Shown here piece by piece: positions 1 through 47,564 of a stretch of DNA of 47,564 nucleotides. The notes beneath the pieces were generated by a model. The model saw only the letters and a list, made by a program, of their open reading frames with translations, was not told the origin of the DNA and made no database searches. The position numbers were made by a program, and so were the translations under genes. Source of the DNA: an uncultured Flavobacteriales bacterium (GTDB lineage Bacteria; Bacteroidota; Bacteroidia; Flavobacteriales_D; Crocinitomicaceae); NCBI GenBank assembly GCA_913020765.1, contig CAJWAO010000008.1, forward strand, positions 1 through 47,564, written 5' to 3'. Each line of letters begins with the position of its first letter. The stretch's first letter is position 1.

Positions 1-4
1 AAAA

Positions 5-1456
5 ATGGAATTAGAATTGGGTTATGAAAAAGGCTTACAATTACATATTGAAAAAGAACGTGCGGCGGTAAAGTTACAAAGTAAGGTCGGTGAACTGCTT
101 TATGAGAAAGGAATAGAGCTGGTACTCTTTCGTCATCATTTGACAGACATCACAATATCTGAAATAATCAAACTACACGATTACTCACGAAAAGTAGGTA
201 GCAACACTATAGATGTATTCACAACCTCTGAGCTTGCATCAAAACTTTTAACTTTAAATGTAATCCCCTCAAAACTTGACATCGGAAAATTGGCCAAAGA
301 ATGGAATGACGAAAAGTCTTCATTTTCTAATCAAAACGAATTCTTGATGAAAAAACTTTCCGTTCTTGAGGAGAACCAGGACCAACCTGTCGAACCGCGA
401 GATGTTATTTTATATGGATTCGGCAGGATCGGAAGGCTTGCTGCAAGAGAATTAATTAAGCAGGCTGGAAAAGGTCAACAGCTTAGGCTCCGCGCAATTG
501 TTACGAGAAGTTCTAAGGATGCAGACATTATAAAAAGGGCATCCTTGCTCAGGAACGACTCTGTTCATGGTGCCTTTAAAGGTTCAGTTATTGAAGATTT
601 AGAGAATAAAACTTTGATCATCAATGGCCAGATTGTTCATATGATTAGTGCAAATGCACCTGAGGATATTGATTACACAAGTTACGGTATAAGCAACGCT
701 CTAGTAATAGATAATACTGGTGTATTCACCAACAGAGAAGCTTTAGCCCGTCATTTAAGTGCAAAGGGGACCTCAAAAGTTCTACTCACTGCACCTGGAA
801 AAGAGATACCAAATATTGTTTATGGTATTAACCAAGGAGAACTTGACATTGAAAATGAAAATATTTACTCCGCAGCGTCTTGTACCACAAACGCAATATC
901 ACCGATTTTAAAACTTATGAGTGACGAATTCGGTATAGAGAAAGGCCACATTGAAACAGTACATGCTTACACCAACGACCAAAACTTACTGGACAATATG
1001 CACAAGAAGTCGAGGAGAGGTCGGTCTGCGGCGATTAACATGGTCATTACTTCAACTGGTGCCGGTAATGCCGTAACGAAAGTAATCCCTGAATTAAAGG
1101 ATAAATTAACGGCAAATGCTGTTCGTGTGCCGACGCCAAATGGTTCTCTGGCAATAATTAGCCTGGAATTGAATAAAAAAACAACTGTAGAAGAGGTAAA
1201 TAAGGTAGTCCATAATGAGGCCCTAAATGGTAATCTTGTAAACCAAATTTATTACTCGCTTGATGGCGAACTTGTATCAAATGATATTATTGGAAATACT
1301 TGCTGCGCTGTTTTTGATTCTGAGGCAACATTAAGTTCAAAAGACGGGAAAAGTATTGTATTGTACACCTGGTATGACAACGAATATGGGTACACCAAGC
1401 AAGTTATTCGTCTCGCTAAGTATATAACAAAAGTTCGTAGAGCAATTTACTATTAA
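5..1456 (+). CDS. gap: Glyceraldehyde-3-phosphate dehydrogenase, long form with about 130-aa N-terminal extension
   Basis: GFGRIGR nucleotide-binding motif, SAASCTTNAI active site and WYDNEYGYTKQV C-terminus. ATG is 5 nt from the window edge, so a start further upstream cannot be excluded. Confidence 0.93.
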   Translation: MELELGYEKGLQLHIEKERAAVKLQSKVGELLYEKGIELVLFRHHLTDITISEIIKLHDYSRKVGSNTIDVFTTSELASKLLTLNVIPSKLDIGKLAKEWNDEKSSFSNQNEFLMKKLSVLEENQDQPVEPRDVILYGFGRIGRLAARELIKQAGKGQQLRLRAIVTRSSKDADIIKRASLLRNDSVHGAFKGSVIEDLENKTLIINGQIVHMISANAPEDIDYTSYGISNALVIDNTGVFTNREALARHLSAKGTSKVLLTAPGKEIPNIVYGINQGELDIENENIYSAASCTTNAISPILKLMSDEFGIEKGHIETVHAYTNDQNLLDNMHKKSRRGRSAAINMVITSTGAGNAVTKVIPELKDKLTANAVRVPTPNGSLAIISLELNKKTTVEEVNKVVHNEALNGNLVNQIYYSLDGELVSNDIIGNTCCAVFDSEATLSSKDGKSIVLYTWYDNEYGYTKQVIRLAKYITKVRRAIYY

Positions 1457-1838
1457 ACTATTGACCTGGCAATTCAGTTGCCAAGTAAAGATTAATTAAA
1501 GAGGTAATTAGCGCAATTATTGCAATCCACAAGGCTATTGTGCTTCTTTTACTGTGTCTTTCGGGCATAATAATCAATAATACGCGTTTCGGTAAATATA
1601 GTTTCAGTAAATCATGGTATTCGTTTTATGATTGATTGAATAGCGTATTTGAAAACAATATGACTTTATGGTTGTTCATCGTTAAAACGAACAAAAACCA
1701 CGATCATTTATGAAAGGTACTAGACCTGGACATAGTTTTGAAATTCTTTTAGATGGAACGAAAAAAACCGATATAACCCATGACTTGTTAACGTTATTTA
1801 TTTTTCAAGTAAATGATGTCCTCTATTCCTTATTTCGC

Positions 1839-1846
1839 TAAATTTG
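1839..1846 (+). promoter_or_regulatory. Bacteroidota-type -7 box TAAATTTG upstream of the alpha-oxoamine synthase gene
   Basis: Exact match to TAnnTTTG, 25 nt before the ATG at 1872. Confidence 0.5.
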
Positions 1847-1871
1847 TGCCCTAAAGTTTAAGTAAAAGTAT

Positions 1872-3122
1872 ATGTCTGCAGATATTTTTGAGAAAATCGA
1901 AGCCAATAGAGGCCCATTAGGTATTCATGCCAAACAATCACATGGTTATTTTACATTCCCGAAGCTTGAAGGTGAAATAAGCCCTCACATGGTTTTTAGG
2001 GGTCGAAAAATGCTGAATTGGTCGCTAAATAATTATTTAGGTTTGGCAAATGACCCAGAGGTTAGAAAATTCGATGCAGAAGTGGCGGAAGAATATGGAT
2101 TCTCACATCCAATGGGTGCTAGAATGATGAGTGGAAATACCGATTTTCATGAACAATTAGAAAAGGAGCTGTCAGATTTTGTTGAAAAAGAGGATACTAT
2201 ATTATGTAATTTCGGATATCAAGCGGTGCTCTCATGTATCGATGCTCTTGTTGACCGCAAAGATGTTATTGTTTATGATGCAGAATCCCATGCCTGTATA
2301 TTGGATGGTGTTCGATTGCATATGGGAAAAAGATACGTTTTCAAACATAATGATGTAGAAGATTGTGAAAAGCAATTGATCCGTGCTGAAAAACTAGCCG
2401 AAGAGACTGGCGGTGCCATACTTGTGATTACCGAAGGTGTTTTCGGTATGAGAGGAGATCAGGGCAAAGTGAAAGAGATTGTTGCGCTGAAAGAAAAATA
2501 TAATTTCAGACTTTTCGTGGACGATGCTCATGGTATAGGAACACTTGGTGCAAAAGGTGGTGGAACCGGACAGGAGCAAGGTTGCCAGGATGGTATTGAT
2601 ATCTATTTTGGAACGTTCGCAAAATCATTTGCTTTGATCGGCGGGTTTATTTCTAGTGATGCGCAAGTTGTTGAGTACTTGCGATACAACATGCGTTCTC
2701 AAATTTTTGCGAAATCTCTTCCCATGACACTTGTCAAAGGTGCATTGAAAAGACTGGAAATCATGAAGAGAAGCACGTCACACAAAGATAAACTTTGGGA
2801 AATTACCAACGCACTAAAAACTGGTCTAGTAGAAAACGGTTTTGAAATAGGCCCATCGAACTCATGCGTAACACCTGTTTATTTGAGTGGTTCCATTCCA
2901 GAGGCAACCAACTTAATCTTCGACCTAAGAGAGAATTTCAACATATTCTGCTCTATGGTGGTTTATCCAGTGGTACCCAAAGGAATGATTATTTTAAGGT
3001 TGATTCCAACAGCCTCCCATACGCTTGAGGATGTGAAATTTACGATTGATTGTTTTTCAAAAATCGTAGGTAAACTAAAGGCAGGCGAATATATGGCAGA
3101 TAAGATCGCTCCAATAGAGTAA
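1872..3122 (+). CDS. PLP-dependent alpha-oxoamine synthase (serine palmitoyltransferase / cysteate fatty-acyltransferase / AONS-KBL family)
   Basis: NNYLGLA, DDAHGIGTLG and TFAKSFALIGGF (PLP lysine) motifs; 416 aa. Confidence 0.85.
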   Translation: MSADIFEKIEANRGPLGIHAKQSHGYFTFPKLEGEISPHMVFRGRKMLNWSLNNYLGLANDPEVRKFDAEVAEEYGFSHPMGARMMSGNTDFHEQLEKELSDFVEKEDTILCNFGYQAVLSCIDALVDRKDVIVYDAESHACILDGVRLHMGKRYVFKHNDVEDCEKQLIRAEKLAEETGGAILVITEGVFGMRGDQGKVKEIVALKEKYNFRLFVDDAHGIGTLGAKGGGTGQEQGCQDGIDIYFGTFAKSFALIGGFISSDAQVVEYLRYNMRSQIFAKSLPMTLVKGALKRLEIMKRSTSHKDKLWEITNALKTGLVENGFEIGPSNSCVTPVYLSGSIPEATNLIFDLRENFNIFCSMVVYPVVPKGMIILRLIPTASHTLEDVKFTIDCFSKIVGKLKAGEYMADKIAPIE

Positions 3123-3132
3123 CTATCTGAAA

Positions 3133-3840
3133 CTACCTTCTAGAGGAATCGATTAGCAATTTCAGTTTCTTCTCATCAACCAATAGTACCTCTGAATTAA
3201 AGTACTTGGATTTACCTAATTGCAGTTTTTTGGTGCCTGAAAAGTGTAATGAATTTGGCTTAAGAAATTCAATGACTTCGTCAATATTTTCTGGAGTCAG
3301 CCCTCCACCTGGTAGGATCTGAATGCGATCTGATGCAAATTCAATCATCGCTTTTAACCTCTCCTTACCCCTGAAAACATTGACCTCCGAACCTGCAGTT
3401 AAAATTCGATCAAATTTTATAGAAATCAATTGCTCTAATGCTTTCTGCCAATTGTCAATATCGTCAAAAGCCTTATGAAATGTTAACTCAATATTTGGAG
3501 TAAGAACACGCAATCGCCTCAAAAAGGAAATATCAAGCATTCGTTGTTTATTTAAAACACCGACAACTACACCTTGAATGCCTAACTTCTGATAATGAAC
3601 AATATCTTCCATAATCTGAATTTTCTCCGCTGCATTATACACAAAATCACCAGAGCGCGGACGAATGAGCACGTGGGTATTCAAACCTAATGAGACTGAC
3701 CGCTCCACCAGTGCTATCGATGGAGTCAAACCACCGCAACCCAGCTCTTGACATAACTCTACCCTATCCACGCCATACTTTGAGGCCAATTCTAAAGCAG
3801 TTCTACTTGAAACACAAATTTCTATCAACATAAGATTCAA
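3133..3840 (-). CDS. cutC: CutC family protein (copper homeostasis CutC-like TIM barrel)
   Basis: EICVSS...GVDRVELCQELGCGGLTPS, VLIRPRSGDFVY, TFHKAFDDI, ILPGGGLTPENI. Confidence 0.88.
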   Translation of the reverse strand: MNLMLIEICVSSRTALELASKYGVDRVELCQELGCGGLTPSIALVERSVSLGLNTHVLIRPRSGDFVYNAAEKIQIMEDIVHYQKLGIQGVVVGVLNKQRMLDISFLRRLRVLTPNIELTFHKAFDDIDNWQKALEQLISIKFDRILTAGSEVNVFRGKERLKAMIEFASDRIQILPGGGLTPENIDEVIEFLKPNSLHFSGTKKLQLGKSKYFNSEVLLVDEKKLKLLIDSSRR

Positions 3841-3929
3841 GTTAAGTTCAACACTAATCGTTACTTAGAATTTAAAGATAAGGTAAAATGGCAATACGTA
3901 TTTGGAGATTTGTTGCACTAATTTTTCCC

Positions 3930-3937
3930 TATATTTG
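3930..3937 (+). promoter_or_regulatory. -7 box TATATTTG with upstream TTTG (3909-3912)
   Basis: TTTG-N17-TATATTTG immediately before the likely start codon at 3944. Confidence 0.6.
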
Positions 3938-3943
3938 CAACTA

Positions 3944-6394
3944 ATGAAAGGTACTTCAGAAAAAGAAAAAAATCAGCAAAAATCAGTAGATTTTGAATCC
4001 TTTAAAAATCAAGTTTTAGCGGATTATAAACTTGCATGCTTATCCCGAGAGGCCTCTTTACTGGGAAGGAAAGAGGTTTTAACTGGTAAAGCCAAGTTCG
4101 GGATTTTTGGAGATGGTAAAGAACTTGCTCAGATTGCCCTTGCAAAAGAATTTAAAAACGGTGATTTTCGTTCGGGATACTACAGAGACCAAACCATAAT
4201 GTTGGCCATAAATGAGTTAACAATAGAACAATATTTCGCTGGCTTATATGCACACACTGATGTTGAAATTGAGCCACAGTCCGCAGGAAGACAAATGGGA
4301 GGACATTATGCCACAAGAAATCTTGATTCGCATGGAGAATGGAAAAATTTGATGCTACAAAAAAATAGCAGCGCAGATATATCACCAACGGCAGGACAAA
4401 TGCCAAGGCTAGTTGGGCTTGCGCAGGCTTCGAAAGTATATCGGGAGAACGAGTTATTAAGCACTACAGAAAAAGCTCAAAAATTTACAGACAAAGGCAA
4501 TGAAGTAGCATTTGGAACCATTGGCGATGCATCGACGAGTGAAGGGCCTTTTTGGGAATCCATTAATGCTGCAGGCGTCATGCAAATCCCACTCGTCATG
4601 TCAGTATGGGATGATGGTTACGGAATTTCTGTCCCAAGAGAGTTTCAAACGACCAAAGGCTCAATTTCGGAGGCTTTAGCGGGAATGCAGCGTACTGAGG
4701 ATAAAAAAGGATATGAGATATTTGTTACAAAAGGATGGGACTATGCCCACCTTTGCCAAACGTACGAAAAAGCAGTTCGTTTAGCCCGCGAAGAACACGT
4801 ACCAGTGCTCATCCACGTGAAGGAAGTAAACCAACCCCAAGGTCATTCTACCTCAGGTTCACATGAGCGCTACAAAAGCAAAGAGCGTCTTGAATGGGAA
4901 AAAGAATTCGATTGTATTGCTAAATTTAAAGAATGGATTTTATCCTTTGACGCAGGAGGAAATAAAATTTCTGATGCAGAAACATTAGATAATCTTCAAA
5001 AAGAGGCCAAAGCTGAGGTGAGGCAGGCTAAGAACAATTCGTGGAAAAGATTTACCTCCGAAATCCAACAAGAATTAACTGAACTTACCTCAATTATAGA
5101 GTCCGCTGGGGAAGGTAGCAGCCAAAAGGCTTTTATTCTAAAAGAACTTGAAATTCTCAAGAAAACATACGAACCCATTCGTAAAGATCTTTTGAACACA
5201 GCAAGAAAGGTTTTGCGCCTGATGTTTAAGGAGCAATCGCAAAAAAAAGATACGCTTGCCGCATGGATTCAAAAAACTATTGAAAGCTCATATAATAAAT
5301 ACAGCTCTCATCTTTATTCAGAATCGAACTCAGCGATTCATAAGATTGCTGCCATTGCACCAAAATATGGTCAAGAAGAGCGAATGGAGGATGGAAGAAT
5401 TATTCTTCGAGACAACTTTAAGGCTCAGCTAGATAAAATGCCCGAGCTATTAATCTTCGGAGAGGATGCCGGAAAAATTGGAGGAGTCAACCAATCCTTG
5501 GAGGGTTTACAGGATCAATTTGGGATGAATCGAGTTTTTGATACAGGGATTAGGGAGTGTACAATAATTGGACAGGGAATTGGAATGGCCATGAGAGGTC
5601 TAAGGCCTATTGCTGAGATTCAATACCTTGATTATCTACTCTATGCTATTCAGGTGCTATCTGATGATCTTGCTACCGTTCAATACAGAACAAAAGGAGG
5701 CCAAAAAGCACCTTTAATTGTAAGTACAAGAGGGCACCGTCTTGAAGGAATATGGCACAGTGGTTCACCAATGGGTATGATTATCAATGCACTTAGGGGC
5801 ATGCATATTTGTGTTCCTAGAAATATGACAAAAGCTGCCGGTTTCTACAACACATTGCTCGAGGCTGACGAACCTGCTCTTGTTGTAGAACCATTGAATG
5901 GTTATCGAACAAAAGAAAAATACCCAGAAAACATAGGAGAATTTAAAGAGGCTTTAGGTATGCCGGAAATTGTAGAGGAAGGTACAGACCTTACGCTCGT
6001 CTCCTATGGATCAACCTTTAACATATGCCAGATGGCAGCTAAACCACTTGCCGAGCTTGGTATTTCCATTGAACTTGTGGATATCCAAACATTGATTCCA
6101 TTTGATATAGAACATGCCATTACGAAGTCTGTGCAAAAAACCAATCGGCTTTTGATTATAGATGAAGATGTAAGCAGTGGAGCTACGGGTTATATGTTAG
6201 ACAAAATTATGGTTGAACAAGAATGCTTTTATCATTTAGATTCTGCACCACATACGCTGAGCTCGAAAGATCACAGACCGGCTTACGGTTCGGATGGTGA
6301 TTATTTCTCTAAACCCAACATAGATGATATTGTGGAGAAGGTATATGCCATTATGAGCGAAAGCGATCCAAGCACGTTTCCCCCACTTTACTAA
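3944..6394 (+). CDS. Fused E1 alpha/beta 2-oxo acid dehydrogenase (branched-chain/pyruvate type, thiamine-dependent)
   Basis: ThDP-binding region GDASTSEGPFWESINAAG, then an E1-beta-like half (FGEDAGKIGGVNQSLEGLQDQFG...EIQYLDYLLYA). ORF-track start at 3902 overlaps the promoter box, so ATG 3944 (MKGTSEKEK) is preferred. Confidence 0.88.
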   Translation: MKGTSEKEKNQQKSVDFESFKNQVLADYKLACLSREASLLGRKEVLTGKAKFGIFGDGKELAQIALAKEFKNGDFRSGYYRDQTIMLAINELTIEQYFAGLYAHTDVEIEPQSAGRQMGGHYATRNLDSHGEWKNLMLQKNSSADISPTAGQMPRLVGLAQASKVYRENELLSTTEKAQKFTDKGNEVAFGTIGDASTSEGPFWESINAAGVMQIPLVMSVWDDGYGISVPREFQTTKGSISEALAGMQRTEDKKGYEIFVTKGWDYAHLCQTYEKAVRLAREEHVPVLIHVKEVNQPQGHSTSGSHERYKSKERLEWEKEFDCIAKFKEWILSFDAGGNKISDAETLDNLQKEAKAEVRQAKNNSWKRFTSEIQQELTELTSIIESAGEGSSQKAFILKELEILKKTYEPIRKDLLNTARKVLRLMFKEQSQKKDTLAAWIQKTIESSYNKYSSHLYSESNSAIHKIAAIAPKYGQEERMEDGRIILRDNFKAQLDKMPELLIFGEDAGKIGGVNQSLEGLQDQFGMNRVFDTGIRECTIIGQGIGMAMRGLRPIAEIQYLDYLLYAIQVLSDDLATVQYRTKGGQKAPLIVSTRGHRLEGIWHSGSPMGMIINALRGMHICVPRNMTKAAGFYNTLLEADEPALVVEPLNGYRTKEKYPENIGEFKEALGMPEIVEEGTDLTLVSYGSTFNICQMAAKPLAELGISIELVDIQTLIPFDIEHAITKSVQKTNRLLIIDEDVSSGATGYMLDKIMVEQECFYHLDSAPHTLSSKDHRPAYGSDGDYFSKPNIDDIVEKVYAIMSESDPSTFPPLY

Positions 6395-6412
6395 ACACAT
6401 TACAAAATCAGA

Positions 6413-8200
6413 TTATTTAATATCAATCTGAAAAGGTAGGCGCATCACCATACCTTCCCACTCTTGGGCGGATTCAATGTTTTCATACAGTGATTCTAGA
6501 ATTGGATGATTCAAAATATTTTGTTTTGCCTTTACATTCATGCCCTCCTCCTCAAGTAAACTGATTAAATCAGCAAATGGTTTTTTCTCAACCTCAGGAT
6601 AATAAACTATTGATCCATCTTCATTTGAATTTGAAATTGATTGGGCATATGAAATTGCAGCTTGCAGTGACCCTATCGTATCTACAAGTCCTATTTTTAC
6701 TGCATCTGATCCAGTCCAAACTCGACCGCGTGCAATCGCATCAACTTTTTCCTTGGACATCCCTCTTCCGTTTGCAACCCGTAATAAAAATTGTTGGTAA
6801 ATTTTATTTACTTCTTGCTGTGCAATTTCAAACTCAAAATCACTGAGCTTATGATTTGTCGACGCAACAGCGTGATCATGTGTCCCGATTTCATCTACTT
6901 CTACGCCAATCTTACCCAACATTTCTTTGGTATATGGAAGCACACCAAAAACACCTATAGAACCGGTAAGTGTCGTTTGATCAGCAAAAATCTTATGTGC
7001 AGGACTTGATACATAATAGCCCCCAGATGCCGCATAATCACCCATTGAAACAATTACCTTTTTAACTTCATTGGTTAGAGAGACCTCACGCCAAATCTCC
7101 TCGGATGCCAATGCACTTCCTCCGGGACTATTTACACGGAAGACAACAGACTTTACAGATTCATTTTTCCTAGCCTTCTTAAAAAGTGCACATATATTAT
7201 CACTTGAAAAGCCTTTTCCGGTTTTGGCTATTGAACCCTCCGCTAAAATAACAGCAACCTTGGGTTCTGAAGCACGCGCTAGAATTTGGTCTGTCAAAAA
7301 CTCCTCCTCACTGTAGGACGAAAAGCTATAGAAGTTCAATTCATTTTCCTCTTTCACTTTCACTTTTTTCATAAGTATTTTAAGGACTTCATCACGATAC
7401 ATCGATTCATCCATCATACCTTTTTCTACAGCATCATTTACATTCTTAATCTCAAGATTATTGGCATATGTATTGAGATTTTCGTGCTTTAATCCTCGCG
7501 AGGATACAATATCCGTAAGCATCGTATTCCAGGTAGACTGCATATACACCTGCATCTGTAAACGACTAGAATCACTCATTTTATTTAAAAATAAGGGTTC
7601 CACTGCGCTCTTAAAGTCATTATTGTTTCCTTTGAGTATAGCAACCTCCAGTCCCATTTTTGCCAATAGCTCTTTTATAAACAGGACCTCACCTCCCAAT
7701 CCATTCCACTGAAACATCGAACCAGGAAATCCATAAATCTCATCAGCAGCGGAGGCCACATAATAGGCTTGTTGAGAGATGTATTCTCCCGAATGATAAG
7801 CCACAACGAACTTTTTACTTTCCTTGAAAGCATCGATTCCTTCACGAAGCTCTTGGGCAGAAGAAATACCGCAGCTGAGGGTACCAAAGTCGAGAAAAAG
7901 CCCCTTAACATTATCGTCTTTGGCTGCGGCCTTTAAGCCGTATAAAAGTGCTGAAAGCCCTTTTGTTGAATTCACCGAAAGGGCCAAAGGATCTACCTCA
8001 GCTGAATTTTCCTCAGCAATTAATCCATTTAGCTTGACATGTAAAATTGTATCAGACTTCATGGCGGATTCGTCCGAATCAAAGAGACCACCTAAGCCTA
8101 TAATTATTCCAATAAATACAAGTAATCCAAAAAAGGAAAGAATTCTTGATAAAAAGACAGACCAGAAGACTTTTCTGAATGGTATTTTTGTTTCTTCCAT
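6413..8200 (-). CDS. sppA: Signal peptide peptidase SppA, 67K type
   Basis: N-terminal TM segment, VFRVNSPGGSALASEEIWRE, MGDYAASGGYYVSSPA, LTGSIGVFG; double-domain 595 aa. Confidence 0.92.
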   Translation of the reverse strand: MEETKIPFRKVFWSVFLSRILSFFGLLVFIGIIIGLGGLFDSDESAMKSDTILHVKLNGLIAEENSAEVDPLALSVNSTKGLSALLYGLKAAAKDDNVKGLFLDFGTLSCGISSAQELREGIDAFKESKKFVVAYHSGEYISQQAYYVASAADEIYGFPGSMFQWNGLGGEVLFIKELLAKMGLEVAILKGNNNDFKSAVEPLFLNKMSDSSRLQMQVYMQSTWNTMLTDIVSSRGLKHENLNTYANNLEIKNVNDAVEKGMMDESMYRDEVLKILMKKVKVKEENELNFYSFSSYSEEEFLTDQILARASEPKVAVILAEGSIAKTGKGFSSDNICALFKKARKNESVKSVVFRVNSPGGSALASEEIWREVSLTNEVKKVIVSMGDYAASGGYYVSSPAHKIFADQTTLTGSIGVFGVLPYTKEMLGKIGVEVDEIGTHDHAVASTNHKLSDFEFEIAQQEVNKIYQQFLLRVANGRGMSKEKVDAIARGRVWTGSDAVKIGLVDTIGSLQAAISYAQSISNSNEDGSIVYYPEVEKKPFADLISLLEEEGMNVKAKQNILNHPILESLYENIESAQEWEGMVMRLPFQIDIK

Positions 8201-8217
8201 AACAAGCTAACTTTTTT

Positions 8218-11200
8218 TTAATTAATAAAACTGCCAAGAGTAAACCCATTTTCAACAATATTGAATTGTAATGTGAATCGAATCTCATCTGTATAGTTCT
8301 CATATAATGGGCCCATGTTCTGAGAACGAACCAACGGGAAATAAATACCAAATACGTCACCAAATGTTAAAGCAAAACCTGCATTACATACATATTCAAT
8401 ATTTGTATCACTCGGAAATAATCCTTGATTGAGGAATATTTCGAAAACATTCGGTTTTATGGGAAGTGCCAAATAGGTATTGAAGGAGGCTATCCATTTA
8501 AGATTTGTTCCGACACTTGATGTCGAATAAAAGTTACCCATGCCATCCATCTGCTGCTGCACTCCTCCCCTTGCAAAATAATATTGTTCCAAAAAAAGAT
8601 CTCTTCCTCCCTCCACTCCTGTCATAGATAGGTTTTGATGATAGCTATCAAAAGTGGAGAGTTCTGAAACTATATTTTTTCCGATGTAAGCACCAAAACT
8701 GATGGATCGCCTCATATCTCCCAAGCTATAATTGACATTAAAACTTGCACTTAGCTCTGCTCTGAGCATTTTATCGATATCAACCCCTCCAGTATTTTCC
8801 GTCGATTGCTCGTAATATGTTACGGATGGAGAAATAAGAAACGAAGTGTTTTTAAACTCTTTTTGGAAAAGATACTTAATTCTAGCCCCATAGTTATTCT
8901 GATAAAGCGCTAAGTTTTGTGAAAAATCACCCTGCCAAATTCCTTTGATTTCAGCATAACTAAACGAAGTATTTCTTTTACTTCTATCACCAAAAATAGC
9001 TTTTAAATAAGGTGTTAACCCAAAAAACCTGGATTGAAATTGACCAGGATGGGTAAATGATTTCAATGACGCCCCAATTTTAAGCTGCTTAATATTGTTT
9101 TTCGGAAGCACAACATACAATGCTTCGCCAACCCCAACGAAATTCTTACTTTTAAAACCAAACTGAGGTGCAACAAGGTATTGAAAACGTTGTAATGGAA
9201 CTCCCAAATTGTGGAAGGCTGCCCCTAGCATTAATCCATCATAAGCATTACCTGCAAGTATCGGTGTCCAAAACAAATTGGTTCGATTTACTTCGTGGTC
9301 CCCTGAAAAAAATTCAATTTTAAGCGGCTCCCATTTGTGGAATAAAGCTTTTTTTCGCCAGGTATTGTTGTGCCTTGACAACTCCGGAATATTCTTATCA
9401 GCGTCAATCACAACTCGGTTGAATTCAGTAATATTTGAACTAAGAACACCTTCAGAATTTCCGGGCTCAATCCAAATAGTCTCTATTAGGTCGTCATTTT
9501 TAAAAGCATTAATTTCAATCGGACCATTCACCTGACCTACATTTTTGACTTTTACCACAGAACCACTTTTCAGCTTTGGCTTTACACTTCGGATTTTAAA
9601 GTCCACATGATTTGTTGTTTGAATCAAATCATCGAAAAACCATGATAAATCTTTTCCTGTTTCATTTTCGAATAATATTCTTAAATCTTCAGGTTGTGGG
9701 TGTTTAAATTTCCACTCATTAAAGTATGCGTGCATGATTCGATCAAATTCCAAATCACCCAAAAAATCTTTTAAATAATAGAAAACAAGACCTGTTTTTT
9801 GATACATAATAATACCGTAATTAGCAGGAGAAAAATCTTTAGAATGGGTCTCAATAGGTTGATCGGCACCAGCTGTATGCGTGAAACGATAGCTTAAATC
9901 ACCCATGTCATGGTAATCTAAATCATTAAGGTGAAAACGGCCATTCAATACCATATCAGATAAGCGAGTATTATCAGGATACTTCGTTTGAATATATCGC
10001 ACCTCATTCAAGGTATTGATTCCTTCGTCCATCCATCCGTGAACCCGCTCATTGCTACCCATAATACCATAAAACCAATTGTGACCCACCTCATGAACAA
10101 TGACAATCTCTAATTCCTCTTTTGAGGAAGAATTGCCAATCACGGTAACGTTGGGGTATTCCATGCCTCCGCCAGCACTTATTGTTCCATCCACCGCTGT
10201 GACATGGTTGTATGGATAATTTCCATTCCAAAGTGAATAATAATAAGTTCCATCATTTAAATACTCAATAGCATGCTGCCAGTGTCTCGCATTTTGAGGA
10301 ACGAAGAGCGCCCAAGTATCAACAAGCTTTCTTGTTCCTGGCAATTCAACTGAACCTTTGAGTACCGCATATCTCTTATCTGCAAACCAAGCAAAATCAT
10401 GCACCTTGTCTTGCGTATATCGAATCGTTTTATAATTGTCAGCTGAAGGAGGGAAAGGTGTAATCGTATTAATTTGATTAGACTCAGCTACCAATGACGT
10501 CAAATTCAACTCAGTTTCTTTGGCCAAATTATTCATAAATTCAATTTCACTTGCATTTTGCAAGTCTCCTGTTGATCCGACCACATAATTTTTGGGAAGT
10601 GTAATAGATACATCAAAAGATCCGAACTCAGAGTAGAATTCACCCTGATTCAAATAAGGCATTGGGTTCCAACCATTTTTATCATATACCGCAGGTTTAG
10701 GATACCATTGGGTAATTTGATAAGATTGACCAATATGTCCTAATCTTGATATGCTTCCAGAGGGAACCTTTACGCGAAAAGGAGTTGAAACATCAATAGA
10801 TTCATCGGGTAAGAGCGGCGTCAATAAAGCCAAAACTGCAATATCCTCATGCCCCTGAAAAATACTATATTTTACTTTTTTTCCATTAATTTGGAATGCA
10901 ATAGAGTCAATAAAACCGTTATCCTCATTTGAAATATTTTTAAGGACATCATTGCCATTTTCCTGCATTTGCTTTGCTAATGCGGTCTCTCCATTCTTAT
11001 AGGCATTAGGCCATAAATGAATGTAAAGTTCGTTCAATGTATCAGGTGAGTGATTGATATATTCAAATTCCGCAAACCCTCGGAGGATATGTTTCCGATC
11101 ATCAAGCCGGACAGATATTTTATAATTTACCTCTTGCTGCCAATAATCCTGCGCAGCTAACAATCCAATAAATAAACTAAAAAATGATACTAAAAATAAA

Positions 11201-11220
11201 TTTCTGTATTCCATAGGCAT
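8218..11220 (-). CDS. Secreted M1 family metallopeptidase
   Basis: [25 protein letters not shown] (HExxH-x18-E) and GGGMEYPN (GxMEN-like). ORF-track ATG at 11235 falls inside a terminator hairpin; start likely at 11220 or 11214, followed by a signal peptide. Confidence 0.9.
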   Translation of the reverse strand: [1000 protein letters not shown]

Positions 11221-11248
11221 AAAAAAAGGCTGCACTTCTGCGCAGCCT
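11221..11248 (-). terminator. Rho-independent terminator downstream of the lamin-tail T9SS gene
   Basis: Minus strand AGGCTGC-GCAGAAGT-GCAGCCT followed by a T tract; 24 nt after the stop codon at 11272. Confidence 0.8.
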
Positions 11249-11271
11249 ATAAAAATACATAAAATGGATTA

Positions 11272-13728
11272 TTATTTAATCAAGCGTAATGTTTGTGTTT
11301 GTTGAAGTCCATCTTCAAATGTGAACAAATAGACCCCATTAGGCCAGTCAAGCGTTGAAAGTTTGTCACCATGTAAAACTTCTTGACTATGAATAATTCT
11401 GCCTTGCATGTCACGAACAACGAGAGAAGAGCTAAGTGCAGAAGAAAATGCAACTTCAACTTCATTGCTAAAAGGATTTGGGAAAACACCAACGTTAAAT
11501 GGGATATTTTCAGTTATACCCGATGTACTTACTGGCTCAAAACTTGCGAGTCCACATGGAAATAATTGGTATCCAGAATCATATGGCGATGAAGAATCAT
11601 ATTGACCACCAATTCCTGTTACATCGAATAACCCTTGAGGGGCTGCGCCTTCTGGAATATCTGTATCCCCATCAATACGCAAAGTAAATATATTATCTCC
11701 ATCTGTAACATCAATATTATTGGACCCTGAAGGAAAAGTAGCAATAGGGTCTACGAAGCTTACATTTTCAATACGAATCAATTGAGACTCTGTATCCTCA
11801 TTTAAATCTGTTACTATTGTAGGCTCCTGTAACGTATTTTCAGTGCTCAAGACTTCAATACTATCTGCGAATACCTCAATTAAACCATTGAATTGATCGA
11901 TTTGACCAAGAACACGAATTTCGTCTCCTTCGGTAACAACATAATCACTCACATCAACAAAGTTGTATACATTGATTCCATTATTATCTGAATCAATCAT
12001 TGTAAAGCTCAACCCTTCATTTCCGTCAAAATCGATACAATGTACGACTCCTTGTAAGGAAACGTATACACCAACAGAGTCAGCGAGTAGATTGGAATCA
12101 TTCGTTGTTACACTGGCAATATCTGTACTTAAATAGTCCAAGGTCTCTCCGGACAATACGATAGTTTTAGACTCTGGAGAGGAACCTGCAACAACAGTAA
12201 TCGTACCTACCATTCCATTTGCGGCATGTGATCCAACAGAGCAATCGTATTCATAAGTACCGGGCAAGGTAAAAATATGAAAATACATCTCGGAATCACT
12301 AGTTGGGGTAGATGCGAAACTCTCAGGATTGTTATAATTTTCGCCTGATACAGAATTCGTAATAAAATTCACATTGTGAAATCCTCCATCATTAATCCAA
12401 TAAACAGTATCACCTACATTAATTGTCAAAAGCTGAGGCTGGTAGTAATAATTCCCCGAATTGACCGTATGAGAAACAGCCTGGCTTTGTGAAGAAATGG
12501 TTACAATTCCCTCTTGGCTATAATTTTGTGAGGCTCCATTTAACCTTACAAAAACCTCTGCGCTCTGCACTTGCCCTCCAATATTTGGAAGGAGTAATGA
12601 ATTTGAAAAAGTTCCTGCTGAGGACGATGAAATCTCATAGTCACCTGATACATCAACTGTAATATCTTCCGTTAAGTAGTTACCTGAAACTACAAAAGTT
12701 TGTTCTGAGGAAGGGGCTCCAACGAAATGTGAAAAACCGATAAGCGTATCCTCGGAGCTAAATAAAACAGGATCTGGATTCAAAATTTCGCCAGATAAAT
12801 TGACTGAAAGGTTATCAGCACCTGCAGAAGTAAAATCAATACTACCATTCGAAGGAACCGCCAAAACAGAACCATTTAGTCGAATATATAAAGTAGTGGA
12901 AGTCAATTCACCTGATACCGGAGTCAGCAGTAAATTTGTTGAAAATCCAGTTGACGAGGTTAAAGAAATTTCATAATCACCAGAGACTGAAACTGAGATA
13001 TCAGATGTTAGGTTTGTTCCGGATACGTCAAGTGTTTGTTCGGGAGAAGGTGTACCGACAAACTGAATAAATCCATCCAATTCACTAACAGAAGAAACTA
13101 CAGTTGGCTCATCAGAAGATTCACCTATCCATACTCCTGGATCATAAATACCGTCACCTGTATTGATTGGTTGTTGCGTATGACTCGTACATCCTGAAAC
13201 TTGGCTGTCTGCCCATACATTCCATTCAGATTCTTCCCAAACTGGATTTGAAGCTGATACCGATGCGATTCGTTCTGCCCTTCCATCTTCGAATTCATGA
13301 CACGTTCCGCTACCGTCCTCTCCGGGTACACCAAAAATATCGATTGTATTATCGGAAGCATCAAAAATAGCAATTTGATCATCACCATTACTATCTGCTG
13401 CACCACCAGTACCGGCATCAATATCCGGAGCAAATCCATATACATTTTCGAATTCCCCCGCGTTTGGCGAAATGATAACAAAAGATCCTGAAGATAAGAT
13501 CCCAATAGATGACAAGTCTACACCTGTATTTTGAGGCCCCGCATTGCCATTTGTCCATCTTCGCAATTCCCAATCAGTCAAATCAACATCGCTGGCACTC
13601 TGATTATAGATTTCTACATAACGAGCCCCGGAATTATTATTTGGATCAGCCAACTCGGTTATTATCAACTGGCTAAATGAGTAACTGCTGAAAAGCATTA
13701 CTAACAGTAAAGTATAAATTTTTTTCAT
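11272..13728 (-). CDS. Secreted multidomain protein: lamin-tail domain, two beta-sandwich repeats, cupredoxin-like domain, OB-like region, T9SS type A sorting domain
   Basis: Signal peptide; LIITELADPNNNSGARYVEIYNQS (LTD); cupredoxin LTINVGDTVYWINDGGFHNVNF...GTYEYDCSVGSHAANGMVGTITV; C-terminal GVFPNPFSNEV...NGVYLFTFEDG...LRLIK. Confidence 0.85.
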   Translation of the reverse strand: MKKIYTLLLVMLFSSYSFSQLIITELADPNNNSGARYVEIYNQSASDVDLTDWELRRWTNGNAGPQNTGVDLSSIGILSSGSFVIISPNAGEFENVYGFAPDIDAGTGGAADSNGDDQIAIFDASDNTIDIFGVPGEDGSGTCHEFEDGRAERIASVSASNPVWEESEWNVWADSQVSGCTSHTQQPINTGDGIYDPGVWIGESSDEPTVVSSVSELDGFIQFVGTPSPEQTLDVSGTNLTSDISVSVSGDYEISLTSSTGFSTNLLLTPVSGELTSTTLYIRLNGSVLAVPSNGSIDFTSAGADNLSVNLSGEILNPDPVLFSSEDTLIGFSHFVGAPSSEQTFVVSGNYLTEDITVDVSGDYEISSSSAGTFSNSLLLPNIGGQVQSAEVFVRLNGASQNYSQEGIVTISSQSQAVSHTVNSGNYYYQPQLLTINVGDTVYWINDGGFHNVNFITNSVSGENYNNPESFASTPTSDSEMYFHIFTLPGTYEYDCSVGSHAANGMVGTITVVAGSSPESKTIVLSGETLDYLSTDIASVTTNDSNLLADSVGVYVSLQGVVHCIDFDGNEGLSFTMIDSDNNGINVYNFVDVSDYVVTEGDEIRVLGQIDQFNGLIEVFADSIEVLSTENTLQEPTIVTDLNEDTESQLIRIENVSFVDPIATFPSGSNNIDVTDGDNIFTLRIDGDTDIPEGAAPQGLFDVTGIGGQYDSSSPYDSGYQLFPCGLASFEPVSTSGITENIPFNVGVFPNPFSNEVEVAFSSALSSSLVVRDMQGRIIHSQEVLHGDKLSTLDWPNGVYLFTFEDGLQQTQTLRLIK

Positions 13729-13790
13729 GAATTAATTTTTTGAAGTAAAAATACAAATGAATTTGAAATATATTCAGAGTTTATCAAAAC

Positions 13791-13813
13791 AAAAAAAGGC
13801 GCCGAAGCGCCTT
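13791..13813 (-). terminator. Rho-independent terminator of pnp
   Basis: Minus strand AAGGCGC-TTCG-GCGCCTT followed by TTTTT; 7-bp stem capped by a UUCG tetraloop. Confidence 0.9.
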
Positions 13814-13836
13814 GTGATTTAATGTATAATTCAAAA

Positions 13837-15978
13837 TTAATTTTTCGGATTATCTTTTCTTTCTGGTTTTGGAAGTAGCACCTTTCTTGAAAGCTTCCAT
13901 TTTTTGGTTCTAGGATCTTTGCCTATTACCTTAAACTTCAACATATCACCTTCCTTACATACATCACTCATTCGAGCTGTTTTCTCCCAAGCAAATTCAG
14001 AAATATGAATCAAGCCATCAGTACCAGGAACAATTTCTACGAAACACCCGAAGTCTTTAACTGATTTAACAACACCCTCGTACTCTTTTTGATCCTCAAC
14101 CTGCGGTGGAAATGCGATCAACTTTAACTTTTTCAAAGCATTTGCCATATCATCACCGTTATTTGATAATACTTGGACGCAACCCTCACCATTTTCTAAC
14201 TCCTCAATGGTAATTGTTGTATTTGTCTCTTTTTGAAGCCCCTGAATGATTTTTCCTCCAGGCCCGATGATTCCACCAATCATTTCATTCGGTACATTGA
14301 AGGACTCAACTCTAGGTGTTTGCGGCTTTAAGTCTGCATTTGGTGCCGGAAGCGTCTCTAATATCTTGTCTAGGATGTGAAGACGCCCCACTTTGGCCTG
14401 CTCTAAGGCTTGAATCAAAACATCATATGGTAAACCATCGACCTTAATATCCATCTGGCAAGCCGTTATTCCTTTTGCCGTTCCTGTTATTTTGAAATCC
14501 ATATCACCCAAATGATCTTCATCGCCTAATATATCAGATAGGACAGCAAATTTTCCATTTTCAGCAACCAGTCCCATGGCTATTCCCGTAACAGGTGATT
14601 TAATTTGGATACCCCCATCCATCAATGCGAGTGTACCAGCACAAACAGTAGCCATAGAAGAAGAACCGTTTGATTCTAAAATCTCCGACACAAGACGAAT
14701 GGTGTATGGATTGTCATCTGGTAAAACTGGTCTCAGTGCTCTTAATGCCAGATTACCATGACCAATCTCTCTTCGAGAGACACTGAATTTCATTCGAGCC
14801 TCACCCGTCGAAAAAGGTGGGAAGTTATAATGCAACATAAAAGGAGTTGATCCCTTAAAGGTAACGTCATCAATCATCTGCTCATCCATCTTACCCCCTA
14901 GGGTTAGTGTTGTCAAGGACTGAGTTTCCCCTCGGGTAAATACTGCAGATCCATGGGCAGTTGGTAGATAATCTACCTCAGACCAAATTGCTCTTACCTC
15001 ATCAAATCTACGCCCATCCAGACGTATATTATCATCTAGCATGGTGTCTCGAACTGCCTTTTTCATGGCTTCTTTAAAGTAAACGGAAATATATTTGCCA
15101 ATTTCCTCATTCTCTTCTTCTGTTAGTGACGCGATAAACGCCTCTTTAACGGCACCAAACAATTCAGCTCTTTTCTCTTTCGATGCCAGCCCCTGTCTTG
15201 CCACTTCTCGACACTTATCGTAAGAGAAATCCATAATTCTTTTTCTAACCTCTTCATTGTGGTCCTCATGCGCGTATTCTCTTTTCGGTGAGGAGGTCGG
15301 AATCTCAGCAGCCAGTTCTATTTGGAATTTACATTGCTTCTTAATTGCTTCATGAGCAACCTTAATGACTTCAACCATTTCAGCCTCCGAGGCCTCGGCC
15401 AACTCACCTTCTACCATTACAATATTATCAATCGTACCTGCAATGATACAGTCTACGTCAGAAACTTCCATTTCCTCCAAGGTAGGATTGATTACAAACT
15501 CACCATTAACTCGACCGACTCTCACCTCTGACATTGGACCATTAAATGGAATATCTGAAACCGCAATGGCGGAGGATGCTGCAAATCCAACAAGCGCGTC
15601 TGGGCTATTTACACCATCGTAAGCAATCAATTGCATCATCAACTGAACATCTGCATGAAAATCATCTGGAAACAGTGGACGAAGCGCCCGATCAACAATT
15701 CGCATTACCAAAATTTCTCTTTCAGATGGCCTTGCCTCTCTTCTAAAGAAACCTCCCGGAATTCTTCCATCAGCAGCAAACTTCTCACGGTAGTCAACAG
15801 TCAGGGGTAGAAAGTCCACACCCTCTTTAGCTTCTTTACTAGCAACTACCGTTGCTAAAATCATAGTGTCTCCCATTCTCAAAACAACAGCGCCATCAGC
15901 CTGTTTGGCTAGCTTACCGGTTTCAATGGAAATTGTTTTGCCACCTATTTCAATGGTCTTTGTTATTCCTAGTTTCAT
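13837..15978 (-). CDS. pnp: Polyribonucleotide nucleotidyltransferase
   Basis: Duplicated RNase PH domains, KH (GGIIGPGGKIIQGLQKETN) and S1 (GVVKSVKDFGCFVEIVPGTDGLIHISE) domains; 713 aa. Confidence 0.97.
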   Translation of the reverse strand: MKLGITKTIEIGGKTISIETGKLAKQADGAVVLRMGDTMILATVVASKEAKEGVDFLPLTVDYREKFAADGRIPGGFFRREARPSEREILVMRIVDRALRPLFPDDFHADVQLMMQLIAYDGVNSPDALVGFAASSAIAVSDIPFNGPMSEVRVGRVNGEFVINPTLEEMEVSDVDCIIAGTIDNIVMVEGELAEASEAEMVEVIKVAHEAIKKQCKFQIELAAEIPTSSPKREYAHEDHNEEVRKRIMDFSYDKCREVARQGLASKEKRAELFGAVKEAFIASLTEEENEEIGKYISVYFKEAMKKAVRDTMLDDNIRLDGRRFDEVRAIWSEVDYLPTAHGSAVFTRGETQSLTTLTLGGKMDEQMIDDVTFKGSTPFMLHYNFPPFSTGEARMKFSVSRREIGHGNLALRALRPVLPDDNPYTIRLVSEILESNGSSSMATVCAGTLALMDGGIQIKSPVTGIAMGLVAENGKFAVLSDILGDEDHLGDMDFKITGTAKGITACQMDIKVDGLPYDVLIQALEQAKVGRLHILDKILETLPAPNADLKPQTPRVESFNVPNEMIGGIIGPGGKIIQGLQKETNTTITIEELENGEGCVQVLSNNGDDMANALKKLKLIAFPPQVEDQKEYEGVVKSVKDFGCFVEIVPGTDGLIHISEFAWEKTARMSDVCKEGDMLKFKVIGKDPRTKKWKLSRKVLLPKPERKDNPKN

Positions 15979-16010
15979 ACTTTTTAATCTATAATTATCA
16001 AATTTTTAAA

Positions 16011-16044
16011 AACAAAAGGGACAGCCGATACTATCGATTGTCCC
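16011..16044 (-). terminator. Hairpin with U tract between rpsO and pnp (terminator and/or processing site)
   Basis: Minus strand GGGACA-AT-CGATA-G-TATCG-GC-TGTCCC then TTTTGTTTTT. Confidence 0.75.
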
Positions 16045-16075
16045 CTCTTCAATACGTTTTGTAAACCAATTAAAA

Positions 16076-16345
16076 TTAGCGACGAAGTCCTAATTCTTTT
16101 ACTAGTTTACGATATTTCTCAATATCCTTATTTTTCAAGTAGTCCAAAAGACTTCTTCTTTTACCAACGAGTAGCTGAAGCGCTCTTTGGGTACCAAAAT
16201 CTTTTTTATTCTTTTTCATGTGGTTGGTAAGGTGACCGATTCGGTAAGTAAAAAGAGCGATTTGCCCTTCTGTAGAACCGGTGTTTTTGTCCGAACCTCC
16301 GTGTTTCTTGAAAATATCCTTTTTCACTTTTTTATCTAAATACAT
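16076..16345 (-). CDS. rpsO: 30S ribosomal protein S15
   Basis: MYLDKKVKKDIFKKHGGSDKNTGSTEGQIALFTYRIGHLTNHMK...RRSLLDYLKNKDIEKYRKLVKELGLRR. The track's 30-aa extension to 16435 is not expected for S15. Confidence 0.96.
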   Translation of the reverse strand: MYLDKKVKKDIFKKHGGSDKNTGSTEGQIALFTYRIGHLTNHMKKNKKDFGTQRALQLLVGKRRSLLDYLKNKDIEKYRKLVKELGLRR

Positions 16346-16393
16346 GCCAATATTTTTGTAAATAATTATTATGTAGTCCTCTTTGGACGGGTG

Positions 16394-16401
16394 CAAATTT
16401 A
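16394..16401 (-). promoter_or_regulatory. Minus-strand -7 box TAAATTTG for rpsO
   Basis: Plus-strand CAAATTTA is the reverse complement of TAAATTTG; 48 nt upstream of the rpsO start. Confidence 0.5.
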
Positions 16402-16533
16402 GGGATAGTTTTCCAATAAACAAGATTATCACCAAGAAATAACCTGATTATAAATACAAAGGATACTTCATCAAAAAATAAATCAATTTACCACTTACTG
16501 ATTAGTAAAAATAAATTGTTCAACCATTTAAAT

Positions 16534-16541
16534 TATATTTG
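16534..16541 (+). promoter_or_regulatory. -7 box TATATTTG for the B12-riboswitch operon
   Basis: Matches TAnnTTTG just upstream of the riboswitch; TTG at 16516-16518 gives a rather short spacer (15 nt). Confidence 0.5.
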
Positions 16542-16548
16542 TACCGCT

Positions 16549-16700
16549 TTTAGGTGTAAATCTTTATTTACTTAAAAAGGAATCCGGTGTAAGTCCGGAG
16601 CTGTATCTGCAGCTGTAAGCGTCTTAAAAACGACTTGATTAACCACTGATTTTCGGGAAGGTAAGTCGTAGTTGACGTGAGCCAGAATACTTGCCTTCGA
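16549..16700 (+). ncRNA. Cobalamin riboswitch aptamer (approximate bounds)
   Basis: Core AAGGAATCCGGTGTAAGTCCGGAGCTGTATCTGCAGCTGTAAGC (compare B12-box GGGAAnCCGGTGnAAnTCCGG...CTGT), then CCACTG...CGGGAAGGTAAGT...GTGAGCCAGAATACTTGCC. Confidence 0.9.
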
Positions 16701-16812
16701 GCATAAGAGAAGACTTCAGATTAAAGTCGGACTTAATTTCTCGACAGGGATATTATTTTCTTTTAGCTGATTTCTTCAACGTTTTATTTTTTTAATTATT
16801 TAATTTTTAACG

Positions 16813-17772
16813 ATGAAGAATGTTTACATTTTAATTACCGCCCTTTTTATTGGGGCCAATGCCAAGGCTCAAATCGATTTTGAGTCTTCTTTAACAGAAC
16901 CAGAAACCTTCAACAATGGTTCGGAAGGTCCAGATGGATTTGATTTTTCACCGATTCAACTCGTAAATTATTACGACACGGATTTCAGCTATTTTACAGG
17001 TTTTGCTATTTCAAATGTGACCGACAATACAACACCTGGATATATGAATCAATACAGTGCATACCCGGGTTCAGGCGCAGATAATTCTAGTGCTTATGCT
17101 GTGGCGTATTCAAGTCCCAAGTTCTATTCAACGTCTCCGGAGGTAAGTATACTCTCTTTTGATATCTCAAATACAACTTATGCAGGTTTATCGATGCTGG
17201 ACGGAGATTCGTTCGGGAAAAAATTTGGTGAGGACACCAATGCTGTAGGTGAAATAGATGGTACAAATGGTGAGGATTTTTTCAAGGTATGGGTTATTTG
17301 CTCCAATTTAGAAGAGGGATTCAAGGATTCACTCGAATTTTACCTTGCGGACTATAGATTCGCTGATGATTCTGAGGACTATATTATTGATTCTTGGGAA
17401 ACAATTAGCCTATCGGATTTTTCATTTAACGTAACAAGTGTATCTATGCGCTTTGAATCCTCCGATAATGGTGAGTTCGGGATGAACACACCAGCATATG
17501 TGGCTATTGACAATATCAATTGGGAAGCACCTGTTGGTATTTCAGAAACGATAGAAAACAACTATCAAGTCTACCCAAATCCAGTAACTGATGTAATGAA
17601 TATCGAAGGTCCTGCAGGGAAAATCACTGTTTCCAATATCAATGGTAAGTTAGTTTGGGAAGGAATGCACAGCATGCAGTCCAGTATAGATTTCTCAAAA
17701 CTACCGAATGGTGTTTACATGGTGAACATAAGTACACCGAACGGCACAGTTACGAAAAAAGTTATAAAATAA
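16813..17772 (+). CDS. T9SS-sorted secreted protein, DUF4465-like, first gene of the B12-riboswitch operon
   Basis: Signal peptide; DFESSLTEPETFNNGSEG...YFTGFAISNVTDNTTPGYMNQYSAYPGSGADNSSAYAVAY (DUF4465-like); C-terminal YQVYPNPVTDVMNI...LPNGVYMVNI...KKVIK. Confidence 0.8.
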   Translation: MKNVYILITALFIGANAKAQIDFESSLTEPETFNNGSEGPDGFDFSPIQLVNYYDTDFSYFTGFAISNVTDNTTPGYMNQYSAYPGSGADNSSAYAVAYSSPKFYSTSPEVSILSFDISNTTYAGLSMLDGDSFGKKFGEDTNAVGEIDGTNGEDFFKVWVICSNLEEGFKDSLEFYLADYRFADDSEDYIIDSWETISLSDFSFNVTSVSMRFESSDNGEFGMNTPAYVAIDNINWEAPVGISETIENNYQVYPNPVTDVMNIEGPAGKITVSNINGKLVWEGMHSMQSSIDFSKLPNGVYMVNISTPNGTVTKKVIK

Positions 17773-17786
17773 AGAGCAAAGAGAAC

Positions 17787-17814
17787 CCGAGGTTATGATG
17801 CTTTGTAGCCTCGG
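17787..17814 (+). promoter_or_regulatory. Intercistronic hairpin between the DUF4465-like and TonB-receptor genes
   Basis: CCGAGGTTAT-GATGCTTT-GTAGCCTCGG, 10-bp stem including GU pairs, no downstream U tract. Confidence 0.6.
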
Positions 17815-17827
17815 TGTCTCTGAACTG

Positions 17828-19792
17828 ATGAAGTGGTTAGTTATATCGTTTTTGTGGATTGGAGGTCATTGTATTGCACAAAAAAATAGAATTCAAGAGA
17901 TAAATGAGGTGACCATCACTTTTAACCTCGATACATTTAAAAGCCAAAACAAATGGGAAGCCCTTCAGGCTAATGAAATCGAGGCCCTTCAGGCCAATGA
18001 TGCGGCAGGACTCATCAGAAAGTTTACCAGTACAAGTATTAAGTCTTATGGCGGGATCGGAGGGCTAAAGACGGTATCCTCTAGAGGCCTGGGAGCGAAT
18101 CACTCGAAAATTTTAGCTGACGGATTCGGCATAAATAATATACAAAATGGCCAAGTAAATTTGGGTCAAATACACTCGGATAACATTATTTTTATAAGAA
18201 GCAATTCTGACGGAAAATCACAATTTTTACAACCCATTTCTGCTCAAGTTGCGGGAAGTCAATTTTCTTTAGAAACTTTTGAAAATAATTTTGGCAATGA
18301 CGGATTGCAATTTCGATTGTTAGGAAAGCAAGGTTCTTTCAATCAATGGGGATCCTATGGAGCACTCAAATTCACGAGCGAAAAATTTTTATTTAGTACT
18401 CATGGAAGCTTCAGACGCGCCGATGGAAATTACCCCTTTACACTGGTAAATGGAAATCAGACTTCAGAGGAGACTCGTTCGAATAATGACTACTTAGATT
18501 ATCATTTTGGTTTGACTAGCGGTATCAAAACAGGTAAATCGGTTTTTCGCTTGGGCTATATGCAAAAAGAATTTGATCAAGGACTTCCAGGAGCTGTAAT
18601 TCTTTACAATAATTCAGCTGATGAACGAATCACGAGCCGAGACCAAAACTTATTTGGAGATCATGTTTTTAAAGGAAAAAAAGTAAGTCTACGAAGTTTT
18701 ATAAAAATGAATGAAAATAATGTAACATATACTGATCCAAATTATTTAAATCAGAATGGCGGCATTGATGTTAGCTATCGCAACCAATCGTTACAGGTCG
18801 GTATTGCCTTAGAAAATAAACTTTCCAAAAATCTCAAATTGCACCTCGGGGTGGAAGAGGTCATCAGCGACTTGTTGGTCAGCGATACGACTTTTGCAAG
18901 ACCCAAAAGATATCACAATTATGCCATTGTAGGAATGAAGTATCATTTTGCGAAGAGGCTCAACCTGAGCATTCAATTATCTGAACAATTCGTGAATGAA
19001 AACAATTCAGCTGGCAAAAGTGCAGAAAATAAATTCAAGGTAAATCCATACATTGCAATATCAACGAAAGAGGAAGGGCAAAGATTTGGACATGAGATTT
19101 GGTATCGAAACTCATTTCGCATGCCCACGTTCAATGAGCTCTACTATAACAACATTGGGAATATCGACCTCAAACCTGAGGAAGCACATCAAATAAACTA
19201 TGGCTGGTCTTATTCACCTCGAAAAACTGGAAAGTTTCAGTACTATTTCCGAAACAATATATACCTCAATTATGTCAATCATAAAATTGTGGCAATACCT
19301 TCCAAAAATCTTTTTACATGGTCTATGCAAAACGTCGAGAGGGCAAATATTCTCGGTACTGATTTTAAATATGGTTCAAAATGGAAGCCTACGAAATATT
19401 TTAAACTAAATCTAGATTTAAATTACAGTCTACAGAGCGCTCGAGATGTCTCACGCCCTGACTCGCCAAGCTACAACAATCAAATTGCCTACATCCCTTT
19501 ACATACTGGAAATATTGATCTTTCTTTAACATACAAAAACACAGGCCTTAGATTTTCAAATTATACCAACTCTCTACGCTACACGCTGAATGAGAACATT
19601 AGTGCCAATCAAGTAGAAGGATTTTGGGTAAGTACACTCAGTACTTACTATTCATTAAATCTCAAAAATAAAAACATCCTGACATTGAGATTTACAATTA
19701 AAAATCTTTTTAATTCACAATACGCAGTCATTAGAAGTTTTATCATGCCCGGGCGTAATTATTTAATTGTATTGAAATATGCGTTTAATTAA
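17828..19792 (+). CDS. BtuB-like TonB-dependent outer-membrane receptor (putative corrinoid transporter)
   Basis: Plug-like segment (VSSRGLGANHSKILADGFGINNIQNGQVNLGQI), beta-barrel repeats, C-terminus KNLFNSQYAVIRSFIMPGRNYLIVLKYAFN. Start at MKWLVISF preferred over 17795, which lies in the hairpin. Substrate inferred from the riboswitch. Confidence 0.82.
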   Translation: MKWLVISFLWIGGHCIAQKNRIQEINEVTITFNLDTFKSQNKWEALQANEIEALQANDAAGLIRKFTSTSIKSYGGIGGLKTVSSRGLGANHSKILADGFGINNIQNGQVNLGQIHSDNIIFIRSNSDGKSQFLQPISAQVAGSQFSLETFENNFGNDGLQFRLLGKQGSFNQWGSYGALKFTSEKFLFSTHGSFRRADGNYPFTLVNGNQTSEETRSNNDYLDYHFGLTSGIKTGKSVFRLGYMQKEFDQGLPGAVILYNNSADERITSRDQNLFGDHVFKGKKVSLRSFIKMNENNVTYTDPNYLNQNGGIDVSYRNQSLQVGIALENKLSKNLKLHLGVEEVISDLLVSDTTFARPKRYHNYAIVGMKYHFAKRLNLSIQLSEQFVNENNSAGKSAENKFKVNPYIAISTKEEGQRFGHEIWYRNSFRMPTFNELYYNNIGNIDLKPEEAHQINYGWSYSPRKTGKFQYYFRNNIYLNYVNHKIVAIPSKNLFTWSMQNVERANILGTDFKYGSKWKPTKYFKLNLDLNYSLQSARDVSRPDSPSYNNQIAYIPLHTGNIDLSLTYKNTGLRFSNYTNSLRYTLNENISANQVEGFWVSTLSTYYSLNLKNKNILTLRFTIKNLFNSQYAVIRSFIMPGRNYLIVLKYAFN

Positions 19793-20834
19793 AATTCTTT
19801 TATGTATCGTCACTCTGCTGTGCTCCTGTGGAAAAGAGAATGAACCCGAAGTTATCACGGGCGCTTTATCGAATGGTGCTTTGGTACTTTGTGAGGGTTT
19901 ATTTCAACAGAACAACTCTCAGATTTCATTTATAAGTTTTGAGAATAAGCAGGTTGAAAATAATTTTTTCCTTAACCGAAATGACCGACAGCTAGGAGAT
20001 ACAGGAAATGATTTAAAAAGATATGGTGATAAAATTTATATCGTTGTCAACGTTTCCAGTACCATAGAGGTTATCGATGCAAATACTTTTGAATCAATAA
20101 AACAAATATCAATGATGAACGGAACGACAGCAAAACAACCTCGCTCTATACTATTTTACGATGGACTTGCCTATGTCACATGCTTTGATGGATATGTGGA
20201 CATTATAGATACAACCGCTCTAATCATAAATGACCGAATAAAAGTTGGTTCCAACCCCGAAGACATGGCTATTGTAAATAATAAACTCTATGTAACGAAC
20301 TCAGGAGGGTTAAATACACCACTCATGGATTCAACGGTTTCTGTAATTGATTTAAACACCCATCAAGAAATAGAGAAGATCATTGTAGGAATGAATCCGG
20401 GAACAATTAAAGCAGACCAAGATGGAGATATCTATGTTGTCACACGCGGAAATTATAGTAATATTCCCTCTCGAATGAAGCGAATAAATAGCGAAACCGA
20501 TAATGTGGAAGAGACTTTTAATTTTGACATTTCAGGTATTACAAGGTTTAATGATGACTTCTTGGTTACTTACTATGACTTTTCTTCGGCTCAAAATAAT
20601 GTCGCATTATTCAGCACAACGAATGAAACCATTGAAATCACTGAATTTATGCCACTCAACGAAATTCAAACACTTTATGGTTTAACATATAATCCTTCAA
20701 AAAATAAAATATTCATATCCGATGCAATGGGTTATACAAACACAGGATATATCAGAGAATATGATGTGCAAGGAAACCATATCCATAGCTATCATGTTGG
20801 ATTAAATCCCTCTAAAATTTTATTTTATGAGTAA
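19779..20834 (+). CDS. YncE-like/DUF5074-like beta-propeller lipoprotein (BtuG-like)
   Basis: Lipobox LLCSC; repeated blades (KIYIVVNVSSTIEVIDANTFESIKQI; NKLYVTNSGG...VSVIDLNTHQEIEKIIVGMNPGTIKADQDGDIYVVTRG). 14-bp overlap with the receptor gene. Confidence 0.82.
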   Translation: MRLIKILLCIVTLLCSCGKENEPEVITGALSNGALVLCEGLFQQNNSQISFISFENKQVENNFFLNRNDRQLGDTGNDLKRYGDKIYIVVNVSSTIEVIDANTFESIKQISMMNGTTAKQPRSILFYDGLAYVTCFDGYVDIIDTTALIINDRIKVGSNPEDMAIVNNKLYVTNSGGLNTPLMDSTVSVIDLNTHQEIEKIIVGMNPGTIKADQDGDIYVVTRGNYSNIPSRMKRINSETDNVEETFNFDISGITRFNDDFLVTYYDFSSAQNNVALFSTTNETIEITEFMPLNEIQTLYGLTYNPSKNKIFISDAMGYTNTGYIREYDVQGNHIHSYHVGLNPSKILFYE

Positions 20835-21777
20835 ACTTAAATGCATTTCGACCATTGTGGTAAGTATTTTATTACAATCCGTGACAATTGCGCAATCCTT
20901 CGCCCCGGAGCCAGAACAAGTAGGATCCACTGCCATATATAAAGATTCTTCAATTTTCGTTGGATGGGCTGTCGATATTTCTATCATAAGAGGTCCCATG
21001 GATTTACAAGAACCAAGTCTCGGTTTAGCAAATTACGGTTCAGCAATAGATGGAAGCTTTATTGCTGATAATAATGTGGTCTCGCTCGGCGATGGCGGAC
21101 AGGCAATTGCTACGTTTTCAGAGCCAATTGTTAATGGACCAGGGCCTGATTTCGCTGTTTTTGAAAATGGATTTGCCAATCATTATATGGAATTGGCTTT
21201 TGTTGAGGTAAGCTCTGATGGTTTAAATTACGCACGATTTGAATCGATCTCTGAAACTCCAACTGAGGTACAAATCAGTAATTTTAACTATTCTGATTGC
21301 CGATATGTGCATAACTTAGCTGGAAAGTACCGTGTTTACTTCGGTACCCCCTTTGATCTAGAAGAATTGTCAGGTATAGATGGACTTGATATCAATCGTA
21401 TTACCCACGTAAGAATAGTTGATGTTGTCGGCAGTATCTCTTCAAATATTGCCAATTACGACAGTCAAGGAAATGTGATAAATGACCCCTATCCTACTCC
21501 TTTCGAATCAGGAGGATTTGACTTAGACGCTATAGGAGTAATTCATAATGCGGAACTACAATTGAATGAATTAAATCAAAAATTTGTAGTATTTCCAAAT
21601 CCCACGAAAGACCAAATTTATTTGAAAGGTTTTGACGATTCAAAAAAATATATAACGGAACTAAGTGGAAATTTAATCGCAGAATTTTGGGGAGAATCAT
21701 TCTCCGTAACTGATTTATCGCCAGGTTTATATTTTCTAAAGCAAGGGGCAAAAACAGTGAAATTCATGAAAGAGTAA
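20827..21777 (+). CDS. T9SS-sorted secreted cell-surface protein, last gene of the B12-riboswitch operon
   Basis: Signal peptide; GPGPDFAVFENGFANHYMELAFVEVSSDGLNYARF; C-terminal FVVFPNPTKDQIYL...SPGLYFLKQGAKTVKFMKE. 8-bp overlap with the preceding gene. Confidence 0.75.
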   Translation: MSKLKCISTIVVSILLQSVTIAQSFAPEPEQVGSTAIYKDSSIFVGWAVDISIIRGPMDLQEPSLGLANYGSAIDGSFIADNNVVSLGDGGQAIATFSEPIVNGPGPDFAVFENGFANHYMELAFVEVSSDGLNYARFESISETPTEVQISNFNYSDCRYVHNLAGKYRVYFGTPFDLEELSGIDGLDINRITHVRIVDVVGSISSNIANYDSQGNVINDPYPTPFESGGFDLDAIGVIHNAELQLNELNQKFVVFPNPTKDQIYLKGFDDSKKYITELSGNLIAEFWGESFSVTDLSPGLYFLKQGAKTVKFMKE

Positions 21778-21782
21778 TCGTC

Positions 21783-22802
21783 TCAAGCCCACACTTTTGT
21801 GCCTTCAGAGCAATTATTACAGATATCGACAGCTTGCCTATTGGTTACGACGGCCTTGCGAAAGTTCCTGTAGGAAGAGGCGTTCCATATTTCATCGAAA
21901 TGATTTTCCTGAATGCTACCTAAAACATGTTTTGCATCTTTATCAAAACAACAGGGAACAATACTTCCATCCCATGTACTTACAGAACCTGACCACATTC
22001 TCCAGCAGTGGTTTCCCGGATTTCCTTTTAGCTTGTAACTTCCATCTTTCTGTTTGGTATATCGCGAGTACTGCTCATTATCAGGCATTAATGGGTTACC
22101 ATTCTCAAAGACATATAGCTGAGCTGTTTTTATACGTACCTCATCTATTGACATTTCTGAGGCAAGCTCAAAAACCTTAGGGATTTCATGCTCGTTGGGC
22201 TTAACAGCCAAAAACTGAAAAATTAAATGCGGTGTTGCTGACCCCCTCTCCTTTTTCGCTTCAACCAAATACTGACTTGCCTGTAGAACTCGAGAAAGTT
22301 TACCATTTACTCGATACTGTTCATATGTTTTTTGGGTCAATCCATCGATTGATATAATCAAACGGTCCAGGCCTGAATCAACAATCTCTAGCGCTTTTTT
22401 TGGACTAATAAAATGAACATTTGAGGAGGTCGATGTGTAAATGCGCGAACGTTTGGCTTCCTTTATTAAATCTAAAAATCTTGGATGCAAAAACGGTTCG
22501 CCTTGGAAATAATAATTGATGTAGAAAACCGATTTATTGATTTGGTTTAGTAATTTCTTGTGAAGTTCCATATCGATTTTACCTGTAGGACGAGTGAATT
22601 GCTTAAGACCACTAGGGCACTCGGGACAACCAAGATTACATGAGGTGGTTGGTTCAATACTCATAGAGGCAGGCTTTCCAAAATGCACTGGCACTTTTAG
22701 CAGCCTGGTTACTATAAAGCTCATCCTCAATAGGAACAAATTCCAAATCCTTCCTGGGGTCATATGCCTTAATATGCTTATTGAATCGTTGACATTCGAC
22801 AT
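21783..22802 (-). CDS. Radical SAM/SPASM domain protein
   Basis: CNLGCPECP (CxxxCxxC) and C-terminal SPASM cysteines (CCFDKDAKHVLGSIQENHFDEIWN...ICNNC). Confidence 0.9.
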   Translation of the reverse strand: MSNVNDSISILRHMTPGRIWNLFLLRMSFIVTRLLKVPVHFGKPASMSIEPTTSCNLGCPECPSGLKQFTRPTGKIDMELHKKLLNQINKSVFYINYYFQGEPFLHPRFLDLIKEAKRSRIYTSTSSNVHFISPKKALEIVDSGLDRLIISIDGLTQKTYEQYRVNGKLSRVLQASQYLVEAKKERGSATPHLIFQFLAVKPNEHEIPKVFELASEMSIDEVRIKTAQLYVFENGNPLMPDNEQYSRYTKQKDGSYKLKGNPGNHCWRMWSGSVSTWDGSIVPCCFDKDAKHVLGSIQENHFDEIWNASSYRNFRKAVVTNRQAVDICNNCSEGTKVWA

Positions 22803-22919
22803 ACAACGAATGTACGAAATATCAGCACTTCATCGACATGAGAAAGATGGAAAGATAGAATCTAAAGTTATCCCCTATCGAATTAGTAAAAGAGATATAT
22901 TTGTAAAAAGTCAAAATGT

Positions 22920-23414
22920 ATGCAAATAATACTCAACCATACACAAACCCAACAAAAAATAACTCGCCTCGGACATGAGCTCATAGAAAATTGCTTTGAA
23001 GAGCCGCATATTTTTATAGGAGGTATTACAGGAAACGGTTTTGAGTTGGCACAAAGGCTTACGGGCATTATTGAAAAAAACTCCTCCGTAACGGTAACTT
23101 GTTTTGAAATTTCTATCGACAAAAACGAACCCTGGAATCATCCTGTAGAGCTGAGCACTGATCAGAAAGCCTTAAGGAAAGGATATATCGTTCTTGTTGA
23201 CGATGTCATTAACTCGGGAAAAACACTACAGTACGCACTCGTTAAATTCCTCGAACAACCAACAAAAGCAATCAAAACAGTAGTTCTTGTGGATAGAAAA
23301 CATAGAAGGTATCCCGTAAAGGCAAATTTTGTAGGGTTATCATTATCAACAACACTACAAGACCGTGTTGAAGTAGACTTTACGAAGGGGAAAACCAAAG
23401 CGTTTTTATTATGA
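22920..23414 (+). CDS. Phosphoribosyltransferase family protein (PyrR-like)
   Basis: PRPP-binding motif YIVLVDDVINSGKTL; 164 aa. -7 box TATATTTG at 22896-22903. Confidence 0.8.
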   Translation: MQIILNHTQTQQKITRLGHELIENCFEEPHIFIGGITGNGFELAQRLTGIIEKNSSVTVTCFEISIDKNEPWNHPVELSTDQKALRKGYIVLVDDVINSGKTLQYALVKFLEQPTKAIKTVVLVDRKHRRYPVKANFVGLSLSTTLQDRVEVDFTKGKTKAFLL

Positions 23415-24223
23415 AAAAACCAACCGAAGCAACCTCCAATCACGACAATTTAGAGTTAATGAGCACTACGGAATTATTGGTTGGAATCAACAAAGAGGAC
23501 CAAACCGTTGCGATTTCGGTCCAAAAAGAAATTCCAGCAATTCAATGTTTCTTAAAAGAGGCGCTACCAAGAATGAAGGAAGGCGGAAGGTTATTTTACA
23601 TTGGAGCTGGTACAAGTGGAAGACTCGGAATTGTAGACGCCAGTGAGTGTCCTCCAACATTTGGGGTAGACCACGGAGTTGTTGTTGGACTTATTGCCGG
23701 CGGTGACAAAGCCATAAGAAAAGCAGTCGAATTTGCTGAAGACGATACAGAACAAGGTTGGAAGGACCTCAGTGTTTACGGGTTAAGTAGCAAAGATATT
23801 CTTGTGGGAATAGCGGCATCTGGTGGTACACCATACGTAATAGGTGCCATCGAAAAGGCTAATGAAAATGGGATACTTACTGCAGGGATATCTTGTAATC
23901 CAGGTTCAAAACTTTCTCAACTAGCCGCCCATGCAATTACACCCCTCGTTGGACCTGAATTCGTAACAGGATCTACCAGAATGAAATCCGGAACGGCCCA
24001 AAAGCTCGTATTGAATATGATCTCTACAGCGCTAATGATTCAACTTGGACATGTAAAAGGTAATAAGATGGTTGATATGCAGCTCAGTAATAATAAACTT
24101 GTAGATCGAGGAACAAGAATGGTATGTGAACAATTGGGAATTCCTTACGAAAACGGCAAAACATTACTTTTGAAACATGGAACTGTACGCTCAGCAATTA
24201 ATGCATACAAAGACCAAAGCTAA
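23411..24223 (+). CDS. murQ: N-acetylmuramic acid 6-phosphate etherase
   Basis: SIS-domain protein: FYIGAGTSGRLGIVDASECPPTFG, GIAASGGTPYVIGAI, TGSTRMKSGTAQKLVLNM. ATGA overlap with the upstream gene. Confidence 0.94.
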   Translation: MKKPTEATSNHDNLELMSTTELLVGINKEDQTVAISVQKEIPAIQCFLKEALPRMKEGGRLFYIGAGTSGRLGIVDASECPPTFGVDHGVVVGLIAGGDKAIRKAVEFAEDDTEQGWKDLSVYGLSSKDILVGIAASGGTPYVIGAIEKANENGILTAGISCNPGSKLSQLAAHAITPLVGPEFVTGSTRMKSGTAQKLVLNMISTALMIQLGHVKGNKMVDMQLSNNKLVDRGTRMVCEQLGIPYENGKTLLLKHGTVRSAINAYKDQS

Positions 24224-24225
24224 AA

Positions 24226-25134
24226 TCATTCAATAACTCTACCATAACCTACGAGTCTGCTGCGCCAATAATCTGACTCCTCTATATCAACAACAGATAT
24301 TCCTTTGGATGAAGAAGAATGAATCATCCGTTTGCGTTCATTAGGTTGATTCACTAATATTCCCACATGTGTGATTTCTTTTCCTTCAGAAAAGAAAACT
24401 AAGTCCCCCATAAATGCCCTCCTAGCAGCTATCGTTTTGGCATATTTATATTGATCGGAGGCCACTCTTGGAAGAGGAAGTTTAGCGTGCTTAAAAACAT
24501 GACTCGTAAATCCACTACAGTCAAAGCCTTCCGCATCAGTTCCACCCCATTTGTATGGAATCCCCATAAACTCATAAGAATAATGCACAAGATCAGACCT
24601 CTGAGAAGTGCTCATACCCTCTGCAACCAAACCATCCTCGTCGACTTCCTCAATGATTGGATTTTTGAATTTATATTTTTTGTAAACATTTTGAATCCAA
24701 TCCCGGAGTTGCTGCTTGTCTGAAGCGCTTACGATTACACTTTTGTCATTGAGCCATTTTTCAAACAATACCGCCATAGCACCTAATTCGTGAGCATGTC
24801 CCTCCCGAATTCCTGGCCATTTTTCACTTTTAAAAATAGTAGACATTATTCGACAGCTCTCATCAATTTTAGAAATGTTCCGCTTCATCCAATAAGGATT
24901 GTGGAGCAATTGAAAGATGCTCATTGCACTGTAATATGAAGGAAGAATATACGCATCATACATTGGGTCTCGCATCAGTTTATTTGCTTTTCGGTAAACC
25001 GTCTTGTAATGGCCTTGGGTGTAGAATTGCTCCAATCTATCTAATTTCTTGTTTTGCGCATGTATGCCTTGAATTCCGATAAGTAAAAAGAATACAAGGA
25101 TGATTTTTAAACTAGTTTTTGAATTGCTTCCCAT
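24226..25134 (-). CDS. Secreted NlpC/P60 (C40) endopeptidase
   Basis: KWGGTDAEGFDCSGFTSHVFKH...PRVASDQYKYA...GDLVFFSEGKEITHVGI. Confidence 0.9.
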   Translation of the reverse strand: MGSNSKTSLKIILVFFLLIGIQGIHAQNKKLDRLEQFYTQGHYKTVYRKANKLMRDPMYDAYILPSYYSAMSIFQLLHNPYWMKRNISKIDESCRIMSTIFKSEKWPGIREGHAHELGAMAVLFEKWLNDKSVIVSASDKQQLRDWIQNVYKKYKFKNPIIEEVDEDGLVAEGMSTSQRSDLVHYSYEFMGIPYKWGGTDAEGFDCSGFTSHVFKHAKLPLPRVASDQYKYAKTIAARRAFMGDLVFFSEGKEITHVGILVNQPNERKRMIHSSSSKGISVVDIEESDYWRSRLVGYGRVIE

Positions 25135-26200
25135 TTTCTAAAACAATAAAAGAATTATTAAATAAAGATACCAAAACGCGGCTTCCGTATATTTCATAGT
25201 TAGAATCAGGCATATTCGTGAGCTCATAAGCTTTTCCATTGACAAAAGCATTCACACCACCTAAAATATTTCTATACGCCAATACATCATTTTTTATTTT
25301 ATAGTCCAAAGGTTTAAAATTACAGATCTCCGTTTTTTCACCATTACAATAGGCAAAAAAATATGAGCTCTCAGTCCAAACAACTATGTCGTCCTTAACG
25401 TCCCATGAATCGGTACCAAAATTAGAAAGCTGGAAATTCTCTCCGTCTTTATAGTACCATAGATCACCACCATTATCTTCATAAACAACAAAACCTCTAC
25501 CCGCCTTATACCGAACCATAGGAAGCTGCTCAATATCGTAAAAAGCTCCTCTATCAAACACAGCAAAAGTTTGTGTTGTCGGATCATTGAAGCATAAAAT
25601 ATCCGTACCAACATTGAATAAAATATTCTGCTGATTATTCCAAACATCTATTTCATAAATATCCCCATTCCAAAAAACTTTATACATATTGCCATTATCT
25701 TTAAATACAAGCAGATTTTCTCCGGTTGCGACAGGCATGTCTAAGTCACGCATCAAAGTAGATAGCATGTAAGATGAATCCTGCCAATAGGCATTAATCG
25801 TGTTAAATCGCGTGTCTTCAAATACAATCATGCTATCCTTGACTAGAAAGTTTCTCGCAAAATATGTGAGTGTAGAAAGCTCACCATTATCCCACATATT
25901 TAAGGTTGGTCCGATCATATATCCCAATAAATGGTCAGAGACTTGGTATTGGACATTGAGATTGGTGATGTCTTTTCTAGAAATACCATCATACAATCTA
26001 AGATTACCTCTAGTATCTCTGTAAGCAACTAGCTCATCGCCTGCTTTAAAGTCCAGTATCGGCTGTACTTCAATCGACCTGAAATAGCCATCCTGAAAGC
26101 TTAGGAAAAAATTATTAAAGTCAATGACTGGAATTACCCCCTGAGCCAATACCCTCGTCCCAATCAATAGCAAAAAGAGCAATATAGTTTTCACGACCAT
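25112..26200 (-). CDS. Secreted protein of tandem degenerate repeats, probable beta-propeller
   Basis: MVVKTILLFLLLIGTRVLAQG signal peptide, then about 9 recurring units (e.g. LLVFKDNGNMYKVFWNGDIYEI, FVVYEDNGGDLWYYKDGENFQL, VLAYRNILGGVNAFVNGKAYEL). Confidence 0.7.
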   Translation of the reverse strand: MVVKTILLFLLLIGTRVLAQGVIPVIDFNNFFLSFQDGYFRSIEVQPILDFKAGDELVAYRDTRGNLRLYDGISRKDITNLNVQYQVSDHLLGYMIGPTLNMWDNGELSTLTYFARNFLVKDSMIVFEDTRFNTINAYWQDSSYMLSTLMRDLDMPVATGENLLVFKDNGNMYKVFWNGDIYEIDVWNNQQNILFNVGTDILCFNDPTTQTFAVFDRGAFYDIEQLPMVRYKAGRGFVVYEDNGGDLWYYKDGENFQLSNFGTDSWDVKDDIVVWTESSYFFAYCNGEKTEICNFKPLDYKIKNDVLAYRNILGGVNAFVNGKAYELTNMPDSNYEIYGSRVLVSLFNNSFIVLENGKQFKN

Positions 26201-26294
26201 AAAGTTATCAAAATTCAGACCAACTTGAATTACCAACAATGACAATTTGTAAACTCGATAATTACATAAATTTAGGAATCTGCGAAAAGAGCCG

Positions 26295-26302
26295 TATTTT
26301 TG
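26295..26302 (+). promoter_or_regulatory. -7 box TATTTTTG for the M16 peptidase operon
   Basis: TAnnTTTG match 18 nt before the ATG at 26321. Confidence 0.45.
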
Positions 26303-26320
26303 ATTCACAAAATCTAGATC

Positions 26321-27640
26321 ATGAATAAAATTATTTTAAGTTTCATATTGTCGCTTATTATGGCCAATGTTCTTGGACAGGCAAAAATCGAGTATATCGA
26401 ATATGACCTCAAAAATGGAATGCATGTCATTTTACATGAAGACCATTCTGCACCAGTTGTAACCACAGCTGTCATGTACCATGTGGGGGCAAAAGATGAA
26501 AATCCAGAAAGAACCGGTTTCGCCCATTTCTTTGAACACCTGCTATTTGAGGGAACTGAGAATATAGGTCGTGGTGAGTGGTTCACCATTGTCACCTCAA
26601 ATGGAGGAAGCAATAACGCGAATACAACGGACGATAGAACGTATTACTATGAGGTCTTTCCTTCCAATAATGTAGAGCTCGGCTTGTGGATGGAATCCGA
26701 AAGACTATTACACCCAATTATCAATCAAATTGGTGTGGATACGCAAAATGAGGTAGTAAAAGAAGAAAAAAGATTGCGCGTAGATAACAGCCCCTATGGA
26801 AAGTTCCTTGAGAGTATAAAATTACACATGTTCAAAAAGCACCCGTATAAGGGAACAACTATTGGTAAAATGGCCCATTTAGATGCCGCGACACTCGAAG
26901 AATTCAAAGCATTTAATAAAAAATATTATATCCCAAATAATGCGGTTTTAGTGGTTGCGGGAGATATTGATGTTCCTGCCGTTAAAAAAATGGTAGAAGT
27001 CTACTTCGGACCTATACCACGTGGAGAAGATATCGTTAGAAACTTTCCAAAAGAAGAGCCAATAACAGAGCCAATGCGAGAAAAAGCCTATGATGCAAAT
27101 ATTCAAATACCAGCAATTCTTGCAGCCTACAGAACCCCGTCTTTCAAGGATCGAGATGCCTATGTATTGAGTATGATTTCTACTTACCTAAGCGATGGTA
27201 AAACATCAAAATTATACAAGAAAATGGTTGATGATAAAAAAATGGCACTTCAGGTCGGTGCTTTTGACTACAGCCAAGAGGATTATGGTACTTATATAAT
27301 CTTTGGACTCCCACAAGGGGAAACGAATCTTGACGATCTTGTTGCAGAAATAGATGAAGAAATCCTTAAAATTCAAAATGAGCTTATTTCTGAAAGAGAT
27401 TTTCAAAAAATTCAAAATAAACTTGAAAATAGTTTTGTAAACTCAAATTCGAGCATTCAAGGTGTTGCAAATTCACTTGCCCGATACTACATGCTATATG
27501 GGGATATTAGTCTCATCAATAATGAAATCGACATTTACCGATCGATAACACGAGAAGAGATTCAGCAGGTTGCAAAAAAATACCTGAATCCAAACCAACG
27601 TTTGATTCTCGAGTATTTACCCGAAACGGACAAAGAATAA
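26321..27640 (+). CDS. M16 family zinc metallopeptidase (catalytic subunit)
   Basis: HFFEHLLFEGTEN (HxxEH) with downstream NEVVKEEKR; signal peptide. Confidence 0.93.
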   Translation: MNKIILSFILSLIMANVLGQAKIEYIEYDLKNGMHVILHEDHSAPVVTTAVMYHVGAKDENPERTGFAHFFEHLLFEGTENIGRGEWFTIVTSNGGSNNANTTDDRTYYYEVFPSNNVELGLWMESERLLHPIINQIGVDTQNEVVKEEKRLRVDNSPYGKFLESIKLHMFKKHPYKGTTIGKMAHLDAATLEEFKAFNKKYYIPNNAVLVVAGDIDVPAVKKMVEVYFGPIPRGEDIVRNFPKEEPITEPMREKAYDANIQIPAILAAYRTPSFKDRDAYVLSMISTYLSDGKTSKLYKKMVDDKKMALQVGAFDYSQEDYGTYIIFGLPQGETNLDDLVAEIDEEILKIQNELISERDFQKIQNKLENSFVNSNSSIQGVANSLARYYMLYGDISLINNEIDIYRSITREEIQQVAKKYLNPNQRLILEYLPETDKE

Positions 27641-27656
27641 TATAAAAAAAGAAATC

Positions 27657-29729
27657 ATGAAAATTAGACTATATACATTATCAGCTTTTCTATATGTAAC
27701 GCTTTGCTTAAATGCTCAGATAGACAGAAGCCAGCAACCAAAACCAGGTCCTGCTCCTAAAATCACCCTAGAGAAACCTGTAGAGCTTACATTAGAGAAT
27801 GGGTTAAAGGTATTGATAGTAGAAAACCACAAACTCCCACGAGTTAGTATGAATCTTGCTTTCGACCGAACACCAATTTTAGAGGGAGATAAGGCGGGTG
27901 TTAGCTCTATTTTAGGGGCTATGCTAGGTAATGGAACAGCATCCATAACAAAAGATGATTTCAATGAAGAAATTGACTTTTTGGGGGCAAATTTATCCTT
28001 TGGTTTTAATGGAGGATTTGCGAGTTGCCTAACAAAATACCACGAAAGAATCATTGAATTATTGGCAGACGCCACAATAAATTCACTACTCACAGTAGAA
28101 GAATTTGAAAAAAACAAAGACTTACTATTAGAAGGATTGAAAAGCCAGGAAAAAAGTGTGGACGCCGCAGCCGCCAATGTTGGGTCGGCATTGTCTTTTG
28201 GTTTAGCGCACCCTTACGGGGAAATTGAAACTGAGGAAAGTATCAATAATGTCACCTTTGATGATGTTAAGGGATACTATTCAAAATACTTTCAGCCTTC
28301 AGAAGCTTATCTCGTTGTTTTGGGGGATATCGATATAGCCTCAATAAAAACATTGATTGAGAAGCACTTTAGCCCATGGCAAAATACCGAATACGAGAAA
28401 ATCAGTATACCACAAGCGAACGCCAATCCTGCACAATTGGAAATCAACTTTGTAGATATGCCAAATGCAGTTCAGTCTAACATCTCATTGACGAGCAATG
28501 TGGAACTAAAAATGAGTGATGAGGATTATCATGCCGTATTGATTGCCAATAAAATTTTAGGCGGAGGGTTCAATAGTTATTTGAATATGAATTTACGCGA
28601 AGAACATGGATATACCTATGGTGCTCGATCATCTTTAGCGGCAGATAAATACATCACAAGGTTTACCGCGGGTGCTTCTGTACGTAATGAGGTGACAGAC
28701 AGTGCCGTGGTACAGACAATTAAAGAGATTAAAAGAATTCAAGAGTATCCGATTGAAGAAGATGCTTTGGCAAACGCTAAGGCAAAATATGTAGGTGACT
28801 TTGTATTGGCATTGGAAAGGCCCTCTACAGTAGCGCGATACGCAATAAATATCAAAACAAACGACCTACCAGAAAATTTCTATTCGGAATATTTAAAGAA
28901 AATCAACGCAGTAACTGTAGCTGATGTCCAGCGGGTAGCCAAGAAATATTTCAATGCAGAAAACGCAAGATTTGTTGTTGTCGGAAAGGGTAGCGATGTT
29001 GTTGAAAACCTTGAAAAAACCGGAATTCCAATCAAATATTTTGACAAAGAGGCAAATCCTGTATCCAAGCCTGAATTTAAGAAACCAATTCCCGAAGGCT
29101 TAACAGCAAAAATTATAATGGACAATTATATTGATGCAATCGGAGGTCAAAAGGCAGTCGAAGATGTCAAGACAGTCCTGACAAGGGTTGATGTTACAAT
29201 CCAAGGTGCGCCATTCAAACCAGTAGCAGTGATTAAAAATATGACACCAAATAAAGAATCAATGGAAATGTCTGTCCAGGGCATGGGTACCATTATGAAA
29301 CAAGTATTTAATGGTAAGTCAGGTTATACGGAACAGCAAGGTAATAAGCAACAAATGCCTGAGTCGGAGATTTTAAAAAAGCAAAAACAGAAAGGTCTTT
29401 TTGCTGAAACATACCTCAACCCTGAAGAACTTGTTTTAGTTAGCTTGATATCCGTCAATGGAGTTGACGCATATAAAATTCAGGTTGACGAAGAGAATGG
29501 CTCATTCCGCTATTATGACGCAAAAAGTGCTTTACTCATTCGAACGGAGAGCACTCAAGAGGCACAAGGTCAAAGTATCACTCAACTCACGGATATTTCG
29601 GATTACAAAGATATTGATGGCATATTAATGCCCCATACAAAGGTAATCAATGCTGGTCCACAAATCATTACGTTTTCAGCGTCTGAAATTAAAATTAATG
29701 AAGGAGTAAGTAAGAAAGACTTCAAGTAG
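27657..29729 (+). CDS. M16 family protein (non-catalytic subunit) with about 230-aa C-terminal extension
   Basis: M16 fold similarity (GLKVLIVENHKLPRVSMNLAF...YLVVLGDIDIASIKTLIEKHF), lacks HxxEH; extension resembles LolA/lipoprotein-sorting-type beta folds. Confidence 0.88.
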   Translation: MKIRLYTLSAFLYVTLCLNAQIDRSQQPKPGPAPKITLEKPVELTLENGLKVLIVENHKLPRVSMNLAFDRTPILEGDKAGVSSILGAMLGNGTASITKDDFNEEIDFLGANLSFGFNGGFASCLTKYHERIIELLADATINSLLTVEEFEKNKDLLLEGLKSQEKSVDAAAANVGSALSFGLAHPYGEIETEESINNVTFDDVKGYYSKYFQPSEAYLVVLGDIDIASIKTLIEKHFSPWQNTEYEKISIPQANANPAQLEINFVDMPNAVQSNISLTSNVELKMSDEDYHAVLIANKILGGGFNSYLNMNLREEHGYTYGARSSLAADKYITRFTAGASVRNEVTDSAVVQTIKEIKRIQEYPIEEDALANAKAKYVGDFVLALERPSTVARYAINIKTNDLPENFYSEYLKKINAVTVADVQRVAKKYFNAENARFVVVGKGSDVVENLEKTGIPIKYFDKEANPVSKPEFKKPIPEGLTAKIIMDNYIDAIGGQKAVEDVKTVLTRVDVTIQGAPFKPVAVIKNMTPNKESMEMSVQGMGTIMKQVFNGKSGYTEQQGNKQQMPESEILKKQKQKGLFAETYLNPEELVLVSLISVNGVDAYKIQVDEENGSFRYYDAKSALLIRTESTQEAQGQSITQLTDISDYKDIDGILMPHTKVINAGPQIITFSASEIKINEGVSKKDFK

Positions 29730-29762
29730 TTGACCTTAAGATTAGCTGTTTAATATAAACCG

Positions 29763-29793
29763 AGCTGCAGGTGATTTTGTCTGCAGCTTTTTT
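29763..29793 (+). terminator. Rho-independent terminator after the M16 pair
   Basis: AGCTGCAG-GTGATTTTGT-CTGCAGCT followed by TTTTT. Confidence 0.85.
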
Positions 29794-29830
29794 GTTATCA
29801 ACAATTGTCCCTCAGATTGGTAGAAATCAA

Positions 29831-29838
29831 TATCTTTG
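29831..29838 (+). promoter_or_regulatory. -7 box TATCTTTG 4 nt before dnaX ATG
   Basis: TAnnTTTG match; gap ATAC then ATG at 29843. Confidence 0.5.
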
Positions 29839-29842
29839 ATAC

Positions 29843-30958
29843 ATGAGTGATTTCATTGTTTCTGCAAGAAAATATAGACCACAAACCTTCGACACGGTTG
29901 TGGGGCAAAAGCCCATTACAGGCACACTCAAAAATGCCATAAAAAATAGCCATTTGGCGCAAGCTTTTTTATTCTGTGGTTCACGAGGTGTAGGTAAAAC
30001 AACTACAGCAAGAATTTTAGCTAAAACAATCAATTGCAATGAAAGAACAGCAGCAACAGAAGCTTGCGATAGCTGTGAATCATGCTCAAGCTTTAACTCA
30101 GGTGCTTCACTAAATGTTTATGAGCTTGACGCGGCCTCTAATAATTCCGTTGAGGATATTAGAAATTTAATTGACCAAGTGCGCATAGCCCCTCAGCTTG
30201 GAGATTTCAAGGTATATATTATAGATGAGGTGCATATGCTCTCAGCAAGTGCGTTCAATGCCTTTCTTAAAACCTTAGAGGAACCCCCAAAACATGCGAT
30301 ATTTATTTTGGCTACCACGGAAAAACATAAAATAATTCCGACAATTTTGTCAAGGTGTCAAATTTTTGATTTTTCAAGAATCAAAGTCAAAGACATCGCA
30401 GACCACCTCGCGGAAATAGCGAAAAAAGAAAAAGTAAAGGCCGAAGCTGAAGCACTTCACTTAATAGCACAAAAAGCCGATGGAGCTTTACGGGATGCAC
30501 TTTCAGTTTTTGACCAAATGATTACTTTTTCAGGCAATGAATTGACCTACAAACTAGTTGTTGAAAATTTACATATACTCGACTATGATTATTTTTTCAA
30601 ATTTGTGGATCATGCAGATAAGGAGGACATACCTAGCTCTTTATTGCTATTCAATGAGATATTGGAGCAAGGTTTTGATGCACATCATTTCTTGGGAGGG
30701 TTGTCAAAGCATTACAGAAATTTGCTTGTATGTAAAAATGAAAAGTCTGCTGTGTTGCTCGAAGTGCCGGAGACCATACAGAAAAAGTATATTGAACAAT
30801 CCAAACTTTTACCTTACCACACCATAACACGAGCACTTTATGCCCTAAGTAAGGCAGATACCTCCTATAAAGCCTCAAAAAATAAGCGCTTGCTGGTAGA
30901 AGTTTTACTAATGGAGCTCTGTTCTTTGAAACAAGAGCAAGAAAAAAAAAAGCCCTAA
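29843..30958 (+). CDS. dnaX: DNA polymerase III subunit gamma (in-frame product of dnaX)
   Basis: CGSRGVGKTTTARILAKTINC Walker A, CDSCESCSSF zinc module, VYIIDEVHMLS. Ends just after an A10 tract. Confidence 0.93.
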   Translation: MSDFIVSARKYRPQTFDTVVGQKPITGTLKNAIKNSHLAQAFLFCGSRGVGKTTTARILAKTINCNERTAATEACDSCESCSSFNSGASLNVYELDAASNNSVEDIRNLIDQVRIAPQLGDFKVYIIDEVHMLSASAFNAFLKTLEEPPKHAIFILATTEKHKIIPTILSRCQIFDFSRIKVKDIADHLAEIAKKEKVKAEAEALHLIAQKADGALRDALSVFDQMITFSGNELTYKLVVENLHILDYDYFFKFVDHADKEDIPSSLLLFNEILEQGFDAHHFLGGLSKHYRNLLVCKNEKSAVLLEVPETIQKKYIEQSKLLPYHTITRALYALSKADTSYKASKNKRLLVEVLLMELCSLKQEQEKKKP

Positions 30959-31593
30959 AGGCACCTATTGAATTCTTACCCTTCCCTGAAGGATCACTTC
31001 GAAAATCAAAAAGTAATCCAAGCCCAAAGGAACATCCAATTAAAAGAAATGAATCTGATGTCCCTACAGATATTGAAAAATTAAAATTAGATGCATCTTT
31101 AAAGAAAGATAAAGCGCCACCAAAAGCCGTTGTTAATAGACCCGGTATGCGGCTTTCTATCAAGCAAATGCTCGAAAAAGAAAAAGCGCTGAAAAACCAA
31201 TCGAGTGAAGCACTTCCTGAAGAAAATTACACCCCAGACCGACTGACTCGGGTGTGGCGACAATATGCATTTCAAGTGAAAGATGAAGGAAAAGAGACCT
31301 TTTATAATGCATTGGTGAAACGAGACCCGTTGATTGAAAAAAATGATATCCTTAAATTATTCGTGGAAAATCAAATTCAGGTTGATTATATTACACCACT
31401 ACTGAATGACCTTATATCCTTTTTAAGAAATAGCCTCAAGAATCATAACATCAATGTATTGATTGAGCTGATTGAAAATCCGGCTGAAGATGTCAAGTTT
31501 TTAAATGGAAAGGACAAGTTTGAGGTAATGGCCAAAAAAAACCCTGAACTTAATACCCTTAAGAACTTGTTCAATTTAGATATTGAGTTTTAA
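30959..31593 (+). CDS. dnaX: Tau-specific C-terminal region of dnaX, reachable by a -1 shift at A10 (30942-30951)
   Basis: The -1 frame is open without a stop from the A10 tract through to 31593 (KKKALKAPIEFLPFPEGSLRKSK...GMRLSIKQMLEKEKAL...LFNLDIEF). The ORF track starts it at the internal ATG 31147. Confidence 0.8.
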
Positions 31594-32630
31594 TGATTGT
31601 AGAACATAAGGATTTTAAAATAAGCTACCTCGTACAGGATCAAAAAGAGAAAATAGAAGCCTTTTTGTCAATCCTCAGAGATGACTCCTTAAGTATTTTG
31701 TGTAAAACATCGGGTTCAACAGGAACGCCACGGCAAATAGAAATTTCAAAGAAATCATTAGCGGTTTCTGCTCAAAATTCTATCGATTTCTTCAAGTTGA
31801 AGCCAAAAGAAACTGCAATACTTTGTATGTCAATCGACTTTATAGCCGGTAAAATGATGCTTGTACGTGCAATGATGGCCGGACTTGAATTAAAAGTATT
31901 ACCTGTTAGCTCTTCCCTATCAGAGTTGATTGAAGCCAGTGAATTCATTGCCCTATTTCCTAAACAGCTTCAAGGATTAATTTCAACTAAAAAAGGAATC
32001 AAGGCATTAAAGAAATCAAGATGTATTCTCGTTGGTGGAGCTACTATATCCAAAGAAATCGAGCAGTTTTTAATTTCCAACCACATCTCTATTTATCAAA
32101 GCTATGGAATGACAGAAACCGCAACACATGTAGCTTTGAAAAGATCAGGTTACAAGGGAGAGCAATACTACAAGGCAGTAAGCGGAGTCTCCTTTAGTCA
32201 AAAGGAAGGCTGCCTATCCATAATGTATCCCAAAATACAGGTTGGGCCTATCACAACGAATGATCTCGTTGAACTCATCAATCCTTTTACATTCAAATGG
32301 ATCGGAAGGTCCGATTTTGTTATCAACACAGGTGGTTATAAAGTTTCACCCGAAAAGCTGGAAGAAAAGATCGAACCATTGTTAAAGCGAGGTTGTATGG
32401 TAACAGGAATAAAAGATGAAGAATTTGGAGAAAAAATTGGGCTTATTTTACTGAAGGATGAGATTTTAAAGGGTATTTCTAAAGAGACTTTTTCGGGAAT
32501 CCTGCACCCATTTGAAATTCCAAAAGTTTATGTTTGTATTCATGAGTTTTCGCAAACTTCAAATGGAAAAATAGATAGAGTTAAAACAGCAGCAAAAATT
32601 AAAAGTAGTGCCTGGAAAAACATATTATGA
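31593..32630 (+). CDS. AMP-dependent acyl-CoA synthetase, MenE (O-succinylbenzoate-CoA ligase)-like
   Basis: KTSGSTGTPRQIEISK P-loop, QSYGMTETATHVAL, INTGGYKVSPEKLEEKI, SNGKIDR. Confidence 0.8.
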   Translation: MIVEHKDFKISYLVQDQKEKIEAFLSILRDDSLSILCKTSGSTGTPRQIEISKKSLAVSAQNSIDFFKLKPKETAILCMSIDFIAGKMMLVRAMMAGLELKVLPVSSSLSELIEASEFIALFPKQLQGLISTKKGIKALKKSRCILVGGATISKEIEQFLISNHISIYQSYGMTETATHVALKRSGYKGEQYYKAVSGVSFSQKEGCLSIMYPKIQVGPITTNDLVELINPFTFKWIGRSDFVINTGGYKVSPEKLEEKIEPLLKRGCMVTGIKDEEFGEKIGLILLKDEILKGISKETFSGILHPFEIPKVYVCIHEFSQTSNGKIDRVKTAAKIKSSAWKNIL

Positions 32631-33444
32631 AATTCTAAACCTACCAGAAGGTGCGAGTAAAGCTCAGATTAAAAGTAGCTACAGAAAATTAGTGAAGCTC
32701 TATCATCCCGATGTCACTAATGATCCGAATGCACATGAAAAATACCTTGAGGTTAACCAAGCATATGAGGCACTAATAGACCCAAAACCGAAATATAAAG
32801 CTAGTTCTAACCGCCGATCTTCCCAGGCAGATAAATGGAATAAGTACAAAAGAGAAAGCCGAATAAAGTATGCTCAGAGGCAAGCAAAAAAGGCAAAAGA
32901 AATTGAAGTTTTTTACCAAAGCCTTCGCAAAGGTTGGAGAAGGAATTGGATTCGGATGAACCTAGTCATGGGAGTAATCGTTAGTCTTTTTACAATTGCC
33001 GACCAACGCTCAGAACCAACACAAAGAATTGTGGCCATTACGAGTCTAAAAAATTATTCTTCAAAAGCCGAAATTATTACAAAAGAAGGCGCATTTACGG
33101 TGATGGAAAATGAAAAACACTCGAGTATTAGATTAAAAACCGAATTTGTACTTTTTCAAAGTAGATACTTACAGCAAGGTTTGTTTATCGCTTATCTTCA
33201 CGAAGGGATTCCGTTTTATCAAAGGGTATCATATTCACCAACGGGACCTAGCTTCTATTGGGGCTATGAAATTGTTCTTATTATTTCATTAATCCCGCTA
33301 TTCTTTTACATTTTGATGAGAAAAAATACGGGGTGGTTCGTCTTTTTTCATTACCTAACTTTAATTGTTACAACACCGTGGTTAATTTATTTCATCGTTC
33401 AGCATCCAACCATAATACGAACCCTTACATTTGGAATAATTTAA
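32608..33444 (+). CDS. Membrane-anchored J-domain protein
   Basis: YYEILNLPEGASKAQIKSSYRKLVKLYHPDV (HPD motif) followed by three hydrophobic segments; GTG start at 32608 overlaps the MenE-like gene by 23 bp. Confidence 0.85.
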   Translation: MPGKTYYEILNLPEGASKAQIKSSYRKLVKLYHPDVTNDPNAHEKYLEVNQAYEALIDPKPKYKASSNRRSSQADKWNKYKRESRIKYAQRQAKKAKEIEVFYQSLRKGWRRNWIRMNLVMGVIVSLFTIADQRSEPTQRIVAITSLKNYSSKAEIITKEGAFTVMENEKHSSIRLKTEFVLFQSRYLQQGLFIAYLHEGIPFYQRVSYSPTGPSFYWGYEIVLIISLIPLFFYILMRKNTGWFVFFHYLTLIVTTPWLIYFIVQHPTIIRTLTFGII

Positions 33445-33445
33445 A

Positions 33446-34090
33446 ATGACAAAGAAAGAAAAAGCAAAGTATATTATTAACGAGTTGGAAAAGCTTTATC
33501 CTGAGACCCCTGTTCCACTGAACCATAAAGACCCTTTTACACTGCTTATCTCAGTTTTACTTTCTGCCCAATGTACGGATGAACGAGTCAATAAAATAAC
33601 ACCCAAATTATTTCAGCTTGCGGATAATCCATTCGATATGAGTAAACAGGATGTAGAGGAGATTCGATTGATTATTCGTCCATGCGGACTTTCACCAAGA
33701 AAATCTAAAGCAATTTGGGAATTGTCGAATATCCTAGTCGATAAATACAATGGAGCTGTACCGAAAGAGATGGAGCTATTAGAGGAATTGCCTGGTGTGG
33801 GACACAAGACAGCATCTGTTGTTGTTTCTCAAGCATTTGGTCAGCCAGCGTTCCCAGTAGATACCCATATCCACAGATTACTTACAAGGTGGGGAATAAC
33901 AAGTGGTAAAAATGTTGTACAAACAGAAAAAGATGCGAAAAGAATTTTCCCAATCGATACGTGGAACAAGCTTCATTTGCAAATTATATTTTACGGAAGA
34001 GCATACTCTCCCGCCCGAAGCCCAAAGAGAGAAATTGATTATATAACAAGAGAAATAGGAACAAAAAAAGCACTCAAGGAGCTTAAATGA
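33446..34090 (+). CDS. nth: Endonuclease III-like DNA glycosylase/AP lyase lacking the C-terminal Fe-S cysteines
   Basis: LSAQCTDERVNKITP, HhH LPGVGHKTASVV (catalytic Lys), FPVDTHIHRL (Asp). Confidence 0.93.
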   Translation: MTKKEKAKYIINELEKLYPETPVPLNHKDPFTLLISVLLSAQCTDERVNKITPKLFQLADNPFDMSKQDVEEIRLIIRPCGLSPRKSKAIWELSNILVDKYNGAVPKEMELLEELPGVGHKTASVVVSQAFGQPAFPVDTHIHRLLTRWGITSGKNVVQTEKDAKRIFPIDTWNKLHLQIIFYGRAYSPARSPKREIDYITREIGTKKALKELK

Positions 34091-34173
34091 ATCAACAAAT
34101 GTTAATAAGCCTACTTGATAAGGTGTGAATAAATTATATTTCGAAAACTCCTGACATTGGAGGTATGAATTCC

Positions 34174-34181
34174 TATATTTG
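34174..34181 (+). promoter_or_regulatory. -7 box TATATTTG 4 nt before the likely dnaB ATG
   Basis: TAnnTTTG match; gap TTAT then ATG at 34186. Confidence 0.5.
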
Positions 34182-34185
34182 TTAT

Positions 34186-35760
34186 ATGGATGCGAAAGAA
34201 GGAAAAAGAACACCTATTCAGAGATTAAAGAACACTTCAAGTGTAATCAATGATATGGGAAAACTTCCACCTCAAGCAATTGATGTTGAACAGGTTGTGC
34301 TTGGTGCAATGATGCTTGAGAAAGATGCTGTGAACGATACGATCGATATTTTGAATGAACACAGCTTTTATGATCCGAAGCACCAGATTATATTCAAAAC
34401 GATACACTCCCTATTCGCCAGTACTAGTCCAATAGATCTTGTCACTGTCTCTGCGGCACTTCAAAAAAACGGAGAACTAGAAGCGGCAGGTGGAGCTGCA
34501 TACATATCATCTTTAACCAATAGAGTTGCCTCCTCCTCTCACATACAATATCACGCGAGGATTATATCTGAAAAACACATTAAACGAGAGTTGATTCGGA
34601 TAAGTAGTGACATAATCAAAGATGCTTATGATGATACCAAAGATGTTTTTGAATTGCTCAATAATGCAGAAACCAATCTCTTTAAAATTGCTGAAACGAA
34701 CATGAGCAGGCAGGCTTCGACAATGCAGAGTGTCGTTCGAGAGGCAATTGATGAAATTGAAAAAGCATCAAAAAATACGGACGGTTTATCGGGAATCCCA
34801 TCGGGATTTTACGAATTAGACCAAATTACCGCAGGATGGCAACGCTCGGACATGATTGTGCTCGCTGCCCGACCCGGTATGGGTAAGACAGCCTTCGTAC
34901 TATCAATGGCAAGAAACACAGCCGTAGACCACAATATGGGAGTAGCTGTTTTCTCTCTTGAAATGTCTTGCATTCAATTGGTCAAACGACTGATTGCGAG
35001 TGAGGCTCGGTTGTCCGGGGAAAAGCTAAGAAAAGGAACACTGAAAGATTATGAATTTCAACAGCTGCATACACGAATTAAAAAACTAACCACCGCTCCG
35101 ATTTATATAGATGATACTCCAGGATTGAGCATATTTGATTTTAGAGCTAAATGCAGAAGACTTAAATCTCAATATAATATTGATTTAATCATTATTGATT
35201 ATCTACAGCTAATGTCTGCAAAAACCAGTGAAAGCTCAAAAAGTAATGGAAACAGAGAACAAGAAATCTCAACCATTTCAAGATCTATTAAAGAAATAGC
35301 AAAAGAGCTAAATGTTCCGATTATTGCTCTCGCTCAGCTTAGTAGATCGGTTGAGCAACGTGGTGGTGACAAAAGACCTATTCTTTCTGACCTTCGTGAA
35401 TCAGGTGCTATTGAACAAGATGCTGATATTGTTTCCTTCATCTATCGTCCAGATTATTATGGATTTACTACGGATGGAGATACAGGAGAGGACAATATGG
35501 GAATAGGTGAGATTATTGTAGCCAAGCACAGAAATGGAGCACAAGGAAAGGTCAGATTACGTTTCATTGACCAATATGCCCGATTTGATAATCTTAACGA
35601 AATTCCAGAGTACGGACAAATACAAGGAGAGGACCTAAAATCAAAAGCACTGAATCCTGAGAACTCGACTTACACACTGAAAAGTAAAATGAATCAAACA
35701 GATGAATCCGAAGACCTCGGAGATTTTGATCCGAGTGACATGGATGAAAACGATTTTTAA
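34186..35760 (+). CDS. dnaB: Replicative DNA helicase DnaB
   Basis: AARPGMGKTAFVLSMARN Walker A, DLIIIDYLQLM, PIIALAQLSRSVEQRGGDKRPILSDLRESGAIEQDAD. Confidence 0.97.
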   Translation: MDAKEGKRTPIQRLKNTSSVINDMGKLPPQAIDVEQVVLGAMMLEKDAVNDTIDILNEHSFYDPKHQIIFKTIHSLFASTSPIDLVTVSAALQKNGELEAAGGAAYISSLTNRVASSSHIQYHARIISEKHIKRELIRISSDIIKDAYDDTKDVFELLNNAETNLFKIAETNMSRQASTMQSVVREAIDEIEKASKNTDGLSGIPSGFYELDQITAGWQRSDMIVLAARPGMGKTAFVLSMARNTAVDHNMGVAVFSLEMSCIQLVKRLIASEARLSGEKLRKGTLKDYEFQQLHTRIKKLTTAPIYIDDTPGLSIFDFRAKCRRLKSQYNIDLIIIDYLQLMSAKTSESSKSNGNREQEISTISRSIKEIAKELNVPIIALAQLSRSVEQRGGDKRPILSDLRESGAIEQDADIVSFIYRPDYYGFTTDGDTGEDNMGIGEIIVAKHRNGAQGKVRLRFIDQYARFDNLNEIPEYGQIQGEDLKSKALNPENSTYTLKSKMNQTDESEDLGDFDPSDMDENDF

Positions 35761-35761
35761 T

Positions 35762-37027
35762 ATGAGACCTCGTCTTCTCTATTTCATTTTTTTTCTTTGC
35801 TGTTCGTATTCGTACGCTACTCAGATTCTTGTTTTCATGGGTGAGAAACAAAAAAACCATCTTAAGGCATATGGAATCGCCTATTGGGTGATTGAAAAAG
35901 ATGTCAGCATTGAATGGTTGCTAAATTATCAGGGAGGCTCATTTTTAATGCCTCATCTAGTATCAATTGAGGAGGAGCTTATGATTCGAGGAGTATCATA
36001 CCAGATACTCACAGAAGGACAGGTGACACAAATCAAAAACGAAATTGCAAACCCTGAAGTAAATATGGAGGTTATTCAGCTCGAAAAACCGCCCAAAATT
36101 GCGGTTTATACCCCACCGAACAAACAGCCCTGGGATGATGCCGTTACGATGGTTTTAGAATATGCCGAGATTCCATACGATAAGATTTATGACTCTTCAA
36201 TTGTGATGGGTAAGCTGCCTGAATACGACTGGCTGCACCTACACCACGAGGATTTTACAGGACAATACGGTAAATTTTATCGATCAGCACGCTACCAAAA
36301 ATGGTATCAAGAGCAAATTGAAGTAGCGGAAGGAAATGCCAGTCTTTTAGGCTTTGAAAAAGTATCGGAGCTCAAACTTTCTGTTGCCAAGAATATCCAA
36401 AATTTCGTTCTAGGAGGTGGTTTTCTATTTACGATGTGCAGTGGTACAGATAGCTTTGATATTGCCTTGGCAGCCCAAAATACAGATATTTGTGAAAGTG
36501 TCTTTGATGGAGACCCATCACACCCAAATTGCGATAAAGAACTCGATTACTCAAAAACTTTTGCTTTCAAAGATTTCAAATTAATCAAAGACCCCATGGT
36601 TTATGAGTACTCTGACATAGATGGAACACATCTAAGAACAAATAGAACAATTCCAAAAGAGCTAGACGAGTTCACCTTATTTGACTTTTCAGCAAAATGG
36701 GATGTTGTCCCAACAATGCTCACCCAATGCCATCAAAATGTAATTAAAGGTTTTATGGGTCAAACAACTGATTTTAAAAAGAAGCTCATTAAATCTAGTG
36801 TATTGATTTTAGGCGAGACTAAAGCAGCGGAGACTGCTCGTTACATCCATGGTGACATGGGACAAGGTACTTGGACTTTTTATGGAGGGCACGACCCTGA
36901 GGATTATCAGCATTTTGTTGGAGATCCTCCAACAGACCTTAATTTACACCCTAACTCTCCGGGGTACCGACTAATTTTAAATAACATATTATTTCCTGCC
37001 GCTAAAAAGAAGAAAAGAAAAACATAA
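35762..37027 (+). CDS. Secreted protein of unknown function with possible class-I glutamine-amidotransferase-like fold
   Basis: Signal peptide MRPRLLYFIFFLCCSYSYAT; PPKIAVYTPPN...YDWLHLHHEDFTG...NFVLGGGFLFTMCSGTDSFD. Start at 35762 removes the overlap with dnaB. Confidence 0.6.
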   Translation: MRPRLLYFIFFLCCSYSYATQILVFMGEKQKNHLKAYGIAYWVIEKDVSIEWLLNYQGGSFLMPHLVSIEEELMIRGVSYQILTEGQVTQIKNEIANPEVNMEVIQLEKPPKIAVYTPPNKQPWDDAVTMVLEYAEIPYDKIYDSSIVMGKLPEYDWLHLHHEDFTGQYGKFYRSARYQKWYQEQIEVAEGNASLLGFEKVSELKLSVAKNIQNFVLGGGFLFTMCSGTDSFDIALAAQNTDICESVFDGDPSHPNCDKELDYSKTFAFKDFKLIKDPMVYEYSDIDGTHLRTNRTIPKELDEFTLFDFSAKWDVVPTMLTQCHQNVIKGFMGQTTDFKKKLIKSSVLILGETKAAETARYIHGDMGQGTWTFYGGHDPEDYQHFVGDPPTDLNLHPNSPGYRLILNNILFPAAKKKKRKT

Positions 37028-37064
37028 TTTCTTCTATTTTCATTGGTATGTGAAAGGTTTTTGC

Positions 37065-37072
37065 TAAACTTG
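37065..37072 (+). promoter_or_regulatory. Near-consensus -7 box TAAACTTG upstream of rho, with TTG at 37043-37045
   Basis: 7/8 match to TAnnTTTG, 19-nt spacer to TTG. Confidence 0.35.
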
Positions 37073-37175
37073 TAACGTATTGGCGTTTTTCTGAGCCACT
37101 TATTTCCTTCTCTGTTCCTAAAAAACTTAATGAATAGACTAACTTTATTGAAGTAATTATAACGACAAAAAATAC

Positions 37176-37190
37176 CCGACGATTTCCGTC
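37176..37190 (+). promoter_or_regulatory. Leader hairpin upstream of rho
   Basis: CGACG-ATTTC-CGTCG, 28 nt before the ATG. Confidence 0.45.
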
Positions 37191-37218
37191 GATCATATCT
37201 TAAAATCAATTTATAATA

Positions 37219-38724
37219 ATGGAAAATTCATCCTCTGAAGATTCAAAAGACTTGTTAACGAACTCAACCAATGATGCAAAAGATGCATCAAAAGAGGGAG
37301 ATCAAAAACCAGCACCAGTAAAAAAGAGAACGAGAAAACGTATCAAAGTTGAGGCTCCAGTTCAAGAAAAGAAGAATGAGGAAACAACAATATCTCAAGA
37401 CACTTCTTCTGTATCTGAATCAGCCGAGAAAAGTACTGATACTGATGCACAAAACTCAAATACTACGAAGGAAGTTGTAAGTGATAAAAGAGAAGAACGG
37501 GATCAGTTAGGGGATCGTCCTCAAAAAAAGGAAGAACAGAAATCAAATCATAAAGAAAATCGAGCGAAAGATCATAGAAAAAATGATAATAAAAGCAACT
37601 ATGACTTGGTTGGAATTGTATCTGCAGAAGGAGTTTTGGAGGTTATACAAGATGGCTACGGTTTCCTCAGGTCATCTGATTATAATTACTTGCCATCCCC
37701 AGACGATATTTATGTTTCTCAGAACCAGGTCAAACTATTTGGTCTAAAAACAGGTGACACAGTCAAGGGAACGATTCGTCCACCGAAAGAGGGTGAAAAA
37801 TTCTTCCCATTGGTTCGTGTGGAATCAATCAATGGTAGAGATCCCTCATATATAAGGGATAGGGTCCCATTTCAATATTTAACCCCATTATTTCCGTCTG
37901 AGAAATTTAAATTGACAGGTCATAAGCAAGATTCTCTCTCCACAAGAATTATGGATTTGTTCTGTCCAATCGGTAAAGGTCAAAGGGGCATGATCGTAGC
38001 GCAACCGAAAACAGGTAAAACAATGCTACTTAAAGATGTGGCAAATGCCATCGCTGCAAATCATCCGGAAACCTATCTTATTGTTTTGCTCATTGACGAA
38101 AGACCCGAGGAAGTTACCGATATGGCCAGAAGTGTCAAAGCAGAGGTTATTGCTTCTACATTTGATGAGCCTGCCGATCGTCATGTAAAAGTCGCAAATA
38201 TTGTATTAGAAAAAGCAAAGAGGATGGTTGAATGCGGACACGATGTTTGTATTTTACTTGATTCTATTACAAGATTAGCCCGTGCCTACAATACTGTCTC
38301 ACCAGCCTCTGGAAAGGTACTGTCGGGTGGTGTTGACGCAAATGCACTACATAAACCCAAAAGGTTCTTTGGTTCAGCAAGAAAAATTGAAAATGGTGGT
38401 TCTCTATCCATTCTTGCAACTGCGCTGACTGAGACTGGTTCTAAAATGGACGAGGTCATTTTTGAAGAATTCAAGGGTACTGGTAATATGGAGCTACAAC
38501 TAGATCGTAAAATCTCAAATCGAAGAATTTATCCTGCCATCGATATTACTGCCTCCGGTACAAGAAGAGAAGATCTACTACTCAGCAAGGATGTGATGCA
38601 ACGAATATGGCTAATGCGTAAATTCATTGCCGATATGAATCCCGTTGAGGCAATGGAATTCTTAAAGAACCATATGGAAAATACAGTTTCCAACGAGGAG
38701 TTCTTGATCTCTATGAATAGCTAA
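37219..38724 (+). CDS. rho: Transcription termination factor Rho with about 130-aa disordered N-terminus
   Basis: [64 protein letters not shown]. Confidence 0.97.
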
Positions 38725-38725
38725 T

Positions 38726-39316
38726 ATGAAAAAACCGGTACTTATCGGAATCTTATTCGCTGTTGGTTGGATTTTAGTTAAGTTAATTTTTTTCTTATCC
38801 TTATCAGGAGAAATGCGATACAATATAATACCATCGGTGATGGTTAACATATTGTTTTTATTGCTTGCTATTTTCTGTTCATTATATTTTCAGAAAAGAT
38901 TCGATCGGAATGATACGAGTGTTTTAACAGATATCAAAAATGCAATGTCCTCAGCATTACCTTATTCAATGATTGTGGCAGTTTTTATATATTTCTATTA
39001 TAGCAGCATTGATCCCGAATTTAACCTCCATCAAATATCACAAGCCGAAAATCATATTGAAGCTCAATTAAATGATGAGGAACTTCTGAGAAAATTAAAA
39101 CAATCTAACGAGAACTTTAAATTCATGCAGAAAGAGGAGATAAAAATTCAAATGATGCAAGGTCCCATTTCTAATTATTCGCCAGGTCCCACGATGAGTC
39201 TATCCCTACTCGCAATGCTCCTACTAAGCACAACATATAGTATTTGTGTTACCCTCATAATGAGAAAGTTTATTTTTCGGGGTCATTCAGATAACTCCGC
39301 ACCTAGCGCCTCATAA
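38726..39316 (+). CDS. DUF4199-like membrane protein
   Basis: Four predicted hydrophobic segments, N-terminal KKPVLIGILFAVGWILVKLIFF; 196 aa. Confidence 0.6.
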   Translation: MKKPVLIGILFAVGWILVKLIFFLSLSGEMRYNIIPSVMVNILFLLLAIFCSLYFQKRFDRNDTSVLTDIKNAMSSALPYSMIVAVFIYFYYSSIDPEFNLHQISQAENHIEAQLNDEELLRKLKQSNENFKFMQKEEIKIQMMQGPISNYSPGPTMSLSLLAMLLLSTTYSICVTLIMRKFIFRGHSDNSAPSAS

Positions 39317-40638
39317 TCAATTCCATCAAAATTACCAGAAGACATCATCAGCAATACTGAATTTTCACTTTTCAAGCGACCCACAAAATGCAAAACCTCG
39401 TCAGTCGTGTTGCTCACGATTACATTTCCACCGAATGCTCGCTGAACCTCTTCTTTTTTCAAAGGTTCTAGTTTTTTATGTAAAACGACGTCTGGACTGA
39501 AATATACTAAGGCGTGATCGGCAGATTCCATACAACCTTTGTAAAATGGAAGGAAATCTTTTCGCAAAGATGAGAAAGTGTGCAATTCCATGCAAGCAAT
39601 AAGCTTTCGATTTCCGTACTGTTCCTTTACAGCTTGCGTTGTCGCCATTAGCTTTGAAGGGGAGTGCGCAAAATCCTTAAACATCACAAATGATTCATTT
39701 TCAACCACCTTCTGCAATCTTTTCCCCGCTCCGGTAAAATCAGAAATTGAAGATAAAAAAGTATCATTATCAATGCCTAAATGTTCTGCGAGATACATTG
39801 CCCCCATCATATTCTGAAGGTTGTGACTTCCAAATATTTCTAGTGAATACCTTTGTTTGTTGTGCACTACAATTGTTCCTTGCTGATTGACCTCAAATTG
39901 TGGTTTACCGTATGGTTGAAGATTCAATTTTCTGTTATATTTTTCTGCTAAATTCACTACCTCGTCGTCCTCGTTGTTGTATACTAAGCTACCATTCCTC
40001 TCTATTACAGAACAAAAAATATCAAACTGTTCAACATAATTTTTAAAAGTTGGAAAAACATTTATATGGTCCCATGCAATTCCACTAATCAGTGCAACGT
40101 GAGGTTTATATAAGTGAAATTTAGGCCTTCTATCAATGGGAGAGCTTAAGTATTCATCACCTTCTAAAATCATATATTCCGATTCTTCAGACAATTTAAC
40201 CATACAATCATAACCATCGAGCTGAGCACCTACCATATAATCGACATCTAGTTGCTGTTTTGTACAAACATGTAATAACATGGAGGTAATCGTCGTTTTT
40301 CCATGACTTCCGCCAATGACAATTCGTTTTTTTGCTTTACTCTGCTCATAGAGATACTCGGGGTAAGAGTAGATCGGAAGTGACTTTTCTTTTGCAGCCA
40401 ACAATTCTGGATTATCCTCCCGTGCATGCATTCCCAGGATTACAGCATCTAAAGTGTCATCAATAACATCTGCGTCCCACCCTATGACTGCAGGTAATAT
40501 CCCTTGTTTCTCCAAACGTGATTTTGAAGGTTCAAAAATCTCATCATCTGAACCTGAAACGGTTATTCCTTTACGGCTCAATGCAATTGCTAAATTATGC
40601 ATTGCACTCCCTCCTATGGCAATAAAATGTACTTTCAT
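39283..40638 (-). CDS. mpl: Mur ligase family, Mpl-like (UDP-MurNAc:L-Ala-gamma-D-Glu-DAP ligase)
   Basis: MKVHFIAIGGSAMHNLAIALSRKGITVSGSDD, IVIGGSHGKTTITSML, EGDEYLSSPIDRRPKF, AHSPSKLMATTQAV. Confidence 0.9.
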   Translation of the reverse strand: MKVHFIAIGGSAMHNLAIALSRKGITVSGSDDEIFEPSKSRLEKQGILPAVIGWDADVIDDTLDAVILGMHAREDNPELLAAKEKSLPIYSYPEYLYEQSKAKKRIVIGGSHGKTTITSMLLHVCTKQQLDVDYMVGAQLDGYDCMVKLSEESEYMILEGDEYLSSPIDRRPKFHLYKPHVALISGIAWDHINVFPTFKNYVEQFDIFCSVIERNGSLVYNNEDDEVVNLAEKYNRKLNLQPYGKPQFEVNQQGTIVVHNKQRYSLEIFGSHNLQNMMGAMYLAEHLGIDNDTFLSSISDFTGAGKRLQKVVENESFVMFKDFAHSPSKLMATTQAVKEQYGNRKLIACMELHTFSSLRKDFLPFYKGCMESADHALVYFSPDVVLHKKLEPLKKEEVQRAFGGNVIVSNTTDEVLHFVGRLKSENSVLLMMSSGNFDGIDYEALGAELSE

Positions 40639-40716
40639 TTAAGCTACTTTTTAGTCCAAAGTAAACATCAAATCACTACCAAAAACAGAATAATCGATAG
40701 AGTTACTGACACGTAT

Positions 40717-41781
40717 TTATGAATTAGCGTCTTTTTGGTTCAGTAACAAACTCGGCGAACAATAACTTTCATACTTGCCTTCCTTTGAATAAATGAAATA
40801 AACCTCAATTCCCATATTTTTATTCTTTTCAAGAAATAGTTTTGCCGCATCGATACCGACAACCATGAAATAAGTCGCTAAGGCATCCGAAATTGCACAG
40901 GAAGGGCTAAAAACAGTCGCTGACAATAAATTATGTCTATTTTGAGTTCCTGTTTTTGGGTTAATTGTATGGGCATATAATTGTCCATCCTCTTCAAAGA
41001 ATTTACGGTAGTTACCACTTGTCGCAATCGCACAATCCGTAATTGAAAAGACATTTTGAATGGACTGCGCATTGGTCTTATTATTTTCAATAGGCGCCTC
41101 AATACCAATATTCCAAGAACGATTACCCGCCTTCAAACCAGATAATTTGATTTCTCCGCCAAGCTCGACATAAACATTTCGATGACCGCGTAATTTTAAA
41201 AAATCGACGAGTAAATCAACAGAATAACCCTGAGCAATTGCATTAAAATCCAATTCAAAACCAGGTGTCTTTTTTTCAATTTTAATTAAACTATCAACAT
41301 CATTGATAGAAAAGTGAACACCACGAGTATATCCAGTGTATTGCAGAACAGAATCTATTTGAACCTGCTTTGGTTTATTTTGGGCATCAGTTCCTATACC
41401 CCATAAATCAACTACTGGTTTGATGGATGGATCAAAAAAGCCCTCGCTCCATCTACAAACAGAATCACTTAGCTTCAACATTTGAACAAAAAGATCATCG
41501 GCTCCAAGCACGGTATCTTTAAAAGATTCTTGATTAAATCGAGATATAAGAGAACCAGTCTTGTAGGTAGATAGTTTCTCATCGAAAGCAAATAGTAGTG
41601 AATCAATTTGAAATTTCGAAATATGAAGACTAGAATCTACCACTTGTATGGTATACGTCGTTCCCTGTGCGATACCTTTTATTTTAAAAGTCTGTAAATC
41701 AGTACTTTTAATATCACTACTGCAACTAAAAATAAATACAGATAAAATGCCAATGAAAAAGAAACTACTCCTGAATAACAT
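40717..41781 (-). CDS. apbE: FAD:protein FMN transferase (ApbE family) lipoprotein
   Basis: FSCSSD lipobox-like signal; GIAQGTTYTIQVVD, LDFNAIAQGYSVDLLVDFLKLRG, AHTINPKTGTQ. Start MLFRSSFFFIG preferred over the long ORF. Confidence 0.9.
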   Translation of the reverse strand: MLFRSSFFFIGILSVFIFSCSSDIKSTDLQTFKIKGIAQGTTYTIQVVDSSLHISKFQIDSLLFAFDEKLSTYKTGSLISRFNQESFKDTVLGADDLFVQMLKLSDSVCRWSEGFFDPSIKPVVDLWGIGTDAQNKPKQVQIDSVLQYTGYTRGVHFSINDVDSLIKIEKKTPGFELDFNAIAQGYSVDLLVDFLKLRGHRNVYVELGGEIKLSGLKAGNRSWNIGIEAPIENNKTNAQSIQNVFSITDCAIATSGNYRKFFEEDGQLYAHTINPKTGTQNRHNLLSATVFSPSCAISDALATYFMVVGIDAAKLFLEKNKNMGIEVYFIYSKEGKYESYCSPSLLLNQKDANS

Positions 41782-44278
41782 TCGATCCTGATGACTCATT
41801 AAACCAAACATGTTCCGAAACTGAGACATTATTTCTGGTGTAAAATGCGTTTCCACTTTGATCTGTTGTTTGTTCATAAACAACACCGTATCCATTGATG
41901 TCAACCACAACACGTTGAATGGTCACTGAGGTTACATTGCCCTGAGCATTTGTTCTTTTAAATACACGTTGCGTCATTTTATTATTTGGAAATAGAATGC
42001 CATTTTCATCTTTTAAAAAATTGGGTTGAGTCTGAAAATTTGGCTTCGAAGAGTTTAAGCTTTGAAGCGCACGAGCCCTGTCCTCTCCACCACTTTTAGC
42101 CAACGAGTCTCTCAACTGAACTTCGAATTCGTTGCTAAGTAATTGTTTCTTACTCGCATTCAGTCTGTCATCATTGTCCATTTCATTCTGACGATTGATC
42201 ATGATTCTTTCATTATCCATCTTATTTTGCCTTTCTGAAAATGATTCGCCTCGTTCGAGCTGATTCAAGCGATCCATGCTCAATAAATATTCCCGCTCGG
42301 TTCTCCATTCTTCTATTCTTAAAGCAGATTGTTCTTGTTTTTCCCTCGAATTTTGCGCCTTCGCTTGCACTGCCGCATCTAAGACTTGTTGGACAGATTG
42401 CTGACCCTCTTGTAAATCGATATTCAAAGAACTCACCTGCTTTTGGTTGATCTCAACTTCGTTCATGAATGTTTGCATCGCTGCCGATGAAGCCTCATTT
42501 CTCACATTCGCATTTGTTTTTGCGAAAAACACCTCGTAATCGATTTCATTTTTGGCATCCTGTATTCCCTTCAATCGATCACTTTTTTTCCTACGAATTG
42601 TAGCCGATAGGTCATTGAATGCCTCAAAATCAGAACCTTCATGAAGCTCGCCTGGGGCCTTTACAATTCTTCCTGAGTTTGAATTAACTTGTGTTGAGGG
42701 TTTTACATTTGAAATAAAATCAGAACCACCAGACCAGCTCGATAAAGAATCTTTCATTTGTTTTAAATCATCTTTGGGGATAATTCGGTAATTAACATTT
42801 GCAATATTGTATGCCTTTTTCATTTCTAGAAGGGCACCCTGCTTGTCTGAATTAAACTTTGAAATTGCTTTATCTTTAAGTTCGTACATCTCCTCAAGAC
42901 TTTTAATTTGCTTCTTAAGGGCAACTACTTTCGGGTCATTTGACCGGGCCTTCATAGGCTCGGAATCTAAAATCCGAGTTGCAAGCTCATAGAAATCTGG
43001 ACCCTTTAAAACATTACTATACGCTTTTTCTATTTGCTTGCGAAAACCCGAGGCTTCAGAAGATTTCTTGCTAGATATTTCGGCGATTCCATTTTCTACC
43101 TGCTGCGCATAGGTATTTATAATCTGTTGACTAGATAATTTCTTTATCAATGATTCTGCCTTGCGATAATTCGCCAAACCAGCATCCAATGAGTCTTTTT
43201 CATATTGCGCCTGTGCCCGTTCAATGTATTTTTCAATTGAAGAAGAAAACCTAAAATCCTCTGACTCTTTTCTTATAGCTTTGATTTCTGACTGAATTTT
43301 AGTCCGCTGACTAGGATCTAAAATTTGAATCTTTTTTAATTTCGCAACACTTTCTTGAAATGCCTTCTCTTCACGCAAAGAGTCAGCCGCATTTCTTAGA
43401 GCGATTAAATCCTTATTGTTTTCGAGCTGCTCCCTATTTTTCGCTCTTGACTCTTCAATCTTCCCGAGACGATACTTCACCTGATTGTCATCAATAATGT
43501 CAAGTGCACTTTTGTAATTCTGCTCGGCCTCCTCAAGGTTACTTTTTGCAAATGCAAGATCCCCCTTCTTTTTAAAATCCTCAAATCGCTCACGTTCCTC
43601 TCTATCCTTTTTGATTTTTTCAATGAGTAATACTAGTTCATCCTTTTTCGAATTTAATGCCCCATTGTTTGGTTCATAGAATAGAATTGAGTCAATTTGG
43701 CTTACGGCATCTTCATAAGCATTGTTTTTAAGAGATGACGCCAACATTTTCTTAAATCTTTCTGCACTCGAACCTTCGGCAGCCACAGCATAGGCCTTTA
43801 CTACTTCATCCTCAATGTCCTTTTTATACTTCTCCTCAGGAACAGCAATATTTCTCGAAGGGTCCCAACTAAATTTCTCCGCGTATGTATTTTTTGCGAA
43901 GTTTAAGTCAGCACCTTCACGAATTTCAAAAAGTTCAATGACCAATTCTTCCATCGCTTGAAGAATTCCATTTGGGTTTTTAATTTTTAATTCTTGAAAA
44001 TCGAGTAGCACCTTTTTGGTAATGTAACCAGGTTTGGAAATCATCAACTCAAAGGGAACGTTTGTATTGATTGAGCCACTTATGAAATAAAACCCCTTTG
44101 AATCAGAGAGAGATTTAGAAACCATTCCACCGTTTTGAAACATGTACATTGATGCACCATAAATCTTTTCTTTAGAGGTGAAATTGTTAATGTATCCTTC
44201 TAGTGATATCTCTAAATTCTTTTGCGCATTGATACTAAAAGAAAAAAGAAGCATCAAAATAAAAATAACCTTCGCCAT
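41765..44278 (-). CDS. Secreted/periplasmic protein with N-terminal carboxypeptidase-regulatory-like domain and long coiled-coil/TPR-like region
   Basis: Signal peptide; EGYINNFTSKEKIYGASMYMFQNGGMVSKSLSDSKGFYFISG; Lys/Glu-rich helical repeats. Confidence 0.65.
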   Translation of the reverse strand: MAKVIFILMLLFSFSINAQKNLEISLEGYINNFTSKEKIYGASMYMFQNGGMVSKSLSDSKGFYFISGSINTNVPFELMISKPGYITKKVLLDFQELKIKNPNGILQAMEELVIELFEIREGADLNFAKNTYAEKFSWDPSRNIAVPEEKYKKDIEDEVVKAYAVAAEGSSAERFKKMLASSLKNNAYEDAVSQIDSILFYEPNNGALNSKKDELVLLIEKIKKDREERERFEDFKKKGDLAFAKSNLEEAEQNYKSALDIIDDNQVKYRLGKIEESRAKNREQLENNKDLIALRNAADSLREEKAFQESVAKLKKIQILDPSQRTKIQSEIKAIRKESEDFRFSSSIEKYIERAQAQYEKDSLDAGLANYRKAESLIKKLSSQQIINTYAQQVENGIAEISSKKSSEASGFRKQIEKAYSNVLKGPDFYELATRILDSEPMKARSNDPKVVALKKQIKSLEEMYELKDKAISKFNSDKQGALLEMKKAYNIANVNYRIIPKDDLKQMKDSLSSWSGGSDFISNVKPSTQVNSNSGRIVKAPGELHEGSDFEAFNDLSATIRRKKSDRLKGIQDAKNEIDYEVFFAKTNANVRNEASSAAMQTFMNEVEINQKQVSSLNIDLQEGQQSVQQVLDAAVQAKAQNSREKQEQSALRIEEWRTEREYLLSMDRLNQLERGESFSERQNKMDNERIMINRQNEMDNDDRLNASKKQLLSNEFEVQLRDSLAKSGGEDRARALQSLNSSKPNFQTQPNFLKDENGILFPNNKMTQRVFKRTNAQGNVTSVTIQRVVVDINGYGVVYEQTTDQSGNAFYTRNNVSVSEHVWFNESSGSNVIQE

Positions 44279-44367
44279 AGAATACCGAGTTGCGTGGTGC
44301 TCAATAAACGTAAAAAACTATTTTTGTTGCACCATTACAAAAATGCGTAAAAAAGACGAATAAAAAA

Positions 44368-45495
44368 ATGCTTAGAATTGAGGATTTAAGCTTTTGGGAA
44401 AAATCAGTCTACTTTGAGAATATAGATTTTCTTATTGTAGGTTCAGGTATTGTTGGAATGAGCACTGCCCTTTTTTTAAGGAAGAAATATCGCGATGCGA
44501 ACATTATTATCCTTGAAAGAGGCTACCTACCCACCGGAGCGAGCTCAAAGAATGCTGGCTTCACTTGCTTTGGAAGTCCAACAGAACTTTATGATGACCT
44601 CAAAACAATCAATGAAAGTGAGGTTTGGGAAACATTCGCCAATCGGTACAATGGATTGAAATGCCTTTTTGAACTCATACCATCAAACTCAATCAATTAT
44701 GTTTCTTGCAAGTCTTGGGATTTAATAGAATCAGGTATCAAAAATGAAATCGATCCAGAATTTATTGGCTACATCAACAAAAAAGCAAAAGAAATTACCC
44801 AAATTGATGATGTTTACTTTGAGGATAAGAAAGCAACCAAACGATTTGGATTTGATCATATTCAAACCGCGTATTGCAATCAACTCGAAGGAGCAATAAA
44901 TACGGGAATGCTTCTACAGGAGATGCACAAGAGAACAATTGAGGCAAATATACAAGTACTCTTCGGAGTCGAGGCATTGTCGATGAGTTCAAATGCTCAG
45001 GGTGTGATCCTGCAAACAAATAAAGGTCCAATTGAAACGTCAAATTGTATCATTGCAACAAATGGCTTTGCTAAACAGTGGATTGAAGATGATATCAACC
45101 CAGCAAGAGCACAGATAATTGTGACTAACGAAATAAAGAACCTCAAAGTCAAGGGTACTTTCCATTTTCAAAAAGGATACTACTATTTTAGAAATATTGG
45201 AAACCGCATATTACTTGGAGGAGGTCGAAACCTTGACTTTAAAGGTGAAACGACAGAGTCCTTTGAAACTACACCTAAAATTCAAAAGAAATTAGAGGAA
45301 TTATTGCGCTTTACGATTATACCAAATCAAGAATTTAGTATAGATTATGCTTGGTCTGGAATTATGGGAGTTGGAGATGTAAAAAGCCCCATTTTAAAAA
45401 TGTTAAACAAAAATACGGCTGTAGGTGTTAGGTTGGGAGGTATGGGAGTCGCTTTAGGCTCACAGGTCGGCAAATCGTTAGCTAATTATTTTTAG
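44368..45495 (+). CDS. FAD-dependent oxidoreductase (DAO family)
   Basis: FLIVGSGIVGMSTALFLRKKY FAD motif, LERGYLPTGASSKNAGF, YAWSGIMGVGDVKSPIL; -7 box TATTTTTG at 44319-44326. Confidence 0.85.
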   Translation: MLRIEDLSFWEKSVYFENIDFLIVGSGIVGMSTALFLRKKYRDANIIILERGYLPTGASSKNAGFTCFGSPTELYDDLKTINESEVWETFANRYNGLKCLFELIPSNSINYVSCKSWDLIESGIKNEIDPEFIGYINKKAKEITQIDDVYFEDKKATKRFGFDHIQTAYCNQLEGAINTGMLLQEMHKRTIEANIQVLFGVEALSMSSNAQGVILQTNKGPIETSNCIIATNGFAKQWIEDDINPARAQIIVTNEIKNLKVKGTFHFQKGYYYFRNIGNRILLGGGRNLDFKGETTESFETTPKIQKKLEELLRFTIIPNQEFSIDYAWSGIMGVGDVKSPILKMLNKNTAVGVRLGGMGVALGSQVGKSLANYF

Positions 45496-45496
45496 C

Positions 45497-45973
45497 ATGA
45501 AAAAAGAACAAAAAGACGCACAGAAGTTTGTAAACCCAATCGACCCAGATAAGATTTCTGAAAATCCGCACACCCTTGAATATGGACACCACAGCGGTAG
45601 TGCACTCATTAAACCAGAAGACCAAGGAAAGCTCAAGAGTCGTGCTCTAAATGCGATGGACCACCAAACAGACATGCAGCTTGGACAAATCTATGAGCAA
45701 ATGCAGCTACTCGCAGATCAGGCGAAAAGACTGAGTGAACGCAAGAAAATTTCTGAATTTATCTACACAGCCGAGGCAAGATTCGAACCGTTCATCAATC
45801 ATACCTATCATCTTTACAAAAGAGAAGACGAAAGCTTTTTATTGTCGCTAATTGGCCCAAAGCAATGGGGGAAGTCTCGTAAAAGTTTTGATTTTGTGGC
45901 AAGTGTGAAACTTTTAGCAGACCACACTTGGGATATACTTGAAAAGAACGAAAGCTTTGAGTTTAACGCGTAA
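45497..45973 (+). CDS. DUF2452-like protein
   Basis: NPIDPDKISENPHTLEYGHHSGSALIKPEDQGKLKSRALNAMDHQTDMQL...YLxxEs-type conserved C-terminus. Confidence 0.7.
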   Translation: MKKEQKDAQKFVNPIDPDKISENPHTLEYGHHSGSALIKPEDQGKLKSRALNAMDHQTDMQLGQIYEQMQLLADQAKRLSERKKISEFIYTAEARFEPFINHTYHLYKREDESFLLSLIGPKQWGKSRKSFDFVASVKLLADHTWDILEKNESFEFNA

Positions 45974-46724
45974 AGACCCAGTTTGTATCATCTGACAATT
46001 CCTCATCGTAAACGTAACCATCAATAGATGCCACTTTGAGGTCTCCTAATTCTTGAATGTTGTTTTGAATTATATAACGCGCCATAGTTCCTCTAGCCCT
46101 TTTGGCATACATCATTATGGTTTTCAGCTTACCATTTTTAAAATCCTTAAAGACTGGAGTTACAATCAAATTCTCAATTGATTTGAAATTTAGGACTTTA
46201 GAATATTCTACAGAGGCAAGATTTATAATTACATCGTTTACATGAAGTTCAGAAGTAAATGATTCCATTAAACTCTCCTTCCAATATTCATATAGATTGT
46301 TACTCGATGAATCCACCTTCAGCCTTGTTCCCATTTCAAGTCGATAAGGAGAAATCCCATCTAAAGGCTTTAAAACACCGTATAATCCCGAAAGAATACG
46401 GAGCGACTCTTGAGCCTTGATCCATTCAGATTTTGAAAATGATTCCGCATCTAATCCTTTATAAACCTCGCCAGTAAATGCTAAGGCTGGCTGAATAACA
46501 TCTGAGCTTTCAGCCAAAGGTTTCCAATTTTGATAGCGCGACCAATTCAAATCTGCCAACGCAGGTGATATTGACATTAGTGACGAAAGCTCCTTAGGTG
46601 TGTACTTTTTCAGAAGCTCAACCAACTTTATTGTTTGTTTTTCAAGGACTGGCTCTGTAGGTTTACCATAGGAAATGGGTTCCTTGGATATAGATTTTGC
46701 GGGAGATAAAAGGATTTTGAACAT
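45963..46724 (-). CDS. yaaA: Peroxide stress protein YaaA
   Basis: LLSPAKSI, ALAFTGEVYKGLDAESF, LRILSGLYGVLKPLDGISPYRLEMG, KRARGTMARYII. Confidence 0.95.
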   Translation of the reverse strand: MFKILLSPAKSISKEPISYGKPTEPVLEKQTIKLVELLKKYTPKELSSLMSISPALADLNWSRYQNWKPLAESSDVIQPALAFTGEVYKGLDAESFSKSEWIKAQESLRILSGLYGVLKPLDGISPYRLEMGTRLKVDSSSNNLYEYWKESLMESFTSELHVNDVIINLASVEYSKVLNFKSIENLIVTPVFKDFKNGKLKTIMMYAKRARGTMARYIIQNNIQELGDLKVASIDGYVYDEELSDDTNWVFTR

Positions 46725-46778
46725 TTGAAAAATTTATCATCAACAAGATAATTAATTTCTATCTGAACAAAAAAAGAA

Positions 46779-47564
46779 TTATAACTTTCCTGATCGAATT
46801 TTAATTCCACCAAATAAGGTTCTAGGCTGCGCTGGTCCATAAATGAAATTGCTGTCTCGATTCTTACCTATGTCAAAGTAGTCCTGATAGGCATTAAATA
46901 TATTTTTTACACCCGCAAACCATTCTATAATCATTTTAGACTTTTTCACCTCCAAGGCATAGCTTAACCTGAAGCTTAAATTCGAAAATGAATCAACATT
47001 TACGATCTCATCTGTGATTTGATTGGTTGCCCCAGCAAAATGGGGAACGAGCATCCTACCTGTATACACATAATTGAGATTCATCCCAAAAAATTTATTT
47101 GGACTTAGGGTAAGCACTGCAAAACCGTAATGATTAGGTGTGCGAATAAATCTTTTGATCGGTGCAACCCCATCGATGTATTCAACTGGATTTTGAAACT
47201 CATTTTTTTGAATTGTATAACCTGATTCAAATTGAACTTTTCTGTTATAATTGCTTCTGAGCTCAAAAGTCAGTCCCTGAACTGTGGCTCCTTGTCCATT
47301 TTGTTTTTCAAATAAAAGTCCAAAAGAATCAAACCCATTAGGTTGTAAAAAGAAAGCATCCTCCAGACTTGTATGAAAAGCTTCAAAGGTGAAACCCATG
47401 ATGAATTTATTAAAAGGCTTATCATAATTTACAGAGGCACTCCAGCTTTCGGAACGTTCCTCAACTAAATCAGGTGAAAGCGTTACACGAGATATACCGC
47501 CTCCCGCAAAAGCAATATGAAGATCTGTATCAAAAGCCTGCGGAGCTCTAAATCCTGTTCCATA
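46779..47564 (-). CDS. TonB-dependent receptor, C-terminal part (runs off the window)
   Basis: Frame open to the window edge: YGTGFRAPQAFDTDLHIAFAGGGISRVTLSPDLVEERSES...; the ATG at 47399 in the ORF track is internal. Confidence 0.88.
   Translation of the reverse strand, partial: YGTGFRAPQAFDTDLHIAFAGGGISRVTLSPDLVEERSESWSASVNYDKPFNKFIMGFTFEAFHTSLEDAFFLQPNGFDSFGLLFEKQNGQGATVQGLTFELRSNYNRKVQFESGYTIQKNEFQNPVEYIDGVAPIKRFIRTPNHYGFAVLTLSPNKFFGMNLNYVYTGRMLVPHFAGATNQITDEIVNVDSFSNLSFRLSYALEVKKSKMIIEWFAGVKNIFNAYQDYFDIGKNRDSNFIYGPAQPRTLFGGIKIRSGKL

Follow-up and report, generated by a model that had tools for sequence, protein, structure and literature searches.

The window analysed here is a stretch of 47,564 nucleotides from an uncultured member of the Crocinitomicaceae (Flavobacteriales), in which a cobalamin riboswitch is followed by a BtuB/BtuG-like pair and by two proteins carrying type IX secretion system (T9SS) tails. 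Most habitats offer little vitamin B12, which many Bacteroidota have to obtain by scavenging. The locus raises the question of whether part of the surface machinery for corrinoid capture is delivered by the T9SS rather than by lipidation, and of which kind of proteins the two tailed components are.

Results

Organization of the riboswitch-headed operon

A full-length cobalamin riboswitch aptamer (RF00174, nt 16535–16712, forward strand) was identified by cmscan with 92.6 bits (E 8e-22; gathering score 31.5 bits), covering model positions 1–189, and is the sole RF00174 copy in the 2.1-Mb assembly. The leader between the aptamer and the first start codon (nt 16713–16812, forward strand) is, on its position only, a probable expression platform, and the region 16700–16840 folds more stably than shuffled sequences (z -2.6). 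Scanning for sigma-70 promoters gave matches at chance level with a model that does not cover Bacteroidota promoters. Downstream of the riboswitch lie four ORFs, all on the same (+) strand: gene 1 (J, nt 16813–17772, 319 aa), gene 2 (B, nt 17795–19792, 665 aa), gene 3 (G, nt 19779–20834, 351 aa) and gene 4 (X, nt 20827–21777, 316 aa). Genes 1 and 2 are spaced by 22 bases, genes 2 and 3 overlap by 14 bases and genes 3 and 4 by 8 bases, in agreement with a previous sequence-only reading of this DNA, which had described a riboswitch and four co-directional genes, the last three with overlapping ends.

Gene 2 codes for a TonB-dependent receptor with a TonB plug domain, whose best PDB match is BtuB1 (8blw_A, 1e-75, residues 47–660); having scored below the equivalog cut-off of TIGR01779 for the enterobacterial-type BtuB (71.6 vs 599.7 bits), it is here named BtuB1-like and not considered an equivalog of that model. 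Gene 3 codes for a BtuG-like beta-propeller (DUF5074, 64.2 bits vs a cut-off of 27.2, 1.4e-17) with BtuG1 as best PDB match (8blw_B, 3e-62). The best matches of the two genes are therefore the two chains of a single structure, the BtuB1-BtuG1 complex of B. thetaiotaomicron (PDB 8BLW), and the genes are adjacent with the order kept; in contrast to 8BLW, no BtuH domain is fused to gene 3, and a separate T9SS-tailed gene encodes the BtuH-like domain. Gene 3 is a probable lipoprotein (Cys17), as judged by eye from a signal sequence ending in LLCSC, with an unusual Cys at -2. A lipobox was recognized in 23 of the 33 BtuGs of the family by a simple pattern that misses the gene-3 type. Taken together, riboswitch, BtuB1-like receptor and BtuG-like propeller support the prediction, already made from the sequence, that the locus is a corrinoid-uptake operon. 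The same genome encodes a B12-dependent methionine synthase, MetH.

Conservation of the operon

The riboswitch-J-B-G-H order, H standing for the BtuH-like gene 4, was kept in 18 of 20 loci from 15 genera, a conservation of the four-gene order far beyond chance. At least 69 of 113 X genes have an RF00174 element 3.8–5.7 kb upstream on the same strand, a tally that is an undercount because the 13 inspected X genes without a listed riboswitch include in-operon as well as own-riboswitch cases. Six of them lie within the operon, one having an unlisted riboswitch and the majority being located at the ends of contigs, and seven are detached from J-B-G. Two of the detached genes have a cobalamin riboswitch of their own; the other five showed none above the Rfam cut-off, nor did a permissive rescan find one at the two of these five to which it was applied. 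Among 20 gene-4 relatives from other families, 15 stand beside B and/or G and two more are associated with a riboswitch (17/20). The association of the T9SS genes with B12 riboswitches, for which the sequence-only reading had proposed a genomic survey as a possible refutation, withstood this survey and is found well outside the window.

Gene 1 is a BtuJ homologue with a T9SS tail

Gene 1 carries a BtuJ-type DUF4465 domain (PF14717, aa 57–235; 150.8 bits vs a cut-off of 25, 6e-44) followed by a T9SS type A tail (aa 253–319), matched by both Por_Secre_tail (55.7 bits vs a cut-off of 27, 6e-15) and TIGR04183 (58.4 bits, above the cut-off of 23). DUF4465 corresponds to the BtuJ family, whose B12 binding was demonstrated in 2025–26 (PMC12751083, PMC13398666), eight members, including one from Fluviicola taffensis, being proven binders (PMC13398666). 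PDB matches of gene 1 were D5EK51 (9HMU, 5e-13), BtuJ1 (9FCT, 1e-10) and BtuJ2 (9I2L, 1e-9). The DUF4465 domain is shared with BtuJ1 and BtuJ2 of Bacteroides thetaiotaomicron (IPR027828) and with F2I9N3 of Fluviicola taffensis; BtuJ and gene 1 also have in common the HI-loop motif (MNTPAY vs MNTPSY) and the DE-loop NTTY. The BtuJ1 residues contacting B12, Asn241, Thr242, Tyr245 and Tyr146, are identical in gene 1 (Asn225, Thr226, Tyr229 and Tyr123). BtuJ1 and BtuJ2 are likewise encoded in a riboswitch-headed btuB operon (PMC12751083, PMC13398666). Gene 1 is a BtuJ homologue and, from these sequence matches, a predicted B12 binder. The difference is in the address, gene 1 having a T9SS tail where BtuJ1 and BtuJ2 have a lipoprotein signal, and such tails in DUF4465 proteins have already been counted, 229 of 824 sequences bearing IPR026444, a motif for C-terminal extracellular targeting (PMC12751083).

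Distribution and meaning of the T9SS tails

The second tail, at approximately aa 255–316 of gene 4 (type A), scores slightly below the curated cut-offs in the genome of the window (Pfam 26.1 vs 27; TIGR04183 22.3 vs 23), whereas the Pfam model is matched by 24 of 25 members of the gene-4 family (best 2.7e-12). Overall, tails were found on J in 24 of 27 cases, on X in 36 of 37 and on G in none of 33. The genome also encodes SprA (SprA_N, 510 bits).

These tails could be incidental, a lineage-typical address on an ordinary BtuJ and BtuH with nothing specific to corrinoid capture, since tails would be uninformative in a lineage where most surface proteins are exported by the T9SS. Matches to the tail only were in fact numerous, T9SS tails being abundant in these genomes, and DUF4465 proteins have been reported to carry a C-terminal targeting motif, a lipoprotein signal or a plain signal (PMC12751083). 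However, J and X retain the tail, which was never seen on G, and T9SS-tagged proteins recur at corrinoid loci, so that the division appears stable; we regard the incidental explanation as a real possibility, short of being the probable one. It would alter the weight of the finding and leave the mechanism unchanged. That two further operon components have T9SS tails where Bacteroides uses lipoproteins, as the sequence-only reading had suggested, is well supported, and the arrangement is shared across the family.

Gene 4 is probably a distant BtuH

When gene 4 was searched singly or as an orthologue profile, PDB and Pfam matches were to the tail only. In profile searches the bridge from gene 4 to BtuH was provided exclusively by its deeper-branching relatives, and profiles of orthologues plus remote relatives matched the BtuH domain of 8blw_B (3.4e-5) and Bacteroidaceae BtuH. 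By hhalign, the path from X through the remote relatives to BtuH gave 99.7% and then 90% (1.4e-6), compared with 0.015 or worse for shuffled controls, while the direct X-BtuH alignment was weak (24%, E 8e-4) and limited to the first half of the domain. The link was also obtained by reciprocal ranking among 2,354 ORFs. The divergent BtuH-like domain (approximately aa 22–243) shares the block VSLG-GG-F-I-N-G-DF-ENGF, as well as a similar gene neighbourhood, with BtuH2 (PDB 7BIZ) and the BtuH domain of BtuGH, from which gene 4 differs in its very low identity, in an unalignable second half, in the absence of PKD or propeller domains and in the presence of the T9SS tail. Asn114 and Phe116 of X align with Asn399 and Phe401 of BtuH2, and the Asn aligned to the phosphate-contacting Asn399 is invariant in 37 of 37 gene-4 relatives. 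No counterpart of the corrin-contacting BtuH2 residues His476, Tyr510, Trp511 and Trp577 could be placed in the X alignment. A relationship of gene 4 with DUF4465 was also considered and dropped, hhalign giving no signal.

Gene 4 might belong to a B12 operon and still not bind corrinoids, acting as an assembly partner of BtuBG or as a co-regulated, discoidin-like sandwich adhesin. BtuL of B. thetaiotaomicron offers a precedent, being a B12-operon member for which cobalamin binding was not seen (PMC12751083), and Gln333 of BtuH is not conserved in X. The AlphaFold prediction of gene 4, built from six sequences, was of low confidence (pLDDT 49 for the whole protein, 47 for the domain alone), and with this domain model Foldseek listed BtuH2 (7biz) together with F5/8-type and CBM32 structures, none significant, so that this list was given no weight. 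Moreover, the NF033170 model (LIC_13355 family lipoprotein, Leptospira) gave sub-cut-off matches to 12 of 12 remote gene-4 relatives (best 7e-13) and a weak match to gene 4 itself (0.0046). Unlike gene 4, LIC_13355 proteins are spirochaete lipoproteins, and to our knowledge the family has no B12 link; LIC_13355 has been studied for the binding of host components (PMC11891782). Against a non-binding gene 4 stand its connection by profiles to BtuH, for which B12 binding is proven, together with the invariant phosphate-contacting Asn, the fact that throughout the phylum X is consistently paired with B, G or a cobalamin riboswitch, and the riboswitches found even at two detached X genes, and we consider this alternative unlikely. 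The sequence relationships of gene 4 point to a probable distant, divergent member of BtuH, and not to a novel type of binder. The earlier proposal that both tailed proteins would be new corrinoid-binding factors is not supported in that wording and is half right: J is a member of the known BtuJ family with T9SS tails already reported, and X, previously unannotated as such, is probably a BtuH.

A solo propeller in sister lineages

Most of the genus of the window lacks the J-B-G-X operon. In these members the riboswitch is followed by just one gene for a T9SS-tagged beta-propeller, and a search for a BtuB of the gene-2 type found none. This solo propeller is a more surprising lead than the operon itself. 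Its occurrence under the sole B12 riboswitch, if it has taken the place of J-BtuB-BtuG-H, would imply a corrinoid receptor other than the gene-2 type of BtuB. As a tentative generalization, the T9SS may deliver surface corrinoid capture (BtuJ, BtuH and a BtuG-like propeller) in much of Bacteroidota, and the solo propeller may have replaced the operon in part of the family.

Discussion

We think it likely that J-B-G-X is a B12-repressed corrinoid-scavenging operon with T9SS-delivered J and X; export by the T9SS, repression by B12, corrinoid binding by gene 4 and the hand-over are the steps we infer. When B12 is scarce, the riboswitch would permit expression of J-B-G-X, and B with its lipoprotein lid G would make up the import complex of the outer membrane. 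J, the BtuJ homologue, and X, the divergent BtuH, would use Sec to pass the inner membrane and the type IX system to pass the outer one, and would then be surface-attached or released, binding rare corrinoid and handing it over to BtuG/BtuB. The T9SS tail would thus replace the delivery role that lipidation has on Bacteroides BtuJ and BtuH. That the ligand is another corrinoid or metalloporphyrin-like compound rather than B12, for example cobinamide or pseudocobalamin, seems improbable: cobamides are indistinguishable by sequence and the B. thetaiotaomicron operons respond also to pseudocobalamin (PMC12751083), but BtuJ contacts mostly the corrin side chains, with contacts kept in gene 1, so that several cobamides may be taken.

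The operon points to a common set of binding modules in gut Bacteroides and their relatives, which the latter would bring to the surface by another route. A function is proposed for a conserved gene, gene 4, annotated only by its tail, and BtuH would, if this assignment is true, be extended well beyond the gut Bacteroidales. Whether T9SS mutants have a defect in B12 scavenging becomes a directly testable question.

Operon layout and the importer genes

The elements named in the sequence-only reading are all present where it had placed them: a cobalamin riboswitch (16535–16712, + strand), which matches RF00174 over its full length and is the sole copy in the assembly, and four co-directional genes (16813–21777, + strand), here J, B, G and X, with 22 bases between genes 1 and 2 and overlaps of 14 and 8 bases among genes 2–4. 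The operon finding is real. An S15-Flavobacteria ribosomal protein leader (RF03161, 64.3 bits; 16343–16401, − strand), an ordinary element, precedes a short opposite-strand ORF, presumably rpsO.

Best PDB matches of genes 2 and 3 were BtuB1 and BtuG1, two partners of one complex (8BLW); Bacteroides BtuB and BtuG form a pedal-bin complex having the lipoprotein as lid (PMC10404256). Gene 3 carries a lipoprotein-type signal, as judged by eye, and gene 2, scoring far under the TIGR01779 equivalog cut-off, is for this reason named BtuB1-like. B12-dependent MetH is encoded in the genome, so the organism has use for corrinoid, as is SprA. In loci of the family Crocinitomicaceae, a lenient tail profile detected the type IX secretion system (T9SS) tail in 24/27 J, 36/37 X and 0/33 G proteins, making the T9SS address consistent on J and X.

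Gene 1

Profile matches place a DUF4465 domain and a T9SS tail in gene 1, and we read the motif IPR026444 as the T9SS type A motif. This C-terminal extracellular targeting motif was counted earlier in 229 of 824 DUF4465 sequences, and BtuJ1 and BtuJ2 of Bacteroides thetaiotaomicron, also DUF4465 proteins, are tight cobalamin binders (PMC12751083). Another study reports that eight divergent DUF4465 proteins, including one of Fluviicola taffensis, bind B12 (PMC13398666). The conserved hydrogen-bonding residues of BtuJ1 are all present in gene 1, both Asn241, Thr242 and Tyr245 (MNTPSY in BtuJ1, MNTPAY in gene 1) and Tyr146 (NTTY in both). For gene 1, the earlier proposal of a T9SS-exported corrinoid binder is probably correct and, in outline, already published.

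Gene 4

Annotation of gene 4 by profile matches yielded its T9SS tail only. Strong relatives occur in 113 of 150 family genomes, and the order J-B-G-X was found in 18/20 family loci from 15 genera, the other two having a different T9SS-tagged protein in the J position. At least 69 of those 113 genomes have a cobalamin riboswitch on the same strand, 3.8–5.7 kb upstream of the gene-4 relative, and contig fragmentation makes this count a lower bound. Given that a genome of 2–7 Mb carries between one and a few of these riboswitches, the chance expectation lies far below one percent. Beyond the family, the gene-4 domain profile retrieved close relatives from a small number of families and remote ones from many more across the phylum; the relative adjoins BtuB and/or BtuG genes in 15 of the 20 loci examined there, and in another two a cobalamin riboswitch lies upstream of it.

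Two relatives separate from J-B-G (L166:4336–5349 and L167:4449–5468, both − strand) have their own shorter upstream cobalamin riboswitches (33.6 and 43 bits), while none was seen for five other detached copies (loci L158–L162). At three loci (L080:7383–8909, − strand; L081:5290–6825, + strand; L165:8758–10302, − strand) a T9SS-tagged protein of ~510 aa, a candidate further corrinoid binder, heads the operon in J's place; that of L080 holds three repeats (ADSAVLVVDF...YAWGYLFDG) and had no Pfam or PDB match apart from the tail.

Searched as a profile against PDB, the remote relatives matched BtuGH in its BtuH domain (8blw_B residues 433–497, E 3.4e-5), with a weaker hit to BtuH2 (7biz, 0.41). 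BtuH-type proteins were drawn from genomes taken as Bacteroidaceae, since one encodes a protein sharing 71% identity with the BtuH2 segment. Profile comparison linked gene 4 to the remote relatives (99.7%), these to BtuH (90%, 1.4e-6), and, weakly, gene 4 to BtuH directly (24%, 8e-4); the twenty shuffled-column controls reached no better than 0.015, and comparisons with J, G or B no better than 0.1. Among 2,354 ORFs, the BtuH profile ranked gene-4 family members immediately below true BtuHs. By numbering (PDB sequence position + 100, an offset deduced from how Gln333, Asn399 and Phe401 are spaced), the shared block includes BtuH2 Asn399, a B12 phosphate contact, and Phe401, which lies close to the lower ligand. 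All 37 gene-4 relatives and all six BtuHs have the Asn, and 35/37 relatives keep the Phe. Gene 4 is probably a BtuH member, not a proven one, as the second half of its domain is without alignment to BtuH and structure prediction gave no confident model.

All 12 remote relatives in alignment A4 also match the model of the Leptospira LIC_13355 lipoprotein below its cut-off (best 7e-13), which suggests that this protein, studied for host-component binding, is distantly BtuH-like.

A T9SS-tagged propeller in sister lineages

In the window's genus, DUF4465 was found in 4/41 genomes and operon-type BtuB in 4/42, next-best BtuB matches being 2e-23 and weaker; MetH is kept in most. Twenty-seven genomes of the family sample, from this genus and one other, encode instead a T9SS-tagged beta-propeller of ~415–440 aa (alignment A7; e.g., L096:9169–10422, − strand, and L102:4154–5485, + strand, plus 25 similar loci). 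It lies 95–122 bases downstream of a cobalamin riboswitch in 26/27, the 27th being on another contig. J-B-G-X was not found in these genomes, and gene 4 occurs in 0/27 (hypergeometric 8e-22, a guide only since related genomes are not independent). The propeller's end resembles that of BtuG (hhalign 7e-5, 63%); the protein's top-scoring PDB entries are designed propellers. In these sister lineages, the exported propeller seems to replace the operon as a whole.

Distant Bacteroidota have T9SS-tagged, weakly BtuG-like propellers in their B12 operons (L144:8628–9971, L145:1160–2503 and L153:8232–9893, − strand; L146:5629–7290, + strand), next to a BtuG of lipoprotein type and a remote relative of gene 4.

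Proposed role

Among the open-access papers searched, none was found that ties BtuH or BtuG-like proteins to T9SS. Low B12 would relieve the riboswitch, J and X would capture corrinoid outside the cell and hand it on, and BtuBG would act as importer. Bacteroides BtuH and BtuJ perform capture and hand-over as lipoproteins, whereas J and X would do so with T9SS tails, either anchored at the cell surface or set free. The central proposal of the sequence-only reading, that T9SS delivers part of surface corrinoid capture, is well supported. In this operon T9SS would deliver known B12-capture modules, among them a probable BtuH, divergent and newly recognised.
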